From Streptomyces lunaelactis (GTDB lineage Bacteria > Actinomycetota > Actinomycetes > Streptomycetales > Streptomycetaceae), in assembly GCF_003054555.1 (NCBI RefSeq), contig NZ_CP026304.1, positions 372,001 through 436,000 of the forward strand: 64,000 nt of DNA. Direction: 5' to 3'. Below the pieces are notes generated by a model. That model was not told where the DNA came from, searched no databases, and saw only the letters and a list, made by a program, of their open reading frames with translations. This document shows positions 1 through 64,000 of the stretch, piece after piece. The first letter of the stretch is position 1; every line of letters begins with the position of its first letter. The translations under genes were made by a program, and so were the position numbers.

Positions 1-1459
1 AGGTGAGCGGATTCTGGTGCGGGCACGGACACCACAGGCACCGGTGCCGTGCCCGGGCTGCGGGGCACCGTCCGGCCGTGTGCACGGCTATCACTGGCGG
101 ACGGTGGCCGACGTATCGGTGGACGGGCGGCGAGTGGTGGTGCGCGTGAGTGTGCGGCGCCTGGTGTGTCCCACGCGCGGCTGCCGCCACACTTTCCGCG
201 AGCAGGTACCCGGGGTGCTGGAGCGATACCAGCGCCGCACCGCCCGTCTGACCAGGCAAGTCAGGTCCGTGGTGAAGGAGTTAGCGGGCCGGGCGAGTGC
301 GCGTCTGCTGACGGCGCTGTCCATGCGCCTGTCGCGTCACACCGCTCTGCGCACCCTCCTGCGCATTCCGCTGCCCAGATCGCGGGTGCCCCGTGTGATC
401 GGTGTCGATGACTTCGCACTGCGCCGGCGTCACCGCTACGCGACCGTGCTGGTCGACGCCGAGACCCATGAGCGGATCGACGTGTTGCCCGATCGCACGG
501 CCGACACCCTGGAAGCGTGGCTGCGCACCCATCCGGGCGCCGAGATCGTGTGCCGCGACGGCTCGACCACCTACGCCGAAGCCATCCGCCGCGCTCTGCC
601 CGATGCCATTCAGGTCGCCGACCGCTGGCATATTTGGCACAACCTGTGCGAAGCCGCCCTCAGCGAGGTGAAGGCCCACAGCAGTTGCTGGGCCTCGGTG
701 CTGGACACGCCCCTGTACGACGGGCCCCGCGCACGGACCACCCTGGAACGCTGGCAGCAGGTCCACGCCCTTCTCGACAAGGGTGTGGGTCTGCTCGAAT
801 GCGCCCGGCGTCTGCAACTGGCCCTCAATACCGTCAAGCGCTACGCCCGGGCCGACCGGCCCGAACGCATGCTCCGTGTCCCCAAGTACCGCACCAGTCT
901 TGTCGATCCCTACCGGGAACACCTGCGCAGGCGCCGGGCCGAAGACCCTGCCGTCCCCGTCCAACACCTCTTCGATGAAATCAAATCCCTCGGGTTCACA
1001 GGCTGCCTCAACCTCCTGCACAAGTACATCAACCAGGGCCGCGCGGACGCCGAGCGCAGCCACATCTCGCCCCGCCGCCTCGCCCGAATGCTTCTGAGCA
1101 GGCCCGAAGGACTCAAGGCCGAGCAGCAGAACCTCCTGCGTCGTCTCACCGCAGCCTGCCAGGAGATGACCCGGCTCGCTGACCATGTCCGCACCTTCGC
1201 ATCGTTCCTGGTGCCCAAGTCGGGCAACGCCGCCGCCATCAGCGGCTGGGCCACCGAAGTCCGCGCGGCCGAGCTGCCTCATCTGCATGCCTTCGTCCGC
1301 GGCCTCGAACGGGACCACGACGGGGTCGTCGCCGCCCTTACGCTCCCGTTTCATAACGGAGGCACCGAGGGCGTGAACAACAAGACCAAGCTGATCAAGC
1401 GGCAAATGTACGGGCGTGCGGGCTTCCAACTCCTCCGCCACCGCATCCTCCTGGGCTGA
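1..1459 (+). CDS. ISL3-family transposase, 5' end outside window
   Basis: Cut-and-paste transposase of the ISL3 type. The N-terminus carries a CPGCG...CPTRGC zinc-binding pattern, followed by a helix-turn-helix region and a DDE catalytic domain that begins near the IGVDDFALRRRHRY segment. The VADRWHIWHNL and GVNNKTKLIKRQMYGRAG blocks are typical of the family. The frame stays open upstream of the first internal GTG at position 17 (residues GERIL precede it), so the true start lies before the window. The stop is TGA at 1457. It is clearly different from the two other ISL3 transposases in the window (39357 and 45107), which are about 50 residues longer and resemble each other. No right inverted repeat could be fixed beyond the stop because the left end is missing. 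Confidence 0.9.
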   Translation, partial: GERILVRARTPQAPVPCPGCGAPSGRVHGYHWRTVADVSVDGRRVVVRVSVRRLVCPTRGCRHTFREQVPGVLERYQRRTARLTRQVRSVVKELAGRASARLLTALSMRLSRHTALRTLLRIPLPRSRVPRVIGVDDFALRRRHRYATVLVDAETHERIDVLPDRTADTLEAWLRTHPGAEIVCRDGSTTYAEAIRRALPDAIQVADRWHIWHNLCEAALSEVKAHSSCWASVLDTPLYDGPRARTTLERWQQVHALLDKGVGLLECARRLQLALNTVKRYARADRPERMLRVPKYRTSLVDPYREHLRRRRAEDPAVPVQHLFDEIKSLGFTGCLNLLHKYINQGRADAERSHISPRRLARMLLSRPEGLKAEQQNLLRRLTAACQEMTRLADHVRTFASFLVPKSGNAAAISGWATEVRAAELPHLHAFVRGLERDHDGVVAALTLPFHNGGTEGVNNKTKLIKRQMYGRAGFQLLRHRILLG

Positions 1460-1554
1460 CCTCACCCATCGTTACCACCGAAAGTGAGACAGATCCGTTC
1501 GTTTGACAGACCCGGCCATGGGCCGCCGGCTCCCGTGGTCAGTCGAAGCCACCG

Positions 1555-2301
1555 GTGTGGAGTTCGACCACGAAGACGTACAACCCGCTGGGCGACCGGA
1601 TCACCGCCTTCCCCGCCTCGCCCGGCTGGACCACGGAGCAGATCGGCCAGTACGCGCGGCTGCGCCGCCGACTGGTGCGGCTGTCGGCCGCGGTCATCAC
1701 CCATCCGTGGTGGAGCAGCGTGCCGACCGGCGAGCAGGTCGTTGCCGCATGGCGCTCAAGCGGCTGGAAGCGCCGCCGGCGAGCCGGGCATTGCGGATGA
1801 GGCGGCGTAGCGGTCATGGACCAAGTCGAGGGCCTGGCCGACGGGGAGCCGCCGTCGGCCAATCCCCGACGCCGCCGATCCGTATCCGCCTCTACGACGA
1901 CCAGGAGCACACCGGACGGCTCCATCACCGATGGCAGGGCTCGACCGGGTCCTGGTTCTACCGAGTGAGCGTGACTCTCTGGGCCAGCACCCAGCTGGGT
2001 GCCCGCGACGTCCCCGAGCCCGCCGACGTCGAGTTCGATGCGCCGCAGACGCACGTCCGCGGTCGACGGCGTCTCCTACCAGGGCGTGCCGCTCACCCGG
2101 CACCGGGACGCGATCATCCGCGCCCGCACCGGGCGCCGTCTGCCCGATGCGCCGCCGCAGCACGAGGCCGCACCAGCCGACGCGACGAAGTGGGGCGTGG
2201 AGCGGGCGCTGTTTGCGCCGCGCCCCGATGATGTCCGGGCCGGACTCGCCGCGGCGGGAACCCTCCAGCCGTGGTGGCCGCCGCCCGGCCGGCTCGCATG
2301 A
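1555..2301 (+). pseudogene. Frameshifted hypothetical gene
   Basis: Three overlapping reading frames read as one protein only if they are joined. Around 1555-1750 one frame gives a coherent segment (DRITAFPASPGWTTEQIGQY). Around 1870-2050 a second frame gives RIRLYDDQEHTGRLHHRWQG and on to VEFDAPQTHV. From about 2060 to the stop at 2299 a third frame gives VDGVSYQGVPLTRH and WGVERALFAPRPDDVRAGLA. Each piece has normal Streptomyces-like composition and none stands alone. I do not recognise a function. It lies directly beyond the end of the ISL3 element, so decay after transposition is a reasonable inference. Confidence 0.5.
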
Positions 2302-2371
2302 GGACGGCTCCGCATCCTGACACGACGCCCCGGGCCGCCCGCCGGACCACAGCCCCGGGCGCCCAGAGCCG

Positions 2372-3280
2372 TCAGGGACTCGCCTTGTCACGGCAGGAAC
2401 GGGCATCGATGGCATCGGTGCTCGGTTTGTGCTCGTTGATCCGTTCCGGGTCGCCTTCCGCGAGGAGAGGCAAAGAGGTGTCGATGTCCTTGCTCCAAGT
2501 GCTGCTGCCCACGTATGTCTTCAGCCACGAGGCGAGCTCGAGGCAGTCCGCGCGGTGCCCCTTCGGTATCCCTATCCCGTAGTACTGCGGCGCTCCCACC
2601 TTCAGGTCCGGCACGACGCGCAAGCCGTCCTTGGCATGGTGCTGGGCGAAGCCGTAGAGGATGGTCTGGTCCGTGGACACAGCGGCAACCTGACCGCCGA
2701 GGAGAGCTTCGATGCAGTCGGAGGCGTCATCCTTGACCACTGGCTCCCACTCCGACGTGACCCTGCTGTCGTCCACGGTCTTCTGGGACGTGGTCCCGTC
2801 CCATGTGCAGACGCGCTTGCCGCGCAGATCGTCCATCGTCTGCACGTCAGCGCCGTCCGGTCCCACAAGGAAGCCCTGCCACGTCTTCAGGTAGGGACCG
2901 ACGAAATCGATCTCGAGCATGCGCTCCGGCGTAATGGAGAAGGAAGCGATCGTCATGTCGGCGCGCTTCGAGACCAGTTGCGCGACGCGGTCCCGGGACG
3001 ACACCGGGACCGGGTCACTGAACTCGACGTCCAGCTCTTCTCTGACGTGCTTGAACAGCAGGTAGTCCAGTCCGGAATGGCCGTGGTCGTCAACGTGGGA
3101 CAGACCGGGCAGGTCGTTGTGCATCGCGACGGTGACTCTCTCCCTGCCGAGGAACTCGGGTTCCGGCTCCGCGGAACACGAGAGCAGTCCCACGAGGGCA
3201 ACCAGCGAGACGGCGCCCCCTCGCGTGAGACGCGGGGAAAGCGGCCGGATGCGCCTTTGGGGTAACGGAATTCGAGACAT
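2372..3280 (-). CDS. Polar-amino-acid-type ABC substrate-binding lipoprotein (SBP_bac_3 fold)
   Basis: A 302-residue exported solute-binding protein. The first 35 residues form a basic and then hydrophobic signal ending in a lipobox (LLSC, Cys35), so the mature protein should be anchored to the outer face of the membrane. The rest resembles family 3 binding proteins: VTVAMHNDLPGLSH at the start of lobe 1, then RADMTIASFSITPERMLEIDF, and DLRGKRVCTWDGTTSQKTVD opening lobe 2. No permease or ATPase gene lies nearby, so it may serve a distant transporter or act as a sensor. Its start lies 11 bases beyond the stop of the upstream membrane-protein gene and is preceded by GAAAGGG, so it is probably the last gene of a three-gene operon. 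Confidence 0.82.
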   Translation of the reverse strand: MSRIPLPQRRIRPLSPRLTRGGAVSLVALVGLLSCSAEPEPEFLGRERVTVAMHNDLPGLSHVDDHGHSGLDYLLFKHVREELDVEFSDPVPVSSRDRVAQLVSKRADMTIASFSITPERMLEIDFVGPYLKTWQGFLVGPDGADVQTMDDLRGKRVCTWDGTTSQKTVDDSRVTSEWEPVVKDDASDCIEALLGGQVAAVSTDQTILYGFAQHHAKDGLRVVPDLKVGAPQYYGIGIPKGHRADCLELASWLKTYVGSSTWSKDIDTSLPLLAEGDPERINEHKPSTDAIDARSCRDKASP

Positions 3281-3291
3281 GGCCGGCCCTT

Positions 3292-4032
3292 TCAGTCATG
3301 GAGTGCCGCTTCGGCCACGGACACACTCATGCGACACCCGTCCTCGGTCAGCAGGTCGACGTCGACGACAATCCTGTCCCGCAGGCCTCCCAGCGGGAAC
3401 TCGACCGGCTGTCCACTCGTGACGTCGGCAACGAGGGTGTTCGCGTTATTGGGGAGCTGGACCGCCATCTCGGTGTCAGGAGTGCACGACTGTGCTCCCG
3501 GTACGGCGTCCGCGACCGTCAGCACCAGGCGCAACTGGGCGCGCTCCGGGGGCGCGTTCACCACGACGCGCAGCCCTGATCCATTCGTCCCCGTGGCAGG
3601 CGAGATGCGCGTGCGGCCCGTGACATCGACCTCGCCGTGATCCGCCAAGTGATCCATTCCGACGATCCCGAGGACCGCCAGCAGCAGCGACCCCCCTGTC
3701 ATCAGGGCGCGCCACACGGCGGACGAGTCGCGGCTGCCCACACCGATCACCCGGCAAAAGGCCACGACCACTGCGGCACCGATGGCGAAGTACACCCAAA
3801 GGAACTGATCCGTCGGCCCGCCCGGAGCGATGATCAGAGCGACCGCGCCCAACGTGATCACCAGGAAGAACGGTGGCCAGTTCCAGCCGCTCCAGCGTTT
3901 GACGTTGCCGATGAACTCGGCAGGATCGCCCACGAACACGCTGAGAAAAAGCTTGCCGACCTTGCCGATGGCGGGTGCGCCCTCGCCATGGGACGCGACC
4001 TGCACATCGTCACCACGGCGGTCGTCGGTCAA
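3292..4032 (-). CDS. Membrane protein with N-terminal glycine-rich motif
   Basis: 246 residues of unknown function. Residues 14-25 (SHGEGAPAIGKV) nearly repeat a segment at the C-terminus of the upstream gene product. They are followed by three likely membrane segments (about residues 54-70, 77-98 and 109-127) and a C-terminal region of about 115 residues, rich in beta-type sequence, that should lie on one side of the membrane. The TTG start overlaps the upstream stop (TTGA), so translation is probably coupled. The arrangement of a short motif on a soluble partner and the same motif on a membrane protein resembles bacterial amyloid-signalling pairs; that reading is inference only. Confidence 0.6.
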   Translation of the reverse strand: MTDDRRGDDVQVASHGEGAPAIGKVGKLFLSVFVGDPAEFIGNVKRWSGWNWPPFFLVITLGAVALIIAPGGPTDQFLWVYFAIGAAVVVAFCRVIGVGSRDSSAVWRALMTGGSLLLAVLGIVGMDHLADHGEVDVTGRTRISPATGTNGSGLRVVVNAPPERAQLRLVLTVADAVPGAQSCTPDTEMAVQLPNNANTLVADVTSGQPVEFPLGGLRDRIVVDVDLLTEDGCRMSVSVAEAALHD

Positions 4033-4478
4033 CTGCGGGCCTCCCGCTCCGGGCGGGGGTTGTAAGTGAAGTTCGCCGTGTGGACCTTGCCGATCGCGGC
4101 CGCGCCCTCGCCGTGGGACGTCACATGGAACGTGTCACCCGAGTGGTACGTCTCGTACGCCCGCTCGATGTGCCGACTGAGGGCCTCGGCGCTCAAGTCG
4201 CCTTCCTCTTCCAGCCATTTCCCGACGGCAGCTGCCAGAATCTGCCGGTCCTCGCCCTCGAGACGCTCGATGACCGCGAGCACATCCGTATCCTGCGGCG
4301 TCTGCGGCGGGTCGCCGGCTCCCCGGTTCAACAGCCGGGCCAGAAACCTCTGGCCACGATCCACTACGCCGTCCGCAATCCTCGTCTGGGCCGACTCGAC
4401 CACGGCGCCTGAGAAGGATGCGGCGGCGGTGCTGATGAACGGAGCGATGACAGCAGCAGCTGTCACTAGCTCGGACAT
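4029..4478 (-). CDS. Small helical protein with C-terminal glycine-rich motif
   Basis: 149 residues of unknown function. The ATG at 4478 is chosen over an upstream in-frame start because GGAGGGGAG sits just before it. The N-terminal 110 residues look alpha-helical, with an Ala-rich stretch (residues 5-30) that could contact a membrane, and a short acidic segment around residues 60-90. The C-terminus ends in a motif, SHGEGAAAIGKV at residues 121-132, that matches the N-terminus of the next gene product at 11 of 12 positions. First gene of an apparent operon with the membrane protein and the solute-binding lipoprotein. Confidence 0.6.
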   Translation of the reverse strand: MSELVTAAAVIAPFISTAAASFSGAVVESAQTRIADGVVDRGQRFLARLLNRGAGDPPQTPQDTDVLAVIERLEGEDRQILAAAVGKWLEEEGDLSAEALSRHIERAYETYHSGDTFHVTSHGEGAAAIGKVHTANFTYNPRPEREARS

Positions 4479-4871
4479 CCGTGATCTCCCCTCCTCGATC
4501 GCCGCCACCTTACTCAAAAGACTGTCGGACAAGGACGGAATTCGATCGACTCGTCCGGGCGGCACAGGCCGCGGATCAGGTCAAGATCCAGGGCAGGGTG
4601 ACGAGGAGCGAGGTGATGTCGTCAACCAGCGCCTTGGCCCCCGTCATGGCGTTCTGAGACAGCGTAGGAAGGCGACGTGCACCCAGCCGGCCGCACGCTT
4701 CCGCCGACGCCCGACGCCCGACGAATGCGGACGCTCGAATCCTCGCCCCGGTCCTGACGCCGACGCCCAGCGTCGAGGCCGGGACTTTGGGAAAGAGACA
4801 TCCGATGCAGTTGATCTGGCAAGTGGGCGCGGGTGGGGCTGGTGTCAGCGGGGCGTGGCAGCATCCGCCGC
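4479..4871. other. Intergenic stretch, nothing recognised
   Basis: Contains the upstream region of the minus-strand operon starting at 4478. Open frames here are arginine/proline-rich and show no family resemblance; no hairpin or promoter stands out. Confidence 0.4.
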
Positions 4872-5021
4872 ATGACGAAATCAAACGCCGGCCGCGGCCT
4901 GGACATGTTCCGGGACGGCGACTTCCCTATCTACACGCTGACCTTCGTGCGCGATCTGCCCCCTGCTGAGTTGCTCACCCGCATGAGGGTCGATCCAACG
5001 ACCCTCGCACTGCGCGACTGA
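4872..5021 (+). pseudogene. Truncated DUF6461-like gene
   Basis: A 49-codon frame reading MTKSNAGRGLDMFRDGDFPI and then YTLTFVRDLPPAELLTRM resembles the opening of DUF6461 proteins, which usually run well over 150 residues. It stops at 5019-5021, just before an IS3 solo end at 5033, so the rest of the gene appears to have been lost when that element arrived or was deleted. Family assignment rests on the YxxTFVRDL..AELL pattern only and is tentative. Confidence 0.42.
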
Positions 5022-5032
5022 GGTGCCCCGAT

Positions 5033-5115
5033 GTTTCCGGACAGGGACCCAATAGGGTTGCCCTGAACAGGAAACGAGGATGAAGTGGCGCCACCGAGCA
5101 AGTACTCGACGGAGA
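5033..5115 (+). mobile_element. Solo left end of an IS3-family element
   Basis: These 83 bases match, with about five differences, the inverted complement of positions 43000-43081, the orfA end of the IS3 element at 41821-43081. The match covers the terminal repeat (GTTTCCGGACAGG), the leader and the first codons of orfA from the GTG at 5085 (VAPPSKYS), after which similarity stops abruptly. This is a deletion relic, not a functional element. Confidence 0.85.
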
Positions 5116-5312
5116 TTGCTTACACACCGCAACAGCTCTGGCCATGAGGCCGATACCGCGCCGGGCAGTTGCTGGACCGTGGATCTCCTCTTTCGTCGCG
5201 CGGTAATAGAGACGTGAACAGCACCAAGCTCCGCTGGAATTCCCGGCGTTGAGGTTGGCCTTCGGCGCCACATGGTCCGCGGCAGGGACGCCGTGCGCTC
5301 CGGGTGCGCAGA

Positions 5313-7478
5313 TCAGCCATTCCCGGACGCCTGAGCGGGTACCGGCTCTGGCTGATCCGGGACCGCAGCGCCCTCCGTACTGATACGGGGCAGGCGACGG
5401 TCGAGCCAACGGGGCAGCCACCAGTTCGCGCGCCCCATCAGCGCCATCGCCGCGGGCACGATCACCATCCGGACGATCGTCGCGTCGAGCACGATCGCGG
5501 TTGCCAGGCCCAGACCGGTCATCTTGACGAGTGGCGACGGGTTTGCGAGGAAGCTGAGGAACACCGAAGTCATGATCAGCGCTGCGGAGGTGATCACGCG
5601 GCCCGTGGCTGCCATTCCGCGCGCCACCGACTCAGCGTTGTCACCTGTGGCGTCGTACTCCTCGCGGACGCGCGAGAGGAGGAACACCTCGTAGTCCATG
5701 GACAGGCCGAAGAGGACCGCGAAGAAGATCACCGGCAGGGGCGAGACGATCGGGAATGTGCCCTCCAGGTTGAACAGGTCCTTGAGCCAGCCCCACTGGA
5801 AGACGGCGACCACGACGCCGTACGCACCACCGATCGACAGCAGGTTCACCGCTGCGGCCTTCAGCGGCACCGCGATGGAGCGGAACACCACCATCAGCAG
5901 CAGGAACGACGCCGCCAGGATCGCGGCAATGAAGACGGGCAGGGTGTCCGAGAGCTGCTTGGTGAGGTCGTCCGTCATGGCGGTCAGGCCGGACACGGCG
6001 ACGTTGTCGGGGACGACGTCGCGGACGCGCCGGAGAGTCTCGGAGGTCTCGGCGTCCGCGGGCGCGGTAGTGGGGAGGATGGGCATCACCAGCGTGTCCC
6101 CGGCGGAGGAGGTCCGGGGCTCGCCGACCGTTGCGATACCGGGGTCGGCGGCGATGCGCTTGGACAGTGCAGGGATGCCCTGTGCGTCCACACCGGGGCT
6201 GCGCAGGTCGGCGACGATCAGCAGCGGGGCGTTGAAGCCCGGGCCGAAGCCTTCTGCCAGCAGGTCGTAGGCGCGACGGTGAGTGGTGCTTGTCGAATCG
6301 TTGCCCGCGTCAGGGAAGCCCGTCTCCATCCGTAGCGCCGGGGCGGCAAGCGCGAGCAGCGCCCCAGTGGCGACTATCAAGTACGGCCACGGTCGGCCTG
6401 ACACGCGGTGGGCGAAACGCCACCATGCCGTGTCCTCCGCCTGTTTCACGGGGCGTCTGCGGCCCAGGACTCGTCCCTTGTCGATGCGGTCACCCAGGAG
6501 CGACAGCAGTGCGGGCAGCAGCGTGAGGGCGGCCGCCACGGCGAACAGAACGAGCAGGGACGTACTGAGGCCGATCGAGATCAGGAAGCCCAGGCCGGTC
6601 AGCACGAGGGCGGCCATCGCCACAATGACGGTGCCGCCGGCGACCAGCACGGCCGCGCCCGACGATCCCATTGCGTTCGACAGTGCGGTGGGGTTGGCCT
6701 GCCCTGCGGCGCGGTTCACGCGGTAGCGGGCCATGATGAACAGGGCGTAGTCGATGCCGACGCCCAGGCCGATCATCGCACCGATCGTCGGCGCGGCGGT
6801 GGTGACGTCCATGGCATTGGCCAGCAGGATGATGCTGCCCATGCCCGCGGCGACGGCTACCAGGGCGAGCGCGACCGGGACCAGTGCGGTCACGATCGTG
6901 CCGAACGCGACCACCAGGATGACCAGCGCGGCGAGCAGGCCCGCCGCCTCCGCACCCGATGTCGCCGATTCGGCGTTGATGAAGATGGCGTCACCGCCCA
7001 GCTCGACGACGAGTCCGTCCCCACGGGCCGGCTTGATCGCGCCGGTAAGGGCATTGATCTGCTCGGGGTCCACGTCCATCGCAGGCAGGTCGAATGTGAT
7101 CTGGGCGAACCCGATCTGTCCGTCGGGCGACACCGTGTCGGCAGTGAAAGGATCGGCCACTGTGGCGACGTGCTCCACCTCGGCGATCCGTGCGACCGCC
7201 GCGTCGATGGCAGGCCGGTGGAGCTCGAGTTGCTTCCCGTTCGGGACGGCGAACACCGCCATGGCGCTTCCGCCGGAGGCCTCGGGGAAGCGCTCTTCAA
7301 GCAGTTCCATCGCCTCCTCGCTCTGGCTGCCCGGAGCGACAAGGTCGTCCACGAACGAGCCGCCGACCGTGCCGGCGAGGGGGAGCACGAGGAGGAGGGC
7401 AACCGCCCATGCGGCGATCGTGACCCACGGTCGGCGCGCGCTCGCGCCGCCGATGCGGCGGATGAATCGGTTCACCAT
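5313..7478 (-). CDS. MMPL-family (RND-type) exporter
   Basis: A 721-residue proton-driven lipid or drug exporter of the MMPL/YdfJ type. The ATG at 7478 is chosen because AGGAG lies 8 bases upstream and the protein then opens with a basic cytoplasmic segment and the first membrane helix (WVTIAAWAVALLLVLPLAG). The layout is the family one: helix 1, a periplasmic-side loop to about residue 190, a block of five helices, a central cytoplasmic loop near residues 370-400, another single helix and loop, and a closing block of five helices. The GIDYALFIMARYR and SMDYEVFLLSRVREEYD segments carry the conserved Asp-Tyr pairs of the proton path. The C-terminus is Pro/Glu-rich. It is transcribed away from a two-component system at 7766, which probably controls it. 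Confidence 0.92.
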   Translation of the reverse strand: MVNRFIRRIGGASARRPWVTIAAWAVALLLVLPLAGTVGGSFVDDLVAPGSQSEEAMELLEERFPEASGGSAMAVFAVPNGKQLELHRPAIDAAVARIAEVEHVATVADPFTADTVSPDGQIGFAQITFDLPAMDVDPEQINALTGAIKPARGDGLVVELGGDAIFINAESATSGAEAAGLLAALVILVVAFGTIVTALVPVALALVAVAAGMGSIILLANAMDVTTAAPTIGAMIGLGVGIDYALFIMARYRVNRAAGQANPTALSNAMGSSGAAVLVAGGTVIVAMAALVLTGLGFLISIGLSTSLLVLFAVAAALTLLPALLSLLGDRIDKGRVLGRRRPVKQAEDTAWWRFAHRVSGRPWPYLIVATGALLALAAPALRMETGFPDAGNDSTSTTHRRAYDLLAEGFGPGFNAPLLIVADLRSPGVDAQGIPALSKRIAADPGIATVGEPRTSSAGDTLVMPILPTTAPADAETSETLRRVRDVVPDNVAVSGLTAMTDDLTKQLSDTLPVFIAAILAASFLLLMVVFRSIAVPLKAAAVNLLSIGGAYGVVVAVFQWGWLKDLFNLEGTFPIVSPLPVIFFAVLFGLSMDYEVFLLSRVREEYDATGDNAESVARGMAATGRVITSAALIMTSVFLSFLANPSPLVKMTGLGLATAIVLDATIVRMVIVPAAMALMGRANWWLPRWLDRRLPRISTEGAAVPDQPEPVPAQASGNG

Positions 7479-7765
7479 TGTCTGTGCTCCTGTGAGATGG
7501 CTGCCGTCCGTCCGTCTCTGGCAGGCCGGAGGCAGGAGTCGTGAGCGGTTCCATCGTCCGGGGCGGGCACCGAGGATGTCCCCCGCCGCCAGAGGGGTTT
7601 GGTGCTCCCCTGCGTGGCAGGGGCAACGAGGCCGCACTTCCCCCTCGCGGGGGAGGGCGGGATCCGCCTGCGGGCGGGTGACTACGCGTCGACCTGGAAT
7701 TACGATGGCTTGCCTGGTGCAGCCTGCTGACCGACGCCAGGGCACCGGACGCCACCCCTGGAGCG
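7479..7765. promoter_or_regulatory. Divergent promoter region, MMPL exporter / two-component system
   Basis: The 287 bases separate the starts of two divergent transcription units and must hold both promoters. No operator repeat could be identified by eye. The likely regulator is the response regulator encoded at 8974. Confidence 0.5.
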
Positions 7766-8977
7766 ATGATGAACCGCACGGCGCCGCCTTCCGAGACGCC
7801 GGGCGGCAGCGTGCCAGGCCGGTTCCGCGGCCCGTTCGCCCGCTGGCCGAGGGCCGCTGACGCCGTCCTTGCGATCACCACACTCCTGGCGATGGTGTTC
7901 CTGGAAGAAGCACCGGGCGATGCGATCGCTGTCCGCGCGATCAGCGACGTCCCGGTCCCTGCCCTGCTGCTCTTCGCGGTAGCCGGTGGTGCGCTCTACT
8001 GGCGGCGACGCGAGCCTGTCGGGGTCCTGGGTGTGGCGTTGGCCGCCTGGGCTCTGACGCTGGGAACCAGCCAGTCCAACACAGGGGTAGTCGCGATCAT
8101 CGCGCTGTACGGCGCTGGGCGGTACGCCGCTGACGCCCGGTGGGGCCGACTCGGCGTCGTCGCCGCCGTCGCCATGGTCACGGTCGAAGGCCTCATGGAT
8201 CCTGTCCCCTGGGGAGCCATCGGCTTCGGCGCCCTGATCATGTTCGGGGCTTGGTACATAGGGCGGCGCCTGCGGCTTCGCCAGCAGCGTGCCGCCCAGC
8301 TCCGCCAGGAGCAGGCTGCAGAGGCAGCCCGGATCGTCGCCGAGGAGCGCACCCACATCGCACGTGAACTGCACGACGTGGTCGCCCACCGGGTGAGCAT
8401 GATGACGGTCCAGGCGGGCGCGGCCCGGATGGTGGCCGCCGACGATCCCCAGGGCTCCCTGGAAGCGATGGCCGCGGTGGAGGAAGCGGGGCGCCAGGCG
8501 CTGGATGAGCTGCGGCACCTGCTGGGAGTGCTGCGGCCGGATGCGGAGCGGGACGGGCTGGGACCCCAGCCCGGTCTCGACGATATTCCCCGGCTCATAG
8601 AGGAGGTCCGGGAGGCGGGTCTCGACCTCTCGTTCACCAACGGTATCCAGGCGCCTCTCCCGGCCCGCGTGGAGCTGTCGGTGTACCGCATCGTTCAGGA
8701 GGCACTGACCAACGTGCTCAAGCACAGCGGGCCGCAGACACACACCGAGGTGCACCTGCGCAGTGAAGGCGGCGGCATCACCATTGAGGTGCTCGACGAT
8801 GGTCGTGGTGCCGCCGTCCAGGCCGTGTCGGCCACCGACGGGGGTGGGGCCGGCCACGGGATCGTCGGCATGCGGGAGAGAGCACTCCTGCTCGGTGGCA
8901 GCCTCGATGCGGGGCCGCGTCCCGGCGGCGGCTTCCGGCTTGCCGCCCATCTGCCGACCGGAGGCGATCCCGCATGA
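7766..8977 (+). CDS. NarL-type sensor histidine kinase
   Basis: 403 residues. Four to five hydrophobic segments occupy residues 30-165 with no large external sensor domain, so it probably senses events in the membrane itself. A short coiled linker leads to the HisKA_3 box, IARELHDVVAHRV, with the phosphorylated His at 203. The HATPase_c domain follows, with YRIVQEALTNVLKHS (N box) and the glycine boxes DDGRGAAV and GHGIVGMRERA. The gene overlaps the response regulator gene by ATGA, so the two are co-translated. The neighbouring MMPL exporter is the obvious target. Confidence 0.93.
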   Translation: MMNRTAPPSETPGGSVPGRFRGPFARWPRAADAVLAITTLLAMVFLEEAPGDAIAVRAISDVPVPALLLFAVAGGALYWRRREPVGVLGVALAAWALTLGTSQSNTGVVAIIALYGAGRYAADARWGRLGVVAAVAMVTVEGLMDPVPWGAIGFGALIMFGAWYIGRRLRLRQQRAAQLRQEQAAEAARIVAEERTHIARELHDVVAHRVSMMTVQAGAARMVAADDPQGSLEAMAAVEEAGRQALDELRHLLGVLRPDAERDGLGPQPGLDDIPRLIEEVREAGLDLSFTNGIQAPLPARVELSVYRIVQEALTNVLKHSGPQTHTEVHLRSEGGGITIEVLDDGRGAAVQAVSATDGGGAGHGIVGMRERALLLGGSLDAGPRPGGGFRLAAHLPTGGDPA

Positions 8978-9651
8978 CCTTCAGCGTCGTCGTCGTCGAC
9001 GACCAGGCGCTGGTCCGCCGGGGCTTCGCCATGATTCTGCGGGTCCACGACGACATCGAGGTCGTGGCCGAGGCCGGGACCGGGCTCGAGGCGGTCGAGG
9101 CAGCACGTAGACATCGTCCGGATGTGATCCTCATGGACATCCGCATGCCTGGCATGGACGGCATCGAGGCGACCTCCCGGATCCTGCAGGAGGCCGACTG
9201 GGTCGTCCGGGTACTGATCCTGACCACCTTCGACCCGGACGAGTACGTCTACAAGGCACTGCGGGCCGGTGCCAGCGCATTCGTGCTCAAGGACATCCCC
9301 CCTGAACAACTGGCCCCCGCTGTGCGCACCGTGGCCGAGGGCGGGGCACTATTGGCGCCATCGATCACTCGGCGCTTCATTGACCAGTTCGCGGAGCGCC
9401 GTAGCGTCACCACCGCCGTAGCGGGCCGCCTGAAGCGACTCACCGACCGGGAGCGCGAGGTCGGGGTCGCGGTCGCTCGGGGCGCGAGCAACGCGGAGAT
9501 CGCCGAGCACCTCTGCATCGGAGCCGCCACCGTCAAGTCACACGTGTCGAGCATCCTCACCAAACTCGGTCTGCGTGACCGCATCCAGATCGTGATCTTC
9601 GCCTACGAGAGCGGACTCATCGAGGCCGGCGACCACAACGTCGGTCACTGA
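8974..9651 (+). CDS. NarL/FixJ-type response regulator
   Basis: 225 residues with an N-terminal receiver domain (acidic pair Asp9-Asp10, phospho-acceptor Asp55 in LMDIRMPGMDG) and a C-terminal LuxR-type helix-turn-helix (LTDREREVGVAVARG, then NAEIAEHLCIGAATVKSHV). It is the cognate partner of the kinase at 7766, overlapping it by 4 bases. The most likely promoter target is the divergent exporter gene. Confidence 0.95.
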   Translation: MTFSVVVVDDQALVRRGFAMILRVHDDIEVVAEAGTGLEAVEAARRHRPDVILMDIRMPGMDGIEATSRILQEADWVVRVLILTTFDPDEYVYKALRAGASAFVLKDIPPEQLAPAVRTVAEGGALLAPSITRRFIDQFAERRSVTTAVAGRLKRLTDREREVGVAVARGASNAEIAEHLCIGAATVKSHVSSILTKLGLRDRIQIVIFAYESGLIEAGDHNVGH

Positions 9652-9713
9652 GCCCGGACTTACCGGCCGGTCACACTCCATGTTGGCCCCGGCTGTCAGA
9701 GGGGACCTGTTCA

Positions 9714-10160
9714 ATGTGGCTCATGGAGATGGATGCGCAAAGACGCGGGATGTTCTGGGATGTGTTGGAGGGTCGGGTTCCGCCACCGCCCGCCGCGGTG
9801 CTGCTGGGATGGGAACTGGTCGGGGTCGATCCGGAGCAGGGGACCATCGAGGTGGCCTTTGAGGCGGGCGATCAGTTCGCGAACCCCGTCGGTGTGATCC
9901 AGGGAGGCTTCTTGGCCGCGATGCTCGACGACACGTTGGGTCCGGCGCTGGTCGCGACGCTTCCGGAAAACCAGTTCGCGCCGACTCTCGATCTTCATGT
10001 TCAGTTCCTGCGTCCCGCCCGTCCCGGACGGCTTCTGGGGCGGGGGCGAATAGTGCAACGCGGCCGGGATGTGTGTTTTCTCGCCGGTGAGCTCATCGAC
10101 CCCGATGGCAGGACTGTGGCTGTGGCGACCACGACCGCGCGCATCCAGACCGTTCGTTAG
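9714..10160 (+). CDS. PaaI-type hotdog-fold thioesterase
   Basis: 148 residues. The segment NPVGVIQGGFLAAMLDDTLG is the hotdog helix with the Gly-Gly and acidic residue that place and hydrolyse acyl-CoA thioesters in PaaI-like enzymes, and LDLHVQFLRPARPGRLLGRG is the typical following strand pair. ATG at 9714 follows AGAGGGGAC at a good distance. It stands alone, 62 bases after the response regulator, and could be read through from it. The substrate is unknown. Confidence 0.88.
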   Translation: MWLMEMDAQRRGMFWDVLEGRVPPPPAAVLLGWELVGVDPEQGTIEVAFEAGDQFANPVGVIQGGFLAAMLDDTLGPALVATLPENQFAPTLDLHVQFLRPARPGRLLGRGRIVQRGRDVCFLAGELIDPDGRTVAVATTTARIQTVR

Positions 10161-10264
10161 TCGGTCTCACCGTCGCTCTTTCACCAGGTCAGTCCGTGAC
10201 GGACCCGTGGCGCAAGGGCGGTGCTCGGGGGGAGTGGACACGCCCGAGGCTGACAGGAGAAGGG

Positions 10265-10753
10265 TCACATGGGCAGGGAGACTCGCACAGCCTTGCCCCG
10301 TCGATCAGGGTCGTAGCGGACTTCGAGGGTGCCATCGACCTCGGCAGCGAGGTCGTGGACCAGCCGTAGACCCCGCCCGCCGATGTCGTCGGGGCGCGAG
10401 GGAGGCAGCACACGCGGGAGGCCCGGGTCGCGGTCGTGGACGGCGATCGTCAGAGAGTGGTCCCCGGTCACCAGGGTGAGCTCGGCGAGGGGGGACAACC
10501 GGGCGGCGTGCTTGACGGTATTCGCCACCAGCTCGGTGATGATCAGCAGTGCACGGTCCAGGCAGTCCTCCTCCATGTCCGGAGTGCCCCCTGCGAGGAT
10601 GGCTTTTGCCGCGCGTCGGGTAGCGGGGACCGAATGGGCGTCGGTCTGGAAAGTCACTTCACAGCGGAACCGGGGAGCGCTCACGTTCTGCATCAGGGAC
10701 TCGGGCGCCACCATCCCATCTGCGCGGCGACTTTGAACCTGGGTTGCATACAT
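10265..10753 (-). CDS. RsbW-like ATP-binding regulatory protein (HATPase_c_2)
   Basis: 162 residues if started at the ATG at 10753; the start is uncertain because in-frame alternatives exist upstream (10891) and downstream (MVAPES, MQNVSAP). The C-terminal 130 residues form a GHKL ATPase domain of the anti-sigma/serine-kinase kind: LIITELVANTVKHA (N box), AVHDRDPGLPRV (G1) and DDIGGRGLRLVHDLAAE (G2). Streptomycetes carry many such free-standing proteins acting in partner-switching signalling. The upstream region contains the TATGCATACATGTTA sequence shared with the padR promoter region, suggesting PadR control. Confidence 0.82.
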   Translation of the reverse strand: MYATQVQSRRADGMVAPESLMQNVSAPRFRCEVTFQTDAHSVPATRRAAKAILAGGTPDMEEDCLDRALLIITELVANTVKHAARLSPLAELTLVTGDHSLTIAVHDRDPGLPRVLPPSRPDDIGGRGLRLVHDLAAEVDGTLEVRYDPDRRGKAVRVSLPM

Positions 10754-10884
10754 GTCCAGTGACCGTCCTGACTCGTGTCGGACTGGAGTGATGGTGCGAT
10801 CGACCTGATGTTCCGCCGAGGATCGATTCTCCGGTCGTGGGCTTCGACGGTGGAGGAGGCACCTCCTTCGCCGAGAACTGAAGT

Positions 10885-10899
10885 TATGCATACATGTTA
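10885..10899. promoter_or_regulatory. Candidate PadR operator, copy 1
   Basis: TATGCATACATGTTA differs at one base from 12354-12368, which lies in front of padR. A third partial match (TGCATACATGT) overlaps the chosen ATG of the ATPase gene at 10745-10755. A function as an operator is inferred from the repetition and location only. Confidence 0.4.
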
Positions 10900-11039
10900 A
10901 GTAGGGGTGACGGGGGGGTCAATGGCTTCAGGGAAAGGATCAAGATGTTATGTCCAGCAATGTCGGACACCACGACCGGCCTGCGCTGACGGCCGCTGGC
11001 GACAGGAAGACGTGTGCCGGCTGACGCCCTTGTGGGGGC

Positions 11040-12305
11040 TCAGTCACGGTGAACGATTGCCTGCAACTCTCGTGCCAGTCGGATGACAGCTTCATCCGAG
11101 CTCTGCCGACCTGCGAGGGCGTCGTGTGCGACTGCCTGGACAGCCAGGCTCACCTGCTCGTAGCTTGGGCTTTTGGGGCGAGGTTTGGCTGTCAGGACGC
11201 TCTGCTTGAGCGTCGGCAGGTAGGGGAACCTGCGCACCAGGGCGGGATCTGAGTACAGGGCCGCCCGTACGGGTGGCAGTGACCCTTGGGTGAGCACCTG
11301 TCGCTGGACGTGCTCGCTGGTGAGGTAGGCGATCAGCTCGGTTGCCGATTTCTGATGCCGCGAGTTGGCGCTGACAGCAAGGTTGGAGCCTCCGAGGATG
11401 CTCGAACCTTGGCCGTTCGGGCCGGGGAGCGGGACGGCGCCGACCTTCCCGGCGATCTCGGAGCCCTTCTCGTTGGCCAGGTCATACACGTATGGCCAGT
11501 TGCGCAGGAAGAGCAGGTCGCCATTCTGGAATGCGCGCCGCGATTCTTCTTCCTTGAAGGCAAGGGCGCCTCTGGGTATCCAGCCGTCGCGAACGCCGCG
11601 GGCGAGGAAGTCCAGCCCCTCGCGGGCGGCGGGGGAATCGACGGTGACCCGTGCTCCCTCGTCGCTGAGTATCTGGCCCCCGGCAGACTGGATGACCTCG
11701 GCGATATTGACCGTGAGCCCCTCATAGGGAAGGTATTGGCCGGCATAGCCGTCCAGGCCGTACTTCGGCGCGATCGATTTCGCCATGCTCTCGAGTTCGT
11801 GCCAGGTGCGTGGTGGCTGCCGGCCCTCTCGCTTGATCAGGTCCTTGCGGTAGTAGAGCAGTCCCGCGTTGGTGACGTAGGGGACTGCGTAGAGCTCTCC
11901 CCGGAAGGTGGCGGTGTCCACGAGGGGAGCCAGAAAATCGTCGAGCGGGAACCGGTCGGCATCCAGCGGGGTGATCCAACCAGAGGCGGCGAATTCCGAA
12001 GTCCATGCGACATCGATGTTGAGCACGTCGAAACGGCCGCTGCCCGAACGCAGGCCGGTTTCCATTTGTGCGCGCACCTCGTCCGCAGCTTCGGGCAGTT
12101 CGATGACCTTTACCTTTTCGGCGGGATGCGAGCGGTTCCACTCGCTCAGCACGTTGCGCAGGTAATCCGTCAGGTCACCGCCAGTCACGAACGTCATCGG
12201 GCCGGTCTCAGAAGGCCGTTGCGCGCTGCCGCCATCCCCAGTGCAGCCCCCGAGGAGCAAGGCTCCGACGATGAGCCCTCCAGCAGCGGCTCGCGCCCAC
12301 CGCAT
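11040..12305 (-). CDS. Extracellular solute-binding lipoprotein, family 1 (sugar-type)
   Basis: 421 residues. Signal peptide with lipobox-like end LLLGGC (Cys21), then an acidic/glycine linker and a family 1 binding-protein fold: FDVLNIDVAWTSEFAASGWI in lobe 1, and YAVPYVTNAGLLYYRKDLI and AVSANSRHQKSATELIAYLT in the hinge and lobe 2 regions, as in maltose- or trehalose-type binders. No permease genes adjoin. It is divergent from padR across a 156-bp gap that holds the second candidate operator, so it may belong to the same regulon. The ligand cannot be told from sequence. Confidence 0.88.
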   Translation of the reverse strand: MRWARAAAGGLIVGALLLGGCTGDGGSAQRPSETGPMTFVTGGDLTDYLRNVLSEWNRSHPAEKVKVIELPEAADEVRAQMETGLRSGSGRFDVLNIDVAWTSEFAASGWITPLDADRFPLDDFLAPLVDTATFRGELYAVPYVTNAGLLYYRKDLIKREGRQPPRTWHELESMAKSIAPKYGLDGYAGQYLPYEGLTVNIAEVIQSAGGQILSDEGARVTVDSPAAREGLDFLARGVRDGWIPRGALAFKEEESRRAFQNGDLLFLRNWPYVYDLANEKGSEIAGKVGAVPLPGPNGQGSSILGGSNLAVSANSRHQKSATELIAYLTSEHVQRQVLTQGSLPPVRAALYSDPALVRRFPYLPTLKQSVLTAKPRPKSPSYEQVSLAVQAVAHDALAGRQSSDEAVIRLARELQAIVHRD

Positions 12306-12353
12306 GGATGCCTCCTTCGTGTGGCGCGTACGTCGCCCTCCCGGCGTATGCTC

Positions 12354-12368
12354 TATGCATACCTGTTA
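12354..12368. promoter_or_regulatory. Candidate PadR operator, copy 2
   Basis: TATGCATACCTGTTA lies between the divergent solute-binding-protein and padR genes, and matches 10885-10899 at 14 of 15 positions. It is well placed for autoregulation of padR. Confidence 0.42.
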
Positions 12369-12461
12369 GCCATTACGGAAACCAGGGCTGGCAGAAGAAG
12401 GAAGCAAAGCCGGAGGAAGTCACGATTGCCTCCGTGATCTGCGGCGAGGGGAAGATGCGCA

Positions 12462-12965
12462 GTGCGTCTCGCCCTACTGGTGCTTTTGTTCAACGGGCCG
12501 GCTCATGGATATGAGCTCAAGCAGGCTCTTGAGAAGCTCATGGGTGCAGCTTACCCTCAGCCCAACATCGGTCAGATTTATGTCACTCTCGGTCGCCTCG
12601 AGAACGCAGGTCTGATCAAAGGGGAAGACGTCGCCCAATCCAATCGGCCGAACAAACGCATCTACGAGCTCACCGAAGCCGGGCGCGAGGTGGCGGCTGA
12701 CTGGTTTGAGGAGCCGGCCGCGCCGAAGGTGCGGGACGACTTCTTCATGAAGCTGGCGCTCGCCCACGAGACGGGCGCGGCCGACCGGATCAGTTTGATC
12801 AACAAGCAGCGTCGTTACTGCCTGAATGCCATGCGTGACCTCTCCAAGCTCGCAGCCTCGGAAGACCGTGACAAGCGAATCTCGCAATTGCTGATCGAGG
12901 GTGCCATGCTGCACCTACAGGCCGACCTCGACTGGCTGGAACGCTGTCAGGAGGAGCTTGAATGA
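12462..12965 (+). CDS. PadR-family transcriptional regulator
   Basis: 167 residues starting at GTG 12462, with GAGGGGAAG upstream. The N-terminal winged helix ([19 protein letters not shown], then [19 protein letters not shown]) is the PadR DNA-binding domain, and the C-terminal 80 residues form the helical dimerisation arm. It overlaps the ABC ATPase gene by ATGA. PadR proteins of this kind usually repress an adjacent exporter and release DNA on binding a toxic compound, and that role fits here. Confidence 0.92.
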
Positions 12966-13732
12966 GCCGGGACGCCTCCTCTGCTGCCGGTGCTCCGCAG
13001 CCAATGGTCAGGGCGCAGGGCCTGGTCAAGACATACCGTGCGGAAGGCGCCGAGGCCAGAGCCGTGCGTGGCGTCGATCTGCAGGTGGAGCCCGGCGAAT
13101 TCGTTGCCGTCACCGGACCCTCGGGCGCCGGGAAATCCACGCTGCTGCATCTGCTGGGTGGCTTGGACCGCCCGGACAGCGGGGAACTCTGGCTGGACGG
13201 TCGCCAGGTCGACTCGCTGAGCGAGGCTCGCTGGGCAGTGCTACGCCGACGCAGCATCGGAATCGTCTTCCAGTTCTTCAACCTGATCTCCAACATGACC
13301 GTGGCCGACAACATCGAACTCCCGGCACTGCTGGCCGGCAAGAGTCCACGGCAGGCGAGGGAGAGCTGCGAGGAACTGCTCGCCGAGCTGAGCCTGGAGA
13401 GCAAGCGGCGCAGCATGCCCGCCGAGCTGTCCGGGGGCGAGCAGCAGCGGGTCGCGCTGGCCCGGGCCCTCGTCAACCACCCGCGCCTGCTCCTCGCCGA
13501 CGAGCCGACCGGCAGCCTGGACAGCAAGGGCGGCCGCGATGTCCTGCGACTGCTGGCCCGCTTCCATCAGCGTGGCCAAACCATTCTGCTGGTCACGCAC
13601 GACGCCAGGGCTGCCAGCACGGCGGACCGAGTGATCTATTTCTTCGACGGCCAAGTCGTCGACGATGCGGTCCTCGGCGGGCCTGAGCACGTGCCGAGCA
13701 CTGTCGCCGACATCCTGAGACTCAAGGATTGA
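12962..13732 (+). CDS. ABC transporter ATPase, MacB/LolD type
   Basis: 256 residues. Walker A is GPSGAGKST (residues 52-60), the signature motif is [15 protein letters not shown], Walker B is [12 protein letters not shown], and the switch His is in LVTHD. Partner of the FtsX-type permease encoded 4 bases downstream. Together they should form a mechanotransmission-type exporter that works from the outer face of the membrane. Confidence 0.95.
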
Positions 13733-13735
13733 CCG

Positions 13736-16045
13736 ATGCGGGCCATCGTGCGTTGGGCGCACGCCGACCTTCGGGCCAACCGCGGCGAGGCACTGTTCAT
13801 CGTCCTGGCGATCGCAGGGATCACCGCCTCCCTGCTGCTGGCGGGCGGGCTCCTGCAATATGCGGCCAACCCGTGGCAGCGCGTCTTCACCGAGTCCTCC
13901 GGCGCACACGTATGGATCCATACCCGAGCCGACGAACGCACATCGAAACTGACTGACATTGACGGTGTCAAAGCCTTCTCCGGGCCGTTCCCGACTGCCC
14001 CGGCCACCGCCGAAATCCGGGGTGCGAGCGTGTCACTGGAGCTGCGCGGCGCCGAAACCGAGCCTCCCCACGCGGCTCGCCCACTGGTTGATTCCGGACA
14101 CTGGCTGGACAATAGCGTCCCCAATGGCATCGTGCTCGAGCGATCGGTCGCCGATGCGCTGTGGGCCAAGCCCGGCGACGCTCTTCGAGTTCGGGGCAGC
14201 GACGGCGAATACACGACTCTTCGTGTCGTGGGGCTCGCGGACACGGCAGAACCGCGCTTCGTCCATGGGGTGAGGCCGGGCATCGCCTGGCTGCTGCCCT
14301 CACAACTTCACCGGGTCGAACCCGACACCCGTCGTGTCGGACAGACGGTCGGACTTCGGCTGGCCGATCCCCAGGACACCGACTTCGCCGCGCAGCAGGC
14401 GGTCACCTTGATCGGTGCCGACCAGGTTGCCAGAGTCTCCACGTGGGAAGAGGCGCGAGCCGAAACCGAGGGCGACAACCGCCTCCTGGGGCTGATGCTT
14501 GGCTCCTTCGGTCTGGGGGCGCTGCTGGCCGCCGCCATCGCGGTAACCGGAGCAATCAGTACCCGCGTTCGCGGCCATCTGCCTGACATCTCCATCCTGA
14601 AAGCCGTCGGCTTCACCCCCGGTCAGGTCGTACGCGCGTTCCTCGTCGAGCATGCAGCTTTCGCGGTCATAGGCGTTGCCATCGGGGCGGTCGTCACGGA
14701 GACACTGGGCCCCCGGATTCCCGGCCGCATCGGGGACGCGATGGTGCTGTGGCGCGAGCTGCCCCAGCATGCCTGGGCCCCCCTTGCCACGGCACTCGGA
14801 GCGGTTCTCGTGATCGCAGCGGCCACCGGCCTGGCTGCATGGCGGGCCGGCCGCGTGTCACCCATTCCCATTGCCCGGGGAGCCGTCAAGAGCGGCCGGC
14901 GGCTCTCCAGAACTGCCAGATTCGCTCTGCAGCTGAGGACACCGCCCGCACTCGTACTCGGCTGGCGCGGGGCATTCCACCGCCCGGCGCGCGCCGCAGC
15001 GGCCGTGGGGCGGCTCGCGCTCCCGCTGCTGATGATCACGATTGCCCTGGGGGCCTGGTCGACCCTGGACCGCTTTGAAAGCCGACCCGAAGACGTGGGA
15101 CTCGCCGCGGAACTTCGCGCCAAGCCGGAGGGCATCGACGACGCGACGGCGCGCAAGCTGCTGTCCGATCAACCGGGCGTGACTGCGGTCTACCCGGGCG
15201 TCGAAGTCGCGGCGCTGGTCCCCGGCCAGACGAGGACGATCACGCTCCGAGGGCTGGGCACCTCTGAACACCCTTACCCATTCACGATCGCAGAGGGCCG
15301 TACCATCCAGGGCTCGGACGAAGCAGTGGCGGGCCAGGGACTTCTTGACCTCGTGGGAGCGAAGGTCGGCGACTGGGTCCGGATGACCGTCGGAGGAAGC
15401 CCGATAGTCCTCCATATCGTGGGCCGCAGTATCGAGCCGCAGGACAACGGTCGAGTGATCTCTACTACCGTCGCCACACTTCGCGAGGGGGACCCCGCGC
15501 TGCGGCCCGAGTTCTACAACCTGGTCCTCGCGCGTGCAGCTGACCCCGACACAGTGAGCACCTCACTGGCCGAGTCCTCCCACGGCGGTCTCGAGCTCCG
15601 AAAGAACACCAACCCCGCCGACCAACTCTCCGCCGCCCGCGGGGTGATCATCGGACTCGTCGGAGTGCTCGCCTTCATCGGCCTGGCTGAACTCTTCACG
15701 GTCATCGCCGCGGGACTTCGCGAACATGGCCGTGACCTTCTCGCCCTCAAAGCCATCGGACTGACGCCTCGTCAGATCGCGGCAGTGATTGTCACAAGCA
15801 CAGGGTTCATTGCGGCCGCAGCAGCCCTGACAGGGACCATCCTGGGGGTGCTCGCATCGACTTGGCTGATCGACCTGCAGGGCCGATCCAGCGGGCTCGG
15901 CGCGGGCATAGCCCAGCCTCCATCCCCGGGAATGCTGCTACTGCTCGGTGCAGCCGCCGTTGCTGGGGCGATCGCAATCTCAACTCTGCCGGCCACGCGC
16001 GCTTCCCGGCGCAGGCTGACCGACAGGCAAAGCGATGTTATGTGA
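13736..16045 (+). CDS. FtsX/MacB-type ABC permease
   Basis: 769 residues with the long two-unit layout seen in actinobacterial FtsX-like permeases: N-terminal membrane helix (residues 20-40), a large extracellular MacB core-like domain (about 45-245), a three-helix FtsX unit (about 250-380), a further helix near 420, a second extracellular domain (about 440-630) and a final three-helix unit (about 635-760). Both FtsX units show the LLALKAIGLTPRQI-like coupling helix (ISILKAVGFTPGQV in the first). Coupled to the ATPase gene and to padR. Confidence 0.93.
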   Translation: MRAIVRWAHADLRANRGEALFIVLAIAGITASLLLAGGLLQYAANPWQRVFTESSGAHVWIHTRADERTSKLTDIDGVKAFSGPFPTAPATAEIRGASVSLELRGAETEPPHAARPLVDSGHWLDNSVPNGIVLERSVADALWAKPGDALRVRGSDGEYTTLRVVGLADTAEPRFVHGVRPGIAWLLPSQLHRVEPDTRRVGQTVGLRLADPQDTDFAAQQAVTLIGADQVARVSTWEEARAETEGDNRLLGLMLGSFGLGALLAAAIAVTGAISTRVRGHLPDISILKAVGFTPGQVVRAFLVEHAAFAVIGVAIGAVVTETLGPRIPGRIGDAMVLWRELPQHAWAPLATALGAVLVIAAATGLAAWRAGRVSPIPIARGAVKSGRRLSRTARFALQLRTPPALVLGWRGAFHRPARAAAAVGRLALPLLMITIALGAWSTLDRFESRPEDVGLAAELRAKPEGIDDATARKLLSDQPGVTAVYPGVEVAALVPGQTRTITLRGLGTSEHPYPFTIAEGRTIQGSDEAVAGQGLLDLVGAKVGDWVRMTVGGSPIVLHIVGRSIEPQDNGRVISTTVATLREGDPALRPEFYNLVLARAADPDTVSTSLAESSHGGLELRKNTNPADQLSAARGVIIGLVGVLAFIGLAELFTVIAAGLREHGRDLLALKAIGLTPRQIAAVIVTSTGFIAAAAALTGTILGVLASTWLIDLQGRSSGLGAGIAQPPSPGMLLLLGAAAVAGAIAISTLPATRASRRRLTDRQSDVM

Positions 16046-16118
16046 GCGTGCGCAGGGCGGCGACGGTTCGAGGGAGAGCCCCATATGCCCATGCCCACCT
16101 CATCGCCCGTGGATCTGC

Positions 16119-17116
16119 AGTTCGTTCAGTGCCTAGCATTGTGGTTCGTCAGGCACGGGGAAGGTCGCTGTGACGCGGAATCCGCCGTCCTGGCGGGCTG
16201 TCCAGTCGACGGTGCCGCCCAGCATGGACACGCGCTCGCTCAGTCCGGTCAGCCCATGACCGCCGCTGGGCAGAGGTGCCGGAGCGGGTTGGGTGGGCGG
16301 ATCGTTGTCGATGACGACCTTGAGTATGCCGGGCAGGTGCCGCAGTGTGACGCGTACGGGGGCGTGAGCCGCGTGCTTACGGGCATTGGGTCAGGCCTTC
16401 CTGCACCAGCCGGTACACCGCGGCCTGCACCGAGGGGGCCACGCGCGCCGCGTCGCCCGCGATCTCGAAGGTGATTGGCGCACCGGCTGCCCGTGACTCC
16501 TCCACGACCACGGCCACTTCGTCGAGCGTCGGTTGTGGTGTCACGGGGCCTCGTCGCTGCCGTCGCTCTCCCTGAGTACGCCCAGTACCTGGCGCAGTTC
16601 GTTGAGTGCTTGGCGGCCCATCTGACCCATCAACTTCCCTGTGTCGGTGGCCACTTGGTTGTCGCCGGCCGCTCCGGCTTCAAGGGCAACGGCGTGCACG
16701 ACCATCAAGCTGACCCGGTGCGAGACGATGTCGTGCATCTCCCTGGCGATGCGTGCGCGTTCCTGTATCCGGGCCTCTGTGTTCGGCCGTGCCAAGCTTC
16801 CCCTACCTCCGCAAACGGGTACTTCTTACCGCCGTCCGATGACGGACCTGCTCAGGCAGGACGGCGCTCGCTGGAGTACATACTTCGACGGCCAACAGAG
16901 CGCCAAGACGAGCGCGTTATTGACCACGAAGTACCAGGGACTCACCCAACAGGGCTCTTTGTCCACGAGCCCTGGCCCATCCTCGCGATAGAGATGACGC
17001 AGCAAGCGATAGCGCACCGGACCCCCAGCAACCAACAAAAGCGGCGCCACGGCCACCGCCCCAACCGTCACACCGAACCGGACAGCATGACTCCCGGCAA
17101 CATTTCCGACCCGCAT
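16119..17116 (-). pseudogene. Broken NarL-type sensor histidine kinase
   Basis: Pieces of one kinase lie in different minus-strand frames. A membrane part with two or three helices ends near 16826. The dimerisation box (ARIAREMHDIVSHRVSLMVV) is in 16541-16795. The ATPase part (VAPSVQAAVYRLVQEGLT, then NARKHAAHAPVRVTL and GGHGLTGLSERVSMLGG) spans 16540-16119. At least three frame breaks separate them; the one near 16385 is a single extra C inside the LTNARKH codons. No response regulator gene follows, so the pair has been lost or never existed here. Confidence 0.8.
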
Positions 17117-17454
17117 GGCTCCAGTCTGCCGATCAGAAGAACCCCAGGCACTGCTCTCTTACGGAATTTGTGCCTGATCCTGCTAGAAGTGAACGAAGCC
17201 AGACGCGGTATTCCGGGCGGGGCGTGCCGCGTACCGGAATCGGTGGCCTCGGGGCCGCCGGGAGCGGGCTCGTACGCGGCCTCGGCGGGCCCCCGGCCGC
17301 ACTTTGGCAGCGGCTCACAATCCCTGGGTCGACCACCTCCGGACAGGCGCTCACCCGCCCGCCCACGTCCTCGACAAACCGGCTCTGACCTGGTGTTCTT
17401 CGGGGATCCGCCTAGGCTGGGGAGGTCTGCTGGACACCATCGAAGGGGGACTTC
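17117..17454. other. Intergenic stretch, nothing recognised
   Basis: Upstream region of the GyrB-like gene at 17455; no coding frame with family resemblance and no clear operator. Confidence 0.4.
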
Positions 17455-18621
17455 GTGAGTGACGACGCGATCAGGTACGACGCTGCCCACATCCAGGTAC
17501 TGGAGGGGTTGGAGGCCGTTCGGAAGCGGCCTGGGATGTACGTCGGCTCGACCGGCGAACGCGGCCTGCACCAGCTGGTGTTCGAGGTCTCCGGCCGGGC
17601 GGTCAACGAGGTCCTGGCCGGCCGCGCCGGCTCCGTCGACGTCACCCTCACGCCTGATGGCTGGGTGCGTGTCGACGACGACGGGCCGGGCGTCCCCGTC
17701 GAGGCGGCCGGGGACACCCGCGGTCCCGGCCTCGAAGCCCTGCTGACCCGCATGCACGCAGGGGCGGAGCCCCGCGGCCGCAACGCCGCGTCGTTGGGTC
17801 TCTTCGGCATCGGGCCCTGTGTCACCAACGCGCTGTCGAGCCGCCTGACGGCCGAAGTGCGGCGCGAGGGGGTGCGCTGGGTCCAGGAGTACGCCCGAGG
17901 CATCGCGCTCACCCCGCCCACCGCCGCGGGACCGGCGACCGGAGGCGGGAGCACCATCGCCTTCCTACCCGACCCAGACATCTTCGGAACGGCGGAGTTC
18001 TCGTTCGACGTGCTGGCGGAACGCTTCAGGGAACTGGCTTTCCTGAACGGGGACCTGGACATCTCACTGACCGAGGAACGACCCCCGGGCGGGTTCCGGT
18101 CGGAGCGGTTCCAGTACCCGGGCGGGGCGCGGGACTTCGTCGCCTTCCTCGACGCGAGGGCGGGCGCGCCCGTTCACCCGGACGTCATCGGTTTCGAGCG
18201 GGAGGACCCGCGGATAGCGGGGACGGTGGAGGTGGCCCTCCGTTGGTGCGGCTCCCGTGAGGAGCGGGTCCGGACCTTCGCCAACAGCCGTCCCACCCCT
18301 GGGGGCGGCACGCACGCGGCGGGCTTCCGCGACGGGGTGGCGGCCGCGTTCAACGCGTACGCGCGGGAGCGGCGACTGCTGACAGCGGCGGACCCCGATC
18401 TCGGTGTCGACCGGATCGGTGACGGCCTGACGGCGGTCGTGTCGGTGAAGCTGGACCGTCCCGAGTTCCTCGGCTCCACGAACGGCGTGCTGGGCGGCGC
18501 CGCAGTGCGTGCCTGCGTCGGTGAGGCCGTCCGGGAACACCTCGGCAGGTGGCTGAAGGGGCATCCGGAGCAGGCCGCGGCCGTCATCGGCCGGATTGTT
18601 CAGGGCGCCCGCCGGGACTGA
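17455..18621 (+). CDS. GyrB-like GHKL ATPase without TOPRIM domain
   Basis: 388 residues from GTG 17455 (GAAGGGGGA upstream). The opening IQVLEGLEAVRKRPGMYVGS is unmistakably type II topoisomerase B subunit, and the protein continues through the ATPase and transducer domains (YARERRLL..., DGLTAVVSVKLDRPEFLG), ending about where the TOPRIM domain of GyrB would begin. Active-site positions are partly lost: the catalytic Glu is kept (Glu44) but the Mg-binding Asn two helical turns on is Arg48 (EVSGRAVNE instead of EVVDNAIDE), while DDGPGVPV keeps the Asp-Gly motif and LGLFGIG replaces GGLHGVG. It cannot cleave DNA by itself. It could bind gyrase subunits or act as an unrelated switch. Confidence 0.85.
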   Translation: MSDDAIRYDAAHIQVLEGLEAVRKRPGMYVGSTGERGLHQLVFEVSGRAVNEVLAGRAGSVDVTLTPDGWVRVDDDGPGVPVEAAGDTRGPGLEALLTRMHAGAEPRGRNAASLGLFGIGPCVTNALSSRLTAEVRREGVRWVQEYARGIALTPPTAAGPATGGGSTIAFLPDPDIFGTAEFSFDVLAERFRELAFLNGDLDISLTEERPPGGFRSERFQYPGGARDFVAFLDARAGAPVHPDVIGFEREDPRIAGTVEVALRWCGSREERVRTFANSRPTPGGGTHAAGFRDGVAAAFNAYARERRLLTAADPDLGVDRIGDGLTAVVSVKLDRPEFLGSTNGVLGGAAVRACVGEAVREHLGRWLKGHPEQAAAVIGRIVQGARRD

Positions 18622-19269
18622 GCAGCAGGTACAGGACCGGCAGAGGCGGTCGGGGTGGCGCACAGCGGCTGTCGGGTTTCCAGCGGGTGTTGATGACCCA
18701 GGCCATGGTCTTGCCCGCGGACACGGTCTGGGTTTCGGGGAGGTTGAGCCGGGTGAAAGTGACCAGCCCGGCGTCGCGCCAGGCAATCAACTCGGCGCGG
18801 ACCGGGCGGGGGATGTACCGGTCCACGCCCTCGAACTCCTCGGTCATGTCATCGCGTTGGGCCCGGCCGGCCGCAGCGTCCTCCTTGATGCCGTGCGGCA
18901 CGGCCAGGGCCTGGGCCAAGGTGTCGCTGCGGCACCACAGGCGCAGCATGGCCACATCGTCCTTCTCCAGCTGCTGCCGCTCGGTGGCGCCGAACTGGAA
19001 TTGCATGCCGCGCTGTCGGCCGATTAGTGCCTGGCGCAGGTCGATGCGCGGATCCCGGCCCCCCGAGACGAGGTAGGGACAGTGCGCTGCTGCATCCGTT
19101 CGTCCTGGCGGAAGTCCACAGCCACGTCGACGTCGCCGGGCTCCAGAGCCCCGCGGGCGTAGGAGCCGAACACATACACCGCGTCGACCAGGTCCAAAGG
19201 CCAGCCGCCGCCCTCGGCCAGACGCTGGAGCATTTCGCTGACCATGGCCGTAGCCCGTTCCTGCTTCAC
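18584..19269 (-). pseudogene. Frameshifted nucleotidyltransferase-domain gene
   Basis: The GTG at 19269 is preceded by GGGGGAGGGG and opens a nucleotidyltransferase domain with the signature VFGSYARGALEPGDVDVAVD (GS...DxD metal-binding motif). The frame runs out of sense after DERMQQR near 19085 and resumes in another frame as CPYLVSGGRDPRIDLRQALI and MQFQFGATERQQLEKDDVAM, reaching the stop at 18584. Removal of a single frame break would give about 225 residues. The 3' end overlaps the 3' end of the GyrB-like gene by about 40 bases, convergently. MNT-type enzymes of this size often partner HEPN toxins; no partner is seen here. Confidence 0.65.
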
Positions 19270-19659
19270 CGCTGCCCCTCCCCCGGGTCCTTCATGTCGT
19301 ACGGGGAGCGTACGGCGGCAGCCGTGATCCCAGGACCTCACTGCCCCAGACGTCACCCGCCCGAGAACAGCGCGCAACTGCGGATGAGGTTGGAACGGAG
19401 TAGGAGGGGAGCGGTGCGCAGTCCCTAACTCGAGTTCGACGGTGCTCATCGGCCGGCGGGATGTGGCGGGCAGCTCGTCCAGGAGGTGGTCGACGGCGCT
19501 GGTCAGATCGAGACCGGAGAGTCCTGGCCCCTGTGGAGGAGCAGTCACTGGCACACTCCGGATTCCGCGACCCGGATGCGTCAGCCGAACGACAGAGAAG
19601 TTCGGAAACTGCTCCCCCGGTACCGGTCCGATGCCCAGCCGCGGACAGCGCACTGATCG

Positions 19660-19887
19660 GTCCTGCCATGACGACGGCCGCGACACGGGCACCACTCTCG
19701 CCGGGCGCGTGTTGGGCGACCTCAACGACACCTGCGACGCACGGAGCCGGGCCGTAAGTGCCATGAACTTCGAAGGCTATACGCATGCGGAGATCCAGCG
19801 GATCCTAGAGTTGCCGTCGGTCCGCGCCGGGAGTGCTCTACCGGTGGAGAACGAAAGCGAAGCAGGCGGAAGGTGAGTGGCATGAGT
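19660..19887 (+). pseudogene. Remnant of sigma-70-type sigma factor, region 4
   Basis: The frame DTGTTLAGRVLGDLNDTCDA and AMNFEGYTHAEIQRILELPS reads like a sigma region 4 helix-turn-helix. After PSVRA a small deletion shifts the frame, and the expected end VLYRWRTKAKQAEGEWHE follows in the next frame, stopping at 19885. The N-terminal sigma-2 region is missing. The stop overlaps the ATG of the next frame (ATGAGTAA), as in an operon. Confidence 0.5.
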
Positions 19888-20238
19888 AACCAGGATGGCG
19901 CGGGCCAGGCCGCCCGTAAGGTCACCCCGCCGACGTTCCCGCCGCCCCGGCCTCCGCGACCCACCCCCACCGTGTCCGCCCGCTCCTACCGACGATCCCG
20001 CGGTGCTGGACCTCGAAGCACTGAGGGACCATCCCTCGATCCGAGGCTGCGCAACCGGGTCCTGGAGGGCTGCCTCGGCCGGCGGCCCGCGCGGATTCCG
20101 GTGCCCGGGTGGGCCGCTCCGTACGAGGCAGAGACGGCACGGCTCGATGCGATGCTGCAGGACCTCGGCCACGCGGAATGGCCCGCTCCGGTGCGGCTCC
20201 GGTGGTTCGCGAACGAGCCCGTGAGCCGTGAGCCGTGA
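19882..20238 (+). CDS. Hypothetical protein, possibly frameshifted
   Basis: 118 codons from ATG 19882, which overlaps the end of the sigma-factor remnant. Residues from about 60 on (RLRNRVLEGCLGRRPARIPV, RLDAMLQDLGHAEWPAPVRL) look like a real helical protein. Before that, the more natural sequence (TDDPAVLDLEALRDHPSI) is in another frame, so one frameshift near 20040 is likely. The 3' end runs into a heptamer repeat. Function unknown. Confidence 0.4.
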   Translation: MSNQDGAGQAARKVTPPTFPPPRPPRPTPTVSARSYRRSRGAGPRSTEGPSLDPRLRNRVLEGCLGRRPARIPVPGWAAPYEAETARLDAMLQDLGHAEWPAPVRLRWFANEPVSREP

Positions 20239-20248
20239 GCCGTGAGCC
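20221..20248 (+). repeat. Four tandem copies of a 7-bp unit
   Basis: GTGAGCC is repeated four times without interruption, covering the last codons of the hypothetical gene above. The first copy contains the natural end of the coding sense, so slippage may have altered the C-terminus. Confidence 0.9.
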
Positions 20249-20330
20249 GACGGTCGCCGGGGTCGTCGAGTGCACCGCGCCGATGAGGATCGTTCAGGGG
20301 GCGCCGAATCCCGGGGCGGTGAGCCCTCAC

Positions 20331-21203
20331 TCACACGTCCCGGCGTCGCACCACGAGCACCGCGATGGCCGCCGCCGCAGTGGCCCACGCGCCGTACACG
20401 ATCCACGCCTCAGTCACTGTCAGCGGGTACTTGCCCAGGTCGTGCGCCCGCTCCGGGTTCGTCACCAGCCGCTCCCAGGCGCTGAGCGGCATGGCGTTGC
20501 CGATCTCCTTGACCCAGCGGTAGCGCTCGCCCTCGAAGAGCGCCGGTACCAGCAACAGCAGGGCGATGACCGCGACGATGGAGCCGGCGGCGTGTCGGAC
20601 GGCGGCGGCCACCGACATACCGACCAGCGCACACAGCGGTGCCACCAGAGCGGACGCGGCGACGGCGCGCAGTGCGCCCGGGTCACCCAGCGACAGGCCG
20701 CCGTGTTCCCGCAGCAGCATCTGGGTGACGCCGAAGGAGGTGCCGGAGACGAGCGTGCCGAGCGCCAGCATGACCACCGACACCACAGTGACCTTGGCGG
20801 CGACCACCGCTCGCCGGTCGGGGACGGCGGCGAAGGTCGTACGGATCAGCCCACTGGAGTACTCGCCGAAGAGCGCGATCGCCCCCACCGTCGCAGCGAT
20901 GATCATGAACAGCTGCCAGGCGGGATCGACGAACGCCGTGTGCAGCGGATCGAACAAGAACTCAGGGCGGTGCGGAATCCCAGCCGGCTCCGGCGGCCGC
21001 TGTGCCTGATGCGCCAGCCGGTCCGCGTTGGACGCCGCGGAGTTCACATTGATGCCGATCACGGTCAGCGCGCCGACGCCGAGCACCCAGTACGTGGAGC
21101 GCAGCGACCAAAGCTTGATCCACTCGGCGGCGAGGAGATGGCGGAAGAGGGCGGGCGACCGGACCGGGTGGCGGACGGGGGCCTTGTCCAGGACGGGGGT
21201 CAT
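20331..21203 (-). CDS. ABC-2 type transporter permease
   Basis: 290 residues with six membrane segments: one near residues 35-55, a pair at 115-160, two at 190-235 and a last one at 265-285. The sequence ALFGEYSSGLIRTTFAAVPD is the conserved ABC-2 (DrrB/NatB-like) coupling-helix motif. The start overlaps the stop of the ATPase gene (ATGA), and the two form one exporter. It is transcribed away from the kinase/regulator pair at 22242, a usual layout for DrrAB-type exporters under a two-component system. Confidence 0.92.
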   Translation of the reverse strand: MTPVLDKAPVRHPVRSPALFRHLLAAEWIKLWSLRSTYWVLGVGALTVIGINVNSAASNADRLAHQAQRPPEPAGIPHRPEFLFDPLHTAFVDPAWQLFMIIAATVGAIALFGEYSSGLIRTTFAAVPDRRAVVAAKVTVVSVVMLALGTLVSGTSFGVTQMLLREHGGLSLGDPGALRAVAASALVAPLCALVGMSVAAAVRHAAGSIVAVIALLLLVPALFEGERYRWVKEIGNAMPLSAWERLVTNPERAHDLGKYPLTVTEAWIVYGAWATAAAAIAVLVVRRRDV

Positions 21204-22108
21204 CGGGCGGCTCCTGCGTATTCGACGCTGTCAGCGGTGAGTTCCATGAATGCCTCCTCCAGGGAGGCCGAGTGCGGGCTGAGTTCGTGCAGCCGCACCC
21301 CGTGCGCGAAGGCGAGCTCGCCGATGCGGTCCGCGGGCAGACCGGTCACCGTGTACGACCCGTCGAGCTCCGCCCGTACCGCAGCGCCCTCGTCCGCCAA
21401 CAGCCTTGGGAGGACGTCCGCGTCGGGGGTACGGACGCTCACCCGCCGCTGTGTGCTGCGGCCCGCGAAGTCCCGCAGGCTCTCCGCCGCGATCAGCCTG
21501 CCGCGGCCGACGACGATCAGCTCCTCGGCGGTCTGCTCCATCTCCCGCATCAGATGGCTGGAGACGAGCACTGTGCGGCCCTCGCTCGCCAGCTGCTTGA
21601 AGAGGCTCCGCACCCAGCGCACTCCCTCCGGGTCGAGGCCGTTGAGCGGCTCGTCGAAGAGCAGTACGGGTGGGTCGCCGAGCAGGGCGGCGGCGATACC
21701 GAGCCGCTGTTTCATCCCCAGGGAGAACCCCTCGATCCTACGGCCGGCCGCGTCTGCCATGCCTACCTCTGCCAGTACCTCCGCGACCCGCCGGCGTGGC
21801 AGCCCGTTGCCGACCGCCAGCGCCGTCAGATGGGCGCGGGCAGTGCGGCCGCCGTGCACGTCGTGGGCGTCGAGCAGGGCACCGAGGTGTTGCAGGCCGC
21901 GGGGACGGTCGCCGAATGGCTGCCCGTCGACGGTGACGGTGCCGCCAGTGGGCTGGTTCAAGCCGAGGACCATCCGCAGCGTGGTGGTCTTCCCGGCACC
22001 GTTCGGGCCCAGGAACCCGGTGACCACGCCCGGGCGCACGGTGAAGGACAGCCGGTCGACGGCGGTGGTCTTGCCGTAGCGCTTGGTGAGTTCGGTTGCT
22101 TCGATCAT
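21200..22108 (-). CDS. ABC transporter ATPase, DrrA/BcrA type
   Basis: 302 residues from ATG 22108 (an in-frame start 54 bases upstream is less likely because homologous proteins begin with IEATELTKRYG). Walker A GPNGAGKTT (residues 34-42), signature FSLGMKQRLGIAAALL, Walker B VLLFDEPLNGLDPEG, switch His in SSHLMREME. A C-terminal regulatory tail of about 80 residues follows (VSVRTPDADVLPRLLADEGA). Works with the permease encoded by the overlapping gene. Confidence 0.94.
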   Translation of the reverse strand: MIEATELTKRYGKTTAVDRLSFTVRPGVVTGFLGPNGAGKTTTLRMVLGLNQPTGGTVTVDGQPFGDRPRGLQHLGALLDAHDVHGGRTARAHLTALAVGNGLPRRRVAEVLAEVGMADAAGRRIEGFSLGMKQRLGIAAALLGDPPVLLFDEPLNGLDPEGVRWVRSLFKQLASEGRTVLVSSHLMREMEQTAEELIVVGRGRLIAAESLRDFAGRSTQRRVSVRTPDADVLPRLLADEGAAVRAELDGSYTVTGLPADRIGELAFAHGVRLHELSPHSASLEEAFMELTADSVEYAGAAR

Positions 22109-22241
22109 GGTGTCCACGGTGCCGGTGTGGACCCCCCTCGGGCATCGGACCGCCGACCGCAATCGGAGCGTCCGGGCTAGCCCCCGGGAGTACGCCCGTA
22201 GGCCAATGCCGAGGTGCAGGCCGCATGCCTATGATCGGCCC

Positions 22242-23447
22242 ATGAAGGCCCCGCAGGAGACTCCGCAGTCGCTCCTCGCCGAGTCCCTGGCCTGGTGCTC
22301 AGGTATCGCATACGTCGTCCTGCTGTACGTCGTCGTGCTGAACACCGGCCGCGAACTGACCGGCATGCGCCTGCTGCTGGCTGCAATGCTCGCCGTACTG
22401 CTGCTGCCCCTGGTGCTGCGTCGGCCGTTGCCCGCCCTGGTGCTGCTGCTCACCGCCTCCTTCGCGGCGACCGTGCGGGCGTATTCGGCGATGGCCGCGG
22501 GGCACGGCTTGACCAGCAGCATGCCGATCGCGGAGACGCAGGCGTGGCAGATCGCGTATCTGCAGGCATTGCTCACCGATCTCACCGTCGGATGGATCGC
22601 CGCCACCCGGCCGCGGCTGACGGCGGCCGTCGCCGCACTGGTGGCGCTCGGCGTACAGATCGGGGGCGCCAGCTACTACCGTGAGGGCTCCTCGTCGTTC
22701 CTCGCCGCCTCGGCCTTCCTGGCGCTGATGACGGTCACCGCCTGGACGGTTGGCTACTCGGTCCGCGAACGCCGCCAGCACACGGCTGCGTTGCGGGCCC
22801 GGGCCGCTGAGCAGGCCGTCACCGCGGAGCGGCTGCGGATTGCCCGGGAGCTGCACGACATGGTGGCGCACAGCATCGGCGTCATCGCCATCCAGGCCGG
22901 GGTGGGTCGGCGCGTCATCGACACCCAGCCGTCGGAGGCCCGCAACGCCCTCGCCGCCATTGAGGGCACCAGCCGCGACACCCTGGCGGGCCTGCGGCGG
23001 ATGCTCGGCGCGCTGCGGCAGGCGGATCCGGGCGACGGTGCACCGCTCGGCCCGGCACCGGTGCTCGCCGATCTCGATGGGCTGGTGGAGCGGATCCGGG
23101 ACGCGGGCGTGCGGGTGGACATCGAGTGGCGGGGGGAACGGCGGCCGCTGCCGGCGGAGATCGAGCTGTCCGCGTACCGCATCATCCAGGAGGCGATCAC
23201 CAACGTGGTCCGCCACTCAAACGCCAACGCCTGCCGGGTATCCGTCGACTGTGGGGAGGACGACCTGTCCATCGAGATCACCGACGAGGGCCGCGGCCTG
23301 TCCGGTCTGCCCGGCGCGGCTGGCTACGGACTGACGGGCATGCGGGAGCGGGCAGCACTGCTGCACGGCGAGTTCACCGCAGGACCGCGCATCGAGGGCG
23401 GCTTCCGCGTGGCGGCGCGGCTCCCTGTGCCGGCGGCGGTCACATGA
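22242..23447 (+). CDS. NarL-type sensor histidine kinase
   Basis: 401 residues. The ATG at 22242 is taken as start; several ATGs occur just upstream. Residues 20-172 hold about five hydrophobic segments, followed by a short coiled linker and the HisKA_3 box LRIARELHDMVAHSIGV with His205. The ATPase domain has YRIIQEAITNVVRHSNA and GYGLTGMRERAALL. Overlaps the response regulator gene by ATGA. Divergent from the DrrAB-like exporter. Confidence 0.93.
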   Translation: MKAPQETPQSLLAESLAWCSGIAYVVLLYVVVLNTGRELTGMRLLLAAMLAVLLLPLVLRRPLPALVLLLTASFAATVRAYSAMAAGHGLTSSMPIAETQAWQIAYLQALLTDLTVGWIAATRPRLTAAVAALVALGVQIGGASYYREGSSSFLAASAFLALMTVTAWTVGYSVRERRQHTAALRARAAEQAVTAERLRIARELHDMVAHSIGVIAIQAGVGRRVIDTQPSEARNALAAIEGTSRDTLAGLRRMLGALRQADPGDGAPLGPAPVLADLDGLVERIRDAGVRVDIEWRGERRPLPAEIELSAYRIIQEAITNVVRHSNANACRVSVDCGEDDLSIEITDEGRGLSGLPGAAGYGLTGMRERAALLHGEFTAGPRIEGGFRVAARLPVPAAVT

Positions 23448-24106
23448 TCCGGGTGCTGCTCACCGACGACCAGCCGCTGGTCCGGCACGGGCTGCGGGTG
23501 CTGATCACCGACCACCCCGGGCTGGAGGTAGCGGGCGAGGCGGCGAACGGCGAGGAGGCGGTACGGCTCGCGGACCAGCTGGCGCCGGATGTGGTGATGA
23601 TGGACATCCGGATGCCCGGCATGGACGGCATCGAGGCCACCCGGCGGATCACCGCCGGCTCCGGCACGCCACCGAAGGTCCTCATCCTCACCACGTTCGA
23701 CGATGACGAGTACGTCTACGGCGCGCTCCGTGCCGGGGCGAGCGGCTTCCTCGTCAAGGACATGGACATGGACCAGATCCTCACCGCGGTCGAGATCGTC
23801 GCCGCGGGCGACGCCCTCATCGCGCCGAGCGTGACACGCCGCCTGATCGCGGAGTTCGCGGCCCGCCCCGCTGCCACCCCGCCGCCCCCGCGACCGGTGG
23901 AGGGCATCACGGCCCGCGAACGGGAGGTGCTCACCCTGGTCGGCCGTGGACTGTCCAACGCGGAGATCGCCTCGCAGTTGCATATCAGCATGGCCACGGC
24001 GAAAGCCCATGTGGGCAGGCTGCTGACAAAGCTGGACGCACGGGACCGGGTGCAGTTGGTCATCATTGCGTACGAGCTGGGGCTGGTGACGCCGCTGCGG
24101 GGATAG
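23444..24106 (+). CDS. NarL/FixJ-type response regulator
   Basis: 220 residues; ATG at 23444 inside the kinase stop. Receiver domain with Asp8-Asp9 and phospho-acceptor Asp54 (MMDIRMPGMDG), LuxR-type helix-turn-helix in the last 65 residues (ITAREREVLTLVGRGLSNAE, then ATAKAHVGRLLTKL). Close in sequence to the regulator at 8974. Probably controls the divergent ABC exporter. Confidence 0.95.
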   Translation: MIRVLLTDDQPLVRHGLRVLITDHPGLEVAGEAANGEEAVRLADQLAPDVVMMDIRMPGMDGIEATRRITAGSGTPPKVLILTTFDDDEYVYGALRAGASGFLVKDMDMDQILTAVEIVAAGDALIAPSVTRRLIAEFAARPAATPPPPRPVEGITAREREVLTLVGRGLSNAEIASQLHISMATAKAHVGRLLTKLDARDRVQLVIIAYELGLVTPLRG

Positions 24107-24511
24107 GGACGCCTTCCGGGACGACTACGGGCTGCTGGCCGACAGCGAAGGAGAGCAGCGTGGCCCACTTCTGGATACAGGCGACTCCGCCGCGGCACGC
24201 TGGGCTGCCGACTGGGGAACAGCGCAAGGTAGGAACACTGCTTCTTCACCGGTTGGAGGGCGACGTCCAGGCCGCGGTACCGGGGGTGGGTGCGCGCGCC
24301 CCGAGCACGTCCGGCCGGTCGGACGGCGCGTTTCCTGCAACGCCGTCGACCGAGCGCCTGGCGCCACCGTCCCCGGTGCGCGAGGCCCTCTGGTCGCGCC
24401 GGCCCTCGGGCTGGGGCGTGCAGAACCAGGGCGGCGGCGGTCCCGGCCGCACTGTGCTGCACGCCCCGGACGGTGCGGAGGCGCCGCAGGGCTCGCCACG
24501 CTTGCCTCTAA
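24107..24511. other. Intergenic stretch, nothing recognised
   Basis: A plus-strand frame from GTG 24160 has a fair ribosome site (GAAGGAGAG), but its product is low in complexity and runs straight into the MITE, so it is not called. No hairpin terminator seen after the response regulator. Confidence 0.4.
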
Positions 24512-24594
24512 AGCGTGTTGCGAAAGTCGCGTCGTCCGCCCGAAGGGCGGGCCCGCCGGGCGCCGCGGGGCAGGTGAGACTTTCGCAGCACGCC
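24512..24594. mobile_element. MITE-like element with IS5-family ends
   Basis: About 83 bases bounded by a 16-bp inverted repeat with one mismatch (GCGTGTTGCGAAAGTC at 24513-24528 and its complement at 24578-24593). The repeat matches the ends of the IS5 element at 25112-26054 (GCGTGTTGTGAAAGT) at 14 of 15 shared positions. No coding capacity, so it could only move by the IS5 transposase. Confidence 0.72.
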
Positions 24595-24986
24595 TAGTCG
24601 GCGCGCCGGAAACGGAAGGGCTTCCCGCCCTGCAGGCCTGTAGGAGTGGCCTCCAAGGTGTCCCCGTCGACCACGACCTCTAGGCTCACCGGAACGTTGA
24701 CGGTGATGCACGCGGAACTGAACGCGATGCGGTACTCCTTCCCGCCGCCCCCGTCTTCATCCTTGGCCGTCACCTTGGCGTCCCCGCACAGACTCATCGG
24801 CGAGGTACCGAGCAGGGCCTCGCCGTCCTTGTCGACGCGGATCATCGCCCGGTCCGCGAAGTCGGAGAACCCCGGCGGCTGCGGCCCGTCTGCGACCCAC
24901 TCCCCGGTGATCGGCTCCGACTCCTCGGAACACCCGGCAAGCAGCAGGACCATGGCGAAGGCGGGCACGGCGAGCGTTCGGCGCAT
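24594..24986 (-). CDS. Small secreted lipoprotein
   Basis: 130 residues. Signal peptide with lipobox LLAGC (Cys19), then a beta-rich domain ([15 protein letters not shown] ... [11 protein letters not shown]) resembling small actinobacterial lipoproteins of unknown role. The stop codon TAG at 24594-24596 lies exactly at the edge of the MITE, so the original C-terminus may have been a few residues longer. Confidence 0.75.
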
Positions 24987-25111
24987 ACGGATCTCCTGGT
25001 GGCGGACGGCTGGGTGGGCCGCAATTCAAGCAGGCGGGACGCCTCGGCCGGCGGCCGTCGAAGACTTTTCGGTGCGGTTGTCGAATCCGCCCGTCCGCCG
25101 TTCGTCTTCCA

Positions 25112-26054
25112 GGGCGTGTTGTGAAAGTGGATCATGATCGTGGGATGATCACGCGTCGTGGCACGTGGAGATCTGACGGACGACCAGTGGGCCCGGCTGG
25201 AGCCGCTCTTGCCGATGGGCAAGAAGTCCGGCCGTCCGCCGATATGGCCCAAGCGGCAGTTGATCAACGGCATACGGTGGCGGACCCGTGCCGGGACGCC
25301 CTGGCGGGATGTGGCGGAGCGGTACGGGCCGTGGGACCGGGTCTACGACTTGTTCCGGCACTGGCAGCGGGACGGCACCTGGAAGCGCATCCTCACCGAA
25401 CTGCAGGCCCAGGCGGATGCGAAGGAGCTGATCACCTGGGACGTGAGCGTCGACTCGACAGTGTGCCGGGCCCACCAGCACGCCGCTGGGGCGGCGAAAA
25501 GGGGGATCTCCAGAAGGAGCCGCCCGGCGGCATGGAGACCGAACCGGACGACCATGGCCTCGGACGCTCCCGGGGCGGCCTGACCACCAAGGTGCATCTC
25601 GCGGTCGAGCAGGGGCAGAAGCCCATGTCGATCGTGATCACGGCCGGGCAGCGTGGGGACTCACCGCAGTTCGAGCCGGTGCTTGAGCGGATCCAGGTGC
25701 CCCGTAAGGGGCCCGGACGTCCGCGCAGGCGGCCGGACAAGGTGCGTGCCGACAAGGCGTACGGCTCCCGGAGGAACCACGCCTACCTGAGCAGGCGCGG
25801 CATCCGCTGCACCATTCCGGAGAAGAAGGACCAGATCCGCAACCGCAAGAAGCTCGGCTCCCGCGGCGGTCGGCCACCGAAGTTCGACAAGGTCGACTAC
25901 CGCGAGCGCCACGCGGTCGAGTGCGGGATCAATCGCCTCAAGCGCCACCGGGCCGTGGCGACGAGGTACGACAAACTCGCCGTCCGCTACGAGGCCACCG
26001 TCCTCGTCGCAGCCATCAACGAGTGGCTGTGACCAGCACTTTCACAACACGCCC
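25112..26054 (+). mobile_element. Complete IS5-family insertion sequence
   Basis: 943 bases with 17-bp terminal inverted repeats, GGGCGTGTTGTGAAAGT at 25112-25128 and its complement at 26038-26054. It encodes one transposase in two frames (25158-26032). No clear target duplication: the flanks read CCA on the left and TAG on the right. Confidence 0.9.
25158..26032 (+). CDS. IS5-family transposase read by -1 frameshift
   Basis: The first frame (GTG 25158, [18 protein letters not shown]) covers the DNA-binding half and the first catalytic Asp ([16 protein letters not shown]). At 25497 an A-rich run followed by Gs (CGAAAAGGGGG) allows a -1 slip into the second frame, which continues as [33 protein letters not shown] and [16 protein letters not shown] (second Asp), then [18 protein letters not shown] (Glu) to the stop at 26030. 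Both frames are intact, so the element may be active. Confidence 0.9.
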
Positions 26055-26085
26055 TAGATCCACTTTCAAACAGACCGAGCCGTCC

Positions 26086-26661
26086 TCACGACGAGGCGAT
26101 GGCGTCCCGCCGGGTGGTGTAGGACGTGAGCATCTCTGCGGGGGTGCGGTACAGCACACACTGGCGAAGCGGCCCTTCGGGCACGCTCGTATCCTCGAAA
26201 TCGTCAGCCGCGTCTCGGGTCATGCCGATCCGGCGCATCACTGCCTGGGAACGAACGTTGTTGACGGTCGTCGACGCAACGACCTCCGGCAGCCCGAGGT
26301 CCTCGAAACCGAAGGCCAGGCAGGCCAGGGCTGCCTCGGTGGCGTAGCCATGACCCCACGCCGAACGCATCAACCGCCACCCGATATCCACCCCCGCGAA
26401 CGGCATGTCCTCGTCCACCTCGTCCAAGCCGACGCGGCCGATGAACTCACCGGTCTCCCGTGCTTCCAGCGCCCACCACCCAAAACCTCGATTGTCGAAC
26501 TCGGCCTGCATGAATGCCACCACGCCATCGCTTTGCTCCCGCGTCAGCAACCCCCCGAGGTGTTCTCGGACTTCAGGATCGGCGTTCATCGCCGCCCACG
26601 GCTCGAGATCGGACTCCCGCCACCGGCGGAGCAGGAGACGGTCGGTACGCAGTTCGGGCAT
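26086..26661 (-). CDS. GNAT-family N-acetyltransferase (RimJ/RimL type)
   Basis: 191 residues of the Acetyltransf_3 group. It begins with the family opening LRTDRLLLRRWRESDLEPW, carries the acetyl-CoA loop region IGWRLMRSAWGHGYATEAA, and ends with NVRSQAVMRRIGMTRDAADD. It probably acetylates an N-terminus or a small molecule. The stop lies 32 bases from the IS5 right end, so downstream sequence may have been displaced. Confidence 0.9.
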   Translation of the reverse strand: MPELRTDRLLLRRWRESDLEPWAAMNADPEVREHLGGLLTREQSDGVVAFMQAEFDNRGFGWWALEARETGEFIGRVGLDEVDEDMPFAGVDIGWRLMRSAWGHGYATEAALACLAFGFEDLGLPEVVASTTVNNVRSQAVMRRIGMTRDAADDFEDTSVPEGPLRQCVLYRTPAEMLTSYTTRRDAIASS

Positions 26662-26982
26662 GCCACCCAGCTAACGCGATCAAGATCAGGGTGTCGATCG
26701 GTTATCGAGACGTGCGGTGCGCTCCAATGCCAGACCCGACGCAGGTCCTCACGGCCTGCACCACGCAGCGGGACGCGACCCCGTCACGTGATCAGCGACA
26801 GAGCCCGTTCATCCGTTGAGTCAGTTGCCCGGAGTTTCCCACGTGCAGGCAACCAGCGTGGCTCGGTTCGCCAACGGCTGGCCAGCGGTTCGGGGACCAG
26901 ACACGTCCGCCAGCATCAACTCTTTTCGTTCTGATGAAAGTTCACCCCTGGTGACTTCCTCCTGAAGTCACCTGGAGGGCTC
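26662..26982. other. Intergenic stretch, nothing recognised
   Basis: No coding frame with family resemblance between the acetyltransferase start and the degraded recombinase module. Confidence 0.4.
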
Positions 26983-27815
26983 GTGGGACTGTCCGCTGTA
27001 CGAGATCTCCGCGATGCGCGAAGCCCTGCCGGACCCGAGGAGTTGGCGGAGTTCGAGACCGGTGTGCTGTCGGGGTTCGTCCTGGCGCGGGCCGCCGCTG
27101 GCACCGCGGACACGACGATCAGTAACGATCTCATCGATCTTCAGCAGATCCGGGACTGGTTCAGCCGACCGTGATGGGAGATGGAACCCAAGGACGCCGA
27201 TGCGTACTTCGGGCAAGTGATCCGGCATCTCGCGCCAACCACTCGGCGAGGCAAGGCCGATGCGCTGTCCGTTTTCTTCCAGTACCTGGAATTGCGTCAC
27301 TCGGTCGAGCTCTACAGCCTGACCGGCATCGCGGTGCGCTGCCCGCTAGACGAGATGAATCGGCAGCGAGGAACGACACAGCTGCTGATCCGGGTTCCGC
27401 CATCCGAACGAGAGATCAGTGATCTGTTCCAGGGTGGGCTGACGTGCTGGAGACCTGCCGCAAGTTCGCCACCGGCGCGCGCAACTTCACGGCGGCACGG
27501 CTTATGACGCAGGTCGGCCCACGCATCACTGAGTGCCGGCGACTCGATCTGGACGACATCCCACCTGCTCGTCTCCGGACGCACCGCCTACAACACCCGG
27601 CCAGTCACCAGCTACTACATCGACAACCTGTTCCGCGGCCACAATGCCACCCTCGACCGGCTCCGCGTGGACCGCTGGCTGGAGGAAGCGCTCAACCGCA
27701 GCCCCGCCCCCTGCACCTTGCCGCCGTCTTTGGCATCAGCACCGCCAGCGCCATCCGATACGCGCAAGCCGCGCGCCTGATCCTCGAAGACGATGCGTCA
27801 CCATGGCTACGTTGA
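26983..27815 (+). pseudogene. Collapsed copy of the recombinase trio module
   Basis: The first part (frames at 26983, 27181 and 27444) reads as the N-terminal half of a tyrosine recombinase like the one at 28776: DLIDLQQIRDWF, DADAYFGQVIRHLAPTTRRG, VRCPLDEMNRQRG, RKFATGARNFTAARLM. The last part (about 27545-27800) resembles the C-terminus of the zinc-ribbon recombinase at 30176: VSGRTAYNTRPVTSYYIDNL, and DRWLEEALNRSP followed by LHLAAVFGISTASAIRYAQA. Everything between is missing, and at least three frame breaks remain. So this is a decayed sister module with a large internal deletion. Confidence 0.6.
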
Positions 27816-27994
27816 TCTCTAGGAACAGCGTTTCTTGATGGATTCCGGAGTCAGTCGGTGATCATCCGGTGCGGGAATGTCGAGCAGAAATGACGGCGTT
27901 GCCGTGGGGCGGCGAGAAAAAGGGAAGGCGGGAGCCAACTGGTCGTTGGCAGGATGTCCGCGCTCAACATCCGATGGGAAAGGACCCGACAACC

Positions 27995-28405
27995 GTGGCT
28001 CGTGCCATCACTTTGATCCGCTCCGCCTCCCTGTCCGACGTCGCCGAGTACGCCTACGCGGCCACTGCGCCCGCCGAGTCACGCCTGATCTTCCTCGCTG
28101 GGGCGTGTCCGCTGAACGATGACGGCTCCACAGCAGCGATCGGGGATTACGCAGGCCAGGCAGCGAAAGCCATGGAGAACATGCAGGCCGCTCTCTCTGC
28201 CTCAGGTGCGTCACTGCAGGACGTCATCAGTACCCGGGTCCTCGTCGCATCGGCCCGGCGGGAGGACCTGGTGGCTGCCTGGCAGGTAGTCCGGGACTTG
28301 TTCGCTGACCATGACGTCCCCAGCACCTTGATGGGCGTCACCGTGCTCGGCTACAAGGACCAACTCGTCGAGATCGAGGGCGTCGCCGCCGTGCTCGATT
28401 CTTGA
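27995..28405 (+). CDS. RidA-family protein
   Basis: 136 residues from GTG 27995, with AAAGGAC upstream; an in-frame ATG at 27974 lacks a ribosome site. Matches the YjgF/RidA fold: LIFLAGACPLNDDGST, GQAAKAMENMQAALSASGAS, and STLMGVTVLGYKDQLVEIEG at the C-terminus. RidA proteins deaminate reactive enamine/imine intermediates; the Arg that grips the carboxylate in true RidA is not evident in the STLMGVTVL segment, so a different substrate is possible. Followed by a strong hairpin. Confidence 0.85.
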   Translation: MARAITLIRSASLSDVAEYAYAATAPAESRLIFLAGACPLNDDGSTAAIGDYAGQAAKAMENMQAALSASGASLQDVISTRVLVASARREDLVAAWQVVRDLFADHDVPSTLMGVTVLGYKDQLVEIEGVAAVLDS

Positions 28406-28436
28406 GACCTTTTCCAAGGACACCGCGAACGCGGGA

Positions 28437-28466
28437 CGGCCAGCCGTCCGCCAGGACGGCTGGCCG
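28437..28466. terminator. Rho-independent-type hairpin after the RidA gene
   Basis: A perfect 13-bp stem (CGGCCAGCCGTCC and its complement) with a GCCA loop, 31 bases after the stop. No T-run follows, as is usual in streptomycetes. It could serve both the RidA gene and the opposing IstB remnant. Confidence 0.75.
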
Positions 28467-28486
28467 CCGAGGAACGTAGGCTGCGG

Positions 28487-28640
28487 TCAGCCGGCCTTGG
28501 CGGGCTGCTCAGCTCGTGCTCGGGTACTGGCGAGGCGGTAGGAGTCTGTGCCGGTCTCGATGATGGTGCCGTTGAAGGTGAGACGGTCGACGATGGCCGC
28601 GCAAAGTCGGGGATCCGTGAACGTCTTGGTCCAGCCATCT
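28487..28640 (-). pseudogene. C-terminal fragment of an IstB-type IS21 helper ATPase
   Basis: Reads GWTKTFTDPRLCAAIVDRLT followed by GTIIETGTDSYRLASTRAR and a stop, which is the conserved end of IstB. The ATPase core is absent. The IstB gene at 36860-37527 lacks just this part, but the two are 8 kb apart and need not come from one element. Confidence 0.75.
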
Positions 28641-28775
28641 GGGGCTGGCACATGTTCCTTTTCGTGGATCGCCGCTGCCACCGGCCCGTATCCATCTTCT
28701 GCTGTCCTCGTTGGTCTTCGTGGTGGTGCCCGGATTCTCCAGGTGCTGCCTTGATCGGTCAGGTGCGAGGAAGGT

Positions 28776-29846
28776 GTGCCGGTGGCATCCCAGTTGAGGG
28801 TGGTCCAGGGTGGTGCCGTCCTGCTGGAGCCGGTGACCGCCGATCCGTGGGAGTTTCAGGCCGACTGCGTTGAGGCGTTCGTCGCCTCGTGGCGGGCCCG
28901 CGGGTTCAGTCCAGTGACGGTCGATAACGACATCGGACTGCTGGAACGGACGCTCACCGCGCTGGGCCGGCCCGCCTGGGACGTCACTCCCGAAGACATC
29001 GACCGTGTCGTCGGTGACCTGGCCCTTGCCGGGCGGGCCGCCTCGACCCGCCGCGAGTACGTGCAGATCTTCAAGGGCTTCCACCGGTTTCTGCAGGTCC
29101 GCAAGGCCGTCGAGATCGAAGCCGGTTTCGGCGTCCGTCTGGTCTGCCCGGTCGATGAGTTCAACGCGTCCCGGCATGTCGGCGATGACTCCCCGGCCCA
29201 GCTGCCTCCGCCGACCCCAGAGCGGGTCGCGGAGTTCTTCGAATTCCTCAAGGCCCGGATTGCCACGGCCCGCAAGTACGCGCCCGCCGCCCGTGACTAT
29301 GCGATGTTCCGAACGCTCTATCACGCCGGCCTGCGCTCGGAAGAGGCGTCGCTTCTGGATCGCCCGGACCTCCACTTCACGCGGGGACCGTTCGGGAAAC
29401 TCCATATCCGGTTCGGCAAAGGGGCTCGCACGTCCGGGCCGCGGCCGCGTTGGGTGCCGATGCTGGACGGGCTCGACCTTGTCCTGCGCTGGTTCCTCGA
29501 CGACGTCCGCGGGAAGTTCCCCGACTCACCGGTGCTGTTCGCGGACGAGTCCGGTGGCAGTCTGCACCGGGGGACGATCCGCAACCGTTTGCGCTATCTG
29601 ATGGAACTCGAAGGCAGGCCGGCGACCGACCGGTTCAGTCCGCATGCCCTGCGGAGGGCCTGCGCCACCCACAACTACGAGCGCGGTGTGGACTTGGTGG
29701 CCATCCAGCAGCTTCTTGGTCACTGGACGGTCAGCTCGACCATGAGATACGTCCGTCCCTCCGCGACATTCATCGAGGATGCCTATCGCCGCGCGGTGAC
29801 CGCCACGCTCGGCGAACTCACCGCCGAGGGGGACAGCTCCGCATGA
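28776..29846 (+). CDS. Tyrosine recombinase (XerC-like), first gene of a trio
   Basis: 356 residues with a SAM-like N-terminal domain (residues 30-110) and a complete catalytic set: Arg187 (YHAGLRSEEA), His290 and Arg293 (HALRRACATH), His316 (LGHWTVSST) and nucleophile Tyr325 (MRYVRP). About the length of TnpA of Tn554. The GTG at 28776 is the first plausible start. It overlaps the following XRE gene by ATGA. The module probably moves or excises DNA, and a decayed sister copy lies 1.8 kb upstream. Confidence 0.92.
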   Translation: MPVASQLRVVQGGAVLLEPVTADPWEFQADCVEAFVASWRARGFSPVTVDNDIGLLERTLTALGRPAWDVTPEDIDRVVGDLALAGRAASTRREYVQIFKGFHRFLQVRKAVEIEAGFGVRLVCPVDEFNASRHVGDDSPAQLPPPTPERVAEFFEFLKARIATARKYAPAARDYAMFRTLYHAGLRSEEASLLDRPDLHFTRGPFGKLHIRFGKGARTSGPRPRWVPMLDGLDLVLRWFLDDVRGKFPDSPVLFADESGGSLHRGTIRNRLRYLMELEGRPATDRFSPHALRRACATHNYERGVDLVAIQQLLGHWTVSSTMRYVRPSATFIEDAYRRAVTATLGELTAEGDSSA

Positions 29847-30157
29847 AGATCCGATGGCGTTTGCGGATGGCCGCCGCCCAGCGCGAGGTCTGGACCGGCA
29901 CCCAGCTGCAGCGGCTGCTGGCCGAACGCGCCGGGCTGCAGATGTCGTCCGCCTCGGTGTCTGCGCTGTTCAGCAAGGAACCTTCTCAGGTGAAGATGTC
30001 CACTCTGATCGCGTTGTGCACCGCGCTGGACTGCACCCCCAATGACCTGTTCGAGGTCGACACCACCCCCGTCGAACGTCCCGCAGCCCCGCTTCGGCCG
30101 GTCGCCGACCTGCCGAAGGCAGTCTCCGCGCGGGGCCGTTCGATGCCTCCGCTGTGA
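29843..30157 (+). CDS. Small XRE-type DNA-binding protein, second gene of the trio
   Basis: 104 residues with a Cro/C1-type helix-turn-helix: TGTQLQRLLAERAGLQMSSA, then SALFSKEPSQVKMSTLIALC and the capping CTALDCTPNDLFEVDT. Residues 80-104 are an unstructured Pro/Arg-rich tail. Its ATG lies in the stop of the recombinase gene, and 18 bases separate it from the third gene. A likely excision factor or regulator of the recombinases. Confidence 0.88.
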   Translation: MKIRWRLRMAAAQREVWTGTQLQRLLAERAGLQMSSASVSALFSKEPSQVKMSTLIALCTALDCTPNDLFEVDTTPVERPAAPLRPVADLPKAVSARGRSMPPL

Positions 30158-30175
30158 CCTGGAGAGGGCGGCATC

Positions 30176-31807
30176 GTGGGCGTCAAACAGAGCGACTGCA
30201 CCGGTTGCGGAGCCCCGGTCGGCTTCATCGACCGGCACTACTGCTGCCGCTGCACTGCCCAACAGAAAGAGGCCGCGACCCGGGCCGCTTGTCCCCGGTG
30301 CAGCCAGCAGCGTGTCCTCCGGGCGGACACCGGCCGGTGCATCACCTGCTCTCGCGTATGCACCGGATGCGGCAACCCGGTGCGGAGTAAATCCTCGGCT
30401 CTCTGCCGCACTTGCATGCGGGAGTCCGAACGCGACGCCGCCAAGGATCCATGCCCTCGCTGCAGCCGGCCCGGATATCTGCGCGAGGACACCGGCTGGT
30501 GCGGGCACTGCTCGCGTCCCCGGCAGGCCAAACAGCCGCCCCGGGCCTGCGAGCAATGCGGCAGAGTACGGAAGCATGCAGGGCTGGGACTGTGCTCGGC
30601 CTGCTGGCAGCGTCACCCCGACCGCCCCTTCGTCCGGGCCGAGCACCTCATCGCCGAACTCGACAATCCCCCCGCCTGGCTGCAGGACTTCACCACAGAT
30701 CTCGCTGCCAAGTATTCCGTCGGCCGGGCCTGCACGATGATCACTTCGCTCGGGTGGCTCCTTCGGGATGACCAGCCCAACCTCCCCCAGTCTGTACTCG
30801 AACGATCCCGCCGCCCGGGCCGTTCGATGGGTTCCCTCGCCCGTGCCTTGGAGACCTTCTTCACCAGTCACGGTCTGGCCATGGCCACCGACCAGGCCGA
30901 ACGGCTCGCGGCCGGCCGCCGACAACGCCGCGTCCTCGCGGTCCCAGGCCTCCTGCGACCTTCGGTGGAGGCCTTCTCCGACTTCATGATCCGCTCACGC
31001 GAGCGATCCCGGCGTGCCGGAACGCTGCCCCGCACCGATGCCACCATCGAAGCCGCACTCGCCATCGTGCGTGACCTCGCCCTGTTCCTCGCCGGCGAGC
31101 GCGGAAAGCAGGACTGGGCACTGACCGACGTGCACGATCTCGAAGCTTTCCTGGCCAGGTCGCCCAAGGCCCGAAAGCGTCGGCTGGTGGTGCTCGGACA
31201 GTTCTTCCGCTTCGCGCGGTCCCGGAAGATCGTCCTCGTCGATCCTGCCCGCGGTCTGACTGCCCGAGGACCGAGCGGCTTCACGGGTGCGACGCTGACA
31301 CCTGACCAGCAACGTGTGCTGTTCCGCCGCTGGACAACGGATCCGGCCGTCCACCCGCACGAAGCCCTGCTGGGCATGCTCGCCTTGTTGCACGGTGCCT
31401 CAAGCCGCGAGGTCAAGATGCTGCAGGCCGTTGACCTCGACTTTCGTGCCCGGACCGCCCGGCTCGGAGACCGCCCGCATCCGGTTCCTTTGGATCCGCC
31501 GTCTTGGGCGGCAGTGGAAGGCTGCCTGGGCCACCGCGAAGACCAGAAGACTGACAACCCGCATGTGATGGTCACCCGCCAGACGAAGTCGGGCCGGGGA
31601 CCGGCGTCCACCGCCTATGTCAGTCACGTCCTCGACGCCTGCGGGTTCCCACCCCGTATGATCCGCTGCACTCGACTGCTCGACCTGGTCAACACCATGG
31701 ACCCCAAGCTCGTTGCCGCCACGTTCGGCATGGACCCCGAGGCCACCATGATCTATCTCGCTGACCACATCGACCCCGGCCGCCTGCCTGACCTGCAATC
31801 ACGGTGA
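30176..31807 (+). CDS. Zinc-ribbon-rich, degenerate tyrosine recombinase, third gene of the trio
   Basis: 543 residues. Ten CxxC pairs fill residues 8-143 (for example Cys8/11, 39/42, 55/58, 93/96, 140/143), enough for five zinc knuckles. A SAM-like domain follows (about 265-355: FSDFMIRSRERSRR ... ARKRRLVVLGQFFRFARSRK). The C-terminal domain has the recombinase fold (HEALLGMLALLHGASSREVK) with a candidate Arg and a terminal Tyr527, but the HxxR box reads RCTR and the LGH box reads FGM, so catalysis is doubtful. It probably helps target or bridge DNA for the first recombinase, as TnpB does in Tn554-like systems. Confidence 0.8.
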   Translation: MGVKQSDCTGCGAPVGFIDRHYCCRCTAQQKEAATRAACPRCSQQRVLRADTGRCITCSRVCTGCGNPVRSKSSALCRTCMRESERDAAKDPCPRCSRPGYLREDTGWCGHCSRPRQAKQPPRACEQCGRVRKHAGLGLCSACWQRHPDRPFVRAEHLIAELDNPPAWLQDFTTDLAAKYSVGRACTMITSLGWLLRDDQPNLPQSVLERSRRPGRSMGSLARALETFFTSHGLAMATDQAERLAAGRRQRRVLAVPGLLRPSVEAFSDFMIRSRERSRRAGTLPRTDATIEAALAIVRDLALFLAGERGKQDWALTDVHDLEAFLARSPKARKRRLVVLGQFFRFARSRKIVLVDPARGLTARGPSGFTGATLTPDQQRVLFRRWTTDPAVHPHEALLGMLALLHGASSREVKMLQAVDLDFRARTARLGDRPHPVPLDPPSWAAVEGCLGHREDQKTDNPHVMVTRQTKSGRGPASTAYVSHVLDACGFPPRMIRCTRLLDLVNTMDPKLVAATFGMDPEATMIYLADHIDPGRLPDLQSR

Positions 31808-31839
31808 CGACAGGCACCTCCTTGACCTGGTGTTCCTGG

Positions 31840-32304
31840 GATGAGCTCTCGAGACGCTGTCCCCGACGAACCAGCAGAATTGACCGTCCGCTGCCAGGAC
31901 GACCGGCCGTCTCTGTGAAGTTCTGTGACCTCTTCGATGAGGACGAAGAATGCGTGCACTACGCCATCGAGGCTTGGGCGGCCAGTCTGAACGCTCGGCT
32001 GGACGGCGTGGCAGCCTGGAACTGGGGCGCAGACCTGGCTCCTTTCCTGGAGGACCTCTCTGAGGGCTTCCAGGGCTGGGAGGGAGAGCGTGTCTGGCAG
32101 ACCAACGACCGTGATCTCACTGTCAGAGCGGTCTTCCGCTCGGGCGGCCATGTTGGGCTGACCTGGACCCTCCGTCCGTGGCAAATATTCGTTGGCAGCT
32201 GGTAGGTATCCGTCACCACCTGGCTGGAATCCGGCGAGCAGATGTCCACTCTCGCAGCCGATGTCCGGCACTTCCTCGGCCAGGAGGCCGGTCATCGTGG
32301 GTGA
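31840..32304 (+). pseudogene. Frameshifted DUF6228-family gene
   Basis: An ATG at 31840 opens SSRDAVPDEPAELTVRCQDD. The sense then continues in another frame as VKFCDLFDEDEECVHYAIEA through FQGWEGERVWQTNDRDLTV and SGGHVGLTWTLRPW, and ends in a third frame as TWLESGEQMSTLAADVRHFL before TGA at 32302. The GWEGERVW and LTWTLRP blocks are characteristic of DUF6228. Two frame breaks near 31915 and 32200 inactivate it. Confidence 0.65.
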
Positions 32305-32305
32305 C

Positions 32306-32440
32306 ATGCAGCTCGTTTGGACTCTCAGCGGGCGGGGATGGGCCGACTGCACCATCGCCGATCATCAGGCGGAAGCCGAGGTCACAGCCTCATACATCTC
32401 CACAGCCCCCGAGGACCTACTGACCACCGCGGTATCGCCG
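32306..32440 (+). pseudogene. Truncated hypothetical gene after DUF6228
   Basis: ATG at 32306, one base after the DUF6228 stop. QLVWTLSGRGWADCTIAD and VTASYISTAPEDLLTTAV look like a genuine small actinobacterial protein, but the frame loses sense after about 45 residues. Probably formed an operon with the DUF6228 gene. Confidence 0.4.
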
Positions 32441-32494
32441 AGCTCGTCCACCCACTCCGCTCGTCGACGACCCGGCGGTCGGGTCGTGGCGATG

Positions 32495-33661
32495 TCAGAT
32501 CGTGTCGACGATGAAGACGTCGAGAGACTGCGTGACGATGTCGATCAGGTTCGCGAACGACCTGGTGCTCACCGTGCTGGACGAGGAATAGACCATGCCG
32601 ACCGGAGTCTGGACGAGATCGAAAGTCGTCACGATCGCGCCGGAGTCTCCCGGCTTGCTGAAGGGAAGAGGACCGAAGGTTCCGGTCCCCTCGATCGCAA
32701 GGGAGCCTGAGAAATAGGCGTTCTGTCCTCCGTAGCCGACCCAGTGAGAGGCACCGACCTCCTTGACGGTTCCCGCTGTCACCTCGGTCGTCCGGCCACT
32801 CTTGAAGACGAGCATCCCTATGGTGGCCGCCCCTGTCGTGGTGCTGATGGGCACCTCTACCGGCCCCAGGACTCCGTTGATCAGGATGTTGGGGTTGACT
32901 TGCGCCGGATCCGCCCATGCTGTCGCGCAGTCGACGCTGTTGATGACGCCGCCGAACTCTATTTTGGTGAAACGCTCGAGCACCGCGATGAGATGTTGCG
33001 GACAGACCCCCGCGTCGGCGCGGCCGGGCTGGGCGATGCAATTCCCCAGCTGTCCGGCATTGGCGTCCGCGATGACGTGGTTACAGCTGATGAGGAGCGT
33101 TCTCTGGTCGCGCGGGAACGATCGGCCCGTGGATAGGCATCCCAGCGTGCCGCTGCTCGCCGGGCTGACGGGGCTGCTGATCGATATGCCACCCGGTGCC
33201 GGCCTGCTGTGGAAGGTGAACCCCTGCGCCTCTATCTCGCCGGTGACCACCGGAATGATCGGAACCCTTGACGATGCGGCGACGCGCACGTCCATCTGCT
33301 CGACGATCAACGCCTCCACGTCGTCGGCGTTTCTCGGCTGGGCCAGATAGACGTTCAAGGTGGGTTGCCCCGGCTCGATGGCGCTGCTGCGGGGCCCATA
33401 TTCGGATGGTGTGGCCCTGCCGATGCCGACGCCCTGCACGTTGGTCAGTTCGGTCAGATCGTCCACGGATCGGAGTCCGCTGCGCTGCTCCCCCTGACCG
33501 CTGAGGATCCCTTCGATCGCGGCTCGCGCGTCGACCAGCTCCGTGGGGAACTGGTCGGGGTCGAATCCGATGTGATCGGACGTCACCTCGGGTTGTCTGA
33601 TCTCCACGTTCTCGCCGGATTGCGCGAAATCATCAGGTGGAGGCTGACTGATTCTTGGCAC
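32495..33661 (-). CDS. Trypsin-like serine protease without signal peptide
   Basis: 388 residues. The chymotrypsin-type triad can be placed: His195 in ISCNHVIADA, Asp244 in INSVDCATAW and Ser340 in SKPGDSGAIVTT. The first 150 residues are a separate domain (TNVQGVGIGRATPSEYGP, then NADDVEALIVEQMDV) seen in bacterial proteases that work inside the cell or are released by lysis. There is no signal peptide or membrane segment. AGGAGG lies upstream of the ATG at 33661. Substrate unknown; it could be a defence or phage-related protease. Confidence 0.82.
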   Translation of the reverse strand: MPRISQPPPDDFAQSGENVEIRQPEVTSDHIGFDPDQFPTELVDARAAIEGILSGQGEQRSGLRSVDDLTELTNVQGVGIGRATPSEYGPRSSAIEPGQPTLNVYLAQPRNADDVEALIVEQMDVRVAASSRVPIIPVVTGEIEAQGFTFHSRPAPGGISISSPVSPASSGTLGCLSTGRSFPRDQRTLLISCNHVIADANAGQLGNCIAQPGRADAGVCPQHLIAVLERFTKIEFGGVINSVDCATAWADPAQVNPNILINGVLGPVEVPISTTTGAATIGMLVFKSGRTTEVTAGTVKEVGASHWVGYGGQNAYFSGSLAIEGTGTFGPLPFSKPGDSGAIVTTFDLVQTPVGMVYSSSSTVSTRSFANLIDIVTQSLDVFIVDTI

Positions 33662-33821
33662 GACAGCCTCCTGGAAGGCTCTGGATGGGTGCCCCGCTCT
33701 CGGCTTTCACTTCACGAGAGGCGATGAATCAAGGGTAGATCCGGGTGAAGGAAGATCGCCACTTGTGGTATCACCACCTGCGTATCGGCACACGGTATCC
33801 GCCGGACGGTATCGCGCACTG

Positions 33822-34932
33822 TATTGATCAGAAACTCATTGGGTTCACTCGTCGAGGACGTAGCGGACATGTCGACCGCCGAAGTATCCGCGCAAGATGT
33901 GGGGCTGGCGTTGTCGGCGGTGGAAGAACCTGCGGGTTTCGGTGGCGAGGTCGGCCTGGTTCCTGGCCGGTGGGTGTGGGGCAGGCTGCGTTTGAGGTCG
34001 GCGTTGACGAGCTCGTCGGGGTTCAGCTCCGGTGAGTACGACGGCAGGAAGTGCAGCTCGATCTGGGCCTCGTGGTCGGCGAGCCAGGTCCGGACGGTCT
34101 TCGAGCGGTGGGCCGAGTGCCGGTCGACGATCAGATGGACCTTGCGGTCGAAGTGACCGACGAGCCGGTCCAGGAAGCGGCACATGACCTTCGCGTCGAA
34201 CGACTCGGTGAAGACCATGAAGTGTATCCGGCCCTTCGTGCTGATCGCGGACATCGCGTTCACGGAGAACCGGTTCCCGGTGCGACGGACGATCGGAGTG
34301 CTTCCTCTGGCGCCCCAGGTGCGGCCGGTGCCCTGGTCCGAGCGGATCCCGACCTGGTCGGCGAAGAGGACTTCACTCCTCTCCGCCTTCGCCCGAGCCC
34401 GGATCGCCGGCCAGGTCTCCTCGTGCCAGACGCGGACCGCTTCCGCGTCCTGCTCGACGGCCCGCTTGTCCGGACGCTGGAACGTCAGTCCCCAGCGTTT
34501 GAGGTACTTGCCCACACCGGGCTCGGTGAAGCGGACCCGGTAGAGCTTGAAGATCAGCTCGCCTATCGGGGCCCGTGTCCACAGCTGACCGGAAAGCCCC
34601 AGGACGGAGGGGGTGTGATCGAGGACGGCCTGTCGGATGGCGGCCTGCTCGGCCTCGGACAGAACCTGATGCTCGCCCACCCGGCGGCCCCGCGCACGCG
34701 ACAGCAGCGCGTCCCGGCCACCGGTCTGCCACCTCGTCCACCAGTTGTCTACGGCCCTGACCGACACCTTGAACAGAGCCGCGACCTCAGCCCGGTCCCG
34801 CCCCTCCACCAGCGCGGACACCGCCAGCAACCGCACAGCCTCCTGCGCGGCCGGCGACCAGGTCCTCGCATTCCCCACCAGATCACTCACACACCGTCAA
34901 CGAGCACGAACCCAAAGCGTTTTGGATCAATA
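33822..34932 (-). mobile_element. IS630-family insertion sequence
   Basis: About 1.11 kb bounded by imperfect inverted repeats that both start TATTGATC and continue to TTGGGTTC, with the TA ends expected for IS630 target duplication. Encodes one transposase on the minus strand, frameshifted near its end. Confidence 0.88.
33845..34890 (-). pseudogene. IS630-family transposase with C-terminal frameshift
   Basis: Winged-helix/HTH N-terminus (AEVAALFKVSVRAVDNWWTR) and a complete DDE set: Asp178 (FADQVG), Asp256 (LIVDRHSAH), Glu293 (LNPDELVNADLK). Just after that a single base is missing near 33968, so the reading frame leaves LKRSLPHTHR and the proper ending (ARNQADLATETRRFFHRRQ, GYFGGRHVRYVLDE, stop at 33845) is out of frame. 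All catalytic residues precede the break, so partial activity cannot be excluded. Confidence 0.85.
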
Positions 34933-35269
34933 GGCGACGTCACTGTGACGGCGGTCGGCAGCGACCCCCACGCGGATCACCGGGCAGCCACCTACTGCGG
35001 CCACTCGGACTTCGAGACCTTGGTCAACGAGGCTTCGTGCCACACCCCGCGGCCCCGGGCTGATCCGAACGGCCCCACGTCCGGACAGCCCCGCCAACGC
35101 AGGACACCTCGCGTGCGCAGGCTTACAGTCGTGAGTAAGAGGCGTTCCACCCCACTCCGTCATCGGACCCGGGGCAGGGCGCGGGGTGCGGGACTTCGCC
35201 CGGCCGGCCGGCCGCGGCCCACGGGGACAGCCTCGCCGTCCGGCCCCGAGTTCAGGGACCTGATGAGCC
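34933..35269. other. Intergenic stretch, nothing recognised
   Basis: Between the IS630 right end and the peptidoglycan-binding gene; no family-like frame and no obvious promoter. Confidence 0.4.
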
Positions 35270-36370
35270 ATGGCTGACGTGAAGGTCGTGTGGACAGGGC
35301 TTGAATGCCGTGTCAGGCAAGAGAAGAAAGACGACATCTTCGGCAGCGTTCAGCTGATCGCCGGAATGACGCCGCAGCCGGCGGTGAAGTTCCCCGACGC
35401 TGGCACGCTGACGTTCGGGCCTCCAGAGCTGAGGATCTTCAGCGCCCAGCGCCTGCTGTACTCCGGACCGGCACAGGACCTCAGCGTGTCCCTCGCGCTC
35501 GTGCAGCACGACTCCGGTGACATCGAGCAGGGGAAGCAGGCCGTCGCCCAGGCCATCTCCACCGCGGCGACGGCGGCCGTCGCCGCCGCCACGAGTCCGG
35601 CGGGCGCCGCCCTCGCCAAACCCTTCATCGACTTCCTGGTCGTAGGCCTGGTCGATATCGCGAGCGACCTCCTCGGCCTCGCCGACGACCCGTTCAACCC
35701 GGCGGCTGTCTTCATCCCGAAGGACAAGCTGCTGGATGCGAACAGCCGGCGCCAGATACGGCAGCGCCCCAACGATCCGCACACACTGCAGTTCACGGAC
35801 ATGGTCATCTGCAGCGGTACGGACGGTGACGGAGACCTGGGGGTGTACGCGCTGTACCTGGACGTACAGCCGTCTGGCGCCCCGGGCGGAGGCGGCGTCA
35901 CGCCCGCGGGCGACGGCATCGGCACGCCCACACTGAGCACGGGCTCGCAGGGAGTGGCGGTGGAGAAGCTCCAGCGCCTCCTGAACGCCCACGTGCCGGA
36001 CCTCGGACCCCTGGACGTCGACGGCGACTTCGGCCCCGTCACGGACGAACGCGTCCGCGAGTACCAGCGTCGTGTCGACATCGAGATCGACGGTGTCGTG
36101 GGTCCTGAGACCTGGGGCATGCTGACGGGCGGTGAGCGAGCGGAGGAGGACGCGTCCGGGACACCGACCCTGAGCAACGGCTCGCGCGGCCCCGCGGTCC
36201 GCAAGCTCCAACGCCTCCTGAACGCCCACGTGCCGGACCTCCAGGCCCTCGCGGTCGACGGGAGGTTCGGCCCCGTCACGGAGCAGCACGTCCGCAAGTT
36301 CCAAACCCGCCTCGCCATCACCGTCGACGGCATCGTCGGCCCTCAGACGTGGGGCGCACTCACGCGCTGA
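35270..36370 (+). CDS. Protein with two C-terminal peptidoglycan-binding repeats
   Basis: 366 residues, no signal peptide. The N-terminal 200 residues are not recognised; they include an Ala-rich helix (about residues 90-125, AISTAATAAVAAATSPAGAA) that might insert into a membrane, and an acidic DGDGD stretch near residue 185 that might bind calcium. The C-terminus has two PG_binding_1 repeats (about 222-287 and 300-365), each with VxKLQRLLNAHVPDL, DGxFGPVT and VGPxTWG. The modular shape (unknown head, cell-wall-binding tail) resembles phage-tail-like or toxin-delivery proteins. It lies between inverted IS630 ends. Confidence 0.8.
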   Translation: MADVKVVWTGLECRVRQEKKDDIFGSVQLIAGMTPQPAVKFPDAGTLTFGPPELRIFSAQRLLYSGPAQDLSVSLALVQHDSGDIEQGKQAVAQAISTAATAAVAAATSPAGAALAKPFIDFLVVGLVDIASDLLGLADDPFNPAAVFIPKDKLLDANSRRQIRQRPNDPHTLQFTDMVICSGTDGDGDLGVYALYLDVQPSGAPGGGGVTPAGDGIGTPTLSTGSQGVAVEKLQRLLNAHVPDLGPLDVDGDFGPVTDERVREYQRRVDIEIDGVVGPETWGMLTGGERAEEDASGTPTLSNGSRGPAVRKLQRLLNAHVPDLQALAVDGRFGPVTEQHVRKFQTRLAITVDGIVGPQTWGALTR

Positions 36371-36506
36371 GCGAGCCTCTCGCCCAGACTCGGGGAGGGG
36401 GGCCGTCTCACTCGTGGACGACGACGGCCTCCAAGGCCCAGGGCGAAGAACGTCCAGCTGCCGACCTCGGGGAGTTCCTTGCCGCTGAGGCGGGAGGCGC
36501 CGGAGA

Positions 36507-36576
36507 GCGGATACTTCGGCGGTCGACATGTCCGCTACGTCCTCGACGAGTGAACCCAATGAGTTTCTGATCAATA
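36507..36576 (+). mobile_element. Solo end of IS630, inverted relative to the full copy
   Basis: 70 bases identical to the complement of 33822-33891. They encode GYFGGRHVRYVLDE plus the stop and the terminal repeat ending TCAATA. With the full copy it brackets 2.7 kb containing the peptidoglycan-binding gene. Confidence 0.92.
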
Positions 36577-36859
36577 ATACGAAACGGAGAATTAAGTCCC
36601 TGCTGAACTTGAATGCGTGATGCCCGCTCGATCGAGGTCACAATCCCGCCCAGTGCCCAGACGACAACAACATCACGACCAACGACACTGAGCCGAACGG
36701 GTGACGGGACGGGGGCTCTCAGAGCTTCAAGATCAACTCAGCGCCCCTCCGACCCGTATCTCGGTCAGACCCCTCACAGAGGCATGGCACAAGAGCCGCC
36801 GCCTGGAGAACACCTGAGCCTGACCGAACCTGGATGGTTCGGTGCGGCCTGGCACAGGT

Positions 36860-37527
36860 TCGCCGGAACATGTGCGCTTTGCCGAAGGACTCGTTGGAGG
36901 CGATGGTGACGCTGTTCTTCTCCTCGCGCTCGGTCAAAACCTGGAAGAGTAGTTCGGCTCCGTGGCGGTCCAGTTCCATGTAGCCGAGCTCGTCAATGCA
37001 CAAAAGATCGACGCGTCCGTAACGGGCGATGGTCTTGTTCAGCTGCTTCTCGTCGGCGGCCTCGACCAGCTCGTTCACCAGCTTCGTGGCGAGCGTGTAG
37101 CGGACGCGGTAGCCCTCATCGCGGCCTCGGTGCCCAGGGCGATGAGCATGTGGGACTTGCCGGTGCCGGAGTCCCCGATCAGGCAGAGCGGCTGGCTCTT
37201 CTTGATCCACTCGCAGCTGGCGAGTGTGTGGATGGTCGCCGCGTCGATGTTCGGGTTGGCGTCGAAGTCGAACGCCCGCAGCGACTTCTCCCGCGGGAAG
37301 CCAGCCGCCTTGATCCGCCGCTCCGAGCGACGGCGGGCCCGGTCGTCGCACTCGGCCATCAACAGCTCTGCGAGAAACCCGCGGTAGCTCATCTGGTCCT
37401 TGAGCGCCCGCTCGGCGATATCGGAGAACTCGTTGCGGATCGAGGGCAGCCGCAGCAGCCGACAGGCGCTGTCGATGGCGGCGTCGGCGGCCTGCTCGGT
37501 CAAGCCTCGCTGGCGGGGCAGAGTCAC
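36860..37527 (-). pseudogene. istB: IS21 helper ATPase IstB, frameshifted and truncated
   Basis: GTG at 37527 overlaps the istA stop. The first frame gives SYRGFLAELLMAECDDRARR and Walker A (CLIGDSGTGKSHMLIALG). After EAAMR at about 37115 one base is lost, and the rest (GYRVRYTLATKLVNELVEAA, Walker B LLCIDELGYMELD, SVTIASNESFGKAHMF) is in another frame. The family C-terminus (GWTKTFTDPRL...) is missing. Not functional. Confidence 0.85.
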
Positions 37528-39167
37528 TGTGCTTCTCCCTCACGGTGGTCGCCACCACTGGTGCGGCGGCGTCGGAGCAATTGGTCATAGGGGGTCACCG
37601 AGGGCAGCGGCCTGGTGTCCGGCGGAAGATGCGCGAGCCGCCATTCGTGCAGGGACGTCACTGTCGCCGACGGTTTCCCGGAAACCAGCTGGCCTGCCGA
37701 GGGGGTGGGTTCGGTCTCGGCCTGGGCGGCCTTGCGGGCCTCCAGAGCGACCGCGTCCGCGGTCATGGCCCCGGCTCGCAGAGCCGCGGCCAGGCCGGCG
37801 ACGACATGCTCGTGGGGCAGATGACGCCCCAGCAGGAGAACCTCGATCAGGGCCCGGGTGCCGTCCCGCTCGCCATGGATCCTGCGGGCCTGGTCCCACC
37901 AAGCGTCGTGGACCGGGGTGAACCTGCCTGCTGAACGGGCCTGTTCGAGGGCAGTGGAGCCCGGGAAGGCACCGGGCTTGCGAACCAGGACTTCCAAGTA
38001 GTGGTCCAGGTCCAGCCGGACGGCGCCCTTCGCGATCAGCCGCTCGTGACGGGCCACTTCCACGTTCTGGTCGTAAACCACCAGATGAGAGGCGTGCAGT
38101 ACAACCCGCACGCGTTTGCCGATCAGCCGGATCGGGACCGAGTAGCGGTTGGTGCGGACCGGAATCTGGCCGTAGCGGTCGACCCGCGGGGTGAACACCC
38201 GGCCCGTCTCGAACGGTTCCTCGGGCAGCGGCATCAGCAGTGGCTGTTCGAGTGCAAAGTACTCCGCGACCGTCTTGGGCCTGGACCCGATGCGGCCGGC
38301 GTCGTCCTGCCGGTCCCACTGTTCGACCATCTCGTTCAGCTCGGCGAGCGAGGAGACTTCGGGGACGGGAACGAAGTGGTTGCGGCGGAAGTAGCCGATC
38401 ATCCCTTCGACTCCGCCCTTCTCGTGGGCGCCTTCGATGCCGGGCCGGCAGTAGAAGCTCTCGATGCCGAAGTGCGAGCGGAAGGCGATCCACCGGTCGG
38501 CCTCAACTCTTCCCCGGCTCTGCCCCAGCACCCTGGCGACGGCGGCCTTCAGGTTGTCGTAGCGGACCTTGGTCCTCGGCACTCCGCCCAGAGTCCGCAG
38601 TGCGTGGACGTGGCCTTCGAAGAAGGCTTCCTGGCCGCAGGAGGCGAACACGCGGTGGACGGCCTTGCCCGAGTACGACAGCCGGAAGGAGAACAGATAG
38701 CAGGTCACCAGCTCGCCGGCCAGTCGCACGGTCACGTCACCGAAGTCGACCTCCGCCTCATGGCCGGGCAAGTGAGTCTGCGGAACGAATGCCTCGAGTG
38801 GCGCTTTGCCCGACTCGACCAGGATCTCGGGCTTCCGGCCGGCGACGTAGTAGCGCACCACCCCGTAGGAGACGTCCGCCCCGTGCTCCTCGACCAGCCG
38901 GTGGAAGATCCGGGTGACCGTGTGCCGCTGCTTGCGCGGTGCGTCCAGATCTGTTCGCAGGATCTCGTCGATCACCGGCTTGTACGGATCCAGCGTGGTG
39001 GCTCGGGGAGGCAGCTTCTTGCGCGGCTCCGGCCAGGAAGAATCCAGCGCCTTGCGCACGGTCCGCCACGTCACGCCGTGCTTGCGTTCAAGCTCCCTCA
39101 TCGACATGCCGCCGCGATGGTCACGCCGGATCGCCGCGTACAGCTCGACCTTCGACATCTGCGGCAT
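37524..39167 (-). CDS. istA: IS21-family transposase IstA
   Basis: 547 residues from ATG 39167 (AAAGG upstream); a longer open frame to 40967 is antisense to the neighbouring ISL3 transposase and is not used. HTH at the N-terminus (RELERKHGVTWRTVRKALD), then an rve-type catalytic core (GHEAEVDFGDVTVRLAGE with the first Asp, KVRYDNLKAAVARVLG with the second, EGAHEKGGVEGMIGYFRRN with Glu) and a C-terminal Mu-like domain (VDRYGQIPVRTNRYSVPIRL). Intact, but its IstB partner is broken. Confidence 0.92.
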   Translation of the reverse strand: MPQMSKVELYAAIRRDHRGGMSMRELERKHGVTWRTVRKALDSSWPEPRKKLPPRATTLDPYKPVIDEILRTDLDAPRKQRHTVTRIFHRLVEEHGADVSYGVVRYYVAGRKPEILVESGKAPLEAFVPQTHLPGHEAEVDFGDVTVRLAGELVTCYLFSFRLSYSGKAVHRVFASCGQEAFFEGHVHALRTLGGVPRTKVRYDNLKAAVARVLGQSRGRVEADRWIAFRSHFGIESFYCRPGIEGAHEKGGVEGMIGYFRRNHFVPVPEVSSLAELNEMVEQWDRQDDAGRIGSRPKTVAEYFALEQPLLMPLPEEPFETGRVFTPRVDRYGQIPVRTNRYSVPIRLIGKRVRVVLHASHLVVYDQNVEVARHERLIAKGAVRLDLDHYLEVLVRKPGAFPGSTALEQARSAGRFTPVHDAWWDQARRIHGERDGTRALIEVLLLGRHLPHEHVVAGLAAALRAGAMTADAVALEARKAAQAETEPTPSAGQLVSGKPSATVTSLHEWRLAHLPPDTRPLPSVTPYDQLLRRRRTSGGDHREGEAQ

Positions 39168-39356
39168 GACCAGCACCTTTCGCCAAGAGCATCCCGATGC
39201 TGCCCTGGCAAGAGACCTGGTGCCTCCCAAACTCAGGTTCTGGTCCAGCTTCTGTGGTGTGCCTACTCCCTGTGATCGTTGATCTTGCTGATACGTCCCG
39301 CGAGATCGTCCGGAAACTGCCAGGGACGGCCCCGTTCGGGCTGATGGTTCTGGGCT

Positions 39357-40952
39357 GTGCGCGAGGAACTGCTCCGCCTGGAAGAGCTGCTCTTCCTGGC
39401 GGCTCCGGAGATCAGGGTGGTGTCGGTGCAGGACGACGGTGAGGCGATCCGAGTCGGGGTCAGATGTGTGACGGCCGGTGCTCGGTGCCCGGGCTGCGGG
39501 AGCTGGTCGGGACGGGTTCATGGCTCCTACCTGCGGTTTCCCGCTGACCTTCCCGTTGTGGGGCGGCGGGTGGTACTGCGGCTTCGTGTCCGGCGCTTCA
39601 CCTGCGAAGACGTTTCCTGCGGGCGGCGAACGTTCGTCGAGCAGGTCGGGGGCCTGACTCGCCGATACGGCCAACGGACCGAACGAATGCGGTCGGTGCT
39701 GGCCGAGGTAGGCCTCGCCCTGGCCGGCCGCGCCGGCGCCCGGCTGGCCGACGTCTTCGGGGCGAGGGTCAGCCGGAACACGGTTCTGCGGCTGGTCGAC
39801 GCTCTCCCGGAGCCTCAACCGCGGATCCCACGGGTAGTCGGCGTCGATGAGTACGCGATGCGCAAGGGGCGCGTTTACGGGACCGTGCTGGTCGACGTCG
39901 AGACCCGCAGACCGGTGGACCTGTTGCCGGATCGCGAGGCGGGCACTGTCGCGGCCTGGCTGACCCAGCGCCCGGGGATCGAGGTCGTCTGTCGCGACCG
40001 CGCCCCGTTCTTTGCCGAGGGTGCCAGAATCGGGGCGCCTACCGCTGTCCAGGTCGCCGACCGGTTCCACCTGTGGCGCAACCTCGGCGAAGCGGTCGAG
40101 CGGTGCGTCTCCCGCCACCGCGCTTGCCTCCGTGTGACCGCCGCAGAGCCGCCCGTGGACAAGACGCTGGCACCAGAATCGGCCGACATCGATTCGCCCT
40201 GGCCAACCGGGCACCGGTTCGCTGATCGCACCCGCGCTAAGCACGCTACCGTCCACGCGTTGCTGGCCGCTGGCCACAGCCGACGCTCGATCCAGCGCCA
40301 GCTCGGCATGACCTACCGGACTGTTCAGCGGCTTGCGGACGCCGCGGCCCCGGAAGACCTGTTCCAGGGACAGTGGCAGAACCGCAGGACCAAGCTCGAC
40401 GACTTCAAGCCGTACCTGCACGAGCGATGGGCCGAGGGCTGCACGAACGCCTGGACTCTGTGGGAAGAGATCAAGACGCACGGCTACACCGGCGGATACG
40501 GAGCCGTCCGCGCCTACCTCCAGCCGTTTCGCACAACCCCGACCGCACCGGAAGCCCGTCCGCCGTCCCCACGGACGGTCGCCGGCTGGATCCTGACTCA
40601 CCCCGACACCCTGCCGGAGAGCGAGCGGCTGAAGCTCAAATCCGTCCTCGCCTGCTGCCCTGAACTGGATGCCCTCACCGGGCACGTCCGCGCGTTCGGG
40701 CAGATGCTCACCCAGCTCCAGGGGGACCAGCTCCCGCAATGGATCAAGGCGGTCCGCGCCGAAGACCTCCCCCGTCTCCACACCTTCGTCAACGGCCTCG
40801 AACGGGATCTCGCCGCCGTCACCGCCGGGCTCACACTGCCCTGGAGCTCCGGCGTCGTAGAAGGCCACGTCAACCGGATCAAAATGATCAAGCGTCAGAT
40901 GTATGGCCGGGCCGGCTTCGACCTGTTGCGGAAGCGAGTCCTGCTGGCCTGA
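39357..40952 (+). CDS. ISL3-family transposase
   Basis: 531 residues, GTG start. N-terminal zinc-binding CPGCG ... CEDVSCGRRTF, HTH (SRRSIQRQLGMTYRTVQRL) and the catalytic blocks VVGVDEYAMRKGRVYGTVLV, DRAPFFAEGARIG, VADRFHLWRNLGEAVE and GHVNRIKMIKRQMYGRAGFD. Same length as and clearly related to the transposase at 45107. Intact. Confidence 0.95.
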   Translation: MREELLRLEELLFLAAPEIRVVSVQDDGEAIRVGVRCVTAGARCPGCGSWSGRVHGSYLRFPADLPVVGRRVVLRLRVRRFTCEDVSCGRRTFVEQVGGLTRRYGQRTERMRSVLAEVGLALAGRAGARLADVFGARVSRNTVLRLVDALPEPQPRIPRVVGVDEYAMRKGRVYGTVLVDVETRRPVDLLPDREAGTVAAWLTQRPGIEVVCRDRAPFFAEGARIGAPTAVQVADRFHLWRNLGEAVERCVSRHRACLRVTAAEPPVDKTLAPESADIDSPWPTGHRFADRTRAKHATVHALLAAGHSRRSIQRQLGMTYRTVQRLADAAAPEDLFQGQWQNRRTKLDDFKPYLHERWAEGCTNAWTLWEEIKTHGYTGGYGAVRAYLQPFRTTPTAPEARPPSPRTVAGWILTHPDTLPESERLKLKSVLACCPELDALTGHVRAFGQMLTQLQGDQLPQWIKAVRAEDLPRLHTFVNGLERDLAAVTAGLTLPWSSGVVEGHVNRIKMIKRQMYGRAGFDLLRKRVLLA

Positions 40953-40984
40953 CCGCAGCTCCGTCACTCAACGAGCGGAGCCGT

Positions 40985-41635
40985 TCAGCTGATCGCAAGC
41001 AGCACGGGATCCAGGCCCAGCTTGCTCCGGCATGAGTCGACGGCCCGTGCGACCCAGGCGGTCACTGCATCGTGATCTGCTGCGATCACGTGAAGCTCAC
41101 GTGCCTTCTCCTGGGCTTCGACCATCCAGGGCGCCAGCGCGTCCTCTCGTAGGACTCGCTCAAAGAGATCGCGGGCCGTGTCCGTGTCCCCGACCAGGGC
41201 GGCTGCGATCCCGGCGTCGAAGCTCTCCCAGAGGAATCCCCGCCGCAGCGGCCTGGCCGTCAGGTACCGGGCGACGTCCGCCAGAGCCGGGAACTTCTCC
41301 CTCAGCACAGTCACCTCCGCCGCGGCCCGTCGGCCGAGTTCGAGTGCCAGCGGCGTGAACTGGTCCTCGGCGCGGAACAGCTCGGGTCCGGTTCGGGCTG
41401 TCTCCGCATGGAAGGCCAGGTGGTCCACGTCGTGCCACAGCCACATCGCACCGACGTGCAGACCGCTGCCGGCAGTGCGCGGCGGAGCGAACTCCACAAC
41501 CCCGAGCCACCACCCGTGATCATCAATCCACACCCGCGACCGCCCACGCTGGGCCAGGCCGAGCGGCTTCAGGGATTCCCGCGCCGCGGAGGTGATGATC
41601 CGGAGGGCCGGACTGCGATCTGCCATGACCGGCAT
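40985..41635 (-). CDS. Hypothetical protein inside ISL3 element
   Basis: 216 residues from ATG 41635, which has GGGACGG at good spacing; an in-frame start at 41707 lacks one. The first half (RSRVWIDDHGWWLGVVEFAP, SGLHVGAMWLWHDVDHLAFH) looks like a compact beta-rich domain, and the second half (LADVARYLTARPLRRGFLWE, ALVGDTDTARDLFERVL) is helical with a TPR-like feel. Similar proteins are common in streptomycetes, but I know no function. Convergent with the transposase gene. Confidence 0.75.
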   Translation of the reverse strand: MPVMADRSPALRIITSAARESLKPLGLAQRGRSRVWIDDHGWWLGVVEFAPPRTAGSGLHVGAMWLWHDVDHLAFHAETARTGPELFRAEDQFTPLALELGRRAAAEVTVLREKFPALADVARYLTARPLRRGFLWESFDAGIAAALVGDTDTARDLFERVLREDALAPWMVEAQEKARELHVIAADHDAVTAWVARAVDSCRSKLGLDPVLLAIS

Positions 41636-41850
41636 TATCAACCGTCCCACCGACACCACCGTCGGTCGTGGTGGCACGTCACCATGCGCAGAGCCGTTCA
41701 ACAACACTGAGCGTCACCGCTCCACAGAAGTTGGACCAGAACCCGAGAGAGGGAGTCGTTTCGCGATGGTTGTGGGGGTCACCTTCTAGCTGAGTTTGTG
41801 CTGTGAGTGAGGGGCCTCGCGTTTTCCGGACAGGTGTCTGACCGTCTATT

Positions 41851-42712
41851 TCACGCGGCGATTCGCAACTTCTCGTATTCGGCGTGGACTTCGCGTGGAG
41901 GGCGGTAACCCACCGCCGAGTGGAGGCGTTTGCGATTGTACCAGAATTCGATGTAGCGAGTGATGTCCTGCCGAGCGGCCTCGCGGGTCAGGTAAGTCAC
42001 CCTTGATACACGCTCGTTCTTCAGGGAGCCGAAGAATGATTCGGCCATGGCGTTGTCGAAACAGATCCCGGTGCGGCCGGAGGATCTGCGGAGCCCGAAC
42101 CGGTCGAGCGTCTTCCCAAATTCGGCTGACATGTAGTTGCTTCCGCGGTCGGAGTGAAATATCGCGCCGGCCGAGAGGTTCCTGTTCCGTGCGGCGTTGC
42201 GGATCGCCCTGGATATCAGTGGGGTTTGGTAGTGGTCGTCCATCGCGTAACCGATGACTTCCTTCGTGCAGCAGTCGATGACCGTTGCGAGGTACAGCCA
42301 GCCTTCCCCGGTCGCGATGTAGGTAATGTCGCCGACGAGTTTTTCGCCGGGTGTGTCAGCGGTGAAGTTGCGGCCGACGAGGTCCGGCACCTGGCCGACT
42401 GTGGCCTGGGTGAGGCTGAACCTCTTCGGCCGCGGCTGGCAGGGCTCAAGGCCCAGCTCGCGCATGAGCCGGCGGACCAGTTCCAGGCCGGTGGTGATGT
42501 CCCAGCGGTCCAGCTGTGCCTGGATGCGCCGGTGGCCGTAGGTGCCGTCGGACATGTCGAAGGCTTTCTCGATGAGCAGTTTCAGTTCGTCGCGCCGTTG
42601 GGCCGTCGCGGATTCCGGCGGATCGCCAGTCGTAGTAGCCGGATCTGGATACGCCGAGTCGGCCGCACATGAACTCGACGCTGTATGCGTACTCCTCGGT
42701 GTCGAGCCGCAT
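41851..42712 (-). pseudogene. IS3 transposase OrfB, frameshifted
   Basis: The N-terminal part (YAYSVEFMCGRLGVSRSGYY) is separated from the catalytic part by one extra base near 42620. The main part contains SDGTYGHRRIQAQL, the rve core DITYIATGEGWLYLATVID (Asp), IFHSDRGSNYMS (Asp) and ICFDNAMAESFFGSLKNE (Glu), ending VGYRPPREVHAEYEKLRIAA. The break would prevent a normal OrfAB fusion. Confidence 0.85.
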
Positions 42713-42738
42713 CTCGTCGATGAACTCGTACTTGCTTG

Positions 42739-43029
42739 CTACCGGGGATCCTTCGCGAAGTACGCTGCGGCTTTTTTCAGGAAGGTAACTTCCATCTCCA
42801 GCTCGCGGTTGCGTCGTTCGAGTTCCTTCAGACGCGCCCGCTCGTTCACCGTCAGTTCCGCGTCGGGAGCCGGTTCCTGCTGCTTCTGGTGCTTCTTGAC
42901 CCAGCCGCGTAGCGTCTCCGGGTTCAGCTCAAGCTCCCGGGCGACTTCGGAGATCGTCTTGCTTGACCTCAACGCGATCTGGACGGCTTCCTCGCGGAAC
43001 TCCGGCGAGTACTTGCTGGGTGGCGCCAC
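42739..43029 (-). CDS. IS3 transposase OrfA
   Basis: 96 residues from GTG 43029. HTH_Tnp_1 domain (KYSPEFREEAVQIALRSS, then ISEVARELELNPETLRGWVK) followed by a leucine-zipper-like stretch (ELERRNRELEMEVTFLKKAA). Binds the element ends; normally fused to OrfB by frameshifting. Confidence 0.92.
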   Translation of the reverse strand: MAPPSKYSPEFREEAVQIALRSSKTISEVARELELNPETLRGWVKKHQKQQEPAPDAELTVNERARLKELERRNRELEMEVTFLKKAAAYFAKDPR

Positions 43030-43165
43030 TTCTTCCTCGTTTCCTGTTCAGGACAACCCTATTGGGTCCCTGTCCGGAAACTTCGTGGCCCCTCAGAGTT
43101 GGTTCTGGCGCTGGTTGAGGGCTTGCGGTGGGACGGTGAGGTGTGTGTATCCCGCTGGGGGCCTC

Positions 43166-43237
43166 ATGGGGACTTCGCAGTCGAAGGTGGATCCGTGCGC
43201 CACGATCCGCCGGGATCACCGTGAGGGGATGTCTTGA
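43166..43237 (+). mobile_element. N-terminal fragment of a second IS21 IstA
   Basis: ATG 43166 opens GTSQSKVDPCATIRRDHREG followed by a stop. This matches the IstA start at 39167 (SKVELYAAIRRDHRGGMS), in opposite orientation. Only about 23 codons survive. Confidence 0.6.
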
Positions 43238-43240
43238 TCT

Positions 43241-43554
43241 GGGGCTGTGTAGAGTCCCACCGGGCCGGAGGTGTGGCGGCATGCCGGACCTGGTTCTGGC
43301 CGTCTGTCACGGGCCTCAATCGACTTTCGCGCCGGGCCATCGAGGGCCTAGTGTTCGGGCAAAGAGTGACCCACGAGGAGTTGAGACATGCTCGGTTGTC
43401 CGAGCGCGCGTTGACGTTGTAGGCCGTGATCGGCCTGTCATCGCGTGCTGCCCTTGATGTTGCGGCACAGCGAGCCTTCCCCTGCCTGAACCGTCGGTGC
43501 ACCTGTTGTGCGCCGGGTGGCGGGCCTCGTCGTCGGCAAATCCAAGGGATCCCC
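43241..43554. other. Intergenic stretch, nothing recognised
   Basis: Upstream region of the MFS gene. A plus-strand frame ending at 43422 (AIEGLVFGQRVTHEELRHAR) might be a gene remnant, but no family fits. Confidence 0.4.
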
Positions 43555-44877
43555 GTGCCGTCCGCTGTATCCGATTCCAGTCGACCTGTTCCGTCAAGCC
43601 TGTGGCGGGACGGCGACTTCCGCAGACTCTGGGTGGGCCAGACGGCCTCTCAACTCGGCGAACATGCAAGTCTGGTGGTACTTCCGCTCTTCGCCGTCCT
43701 GACGCTCAACGCCAGTGCCGGCCAGCTGGGCGTCCTCCGCGCGGTGGGGCAGGCGCCGATCCTGCTGCTCTCGCTCTTCGTCGGCGCGTGGGTGGACAGG
43801 TGGCGGACCCGCACGGTGATGGTGCTGACGGACGTCGGCCGGACCCTGGCACTGGGCGCCGCCGCCGTGGCCGGCCTCCTTGGCTGGCTCGGCCTGCCCG
43901 CGCTGCTCGTGGTCGCCTTCGCCGTCGGGGCCCTGTCCGTGTTCTTCGATGTGGCATACCAGGCGTCTCTCGTACGGCTGGTGAAACACAATCAGCTGGT
44001 GCGGGGCAACAGCGCACTCGAGGGCAGCCGGTCCGCCGCCCAGATCGGCGGTCCCGCCCTCGGCGGCGCGTTGGTGTCCCTGCTGTCGGCGCCGATCGCT
44101 GCCGCCTCCAGCGCGCTGTTCTTCGCGCTGTCGTTCCTGTCGATCCGACGGATCCGTCGCCGTGAATCGATCCCGAAGAGCTCGGAACGTCCCCCTCGCA
44201 TATGGCGGCGGATCCATGAGGGCCTCCGGTTTGTCATCAGCGATAGCTCACTGCGGACCGTGTGCCTCGCCTCGGCCGCCTTCCAGTTCTCCTTCGCGGC
44301 CATGATGACCGTCTATCTGCTCTTCCTGCCGCGGGAACTGCACCTGTCGGGCACCACCGTCGGGCTGGCGCTCGCGGCGACGGGGCCGGGCGCGCTCCTG
44401 GGCTCGATGCTGGCCGCCCGCCTGCCGAGCCGGTTCGGCTATGGTTCGGTGCTCGTGTCCGCGGCGGCACTCGGCGACGGCGCGTTCCTATGCGTGCCCG
44501 CGCTGCACGGCCCCTCTGCGGTGACGATCCCCACGCTCCTTGCGGTCAACTTCGTGTTAGGGACCGGCGGCCAGTTGGTGAACGTCACGGTCATGGCCGT
44601 CCGGCAGGCTGTCACCCCGGACGGGATGCAAGGCCGCGCGGCCGCGACGATCACGTTTGTCGGCATGGGACTGACCCCGCTTGGCTCTCTGCTCGGCGGA
44701 TTTCTCGCGGAGGAGTGGGGGTTGCGCGCGAGCCTTCTGGTGACGGCCGCAGGCATGATGCTGTCCCCAGTGCTGATGGCTTTGTCCCCGCTGGCACGCT
44801 TGGGACGGGCGCTTCCGGCCTCACAGGACGCGCCGCCGACGCCCGCCCACCCTGACCCACGAAACGGCCCTCGGTGA
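43555..44877 (+). CDS. MFS exporter (MFS_3 / enterobactin-exporter-like)
   Basis: 440 residues from GTG 43555 with AAGGGA upstream. Twelve hydrophobic segments; the opening LWRDGDFRRLWVGQTASQLG is the hallmark of the MFS_3 group, with the inter-helix motif VDRWRTRTVMVLTDVGRTLA, a central cytoplasmic loop near residues 190-215 and a short Pro-rich tail. Likely exports a siderophore, macrolide or other small molecule. It stands between IS elements and may be recently acquired cargo. Confidence 0.9.
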   Translation: MPSAVSDSSRPVPSSLWRDGDFRRLWVGQTASQLGEHASLVVLPLFAVLTLNASAGQLGVLRAVGQAPILLLSLFVGAWVDRWRTRTVMVLTDVGRTLALGAAAVAGLLGWLGLPALLVVAFAVGALSVFFDVAYQASLVRLVKHNQLVRGNSALEGSRSAAQIGGPALGGALVSLLSAPIAAASSALFFALSFLSIRRIRRRESIPKSSERPPRIWRRIHEGLRFVISDSSLRTVCLASAAFQFSFAAMMTVYLLFLPRELHLSGTTVGLALAATGPGALLGSMLAARLPSRFGYGSVLVSAAALGDGAFLCVPALHGPSAVTIPTLLAVNFVLGTGGQLVNVTVMAVRQAVTPDGMQGRAAATITFVGMGLTPLGSLLGGFLAEEWGLRASLLVTAAGMMLSPVLMALSPLARLGRALPASQDAPPTPAHPDPRNGPR

Positions 44878-44986
44878 CACCGGTGCAGCTCGACGTTCCC
44901 GCTAATGACTTGGGGGCGAACGGCAATGTCTGGGCTCTGGGTGTAGCTGTTGGTCATTGTGGTGACTGGCTTTATCGAGCAGTAGT

Positions 44987-46739
44987 GGCTCTGGTCCACT
45001 TCGTGTGGGTGTGCACGCAGGGTGACTGTTGATCTTCGGGCGATGGCAGTTGAGGTCGCCCGAAAATCGCCCGGCTGGACGGTGGTGTGGTCGACAGTCC
45101 TTCGCCGTGAACGAAGTGCTGCCGCAGCTGGATGAGCTGCTGTTCTCCTCGGTCGAGGGCGTGTTGATCGAGTCGGTCGAGGTGACCGACACGGTCGTCC
45201 GGGTCGAGGCTCGTACGACCGCAGGACGGGCGGCCTGTCCGGAGTGCGGATACTGGTCTGGGCGAATACATGGCTCCTACCTGCGTTTTCCTCGTGATCT
45301 GCCGACAGCGGGCAAGCTGGTCGTGGTGTCGTTACGAGTGCGGCGGTTCGTCTGCGCGGAGGACTCCTGCACGCGCAAGACCTTCGCTGAGCAAGTCCCT
45401 GGGCTCACGCGCCGGTTCGGACGACGGACCGAGCGATTGCGATCGACGCTGGTGTCGGTCGGTCTCGCGCTGGCAGGCCGGGCAGGCGCCCTCATGACGG
45501 ATGCTTTCAAGATCCCGGTCAGCAGGAACACCCTATTGAGGCTGATCGCCTCGCTCCCGGACCCCGCCACCACCACACCCCGCGTGGTCGGCGTGGACGA
45601 ATACGCCCAGCGCAAGGGCCGGATCTACGGAACTGTGCTCGTCGACGTCGAAACACGACGTCCGATCGACTTGCTTCCCGACCGGGAGGCAGACACGCTC
45701 GCGGCCTGGCTCGCCGAGCGGCCCGGCATCGAGATCGTCTGCCGCGACCGGGCCCCGTTCTTCGCCGAAGGCGCCACCCGTGGCGCCCCGCAGGCCCTCC
45801 AGGTCGCCGACCGATGGCACCTCTGGCACAACCTGGGCGAAGCCGCCGAGAAATGCGTCTACCGGCACCGAGGCTGCTTGCGCCCCACGCCGGCGCAGCC
45901 TGAAGAACCTCAGGAAGAGCCGGAGCCGACCGCGTCGTCGCCCTGGCCCACAGGGCACCGGTTCGCCGAACGCACCCGCGCCAAACACGCCACCATCCAC
46001 GCTCTCCTCGCCGCCGGGCACAGCAAGCGATCCGTCGCCCGGCAACTCGGCATGACCCTCAACACCATCCTGCGCTTCTCCCGCGCCACCACCCCGGAGG
46101 AGATGTTCACCGGCCAGTGGCAAAGCCGTGCGACCAGGCTCGACGACTACAAGCCCTACCTCGATCAGCGCTGGCAGGAAGGCTGCACCAACGCCTGGAA
46201 ACTGTGGGAGGAGATCAAGGAACAGGGCTATCCACGCGGATACGCCAGCGTCCGCGACTACGTCAGCAGGACTCTTCGAGGCAAGCCCCAACCGGTCGGC
46301 CCCCGACCGCCATCAGCCCGCGCCGTCACGCGCTGGATCCTCACGCACCCCGACGCCCTGCCCGAAGGCGACCGGCTCCACCTCAAAGCCGCCTTGGCCA
46401 ACTGCCCCGAACTGACAGCACTCGCCGAGCACGTGCGCTCCTTCGCCCACATGGTCACTGACCTGCAAGGCGACCGACTCCCCGAATGGATCGAAGCAGC
46501 CAGCGCCACCGCCGAACTGCCCAGCCTCTGCCACTTCGCTCAGCACCTCCTGCGTGACCTCGACGCCGTCACCGCCGGCCTCACCCTCCCCTGGAACTCC
46601 GGTGTCGTGGAGGGCCATGTCAACAGGATCAAGATGCTCAAGCGCCAGATGTTCGGCCGCGCAGGATTCGAACTCCTACGCAAGCGGGTTCTATTGGCGT
46701 GACCGAGCGTCACCGAACCACACGAAGTGGACCAGAGCC
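44987..46739 (+). mobile_element. ISL3-family insertion sequence
   Basis: 1753 bases with perfect 22-bp terminal repeats, GGCTCTGGTCCACTTCGTGT at 44987 and the complement ending at 46739. Carries a single transposase. No direct repeat was found at the flanks, unlike the 8-bp duplications usual for this family, suggesting rearrangement after insertion. Confidence 0.92.
45107..46702 (+). CDS. ISL3-family transposase
   Basis: 531 residues from GTG 45107 (NEVLPQLDELLF), which matches the start of the related protein at 39357. Zinc-binding CPECGYWSGRIHGSYLRFPR, HTH (SKRSVARQLGMTLNTILRF), catalytic blocks VVGVDEYAQRKGRIYGTVLV, VADRWHLWHNLGEAAE and GHVNRIKMLKRQMFGRAGFE. All intact, so the element may be active. 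Confidence 0.95.
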   Translation: MNEVLPQLDELLFSSVEGVLIESVEVTDTVVRVEARTTAGRAACPECGYWSGRIHGSYLRFPRDLPTAGKLVVVSLRVRRFVCAEDSCTRKTFAEQVPGLTRRFGRRTERLRSTLVSVGLALAGRAGALMTDAFKIPVSRNTLLRLIASLPDPATTTPRVVGVDEYAQRKGRIYGTVLVDVETRRPIDLLPDREADTLAAWLAERPGIEIVCRDRAPFFAEGATRGAPQALQVADRWHLWHNLGEAAEKCVYRHRGCLRPTPAQPEEPQEEPEPTASSPWPTGHRFAERTRAKHATIHALLAAGHSKRSVARQLGMTLNTILRFSRATTPEEMFTGQWQSRATRLDDYKPYLDQRWQEGCTNAWKLWEEIKEQGYPRGYASVRDYVSRTLRGKPQPVGPRPPSARAVTRWILTHPDALPEGDRLHLKAALANCPELTALAEHVRSFAHMVTDLQGDRLPEWIEAASATAELPSLCHFAQHLLRDLDAVTAGLTLPWNSGVVEGHVNRIKMLKRQMFGRAGFELLRKRVLLA

Positions 46740-47037
46740 CTCTCTCGGTCACAAGACCGCTGCCCGGCATACCCACCCCTCCGGCCCGAATAGGTACGCC
46801 GCCCAGCCCGCCATCACCCACCACCCTGCGCAGGAATAACCGACGAACTTCCACACCCATCCCTCTCCAGACCCCACCACTATCCGAAGTTAACCGTGAA
46901 AAGACTTCAGTTCCGCTGAACTCCGGGCCCTCACGGGACTGGGCACGTTCACGTGTACGCCGACACGAGCCGCAAGGAGTGCCGGGGACTTCCTGGCGAC
47001 GTTCACTGACCCAGCGCTGAACAACACACCTGTGTCC

Positions 47038-47324
47038 ACAAGGACTCGATCACGGGCAAGGGCCTCACCGGCGCCTTCCGGCAGGCGACGGTCCTGACGG
47101 ACGGTGTCGCGGACGGTCTGCAGGACCGGCCCCGGCTGGACGCCGCGCGCCAATACGCCATCGACCGCGACGAGTTGGTCATGGACGGCTACCGGGACAC
47201 CCTGGCGGTGGCCGGGCTCCGGCCGAATCGCCGTCTGACGCTGATGCGCGCCATCGCGGACGACCCGGTGATGATCGAACGCTCCTTCTCCACCGTCTCC
47301 GGGCGTGCCCGTCCAGTGAGCTGA
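47038..47324 (+). pseudogene. C-terminal remnant of an FAD-dependent oxidoreductase
   Basis: A frame without start reads HKDSITGKGLTGAFRQATVL, then DRDELVMDGYRDTLAVAGLR and a stop at 47322. The D-x-ITG-x-G pattern followed by a helix is the end of the FAD-binding domain in halogenase/monooxygenase-type flavoproteins. The N-terminal two thirds are absent. Confidence 0.5.
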
Positions 47325-47417
47325 TCATGCCGGAGTGGCGAGAACGGGCGCGGGCCTGACCGCCTGCTTCGCCCCCGGACCTCCACCGGGCCGCGACAGC
47401 AGCCCGGTGGATCCGTG

Positions 47418-47843
47418 TCAGAGGCCGAACACGCCAGGGTCGGAGGCCACGGCGCGGAAGTACTCGCGCGGGTCGGCGACCAGCTTGCGTACCTTCAGGT
47501 CGAGCAGACCTCCGACGTTGAAGACCTCGGCCACGAGGGTGTTGTCGTCTGGACGATGGAAGGTCTGCTCCACCCGGAACGACTTGCCCTCCCCGAAGAT
47601 GAAGGCACAGGTGATGTCGACGTCATCACCCACGACCACCTCGCGGTGGTACCGGATCGTGCTCTCCAGATTGACCGGGCCGACGCCCTTCGCCAGCAGC
47701 GCTTTCTGCTCGATCCCCGCTGCCCGCAGCAACTCCCAGCGCGCGTGCTCCGCATGCTGCAGATACACGTTTCCATTGAGGTGGCCCTGCGCATCGGTCT
47801 CATAACCACGGACGGTAACCCTCACGGTAAACAGGTCTGCCAT
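47418..47843 (-). CDS. 4HBT-type acyl-CoA thioesterase
   Basis: 141 residues from ATG 47843 (GAAGGGA upstream). Hotdog fold: VRGYETDAQGHLNGNVYLQH carries the catalytic Asp of the 4-hydroxybenzoyl-CoA thioesterase group, then RYHREVVVGDDVDITCAFIF and VEQTFHRPDDNTLVAEV. It probably hydrolyses acyl- or aryl-CoA, perhaps an intermediate of polyketide or fatty-acid metabolism. No pathway genes adjoin. Confidence 0.88.
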   Translation of the reverse strand: MADLFTVRVTVRGYETDAQGHLNGNVYLQHAEHARWELLRAAGIEQKALLAKGVGPVNLESTIRYHREVVVGDDVDITCAFIFGEGKSFRVEQTFHRPDDNTLVAEVFNVGGLLDLKVRKLVADPREYFRAVASDPGVFGL

Positions 47844-47976
47844 TATCAATCCCTTCAACAGGGCACCCTTCAAGCGCCGTATGCAAGGTAACAGGCCACT
47901 TACACCCGCGAATTGATATCGAGCCTCCGGAATATCACCCACAGGTGATAGTTCACGGTGTGCGGGAAACGTCGCC

Positions 47977-48165
47977 CACGGCCGGGAACGCGACGCCGCT
48001 CTCGCGGGAGGCCGAGCCCTGCGCAACGCCGGCATGGGCGCGGGCGCGCTCCTCGCCACCACATGCCTGGCGGGCGGCACCACCGCATTGCAGGCGCTGG
48101 CAGCCGTCACCGGGCTCGCCTATCTCACTGCGGCGGCCTTGGCATGGTCGGTCAGCAGCACTTCC
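47977..48165 (+). pseudogene. Internal fragment of an MFS transporter
   Basis: Reads GGRALRNAGMGAGALLATTC followed by LQALAAVTGLAYLTAAALAW, which fits helices 5-6 of an MFS exporter. A matching C-terminal fragment lies at 52088-52423 on the same strand, so one gene may have been split by the elements between. Confidence 0.45.
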
Positions 48166-48184
48166 GCGCGGTCGTCTCACTTGA

Positions 48185-48682
48185 AGTTGTCGGCAGGTCA
48201 CCGACCGCTACGGCACCGCGCAGACGATGGCCTGGGACCGGATCCATCCCCGGCTCACCTCCCGCTCGGCCTGGATCGTCCACGACGGCGAACTCCCTCA
48301 TATCGAGGGCACGTTGATCCGCCTCCAGGTAGACCACCTGCCTGGCGGCGGAGACCCGCTGCCGGTCTGGCTGTGGTCCTCGAAGACCGGGATGACCGGC
48401 ACGGACGTCGATCTGCGCGGGCAGGCGTTCCTGCGATGATTCGATCTTGAGCACCCCTTCAGAATGATCAAACAGACGCTCGACTGGACCCGCCCGAAGG
48501 TCCGTACCCCCGAGGCAGCGGACCGCTGGACGTGGTTGATCATCACCGCCCACACCCAACTCCGACTCGCCCGCCCGCTCGCCGAAGACCTACGCCGCCC
48601 CTGGGAGAAGCCCGCGGAGCCCGGTCGGCTCGCCCCGGCCCGGGGTCCGCCGATGGTTTCGGAACGTCCGCACCGCCTTGAG
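48185..48682 (+). pseudogene. DDE transposase (NF041680-like), 5' part, split by IS1182
   Basis: Reads VTDRYGTAQTMAWDRIHPRL, VEGTLIRLQ-type strands and PVWLWSSKTGMTGTDVDL. It has an in-frame TGA at 48437 where Arg is expected (FLR stop FDLEH), then continues IKQTLDWTRPKVRTPEAADR and TAHTQLRLARPLAEDLRRPW. It is interrupted at 48682 by the IS1182 element and resumes at 50343. The 5' end is missing. Confidence 0.8.
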
Positions 48683-50342
48683 GAGGCTGTCGCACGGCTC
48701 CTGCCCGGTGAAGGTCAAGAGCGATTCGTTGTTCGGTTCCGAGGATCAGGGAGGCGTCGGAATCTTGGCCGGTGGGGTGGAACTTCTTGTCGTGCGACCG
48801 TGAATGTGATCTTGAGATGCCGCGGGATGTGCGGGAGTGGCTGCCGCCCGAGCATCTGTGCTGGAAGGTGCTCGACGTCGTCGAGCTACTTGACCTATCG
48901 GCGTTCGAGAACAGCTACCGTGACGACGGGCGGGGTGGGGTGGCCTACCCTCCCGCGAGCCTGATTGCGTTGCTCCTTTACTGCTACAGCAAGGGAGTGC
49001 GTTCCTCCCGTCGTATCGAGCAGGCTTGCTGGGACGACGTGGGCTGCCGAATCATCACCGCGAACCGCCGAGTGGACCACTCCACCGTCGCGCGGTTCGT
49101 ACGACGCCACCGTGCCGCCTTGAACTCGCTGTTCGTGCAGGTGTTGTCGCTGTGCGGCCGACGTGGCCTGGTCGATCTTTCGGCGGTGGCCGTGGACGGC
49201 TCACCGATGGAGGCGAACGCCTCACGCGACGCCAACCAGCGGCTCCAGCGCCTGGAGGAGACCATCTCCCAGTGCGGGAAAGAGATCCACGCGCTGATGG
49301 AGGATGTCGTCGACCACGCGCTGAGCGTCGAGGCCGATGGCTCGGCAGCACAGGGCGATGGCGAGGACACGTGCGACAACTGGCCTCGCCTGTCCCGGCT
49401 GTGCGACCGGCTCACCCGGGCCCACGTGGCCAGGGACAGACTGCATGAACGGGCTATGCCTTCACCCACCGAGATCCGGATCAAGGTCGAAGCCGCCGAG
49501 CGGATGGTGGCCCGCGCGGAGAAGCGCCTGGCCGCCGAGACCGAGGCTCACCAGGAGAAGCTGAAGAAGTACGAGCTCCGCGTCCGAGAGGACCGGGCGG
49601 CAGGACGTCGTGGAGCGAACGGACGGCCGCCGGTCCCGATGGAGCACAAGACCGTCCTCGTTCGCCAGCGAACGCGACTGGTGAAGATGCGGGCCTGGCT
49701 GGAGCGGGCCCGCACACCCCGACCAGCCCCCTCTCCGGAGTCCCGTGCCTGCCTGAGCGATCCCGACTCCCGGCTGATTCCCGGCAAACGCGGCGGCTAC
49801 CTGCAGGGATACAACATCCAGATCGTGTGCGCCCGCCGTCAATTCTTGCTGGCGATCGAAGCGCACGACAATCCCTCGGACAGGACGGCCCTCACTCCGA
49901 TGGTGAAGAAGACCCAGCACAATCACCAGGCCGCACGGCTCCCCGGCGACATCCAACTCTGGCTCGCCGACAGCGGGTACGCTTCCGCCGCGTCCTTCGA
50001 GGCCCTCGCCGACCTCCCGCTACTGGTCTCGGTCACCAGCGATGCCGACCAGGCAGGCTTTCCCGCGAAACGTCAGCAGGCCCCTGCCGGCCAGCAGGAC
50101 ATGGCGGCCCGCCTCGCCACCTCAACAGGACGGGCCCAGTACCGTCAACGCAGTGCCCTGGTCGAGCCGGGATTCGCCCAGATCTTCCAACGCTTCGGAC
50201 GACACCTCAACTACCGCGGCCGCCAGGCGGTGGACGCCGAGATCAAGCTCCTCGGCACGGTGCACAACCTCAACAAGCTCATCAACCACACGCCCAAGAA
50301 GCACTCTTGACTTTCACCGGGCAGGAGCCGTGCGACAGCCTC
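48683..50342 (+). mobile_element. IS1182-family insertion sequence with target duplication
   Basis: 1660 bases with 39-bp terminal inverted repeats beginning GAGGCTGTCGCACGGCTCCT. TGAG is directly repeated at 48679-48682 and 50343-50346. Removing the element plus one TGAG restores the frame of the interrupted transposase (WFRNVRTALSCPAHAPKPTR). Confidence 0.95.
48772..50310 (+). CDS. IS1182-family transposase
   Basis: 512 residues. Typical opening (MPRDVREWLPPEHLCWKVLD), DUF772-type region (YPPASLIALLLYCYSKGVRS, RRIEQACWDDVGCRIITANR, DHSTVARFVRRHRAAL) with the first Asp in LVDLSAVAVDGSPMEAN, a long coiled insert (about residues 155-300), and the C-terminal catalytic part (LIPGKRGGYLQGYNIQIVCA, WLADSGYASAASFEALAD, RSALVEPGFAQIFQRFGR). 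Intact and probably recently active. Confidence 0.93.
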   Translation: MGWNFLSCDRECDLEMPRDVREWLPPEHLCWKVLDVVELLDLSAFENSYRDDGRGGVAYPPASLIALLLYCYSKGVRSSRRIEQACWDDVGCRIITANRRVDHSTVARFVRRHRAALNSLFVQVLSLCGRRGLVDLSAVAVDGSPMEANASRDANQRLQRLEETISQCGKEIHALMEDVVDHALSVEADGSAAQGDGEDTCDNWPRLSRLCDRLTRAHVARDRLHERAMPSPTEIRIKVEAAERMVARAEKRLAAETEAHQEKLKKYELRVREDRAAGRRGANGRPPVPMEHKTVLVRQRTRLVKMRAWLERARTPRPAPSPESRACLSDPDSRLIPGKRGGYLQGYNIQIVCARRQFLLAIEAHDNPSDRTALTPMVKKTQHNHQAARLPGDIQLWLADSGYASAASFEALADLPLLVSVTSDADQAGFPAKRQQAPAGQQDMAARLATSTGRAQYRQRSALVEPGFAQIFQRFGRHLNYRGRQAVDAEIKLLGTVHNLNKLINHTPKKHS

Positions 50343-50540
50343 TGAGCTGCCCCGCCCATGCGCCGAAACCCACCCGGCCAGGCCCCGGCAGGCCACTCGG
50401 CTCCAAGAACCAACGGCCCGCCACCCGTTACGACGTGGGCAAAACCGTGAAACGCCTCGAAATGATCACCGAACGCGACCCGGCCAGACCTCAAAGAACA
50501 AGCTGCGAAGCTGTGTCGGGTCCTTGCATGACAAGTTAAG
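50343..50540 (+). pseudogene. DDE transposase (NF041680-like), 3' part
   Basis: Continues the interrupted gene from 48682: SCPAHAPKPTRPGPGRPLGS, NQRPATRYDVGKTVKRLEMI, then a frame that runs to about 50537. The lysine/arginine-rich tail is typical of that transposase group. Confidence 0.8.
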
Positions 50541-50797
50541 TAGGTCCTTGGTGCAGGTCAAGGACTTATCGGGTATGGCTGATCGGCCACACCCGAGATG
50601 TCGGGCGCAGGGTTGATGTCAGTGGGATGCGCAGGGTTATGTCAGTAGCCGCGCAGTGTCCGTGTCCGTGTCCGTTGCTGATGGCGGCTCGGGAAGTTCG
50701 CTGCCATGCCGTTGACCACACGGCAGAGGGAACCGGCATTGGAGGGGGCAGCGTCCACCGATACACAAGATCGATAGTGCGCTCGAAGGGGTTTGGA

Positions 50798-51421
50798 ATG
50801 ACCGGCACAGCCACCCGATACCTTCATCTCGTCCGGCACGGCGAGGCATCACCGGATGAGAGCGGGCTGACGGAGGGCGGCCGCCAGCAGGCCATACTGC
50901 TCGGCCAACGCCTCCAAAGCATCCCCTTCGCGGCCGTTCACCACGGCCCGCTGCCCCGGGCAGAGCAGACCGCGCGCCTGATCGGGGACCAGCTGAAGAA
51001 CGTTCCTCTGCACCTCTCGGAAGCTGCGGGTGACTACGTCCCCTACATGCCAGAAAGAGACGAACTCCCGACAGAATCCGCAGACTTCTTCCTCCGTTTC
51101 CTCGACGGTGCCACGGCCGAAGAGCGGGAGCACGGACCCGCGCTGGCCCGCCAGGCGCTGGACCTGTTCACCGGGCCGGTGGACGGCGAAGAGGACCGGC
51201 ACGAACTGATCGTCACCCACAACTTCCTGGTCGCCTGGCTCGTCCGGGACGCCATGCATGCGCCGAAGTGGCGATGGCTCGGCCTCAACCACGGCAACGC
51301 AGCCCTGACGGTCATCCGATACGCGCCCGGCCGACCAGCCTCCGTCCTCTTCTCCAACGACATGCTGCATCTGCCCGCAGAGCTGCGCTGGACCGGCTTC
51401 CCGCCCGAGTTCCACATCTGA
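50798..51421 (+). CDS. Histidine phosphatase superfamily protein
   Basis: 207 residues from ATG 50798 with GAAGGGG upstream. Phosphoglycerate-mutase-like: RHGEA with nucleophile His14, HHGPLPRAEQTARLIGDQL, and the second His141 in ELIVTHNFLVAWLVRD. It probably removes phosphate from a small metabolite. Adjacent genes are remnants, so no pathway can be inferred. Confidence 0.92.
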   Translation: MTGTATRYLHLVRHGEASPDESGLTEGGRQQAILLGQRLQSIPFAAVHHGPLPRAEQTARLIGDQLKNVPLHLSEAAGDYVPYMPERDELPTESADFFLRFLDGATAEEREHGPALARQALDLFTGPVDGEEDRHELIVTHNFLVAWLVRDAMHAPKWRWLGLNHGNAALTVIRYAPGRPASVLFSNDMLHLPAELRWTGFPPEFHI

Positions 51422-51531
51422 GTGCGCCCACCGTGGCTTGCTCACCGACACAACCCTGCGCCGCACTGACATCTCCTCTGCGCCCGATACGAAAGCTGGG
51501 CGGATATGGCCGGCGGCCGTACGGTTCCCGC

Positions 51532-51693
51532 ATGGGCAGGGACGGTGTTCCTCGGCTGCGGCTGGTCGGCCTCGCGGACGACGACTCGGGGCCGCGGCTG
51601 TGTCGCGGGAGCGGAGAGCCCCTGATGCCGGCGGTGAAGGCGATCGCGGTGTTCTGTTCGGCCGTCTGCCGCGCCCGGCACTGGCGGCGTTGA
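51532..51693 (+). CDS. Tiny zinc-ribbon-like protein, probably degenerate
   Basis: 53 residues from ATG 51532. The C-terminal VFCSAVCRARHWRR is the usual end of small CxxC...CxxxC zinc proteins. The first pair reads CRGSG rather than CxxC, so zinc binding is probably lost. No clear ribosome site. Confidence 0.35.
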   Translation: MGRDGVPRLRLVGLADDDSGPRLCRGSGEPLMPAVKAIAVFCSAVCRARHWRR

Positions 51694-51985
51694 CCAGGAC
51701 GGCCTGCTCGTCGGCCTGCGCGTCCCCCCCGCCGACGTCCAGCACCGCGACGCGGCCCGCATCCGTCTCACCCGCCTCCACACCGAACACCCCGAAATCG
51801 TCCTGGTCTTTGCGGACAACGACCACGGAGGCGAGGAGTTCAGCACCTGGGCCCAGGACACCCTGGGCATCACGATCAAGGTCGTTCCCCGGCCCAAGGA
51901 CACCAAGGGCTTCGTTCTGCTGCCCAAGAGGTGGGTAGTGGAACGGAGCAACTCGTGGACGATGCGAAAGACCAGCACGCTGCCG
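51689..51985 (+). pseudogene. IS5-family transposase remnant
   Basis: Reads ARIRLTRLHTEHPEIVLVFA, DNDHGGEEFSTWAQDTLGIT and GFVLLPKRWVVERSNSWTMR, the C-terminal DDE part of an IS5-type transposase different from the one at 25158. Neither start nor end is preserved; the open frame passes into the MFS fragment. Confidence 0.7.
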
Positions 51986-52087
51986 CTACCGGTTCGCAAC
52001 GGCGACCAGCGGCTGCCCACATCAAGAAGGCGTTCACCACCCCGAAAGCGACGCAGCCGCCCAACGGCGACAAGAAGTGCCTACCGA

Positions 52088-52423
52088 CGGTCAGGCGTGG
52101 CGTTCCTTGTCTCCTGCTCGCTGATCTCGCTGTCCGCAGGGACACCCGCCTGGGTGACTGCAACGCTGCTCATGACCGCGGTGGTGATCCATACGGTCGG
52201 CGAGCTGTGGCACTCCGCCGCAGGCTTCGAGGTGTCCTTCGCTCTCGGACCAGGTCTGCTCATCGCGCTCTGCATCACCTGGGGTCGCCCCGGGTGGTAC
52301 GTCGTAGGAGCCCTGTTCGCTCTGACGGGCCTGGCAGCACCGCTCGCCGTCCGCTGGGCACAACGCCGCCGGCACGCTCGGCAGGCACCCCTTGAAGCCG
52401 CGCTGAAGGAGTCGGCCGCCTGA
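52088..52423 (+). pseudogene. C-terminal fragment of an MFS transporter
   Basis: Reads FLVSCSLISLSAGTPAWVTA, VVIHTVGELWHSAAGFEVSF, then, after an apparent internal deletion, ITWGRPGWYVVGALFALTGL and RWAQRRR. These are the last helices of an MFS exporter. See the fragment at 47977. Confidence 0.55.
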
Positions 52424-52798
52424 ACTCGCCCGAGGAAACAGTTCAGCATCCGCGTCAGCTGCCGCCCCTGAGACAGGTGTGGCGCTGTCACGATCGGACG
52501 AGGGTCGCCGGCCCCACCGAGCCGGGCCATCTTGCGGCAGTACGATCGAGGACCGGTTCAAGTCGGCGGGCGCTTTCCGTCTGCCGATCGAAGGTGAGCT
52601 GCTGACTGGAGAGCCGAGCTTTCGCCAGATCCTCGACTCTCAGGGAAAGAGCCGTTACCCGGGCTCGCTGAAGTCCCAAGGCATCGTGCACGACGGCCAT
52701 CCGCTACGCGGAGTCGGCACGCGTGCTTCTGGGTGAGGCTGCCGAGCGGTCATCGCAGTGAAACCCGCTCGACCTGGTTACCTCCGTGAAGAGACCCT
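52424..52798. other. Intergenic stretch, nothing recognised
   Basis: Short frames only (for example 52479-52736), without family resemblance. Holds the promoter region of the YciI-like gene. Confidence 0.4.
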
Positions 52799-53356
52799 AT
52801 GGGTATGGAGTTCTTCTGCTACCACCGCGACCGGCCCGGCTCCCTAGCGCTGCGCGACAAGCTGCTGGAAGAGCATTGGTCCTATATGGACCGGTACGCG
52901 AAGGAGATGATCGCCCGGGGCCCGACCCTCGCCAGCGACGGCAACACACCCACCGGAAGCGTGCACATCGTCGACCTGCCCGATCCCGTCGCCGCCCGCG
53001 CGTTCGCCTTCGACGAGCCGAACTACCAGGCCGGCGTGTACCGGGACGTGCTGCTGCGACGGTGGCGCAACACGCTGGGGCGCACCATGTGGAACTTCCC
53101 CGGCGGCCGGACCGGCGGCAACCAGTACCTGGTGCTCGGCCTCGGCACGGGGCATGCCGCCGACCTCGCGGTGCCGCCCGACCGGGACGAGCTGATCGCC
53201 TACGGGCCGCTGCTGTCCGACAACCGCGCCACCTGGCTGGGCACGGCGGCGTTGCTCCGGGCGCCGGACCCGGACACGGCACGCGCCATCCTGACCCAGG
53301 ACCGGTACGCCGACATTGAGGTGCACAACTGGCAGTTCGGCGGGCGGCCGTCATAA
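52799..53356 (+). CDS. YciI-like (YCII-domain) protein
   Basis: 185 residues from ATG 52799; an ATG two codons later is equally possible. The first half is a ferredoxin-like YCII domain (MEFFCYHRDRPGSLALRDKL, EEHWSYMDRYAKEMIARGPT, GSVHIVDLPDPVAARAFAFD), and the second half repeats a similar pattern more loosely (LLRAPDPDTARAILTQDRYA). Catalytic role unknown. Followed at once by a Tn3 transposase fragment. Confidence 0.82.
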   Translation: MGMEFFCYHRDRPGSLALRDKLLEEHWSYMDRYAKEMIARGPTLASDGNTPTGSVHIVDLPDPVAARAFAFDEPNYQAGVYRDVLLRRWRNTLGRTMWNFPGGRTGGNQYLVLGLGTGHAADLAVPPDRDELIAYGPLLSDNRATWLGTAALLRAPDPDTARAILTQDRYADIEVHNWQFGGRPS

Positions 53357-53379
53357 CCCGAGGACGTCCGGCCGACGTT

Positions 53380-53583
53380 ACCGCCGAAACCCTTCTTGAG
53401 TACGTGCACATCGACGCCCTGTTCGGCGAGCCGGGCAAGCACGTCATGGACTTCGACCTGATCGAGTCCCAGTTCCGCCACCTGATGCGCGTGGCCGTCT
53501 CCGTACGCGAGGGGGCGACCTCGTCGGCGACGCTGCTCAAGCGGCCGTGCCGCTCAGCGGCGGGCCCTCGGGTCTCGAAGTGA
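53380..53583 (+). pseudogene. Tn3-family transposase fragment
   Basis: Reads EYVHIDALFGEPGKHVMDFD, LIESQFRHLMRVAVSVREGA and TSSATLLKR before sense is lost and a stop occurs at 53581. This is the C-terminal catalytic part of a Tn3-type TnpA; the rest is missing. Confidence 0.8.
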
Positions 53584-53793
53584 GGGTTTACGGGGCGTCG
53601 CGCCTGTCTCAGGTCATGGATTGCGTGGCCACTACGGGGGCAGGGTGCGATCTCGTCAGCCCCCTGGACGACACGCCGATCGGTTACGGCTGTGCCGTCT
53701 GGCCGTGTATATATCGCTTGGGTAGGCATTTGGCGCTTATGTTCGGTGGGTGGCGCTCGGCAGTGCGGGCGCTCGACTCACGTGGGAGACGTA

Positions 53794-54669
53794 ATGCGCA
53801 GAGCAGTTCTCGCGGTGGCCCTGGCCGCTGCAGTGTCGTCGGTGATTCCTGCCGCTTCGGGTGCCTGGGCGGACGATGCCGGGGCATCGCACCGTACCGG
53901 TGGGCAGCAAGGCGGCGGCCTGTCGGTGATCGGGCTGACGGCCGATCAGCGGCTGGTCAGGTTCGATGTGAAGGACCCGTCGAAGGTGTGGCTGCTGGGG
54001 ACGGTGAACGGGCTCACCGGGGACACCACGCTGGTGGGCATCGACTTCCGGGTCCAGAACTCGAGGCTGTACGGGGTCGGCGACCAGGGCGGCATCTATA
54101 CCCTGAACACCTCCAACGCGCAGGCGACGAAGGTCTCTCAGCTCACCGTCGCACTGGCCGGAACCGAGTTCGGGGTGGACTTCAACCCGGCGGCGAACCG
54201 GCTGCGGGTCATCAGCGACACCGGCCAGAACCTGCGCCACAACATCGACGACCCGGCCGCCCCGCTGGTCACCACCGTCGACGGCACCCTGACCAACCCG
54301 ACGGTGCCGCCGTCCACCGCACTCGGGGTGACCGGCGCCGCCTACACCAACAACGACCTCAACGCCGCTACCGCCACGACCCTGTTCGACATCGACACGG
54401 TCAATGACCGGGTGTCCGTGCAGTCCCCGGCCAACGCCGGCACCCTCGCCCCCACCGGCAACCTCGGTGTCAATGCAGGTCCGAGCGCGGGCTTCGACAT
54501 CTACTACTCCCCGAAGGCCGGCACCAACCACGGCTTCGCTGCCCTGCAGTCCGGCGGCTCCTACCGCTTCTACAGGGTCAACATCCTCAACGGGACCGCC
54601 ACCAGCCTGGGCGCCTTCCCCGCGAACCGGCAGGTGTTCGACGTCGCGCTGCCTCTGAACCAGAGCTGA
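53794..54669 (+). CDS. Secreted DUF4394-domain protein
   Basis: 291 residues from ATG 53794, with GGGAGAC upstream. Signal peptide (cleavage likely after Ala26, AWA/DD). The mature part is a beta-propeller-like DUF4394 domain: VIGLTADQRLVRFDVKDPSK, LVGIDFRVQNSRLYGVGDQG, TEFGVDFNPAANRLRVISDT, DINT-like strands and NVTG-type loops. Exported, function unknown. Ends at a strong hairpin. Confidence 0.9.
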   Translation: MRRAVLAVALAAAVSSVIPAASGAWADDAGASHRTGGQQGGGLSVIGLTADQRLVRFDVKDPSKVWLLGTVNGLTGDTTLVGIDFRVQNSRLYGVGDQGGIYTLNTSNAQATKVSQLTVALAGTEFGVDFNPAANRLRVISDTGQNLRHNIDDPAAPLVTTVDGTLTNPTVPPSTALGVTGAAYTNNDLNAATATTLFDIDTVNDRVSVQSPANAGTLAPTGNLGVNAGPSAGFDIYYSPKAGTNHGFAALQSGGSYRFYRVNILNGTATSLGAFPANRQVFDVALPLNQS

Positions 54670-54694
54670 CCGCCTTCCGCGCGGGTGGTCTCCT

Positions 54695-54728
54695 GTGCTG
54701 CGCCGTGGCTGCCCCCGCGGCGCAGCAC
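54695..54728 (+). terminator. Hairpin terminator after the DUF4394 gene
   Basis: Perfect 11-bp stem (GTGCTGCGCCG and its complement CGGCGCAGCAC) with a 12-base loop, 26 bases after the stop. Confidence 0.8.
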
Positions 54729-55026
54729 CCGGCGCTCACCCCTGCGGATCTTCATGCATGCCTCAAGATGCCCTGACCGGGTGGGGGCGGAACCGACGTT
54801 CCCGGGCTTGAGGTCCATTCGAAGCAGGCGAGGCTGGCCACGAAAGTCATCCGGGTGGAGGTGGCGTCGACGCCCGCTACGACGAAATGCGGGGCTTGCT
54901 CGCCCCCCCCGGCGCCAAGCGCCGGCGGACGTCCGACGTCTCGTGCCCGAGTGGCAGTCCTACGAGAGGCCCGGCAGCCGCTACCTTCCGGAGGGCCCTG
55001 CCTACCCGGCTCGTCGGCTCCCCCCT

Positions 55027-55149
55027 TTAACAGGACTGGGCACTGAGGTCCCCCCGCAGGACGGCCAGCAAGCTCTCGGCCGTGGCGCCCTGGACGAAGG
55101 TGGTCCTGTTGGGCGTGGTGACCGGGCGGACCAGTAGGCAAGGGATCAT
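55027..55149 (-). CDS. Possible small gene after the methyltransferase
   Basis: ATG 55149, 9 bases after the methyltransferase stop, opens 40 codons: IPCLLVRPVTTPNRTTFVQG and TAESLLAVLRGDLSAQSC. The sequence looks protein-like, but there is only a weak ribosome site (AGAGCTG) and no family is recognised. It may be a remnant of a larger gene. Confidence 0.25.
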   Translation of the reverse strand: MIPCLLVRPVTTPNRTTFVQGATAESLLAVLRGDLSAQSC

Positions 55150-55158
55150 CAGCTCTGG

Positions 55159-56280
55159 TCAGAGAGGCCATCGCGGGCCGGTTGCGGCGTCCTGCGCCCA
55201 GGCGTACTGGCGTTCCGGCTCGACCGTCAGGCCGTAGTCGTACAGCTCCGGCCTGCCGCCCTCCAGCCAGGTATCCCACGCCTCCTCGAGCTCGTCGGCC
55301 AGGCGGCGCGGGCCGCCCTGATGGGCAAGGGTCTTGCCGTCCGGCAGGGCGGAGAGTGCGGCCCACGAGGCGGTGCCGTCGTGGAGCCGGGCGTTGAGTC
55401 CGTCCTCGTCGGCAGCGACCGTGATCCGTACATCGGGCAGCGCGACGCGTAGGGCGAATCTCAGGTGCCAGTCGTCGCGCAGCGGTGCGAGTTCCCGTTC
55501 CCAGGGATGCTCGTCGGCGGCGGGGCCGTCGCCGCAGACCTGGCTGAAGTCGTCCAGGCCAGTGTCGGTGCCGCGGGTCGGCATGAACTGTGCCAGGCCC
55601 TGTACCCAGCCGGTCGCTGATTGGCCGTCGTCGGCGACGGTGAGCGCGACATGCCCGAGCCGGCCCCAGGGGGTGACGATCCGGCCGCCGGGGCGCATCT
55701 GGGCGACCCAAGCCCATGGGATCCGGTCGACGGCATAGGTAGAGATCACCCGGTCGTACGGCGCGCTGGGCGGCCATCCTGCGGTGCCGTCGCCGACTGT
55801 CACCGCCACATGGGCACCTGCACTCTGCAGGCTTTGGCGGGCGCCGGCGGCCAGTTCCGGGTCCACTTCCACGCTGGTCACCTGACCGGGGCCGGCCCGG
55901 CGGGCGAGGAGGGCTGCGTTCCATCCGGTGCCGGTGCCCAGCTCGAGCACACGCTGCCCCGTTTCCAGGTGGAGGGATTCGAGCATGTCCACTACCACGG
56001 CCTGGCAGGACAGACTGGAGGAAGCGCGGCCGTCGGTGACCTGGGTTACAGCTGCCGCGTCAGGATCGCCGTACACCTCGGCCGCCCACTGTCCGGCATC
56101 CGTTTCTCGGTCCACCGGCGCGTAGGTCTTCCCGTTCCAGCGCCACAGACGGTCCGGGGCGAACAGGTCCCGGGGCAGGGCATCAACGGCCTCACGGATC
56201 CATGCGGACCGGGCAGGCCAGGCGCCCCGCCGCTCCATGACGCCCGCCAGGCGCCGACGCTGTTCACCGAACTCGGACAC
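55159..56280 (-). CDS. PCMT-like SAM-dependent methyltransferase
   Basis: 373 residues, GTG start. The N-terminal 100 residues resemble the protein-L-isoaspartate methyltransferase cap (REAVDALPRDLFAPDRLWRW, ASSSLSCQAVVVDMLESLHL), motif I is VLELGTGTGW (111-120), and VEVDPELAAGARQSLQSAGA is motif II. A C-terminal extension of about 150 residues is longer than in housekeeping PCMT and resembles methyltransferases found in actinobacterial peptide-maturation clusters. Its start lies 5 bases after a 37-codon peptide gene, so the two are probably co-translated. No ATP-grasp or lanthionine enzyme is nearby. Confidence 0.85.
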   Translation of the reverse strand: MSEFGEQRRRLAGVMERRGAWPARSAWIREAVDALPRDLFAPDRLWRWNGKTYAPVDRETDAGQWAAEVYGDPDAAAVTQVTDGRASSSLSCQAVVVDMLESLHLETGQRVLELGTGTGWNAALLARRAGPGQVTSVEVDPELAAGARQSLQSAGAHVAVTVGDGTAGWPPSAPYDRVISTYAVDRIPWAWVAQMRPGGRIVTPWGRLGHVALTVADDGQSATGWVQGLAQFMPTRGTDTGLDDFSQVCGDGPAADEHPWERELAPLRDDWHLRFALRVALPDVRITVAADEDGLNARLHDGTASWAALSALPDGKTLAHQGGPRRLADELEEAWDTWLEGGRPELYDYGLTVEPERQYAWAQDAATGPRWPL

Positions 56281-56285
56281 AGTGC

Positions 56286-56399
56286 CTACTTCTTGTGCTT
56301 GCCATCTGATGGGGTCGGGGGCGGTACCTGTCCGTCGGAGTTCCCGGGCGGCGGCTTACCCTGAGACAGCTCAGCTGGCGGCTTCTCGTGTCTGCCCAC
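56286..56399 (-). CDS. Short Pro/Lys-rich peptide gene upstream of the methyltransferase
   Basis: 37 codons from GTG 56399, preceded by GAAGGGGG. Product begins GRHEKPPAELSQGKPPPG, continues NSDGQVPPPTPSDGKHKK and stops 5 bases before the methyltransferase start. Hydrophilic, no Cys, Pro-rich core, basic tail. Good ribosome site and tight coupling argue that it is translated. It might be the substrate or a partner of the methyltransferase; no known precursor family was recognised. Confidence 0.5.
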   Translation of the reverse strand: MGRHEKPPAELSQGKPPPGNSDGQVPPPTPSDGKHKK

Positions 56400-56949
56400 A
56401 ATGCCCCCTTCAACGTCGTTCGGTCGATTCCATGGTGACGGACATTCAGGCGCTCTGACGGCACGAGGACAGGGATGACGCGCAACCGCAGTCGGGCCAG
56501 AGTCGGGAACAGTCCTGCGCCCCGACTACCAGCCCAGCCGCACCGGTTCCCGTGACCCGGATGATCCGGACGAGGCAGATCTGTGCGACGGCCCGAGGTC
56601 AGCTTCTGCACAGGTAGTCAGACCCGGCCGGTGTCTGTGACGGTTCCTGGGTCCGCGGACCCCGCCGCCATGGTCCAGCGACTGGGCGCGGCACTCGCCG
56701 AGGGCGAGGTCCCTGCAGCAAAGTTGCTGGTCACAAGGACCAGCAGGCAATCGTCAGGGACCAAAGGGACTGTGATTCGGGAAGAGTGTAGAACTCTGAC
56801 GCACGGAAAGTCCGAACAACCCCACCGCGTGCCGTTGTATCAGTTCTCCGGTCCCTTGAGTCCCTTCAGCCCCTCCGTTCTGGCATCTCACGCAGACAAG
56901 AAGGGAGTTCTGCCCCCCTCATGAGCCTGCTGATGGCCGACCGGGCAGG
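56400..56949. other. Intergenic stretch, nothing recognised
   Basis: About 550 bases upstream of the peptide/methyltransferase pair. Several short frames on both strands, none with family resemblance. Confidence 0.4.
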
Positions 56950-57351
56950 CTACGTCTTCCGTGCGTCGGCGAGCTTGTCCAGTTCGCGCATCGCCTCGGC
57001 GTGGGCGCTCATCCGGCTGCTCACGCTGCCGCTCGTGAAGAGCGCCACACCAGCGACTGACACCGGCACGGACAGCCCGAGCACGGCCACGGCCTCGGGC
57101 CAGTCGCGTTCGTTCTGACACCAATCACCCCTTTGCAGGCCCTCGTTGGCCGTACCACGCTCCGTCAACAACCGTGATTCGCACTGCTGGGGGTAACGGT
57201 CGCCGGGCTCCTCATCGACTTCGTACGGCGTGAGGAGCAACAGGACACACCATGTCCACAGGAGCGCCGCCAAGGACAACAGACCGATACCCCAGGCGCG
57301 TATCCGGCCGGCCCGGTCGCGGAAGTCGAGGTCGTACTCACGTGATCGCAT
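56950..57351 (-). CDS. Small membrane protein with two helices
   Basis: 133 residues. A basic N-terminus (RSREYDLDFRDRAGRIRAWG), helix 1 at about 21-41, an extracellular loop with two Cys residues (QQCESRLL, DWCQNERDW) that may form a disulfide, helix 2 at about 88-108, and a charged C-terminal helix (SSRMSAHAEAMRELDKLADA). No family recognised. Confidence 0.65.
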   Translation of the reverse strand: MRSREYDLDFRDRAGRIRAWGIGLLSLAALLWTWCVLLLLTPYEVDEEPGDRYPQQCESRLLTERGTANEGLQRGDWCQNERDWPEAVAVLGLSVPVSVAGVALFTSGSVSSRMSAHAEAMRELDKLADARKT

Positions 57352-57724
57352 GGCGGACGAATCTAGCAGCGGTTTCTCGCAGTTCGTGTCATCTGCTGTG
57401 CCTGTGACCTGGAGGTCTCACGGCGTCTCAAGCATGTCATCCGCCGCAGTCTCAGATCCATGCCGCTTCCTGGACGGTTCTCGCCGATCAGCGAGAGCCA
57501 TCGAGCCTCTGACCTGGTGTCCTGTCGCACTGCATCTGGCAGGTAGTGATCAGCTGGCCTGCTGGGGTGCCATGTCGTTTGGAGAACACCTCAGAAGCCG
57601 TATCTCTATCGATCATGAGGACGGTATGTGATCGAACGGGATGCCTGGTCGGCTCAACTCGGCGCCGTCGGCGTGCGATTGTCTCGCGCATCGGTTCGGG
57701 AACGCGGCCGACCGCCCGGACAGG
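57352..57724. other. Intergenic stretch, nothing recognised
   Basis: Borders the IS fragments that follow; probably part of decayed elements, but no clear similarity can be read. Confidence 0.35.
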
Positions 57725-57885
57725 GTGCGGCGGTATCCGTCGGACATGACGGAGGGCTACTGTCACCGGCAGATGCTCGACGCGGTCCGCTACGTCACCG
57801 ATAACGGCATCAAGTGGCGCGCGATGCCGGTCGACTTCCCTGCCTGAGACCGCATCTATGCCTTCTTTCGCAGCGACCGTCTTGC
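57725..57885 (+). pseudogene. IS5-type transposase N-terminal fragment
   Basis: Reads VRRYPSDMTEGYCHRQMLDA and VTDNGIKWRAMPVDFPA, then TGA at 57845 in place of an expected Trp, then DRIYAFFRSD. This matches the DUF4096-type start of IS5 transposases. The rest is gone. Confidence 0.6.
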
Positions 57886-58165
57886 ACAGGTTGAGCCAGA
57901 GATGGAAGCGGTCCGCTTCATGGGCAAGAAGGTGCCTCACACCGGAACCGGCGGACCGTCAGGCGTATCGGCACCGGCTGTCCGCCCGTCGCGACATCGG
58001 CAAGCCTCCGGCAGTAGCGGTCATGGACCCGGCGGGAGACCGTCCCGCAGTCAGGACACGGCGCGGCCTCAGCACCGGCCATGGCGGTGATCCACACTCC
58101 CGCCCCGATGACCTGGATGTCCTTGATAGCCGCGGCCGCCAGGTGCGGAGCAGCACGTCGAGTAT
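57857..58165 (-). pseudogene. ISL3 transposase fragment with internal deletion
   Basis: The N-terminal part reads IKDIQVIGAGVWITAMAG, CPDCGTVSRRVHDRYCRRLA and PVPIRLTVRRFRCEAPSCP. It then jumps in another frame to LAHEADRFHLWLNLCKTVAA, a motif normally about 150 residues further on. Opposite in strand to the adjoining IS5 fragment. Confidence 0.7.
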
Positions 58166-58332
58166 CTGATCACCCGCCAGTTCAAAGATCGAACTGACGG
58201 TCAGTCACGCTCAGCCATCCCGGAATGTTGACCAGAGCCATCAAAACCCTCACAACCGGCACCACCCGTTCACAGACGGCCGACGGTAGCGTCGTCGCCG
58301 TCCCAGTCATTCCCGTATTGGGGAAAACACAC

Positions 58333-58785
58333 ATGACATCGAACACGCTCACGAAAGCCCTCTTAGGAACCCTCACAGCCGCCGCCCTCAGCATCGGCAC
58401 CCTCGCCGGCGCAACCACAGCCACCGCCGCACCCGCCCAGCAGGTCCCCACCCAGACCGTCACCATCCAGGCCGTCAACAACCTCGGCCTCACCACCACC
58501 GAAGCCAAGAGCGTACAGTGCTACGTCCGCGACGCCGGATTCAGCCCCGGTGCGATCGACGGCCAGCTCGGCTCCAACAGCTGGAAAGCCTGGCAGCGTT
58601 TCCTCAACGACCGCGGATTCAACGCCGGAACCGTCGACGGCAGCGTCGGCCCCAACACCATCCGCGGCCTCCAGCGCTTCCTCACCTACATCGGCTACGA
58701 CACCGGCGGCATCGACGGCATCGCCGGAACCAAGACCAGGGCCGCCTGGAAGGCGTTCTCCCACCTCGGCGGAGGCTGGTGCTGA
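58333..58785 (+). CDS. Secreted peptidoglycan-binding-domain protein
   Basis: 150 residues. Signal peptide with probable cleavage after Ala33 (ATAA/P). The mature part carries two short peptidoglycan-binding-like repeats: VQCYVRDAGFSPGAIDGQLG with SNSWKAWQRFLND, and RGFNAGTVDGSVGPNTIRGL with QRFLTYIGYDTGGIDGIAGT. Single Cys residues near residue 63 and at the C-terminus (GGGWC) could pair. Likely a cell-wall-bound exported protein of unknown role. GGGAAAA precedes the ATG. Confidence 0.85.
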   Translation: MTSNTLTKALLGTLTAAALSIGTLAGATTATAAPAQQVPTQTVTIQAVNNLGLTTTEAKSVQCYVRDAGFSPGAIDGQLGSNSWKAWQRFLNDRGFNAGTVDGSVGPNTIRGLQRFLTYIGYDTGGIDGIAGTKTRAAWKAFSHLGGGWC

Positions 58786-58798
58786 CCCCCCGCCGCGG

Positions 58799-59165
58799 CG
58801 TACGACGGCGATCTGCGCCGCGTAGGCGTTCTTCAGTCCCGTGGTCTCCACCTCGACGGAGACCAGCGAGTCGTGGGCGACCTCGTCTGGGTTCCAACCC
58901 GCCCCATCGTCATAGTCGCCGATCGAGCTCCAGCCGTAGGGCGCTACGGGCCCATATGGCCGTCGTTGTTCAAAGGGGTCGAATTCGAGGCCGTCGATTC
59001 GTCTGCCGGTCCTTTTGGGATCCACTCCAGCCACTTCGGTAGACCAGCTGAAGCAGCGTGGCCGGGGGGTCGTTGAGGTACTCCGCCATGGGACACCCAT
59101 AGATGTGGCTGCACTTTTCCACCATGCCGTTGCAGCCAGCGCACAGCAGCCCTTCTCCGAACTAC
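58799..59165 (-). pseudogene. Frameshifted gene remnant of unknown function
   Basis: Reads GLLCAGCNGMVEKCSHIYGC and PMAEYLNDPPATLLQLVYRS in one frame, then RIDGLEFDPFEQRRPYGPVA, PYGWSSIGDYDDGAGWNPDE and SLVSVEVETTGLKNAYAAQI in another. The first part has the CxxCN look of endonuclease VII/HNH-type proteins. The 3' end runs into the end of the peptidoglycan-binding gene on the other strand. Confidence 0.35.
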
Positions 59166-59216
59166 CGGTTCGCCCTGCATCGTTGGGCCCGGAGGGCGAA
59201 CCGGTCTGGGCCGTGT

Positions 59217-59510
59217 TCAGGAGGGGACGTCAGGGCCGTTGGAGCGTCCGGCGATCTGAACGAGGGTGGGCAGGCCCAGGTGGGTGACCGTGGGCTTGAG
59301 GGCTGCATCAAGTTGAGCGACCTTGTCCTCGGCGCCGGCGAGACTGATCTCGAGGCCTTCGACTTCGCCGAGCCGGCCCTCGCGTTGAACTTCGGCGATC
59401 CGATCGATCAGGTTGTCTCGGATCCCGATCAGCCGGTCTCGCTGGGACGGCTCCGGCCGGAGGAGCGAGCAACGGACGCAGGCTCTCTGACCTAGGGTCT
59501 TCCGTTTGGA
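59217..59510 (-). pseudogene. C-terminal remnant of a site-specific integrase
   Basis: A frame without start reads ACVRCSLLRPEPSQRDRLIG, NLIDRIAEVQREGRLGEVEG, LEISLAGAEDKVAQLDAALK and VTHLGLPTLVQIAGR, then stops at 59217. This matches the coiled C-terminal tail of large actinobacterial tyrosine integrases. The catalytic domain is missing. Confidence 0.6.
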
Positions 59511-59673
59511 TCAGGCCGATGAGTGAGCGGCCCGGCGCGGAGCGGCTGATGTCACCGCGGTGCGTGCGATCGCGGCGGAGGATGGAGGCATGGCGGAGCC
59601 ATGCCGACTGACGACAACGCGGCGAGCGTGCGTGCCAGGGCACGCGAACCCGGCACGATCCACACGAGAGGCC

Positions 59674-60459
59674 CTAGTCATCGAGGCTGCCCATGGTCAG
59701 GTTGACGGTAGTTCCCGTCATCCCGCTCGCCTTGTCGGACGCCATGAAGACCGCCATGTTTGCCACCTCATCGAGCGCCATGACCCGTCGCGGGTGGGTC
59801 GTGCTCGCGAGGTACTCCTGGAACTGTTCCCAGGTCATGCCCGACGCCTTGGCGTCGAAGACTTCCCTCATCGTGCTTGTCTCCGGCATGCCGTGTGGTC
59901 GCAGACCGACCACACGGATGCCCTGAGGTGCGAGCTCGGCGGATAGGTCTCGAGTGAGTGCCTCCTTGGCGGCCTGCGCCGGACCGTACCCTCCGTTCAA
60001 GCGGGTGCCCGTCCGCGAGGGGAGTGCGGTGACGGTCATGATCACCCCCGATTTGCTCGGGATCATGCGCCTTGCGGCCAAGCGTGCGGTCAGGAAGTAC
60101 GACGTAGCGTAGGACGTGATCGGCAGGGAGAACTGCTCGGCATCCAGCTCGGCCAGAGGGACACCCAGAATCCTCGCATTCGGGACGCCGACCGCGTTGA
60201 ACGAGATATCGACGCGGCCCGCCTGATCCATCACGGACTGCAGATGCCTGTCCACAGCCTGCTCGTCGAGTGCGTCGACCTCGGCCGCCTCGGCGGATCC
60301 GCCGGTTGAAACGATGTCCTTGGCGACCGCCTCGACCCGTGCCAGGTGGCGCCCGGTGAGAAAGAGCTTGGCCCCCTCGCGCGCAAAGGCGCGTGCGACA
60401 GCGCCGCCGATCGCGCCTCCGGCTCCGTAGACCACCGCAACCTTGTCTTGCACTATCAT
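59674..60459 (-). CDS. SDR-family oxidoreductase with altered catalytic motif
   Basis: 261 residues. Rossmann start VAVVYGAGGAIGGAVARAFA (Gly-rich loop 12-18), NAVG at 88-91 in place of NAG, Ser148, Tyr158. The YxxxK motif reads Y158-GPA-Q162, so the catalytic Lys is Gln; a Lys follows at 165. It may still bind NAD(P) but could be slow or specialised. Divergent from the sigma-factor gene at 60706 and plausibly under its control. Confidence 0.88.
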   Translation of the reverse strand: MIVQDKVAVVYGAGGAIGGAVARAFAREGAKLFLTGRHLARVEAVAKDIVSTGGSAEAAEVDALDEQAVDRHLQSVMDQAGRVDISFNAVGVPNARILGVPLAELDAEQFSLPITSYATSYFLTARLAARRMIPSKSGVIMTVTALPSRTGTRLNGGYGPAQAAKEALTRDLSAELAPQGIRVVGLRPHGMPETSTMREVFDAKASGMTWEQFQEYLASTTHPRRVMALDEVANMAVFMASDKASGMTGTTVNLTMGSLDD

Positions 60460-60705
60460 CTCTGGTTCCTTTCTGTGCCCTGGTGGTCACACCTGCCCAC
60501 CTCATGAGTGAAGACCGACGGCTGGGACTCATCTGCGCATCGCCGCCGTTTTCGCCATCCGCCGGCGACCGGATCGTCAGAGCCGTCGATGATTCAGACA
60601 CCGCGACGTCGGGAAAGTGGGCGCCCGCCAACCGCCCAGTTCGCCCCTCGGCCGGTGTCCATATCAGGATGGAAGTGCGACAAGCTGCGGGAAGAAGGTG
60701 ACGTG

Positions 60706-61725
60706 ATGGTGAGGGTCGTGACAGCCGACCTGATCTCAAGGGCGCGGGCCGGGGACGGCGACGCGTTCCGAGCGCTGACCGAGCCGCACCGCCGGGAGCT
60801 ACAGGTGCACTGCTACCGGATGCTCGGATCCTTCCAGGACGCCGAGGACGCCCTCCAGGACACGATGCTGGCCGCCTGGCAGGGTCTCGAGGGGTTCGAG
60901 GGACGTGCCTCGGTCCGCACCTGGCTCTACCGGATCGCCACCAACCGGTGCCTCAACGCGCTTCGCTCGGCCGGCCGACGACCCGCCAAGGAGTGGGACA
61001 TCCCCGGGGTTGAACCGCCCGAGCCGACCCGGCTCGGCGAAGTCGTATGGCTCGAGCCATATCCCGACGCCCTCCTCGAGGGTGCGATCGACGTGCCGCT
61101 CGGCCCCGAGGCCCGCTACGAGCAGACCGAAGCCATCTCCCTTGCCTTCGTGACCGCTCTTCAGGTCCTGCCGCCTCGCCAGCTCGCCGTCCTCATCTTG
61201 CGCGCCGTCCTCGGATTCCACGCGAACGAGGTGGCCGAGATGCTGGACTCGACCGTCGAATCGGTCAACAGCGCCCTCAAACGGGCGCGCGCCAGCCTGC
61301 AGCGCGGCCGGCCGCCGGCCGCCGACCGCGAACGGCCTCCCGCCTGCGACTCACCCTCTGAGGATGCGATCGTGGCGAAGTTCGTGAGCGCGTACGAGAC
61401 CGGGGACGTCGACGGTCTGGTCGCCCTGCTCACCGCCGACGTCTCCATCTCCATGCCGCCGTTCCCGTTCGAATACCAGGGCCGGGATGTCGTGGCCCGC
61501 TTCTGCGCCAGCATCTTCGACTCGGGCCGGAGGTTCGACCTCGTGCCGACGCGAGCCAACGGTCAGCCGGCGTTCGGTGCCTACCTGCGCGCCCCTACCG
61601 GCATCCACCAAGGGATCGGCCTCATCGTCATCACCCTCACCGGCGACCGGATCTGCGCCATGACCCGCTTCGACAACAGCGTGCTCCCATGGTTCGGGCT
61701 ACCGCGATCGCTCCCGAGCCGATAG
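60706..61725 (+). CDS. ECF sigma factor with C-terminal SnoaL-like domain
   Basis: 339 residues from ATG 60706 (GAAGAAGGTG upstream). Sigma region 2 at about 10-78 (EPHRRELQVHCYRMLGSFQD, AEDALQDTMLAAWQGLEGFE), region 4 at about 140-195 (LPPRQLAVLILRAVLGFHAN, EVAEMLDSTVESVNSALKRA), then an SnoaL-like domain (about 215-335: FVSAYETGDVDGLVALLTAD). The layout fits ECF sigma factors of the SigG/SigX5 type, in which the tail replaces a separate anti-sigma factor. Confidence 0.92.
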   Translation: MVRVVTADLISRARAGDGDAFRALTEPHRRELQVHCYRMLGSFQDAEDALQDTMLAAWQGLEGFEGRASVRTWLYRIATNRCLNALRSAGRRPAKEWDIPGVEPPEPTRLGEVVWLEPYPDALLEGAIDVPLGPEARYEQTEAISLAFVTALQVLPPRQLAVLILRAVLGFHANEVAEMLDSTVESVNSALKRARASLQRGRPPAADRERPPACDSPSEDAIVAKFVSAYETGDVDGLVALLTADVSISMPPFPFEYQGRDVVARFCASIFDSGRRFDLVPTRANGQPAFGAYLRAPTGIHQGIGLIVITLTGDRICAMTRFDNSVLPWFGLPRSLPSR

Positions 61726-62089
61726 GCAGATTCCGAGCGGTGGATGTGCGCGGCAGCGAAACCCACACCGGCGGATGTGCCGGTCCAGCTACCAACGTCC
61801 AATGTGCTGTTTCGGTGTGAAGACCTGCGGCGACCTATCCGGAACCGTCAGCTCGAGGGCGTCGAGATCCAGCCCCTGACACGGCACCTGGCCCGCGGCC
61901 GACCAGCGACCCGACCCAGGCGCCGACCCCTCGAATGCGCCTCATGACCCGACCCGGCCGGGCATCCCTTCTGCCTGACCAGAGGCTGAGGTCAAGAACA
62001 CCGCTCGCAGTCGCGTTAAGGGCTCCCGTTGCTTCGACGCGGGCGTCAGTCCACTCGGCGGACTCCCGTGCAGGCGAGGACGACGCTGA
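61726..62089. other. Intergenic stretch, nothing recognised
   Basis: No family-like frame. The minus-strand frame here is the out-of-frame continuation of the pseudogene that follows. Confidence 0.4.
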
Positions 62090-62386
62090 CGGCCGGGGGC
62101 GCTGCCGTCCTTGCCGGTTACCGCGTCGAAGAGCCTGGCCGTCACCGGACACGACCATGACGAGATCGTGCGCGCTGTCGGGGTGGACGGCGAAGCCGAT
62201 GCCGAGCAGGCCGCCGATAGGTGTCCTGCGGTCGAGCACCGGCTGCCACGGCTCCGGGGCCGGCATGACGGGCGCGGCTATGTAGCGCTCGCGCAGCTTC
62301 TGCTGGTACTCCGTGATCAACTCGTCTCCTGGTGCGATTCGCGTCGAGGGAAGCGTCCGCGCCAAGTCGACTCGGGTCGAATCCAA
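62090..62386 (-). pseudogene. Truncated, frameshifted hypothetical gene
   Basis: TTG start at 62386. Reads LPSTRIAPGDELITEYQQKL, RRTPIGGLLGIGFAVHPDSA and HDLVMVVSGD, then shifts frame near 62130 into LFDAVTGKDGSAP. Similar short proteins with a GxGF...VVSxDGxxLFDA pattern are common in streptomycetes; function unknown. Confidence 0.45.
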
Positions 62387-62640
62387 TCGCCGTCGGCACT
62401 GACGCAGCCCCTGACAGGAATGAGTGTTCGACGTCGCAGGCCCCTGTGCCTTCGAGCGGTATGTGGCCGGTCACGTCACCGAACCTGCAGGCAGACCGGA
62501 GGCGACGATTCACGGTTGGCCGGCTTGTCGACCGTAAATGTCCACCCGGACCTGGTCCAAGATCAGCCCCACACTAACGACCACGGAAGCAGTTGCCCCC
62601 CACGGGCCTGGGCAGCGGTCGCCTCCCCAGGGCACCGGGC

Positions 62641-63270
62641 TCAGCCGTCCGGCGCCCACCCGTCCTCGCGTACCCGCAGCGCCAGGTCGATCTTCGTGTA
62701 GGTCGGGCGGCCCGCCTGCTGGTACTTGTCCTTGACCCGGTCCAGGTAGTACTTGGCCGTGTGCGGGCTGACCCCGGCGCGCCGTGCCGTGGCCTTGAGC
62801 GTCAGGCCGGAGGCGTAACCGAGCAGCACCTCCAGCTCCTTCGGCGACAGGCTAGGGCGCGCGGGAGCGTCGTCGTACGCCCAGGCGAACGCCAGCTCCG
62901 CCGAGTGCGCCGTGCCGCCCCCGGCCACTTCCTCGACGGCATTCACCAATGTCGGCAGATCGTGGTCCTTGGTCAGATAGCCGTCCGCTCCCGCCGCGAC
63001 GGCCGCGATGATCCGCCGACGGTCGGCCACCGCGCTGATGACCAGCACTCTGCTGCCCGCTTCCCGCAGCCGCCGGATGTTCTCGGCGGGCAGGGACGCG
63101 TCCCGCAGCACCAGGTCCAGCAGGACTACGTCGCAGAGCGGGCCGGCGGCGATGAGTCCGTCCACCGTGTCGGCCGTAGCCGTCAGACGGATGCCCGTCG
63201 CGTTGTCCAGCCACGCCCGAAGTCCGTCGAGCAGCATCCGGTCGTCGTCGACCACCGCGACGGTGATCAC
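62641..63270 (-). CDS. LuxR-type response regulator
   Basis: 209 residues from GTG 63270, which overlaps the kinase stop (GTGA). Receiver domain with acidic VVDDD and phospho-acceptor Asp52 (VVLLDLVL), then a LuxR-type helix-turn-helix (LSPKELEVLLGYASGLTLKA, SPHTAKYYLDRVKDKY). More divergent than the regulators at 8974 and 23444, with a longer final helix region (QQAGRPTYTKIDLALRVRED). Confidence 0.9.
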   Translation of the reverse strand: MITVAVVDDDRMLLDGLRAWLDNATGIRLTATADTVDGLIAAGPLCDVVLLDLVLRDASLPAENIRRLREAGSRVLVISAVADRRRIIAAVAAGADGYLTKDHDLPTLVNAVEEVAGGGTAHSAELAFAWAYDDAPARPSLSPKELEVLLGYASGLTLKATARRAGVSPHTAKYYLDRVKDKYQQAGRPTYTKIDLALRVREDGWAPDG

Positions 63271-64000
63271 GCGGGCCAGCTCAGTTCGATCCGGGTCCCC
63301 TCGCCGCACGCGCTGTCGACCTCGGCCGCGCCGCCGGCCTCGCGCATCCGCGCACGCACCGAGCAGCGCAGGCCGAGCCCCTTGGCGACATCCTCGAGGT
63401 AGAAGCCGACACCCTGGTCGACGACGGTCACCACGACCCGGTCGCGCCCGTCCTCCCGTGCAGCCGTCACGTAGGCGTGGCCCGTACCCGCGTGGCGCAG
63501 GACGTTGTTCAACGCCTCCGTCACCGCGTCCGCAAGGGCCGCGGCGGCATGCGCCGGTATCTCCGGCAGACCGTGGTACTGGGCGCTCACCCGCAGCCCG
63601 AGGCTCTCAGCCGACCGCACCGCGCCCTCCAGCGCCGCCGCGGTCCCCGGCGCGGGCTCCCCGTCGGCATGCTGCTGGACCAGCCGCCGCAGATACGCGG
63701 CCTCACTGGCGCAACGTTCCCGCACCAGCGGCGCGTTGGCGTCGACCCGGCCGCTCGCGATCGTGGTCAGCGTCGCCAGCACCGTGTCGTGCAACGCCCG
63801 GTGATGAGCGATCCGCTCCACGTATCGGGCCCGTTGGGACTCGGCCGCCAGCGCCTGCGCAGTCGCGGCGTCGAGCAGGCTGCCCTGGCGGCGCAGATAC
63901 CACCAGAAGACGCCGGCCAGCACGGCCGACGCGACGACCGAATTGAGGTTCCCCGCGATCACAGCCATGTCCGCACCAGTCAGCCGGTACCCGGCCGCAT
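63267..64000 (-). CDS. Sensor histidine kinase, 5' end outside window
   Basis: At least 233 residues are visible; the frame stays open to the window end (AAGYRLTGAD before the first Met), so the N-terminal membrane part is cut off. Visible: the last membrane helix (VVASAVLAGVFWWYLRRQG), a helical region with ERIAHHRALHDTVLATLTT as a probable phosphorylated-His segment, and a HATPase domain (VTEALNNVLRHAGTGHAYVT, VVDQGVGFYLEDVAKGLG). Coupled to the response regulator gene. Confidence 0.88.
   Translation of the reverse strand, partial: AAGYRLTGADMAVIAGNLNSVVASAVLAGVFWWYLRRQGSLLDAATAQALAAESQRARYVERIAHHRALHDTVLATLTTIASGRVDANAPLVRERCASEAAYLRRLVQQHADGEPAPGTAAALEGAVRSAESLGLRVSAQYHGLPEIPAHAAAALADAVTEALNNVLRHAGTGHAYVTAAREDGRDRVVVTVVDQGVGFYLEDVAKGLGLRCSVRARMREAGGAAEVDSACGEGTRIELSWPA

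Follow-up and report, generated by a model that had tools for sequence, protein, structure and literature searches.

Bell-NLR amyloid signalosomes of multicellular bacteria, with the motifs BASS1-10, were reportedly described by Dyrka et al. in 2020. Non-NLR amyloid signalling in bacteria has been named in print as an open question. Bell proteins and BASS motifs are encoded by adjacent or overlapping genes in multicellular bacteria (PMC7889193), and Bell-NLR signalosomes are also covered in PMC8086366, PMC9815663 and PMC12261475. Here we describe a Streptomyces operon in which a Bell-like protein shares a short motif with a membrane protein, and which we regard, by a modest preference, as a putative transmembrane, NLR-independent amyloid signalosome.

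The operon and its shared motif

The operon lies on the minus strand of a 64,000-nt stretch of the Streptomyces lunaelactis genome (the window, in whose numbering all window coordinates are given) and comprises three genes. The first, G1 (4029..4478), encodes a 149-aa helical Bell-like protein, as judged from its ORF, homologues, profile kinship to Bell-like proteins and an AlphaFold model. The second, G2 (3292..4032), encodes a 246-aa predicted transducer with a disordered N-terminus, three transmembrane helices and a beta-sandwich ectodomain (ORF, homologues, AlphaFold). The two reading frames, which lie where the first-pass annotation had placed the gene pair (3292..4478), overlap by 4 nt. 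Eleven bases past the end of G2 starts the SBP gene (2372..3280), whose product is a family-3 solute-binding protein with a lipobox; four of its cysteines are conserved, and so are its pocket residues, which are of the amino-acid type. An ISL3-family transposase lies near the operon at 17-1459. Together with an MMPL transporter and a two-component pair, this transposase makes up the four flanking window genes that were scanned; no ABC permease or ATPase was found among these four.

The C-terminus of G1 carries the motif copy SHGEGAAAIGKV (4083..4118, minus strand) and the N-terminus of G2 the copy SHGEGAPAIGKV (3958..3993, minus strand); this motif is Gly-rich, includes a small hydrophobic core and has the pattern SHGEGxxAIGKV. 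Both copies are covered by a 57-nt direct repeat, 79% identical and in the same frame, which decodes to the 19 residues GDTFHVTSHGEGAAAIGKV in G1 (4083..4139, minus strand) and GDDVQVASHGEGAPAIGKV in G2 (3958..4014, minus strand). The first-pass annotation had seen both the near-identical motif and the likeness of the surrounding DNA, and both observations stand. Indeed, 14 of the 19 residues are identical between G1 tail and G2 head, and the local alignment score of 69 was reached by none of 20,000 residue shuffles, the best of which scored 46. A search of the window's own genome with the G1 tail returned G1 itself first and then the G2 head (E 0.016); as to a third motif carrier in this genome, there were only two chance-level matches (E 1.1 and 3.0).

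The AlphaFold model of G1 shows helices between residues 3 and 112 followed by a disordered C-terminal tail, at modest confidence (pLDDT 66) and with no clear match in the PDB. In the window's G1 the hydrophobic helix comprises residues 4-22, and a first helix of this kind was called in 19 of the 33 G1 proteins of the non-redundant set defined below. For G2, the model (pLDDT 84) has a disordered head, three transmembrane helices and a confident beta-sandwich. AlphaFold and a hydropathy scan agree on the helices, which bears out the three membrane segments originally noted: residues 49-67 (3832..3888), 74-96 (3745..3813) and 105-132 (3637..3720), all on the minus strand. Across the family, a crude hydropathy scan finds three segments in 17 of 33 G2 proteins; the others show one, two or four. 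The predicted extracytoplasmic beta-sandwich, which rests on AlphaFold and the alignment, covers residues 141-245 (3298..3612, minus strand) and includes C183 and C233, both invariant in a 52-row alignment. The loop between the last two segments has basic/acidic counts of 5/0 in L051, 15/3 in L085 and 1/1 in the window; this charge in some relatives, together with the odd number of helices, suggests that the G2 head is cytoplasmic and the sandwich outside. G2 has no significant match in Pfam, NCBIfam or PADLOC, and no PADLOC model matches G1, G2 or the SBP at E <= 1.

The solute-binding lipoprotein gene that had been proposed downstream is indeed there (3280..2372, with lipobox). Its product contains an SBP_bac_3 domain (E 6e-14, above the curated cut-off) and matches amino-acid SBPs. 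Among 59 SBPs of the family, the arginine of TxER is kept in 56, the aspartate of TD in 58 and the four cysteines in all 59; in family 3 this arginine and aspartate are the residues that bind the amino acid. A lipobox expression matches 48 of the 59, and the group of L007, L010, L012 and L013 seems to be without one.

Recurrence of the operon and joint variation of the motif

A protein database search with G2 listed 40 entries, one of them the window's own, and all those named are from Streptomyces; the closest named relative of the window is Streptomyces sp. ISL-1 (98% in G2). In a 36-row alignment of G2, two rows lack the N-terminus and most of the others bear a head of the type GxxSxAIGxV. 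Used as the query for a genome scan, this alignment yielded 18 loci from Streptomyces and Embleya, and a G1 relative lies upstream of G2 in all 18. Within the window's genus, G2 occurs in 36 of 392 genomes, at 38 places, and a G1 recognised by profile stands beside G2 in 29 of the 392 genomes (30 with locus L078). A G1-based search added three operons that the first G2 profile had missed (L119-L121). An SBP gene follows G2 within 400 nt in 59 of 60 loci; with each distinct G2 protein counted once, the figure is 50 of 51, and the exception stops at a contig end. A 4-nt overlap between the start codon of G2 and the stop codon of G1 is seen in 41 of 46 pairs (30 of the 33 in the non-redundant set), the start closest to the G1 stop being chosen in this count. 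The G1-G2-SBP gene order recurs, and the match between G1 and G2 is not a private duplication.

Outside Streptomyces, relatives of the operon are carried by the Embleya loci L015 and L016. In the latter, from Embleya hyalina, an internal deletion leaves only the two ends of G1 (L016:4729-4911), and G2 and the SBP gene are kept. Across 394 genomes of the class there were ten matches, six in the window's genus and four in other families, three of these four being weak (E 4e-4 to 4e-5) and limited to about residues 41-126. Two short loci, L156 from the same genus and L157 from another family (E 2e-12), were read and revealed neither G1 nor the motif. An orphan G1 paralogue was also observed (L118:6932-7459), in a genome that has the full operon L069; the next gene there encodes a 350-aa protein that looks membrane-like by eye and matches no Pfam family, followed by a gene that looks kinase-like by eye.

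The first-pass annotation had been wary that homologues might keep both genes and lose the motif. We found that homologues with both genes keep a shared motif and that it varies between pairs, in both partners together. The window's pair reads AIGKV in G1 and AIGKV in G2, L014 has NNSQAIG and DSSQAIG, and L009 has GSAGFGYVHHL and RSLGFGYVHLL. The corresponding G1/G2 pairs are GAIAIERVEGDV / GAVAVAHVVGDV in L015, TATGQGSIAAVEI / TAHGDHSIAAGTI in L018, GDNNIVIGSVGTF / GDNNNIIGNAGTF in L120, HGDYSVAVQTIGDNATFNL / HGSHSVSADTIGSGATFNL in L073 and, in L078, where G1 is known by position alone, GGKNAVHTGSGDQ / GGNNAIHTGSGRQ.

This joint variation was quantified over 33 non-redundant pairs (G2 identity < 85%; 13 pairs were dropped as redundant at 85%). 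The set excludes L016 for its G1 deletion, L087 because it is the window again, L078 because its G1 is known from position alone, L072 for want of an adjacent G1, L118 for want of a G2, and ten loci without G1. Alignments of G1 tail against G2 head scored 52.7 on average for cognate and 30.8 for non-cognate combinations, and none of 20,000 re-pairings was as high, these permutations leaving the relatedness of the rows in place. The same held when partners were exchanged only inside each of seven G2 subfamilies, of which two consist of one locus (0 of 20,000). In the controls, the G1 tail scored 23.8 against the cognate and 24.3 against non-cognate G2 ectodomains (15,663 of 20,000 re-pairings as high), and the G1 head 21.2 and 20.4 against G2 heads (2,152 of 20,000). 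The cognate G2 head ranks first for only 11 of the 33 G1 tails and among the top three for 21, so specificity appears to be set by subfamily more than by locus. As a background, 177 other adjacent gene pairs gave a 95th percentile of 32, which each of the 33 pairs surpasses, and a maximum of 71, which three surpass; the three top background pairs, including that maximum, are adjacent, alike MTCxxC domains, which we read as metal-binding. Chance as the source of the G1/G2 match can be set aside on the strength of the shuffles, the re-pairings and the background pairs.

At the codon level, identical residues share the same codon in 235 of 368 cases, where 215 ± 8.2 would be expected from each locus's own usage (237 of 370 against 206 ± 8.7 with pooled usage), and this slight excess makes occasional gene conversion possible. 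For the window's pair, 10 of 14 identical residues have the same codon, with 7.9 expected. A recent DNA duplication and nothing else, an outcome the first-pass annotation had held against its own idea, is not what emerged from the near-expected codon sharing and the joint change of the motif across seven subfamilies.

Relatives of G1 and loci with other arrangements

Profile comparison links the G1 family to 16 remote relatives (L122-L137) with a probability of 98.8% (one-to-one E 1e-16) over 131 columns, which span the helical part and the tail. These relatives adjoin large genes, and 12 of the 13 neighbours scanned match NACHT, NB-ARC, STAND or TPR models at E <= 0.001. The curated Pfam cut-off is reached by three of them only (NACHT in L127, NB-ARC in L124 and L130); six lie below it (NB-ARC in L134 and L137, STAND-type in L128, L129, L133 and L136), and L122, L123 and L131 match TPR alone. 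The neighbour in L135 matches no model, and Pfam assigns no family to the protein encoded next to the orphan G1 (L118). In eight pairs that were aligned, the tail of the small protein and the head of its large neighbour share a motif, as in L134 (ASGTRSIAAQHIGTAVTGD / ASGPRSIAAGTIGTAITGD). Several motifs of the membrane family resemble those of the Bell-NLR type, for example TATGQGSIAAGEIR and TASGERSIAAQHIR; the window's motif is among the weaker matches, with 14 and 13 of 500 shuffles doing as well, uncorrected for the choice of the best of 16. Since its remote relatives stand beside NLR-like proteins with which they share motifs, G1 seems akin to the Bell effectors that act in NLR amyloid signalosomes, the Bell status of the 16 being judged from their neighbours and motifs. 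The likeness to amyloid-signalling pairs that the first-pass annotation had suggested is thus strengthened on the side of G1, which has profile kinship to small proteins beside motif-sharing NLR-like genes; amyloid formation itself and any outcome for the cell stay hypothetical.

Not every G2 has an adjacent G1. Among the 38 G2 loci of the genus, a profile identifies G1 in 26 and position does so in one (L078); ten are without, and the remaining one is L072. In the ten, which are distant relatives (L075-L077, L079-L084 and L086), no G1 was found by profile and no motif could be recognised, and a divergent G1 like that of L078 could escape such a search. Nine of them have the SBP gene, L082 being at a contig end. 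When nine of these heads were aligned to the 33 tails (the L082 head reads N and has no score), the best scores were 27 to 57; the four alignments inspected (L077, L084, L075 and L079) all run to the Pro/Gly-rich linker of L121. We read these motif-less relatives with SBP as a two-gene, outside-sensor pair.

L072 (6896-7729) has no adjacent G1 and carries a motif of another class, HNSVSGGQQQGGVTQAHTVNNL. A search of its own genome (G353) with the L072 head returned the head itself, then an open frame of 188 aa that lies on a different contig (E 0.002), and further down an NTPase-like protein (E 0.7; NB-ARC below the cut-off) and a frame that a stop codon interrupts (E 1.0). The 188-aa frame has no Pfam family, matches the Bell-like profile weakly (E 0.0027) and terminates in HNTISGGVQHGTVIQAHTIGDL plus a short tail. 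It scores 75 against the L072 head, where none of the 33 adjacent-type tails gets beyond 37. The unlinked Bell-like ORF and the NTPase-like protein, L144 and L145, lie in the same genome as L072. This match in trans is a single case, of the kind that one would expect if the motif sets the wiring.

Another arrangement was seen in L161 (L161:1-12001, minus strand; G646:C1:5162000-5174000), where a G2 relative and its SBP gene are preceded by a different small membrane protein. The C-terminal part of this protein, GTGKARASGGGSANSGVRLDG, resembles by eye the G2 head GTGGAKASDGGTAVSGTVFRS, and it is possibly another effector with another shared motif.

A proposed mechanism, its alternatives and comparison with known systems

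Gene order, predicted topology, motif sharing, joint motif variation and the kinship of G1 to Bell-like proteins beside NLR-like genes are what the computation shows; on these we propose a mechanism in which we infer ligand control, SBP-G2 contact, cross-beta templating and membrane damage. Outside the membrane, the SBP would bind or lose a small ligand and engage the beta-sandwich ectodomain of G2, which would then cluster in the membrane. The disordered N-terminal motifs of G2 on the cytoplasmic side could thereby stack into a cross-beta seed, which would template the similar motif in the disordered tail of G1. This effector, Bell-like and with a hydrophobic first helix, would oligomerise at the membrane and either permeabilise it or start a regulated step of cell death or differentiation. 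In its full form, amyloid templating would act across the membrane: an outside SBP and a three-helix transducer would replace the NLR and seed an inner Bell-type effector, and the transducer family would repeatedly have changed its motif together with the effector. In one genome the transducer's motif may recur in an NLR-like protein as well as in an unlinked Bell-like one, so that receptors of the membrane and of the cytosol could converge on a single effector. To this full version we give close to an even chance, falling a little short of it.

Of the alternatives, homotypic docking other than amyloid survives best, and we consider it unlikely, at something under one chance in four. Here the motifs of G1 and G2 would be short beta-strands that form a finite complex, keeping G1 at the membrane or inactive. 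Joint motif variation would fit any homotypic contact, and the motif is Gly-rich with a small hydrophobic core; however, both motifs lie in tails predicted to be disordered, and related tails occur in Bell-like/NLR-like pairs, the setting of the published bacterial motifs (PMC7889193).

We find it improbable that G1 is a toxin and G2 its membrane-bound immunity protein or antitoxin, with the motif holding the toxin inactive and the SBP relaying a release signal. The remote relatives of G1 adjoin large NLR-like genes and not small antitoxins, even though the tight G1/G2 overlap, the small size of G1 with its hydrophobic first helix and the one-to-one pairing in the window's genome would all suit such a system. 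Furthermore, the SBP gene is kept in nearly every locus (59 of 60) and 9 of the 38 genus loci are G2-SBP pairs with neither a G1 by profile nor the motif, so that G2 fits a sensor better than an antitoxin.

An ordinary locus for amino-acid uptake or sensing, with two unrelated small genes upstream, has very little in its favour beyond the match of the SBP to amino-acid SBPs, which has to be set against the recurrent G1-G2-SBP order and a scan of four flanking window genes that revealed neither an ABC permease nor an ATPase. Least credible of all, and already disfavoured, is a recent, functionless copying of DNA over the gene border by duplication or gene conversion: the 57-nt repeat at 79% identity and the slight codon excess are what it would predict, whereas 33 pairs from seven subfamilies retain the motif and vary it jointly, codon sharing in the window is 10 of 14 against 7.9 and the L072 motif finds its match in trans.

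Returning to the putative transmembrane signalosome, we compared it with several described systems. In HET-S/NWD2 and related NLR pairs, a motif of effector and receptor is likewise thought to template and the helical effector targets the membrane (PMC7889193), but those pairs are fungal and NLR-based. The RHIM/BASS3 core is [IV]-Q-[IV]-G. It is absent from the window's motif, and over the 33 pairs the corresponding expression finds L009 only, outside the conserved AIG-type core. GFP fusions of the BASS3 and PUASM motifs have been expressed in Podospora anserina (PMC9815663). The likeness to RHIM/BASS3 lies in the short homotypic motif and in the V/I-x-Q-A type found in the L072 G2 and in the Bell-like ORF and NLR-like protein of the same genome. 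EACC2/TRADD-N systems are also prokaryotic and join a constant component to C-terminal domains that can be exchanged, some of them extracellular with transmembrane helices, but they use other domains, and the accessible part of PMC8195603 describes no shared short motif pair. With family-3 amino-acid SBPs (SBP_bac_3; ArtJ, GlnH, AncQR) the SBP product and its pocket residues agree; the difference is that the SBP here is a regular partner of G2, with no ABC transporter gene among the scanned flanking window genes.

A literature search, judged by titles and the starts of abstracts and with subscription papers mostly outside its coverage, found no non-NLR bacterial amyloid membrane receptor and no such operon. 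Likewise, the available portions of PMC12881547, PMC12133306, PMC12261475 and PMC10907252 describe neither this operon nor a motif-bearing membrane receptor.

The closest known systems are therefore the Bell-NLR signalosomes. They too have a small helical effector with a C-terminal motif and an overlapping partner gene with a like N-terminal motif, and by these marks of the Bell-BASS-NLR type the operon has the helical effector with its hydrophobic helix and the shared motif in an overlapping gene, and lacks the NLR partner. G1 has profile kinship to proteins of such pairs and some motifs are similar, the pattern SHGEGxxAIGKV having been compared with the motifs of the L122-L137 pairs. The partner, in contrast, is a three-helix membrane protein with an extracytoplasmic domain and an SBP, where theirs is an NLR. 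The type of effector and the logic of the motif are thus already known; what is new, by our literature search, is that a transmembrane receptor together with an SBP would take over the part of the NLR, which makes the system a variant of Bell-type signalling. We believe that the operon offers a concrete candidate answer to the question of non-NLR amyloid signalling in bacteria. On the practical side, the pocket chemistry of the SBP is conserved, so ligands can be screened directly; if the proposal is true, the upstream trigger of an amyloid signalosome would become accessible, with an amino-acid-type SBP as its sensor. The described bacterial systems of this type sense through a receptor inside the cell, whereas here the sensor would be outside.
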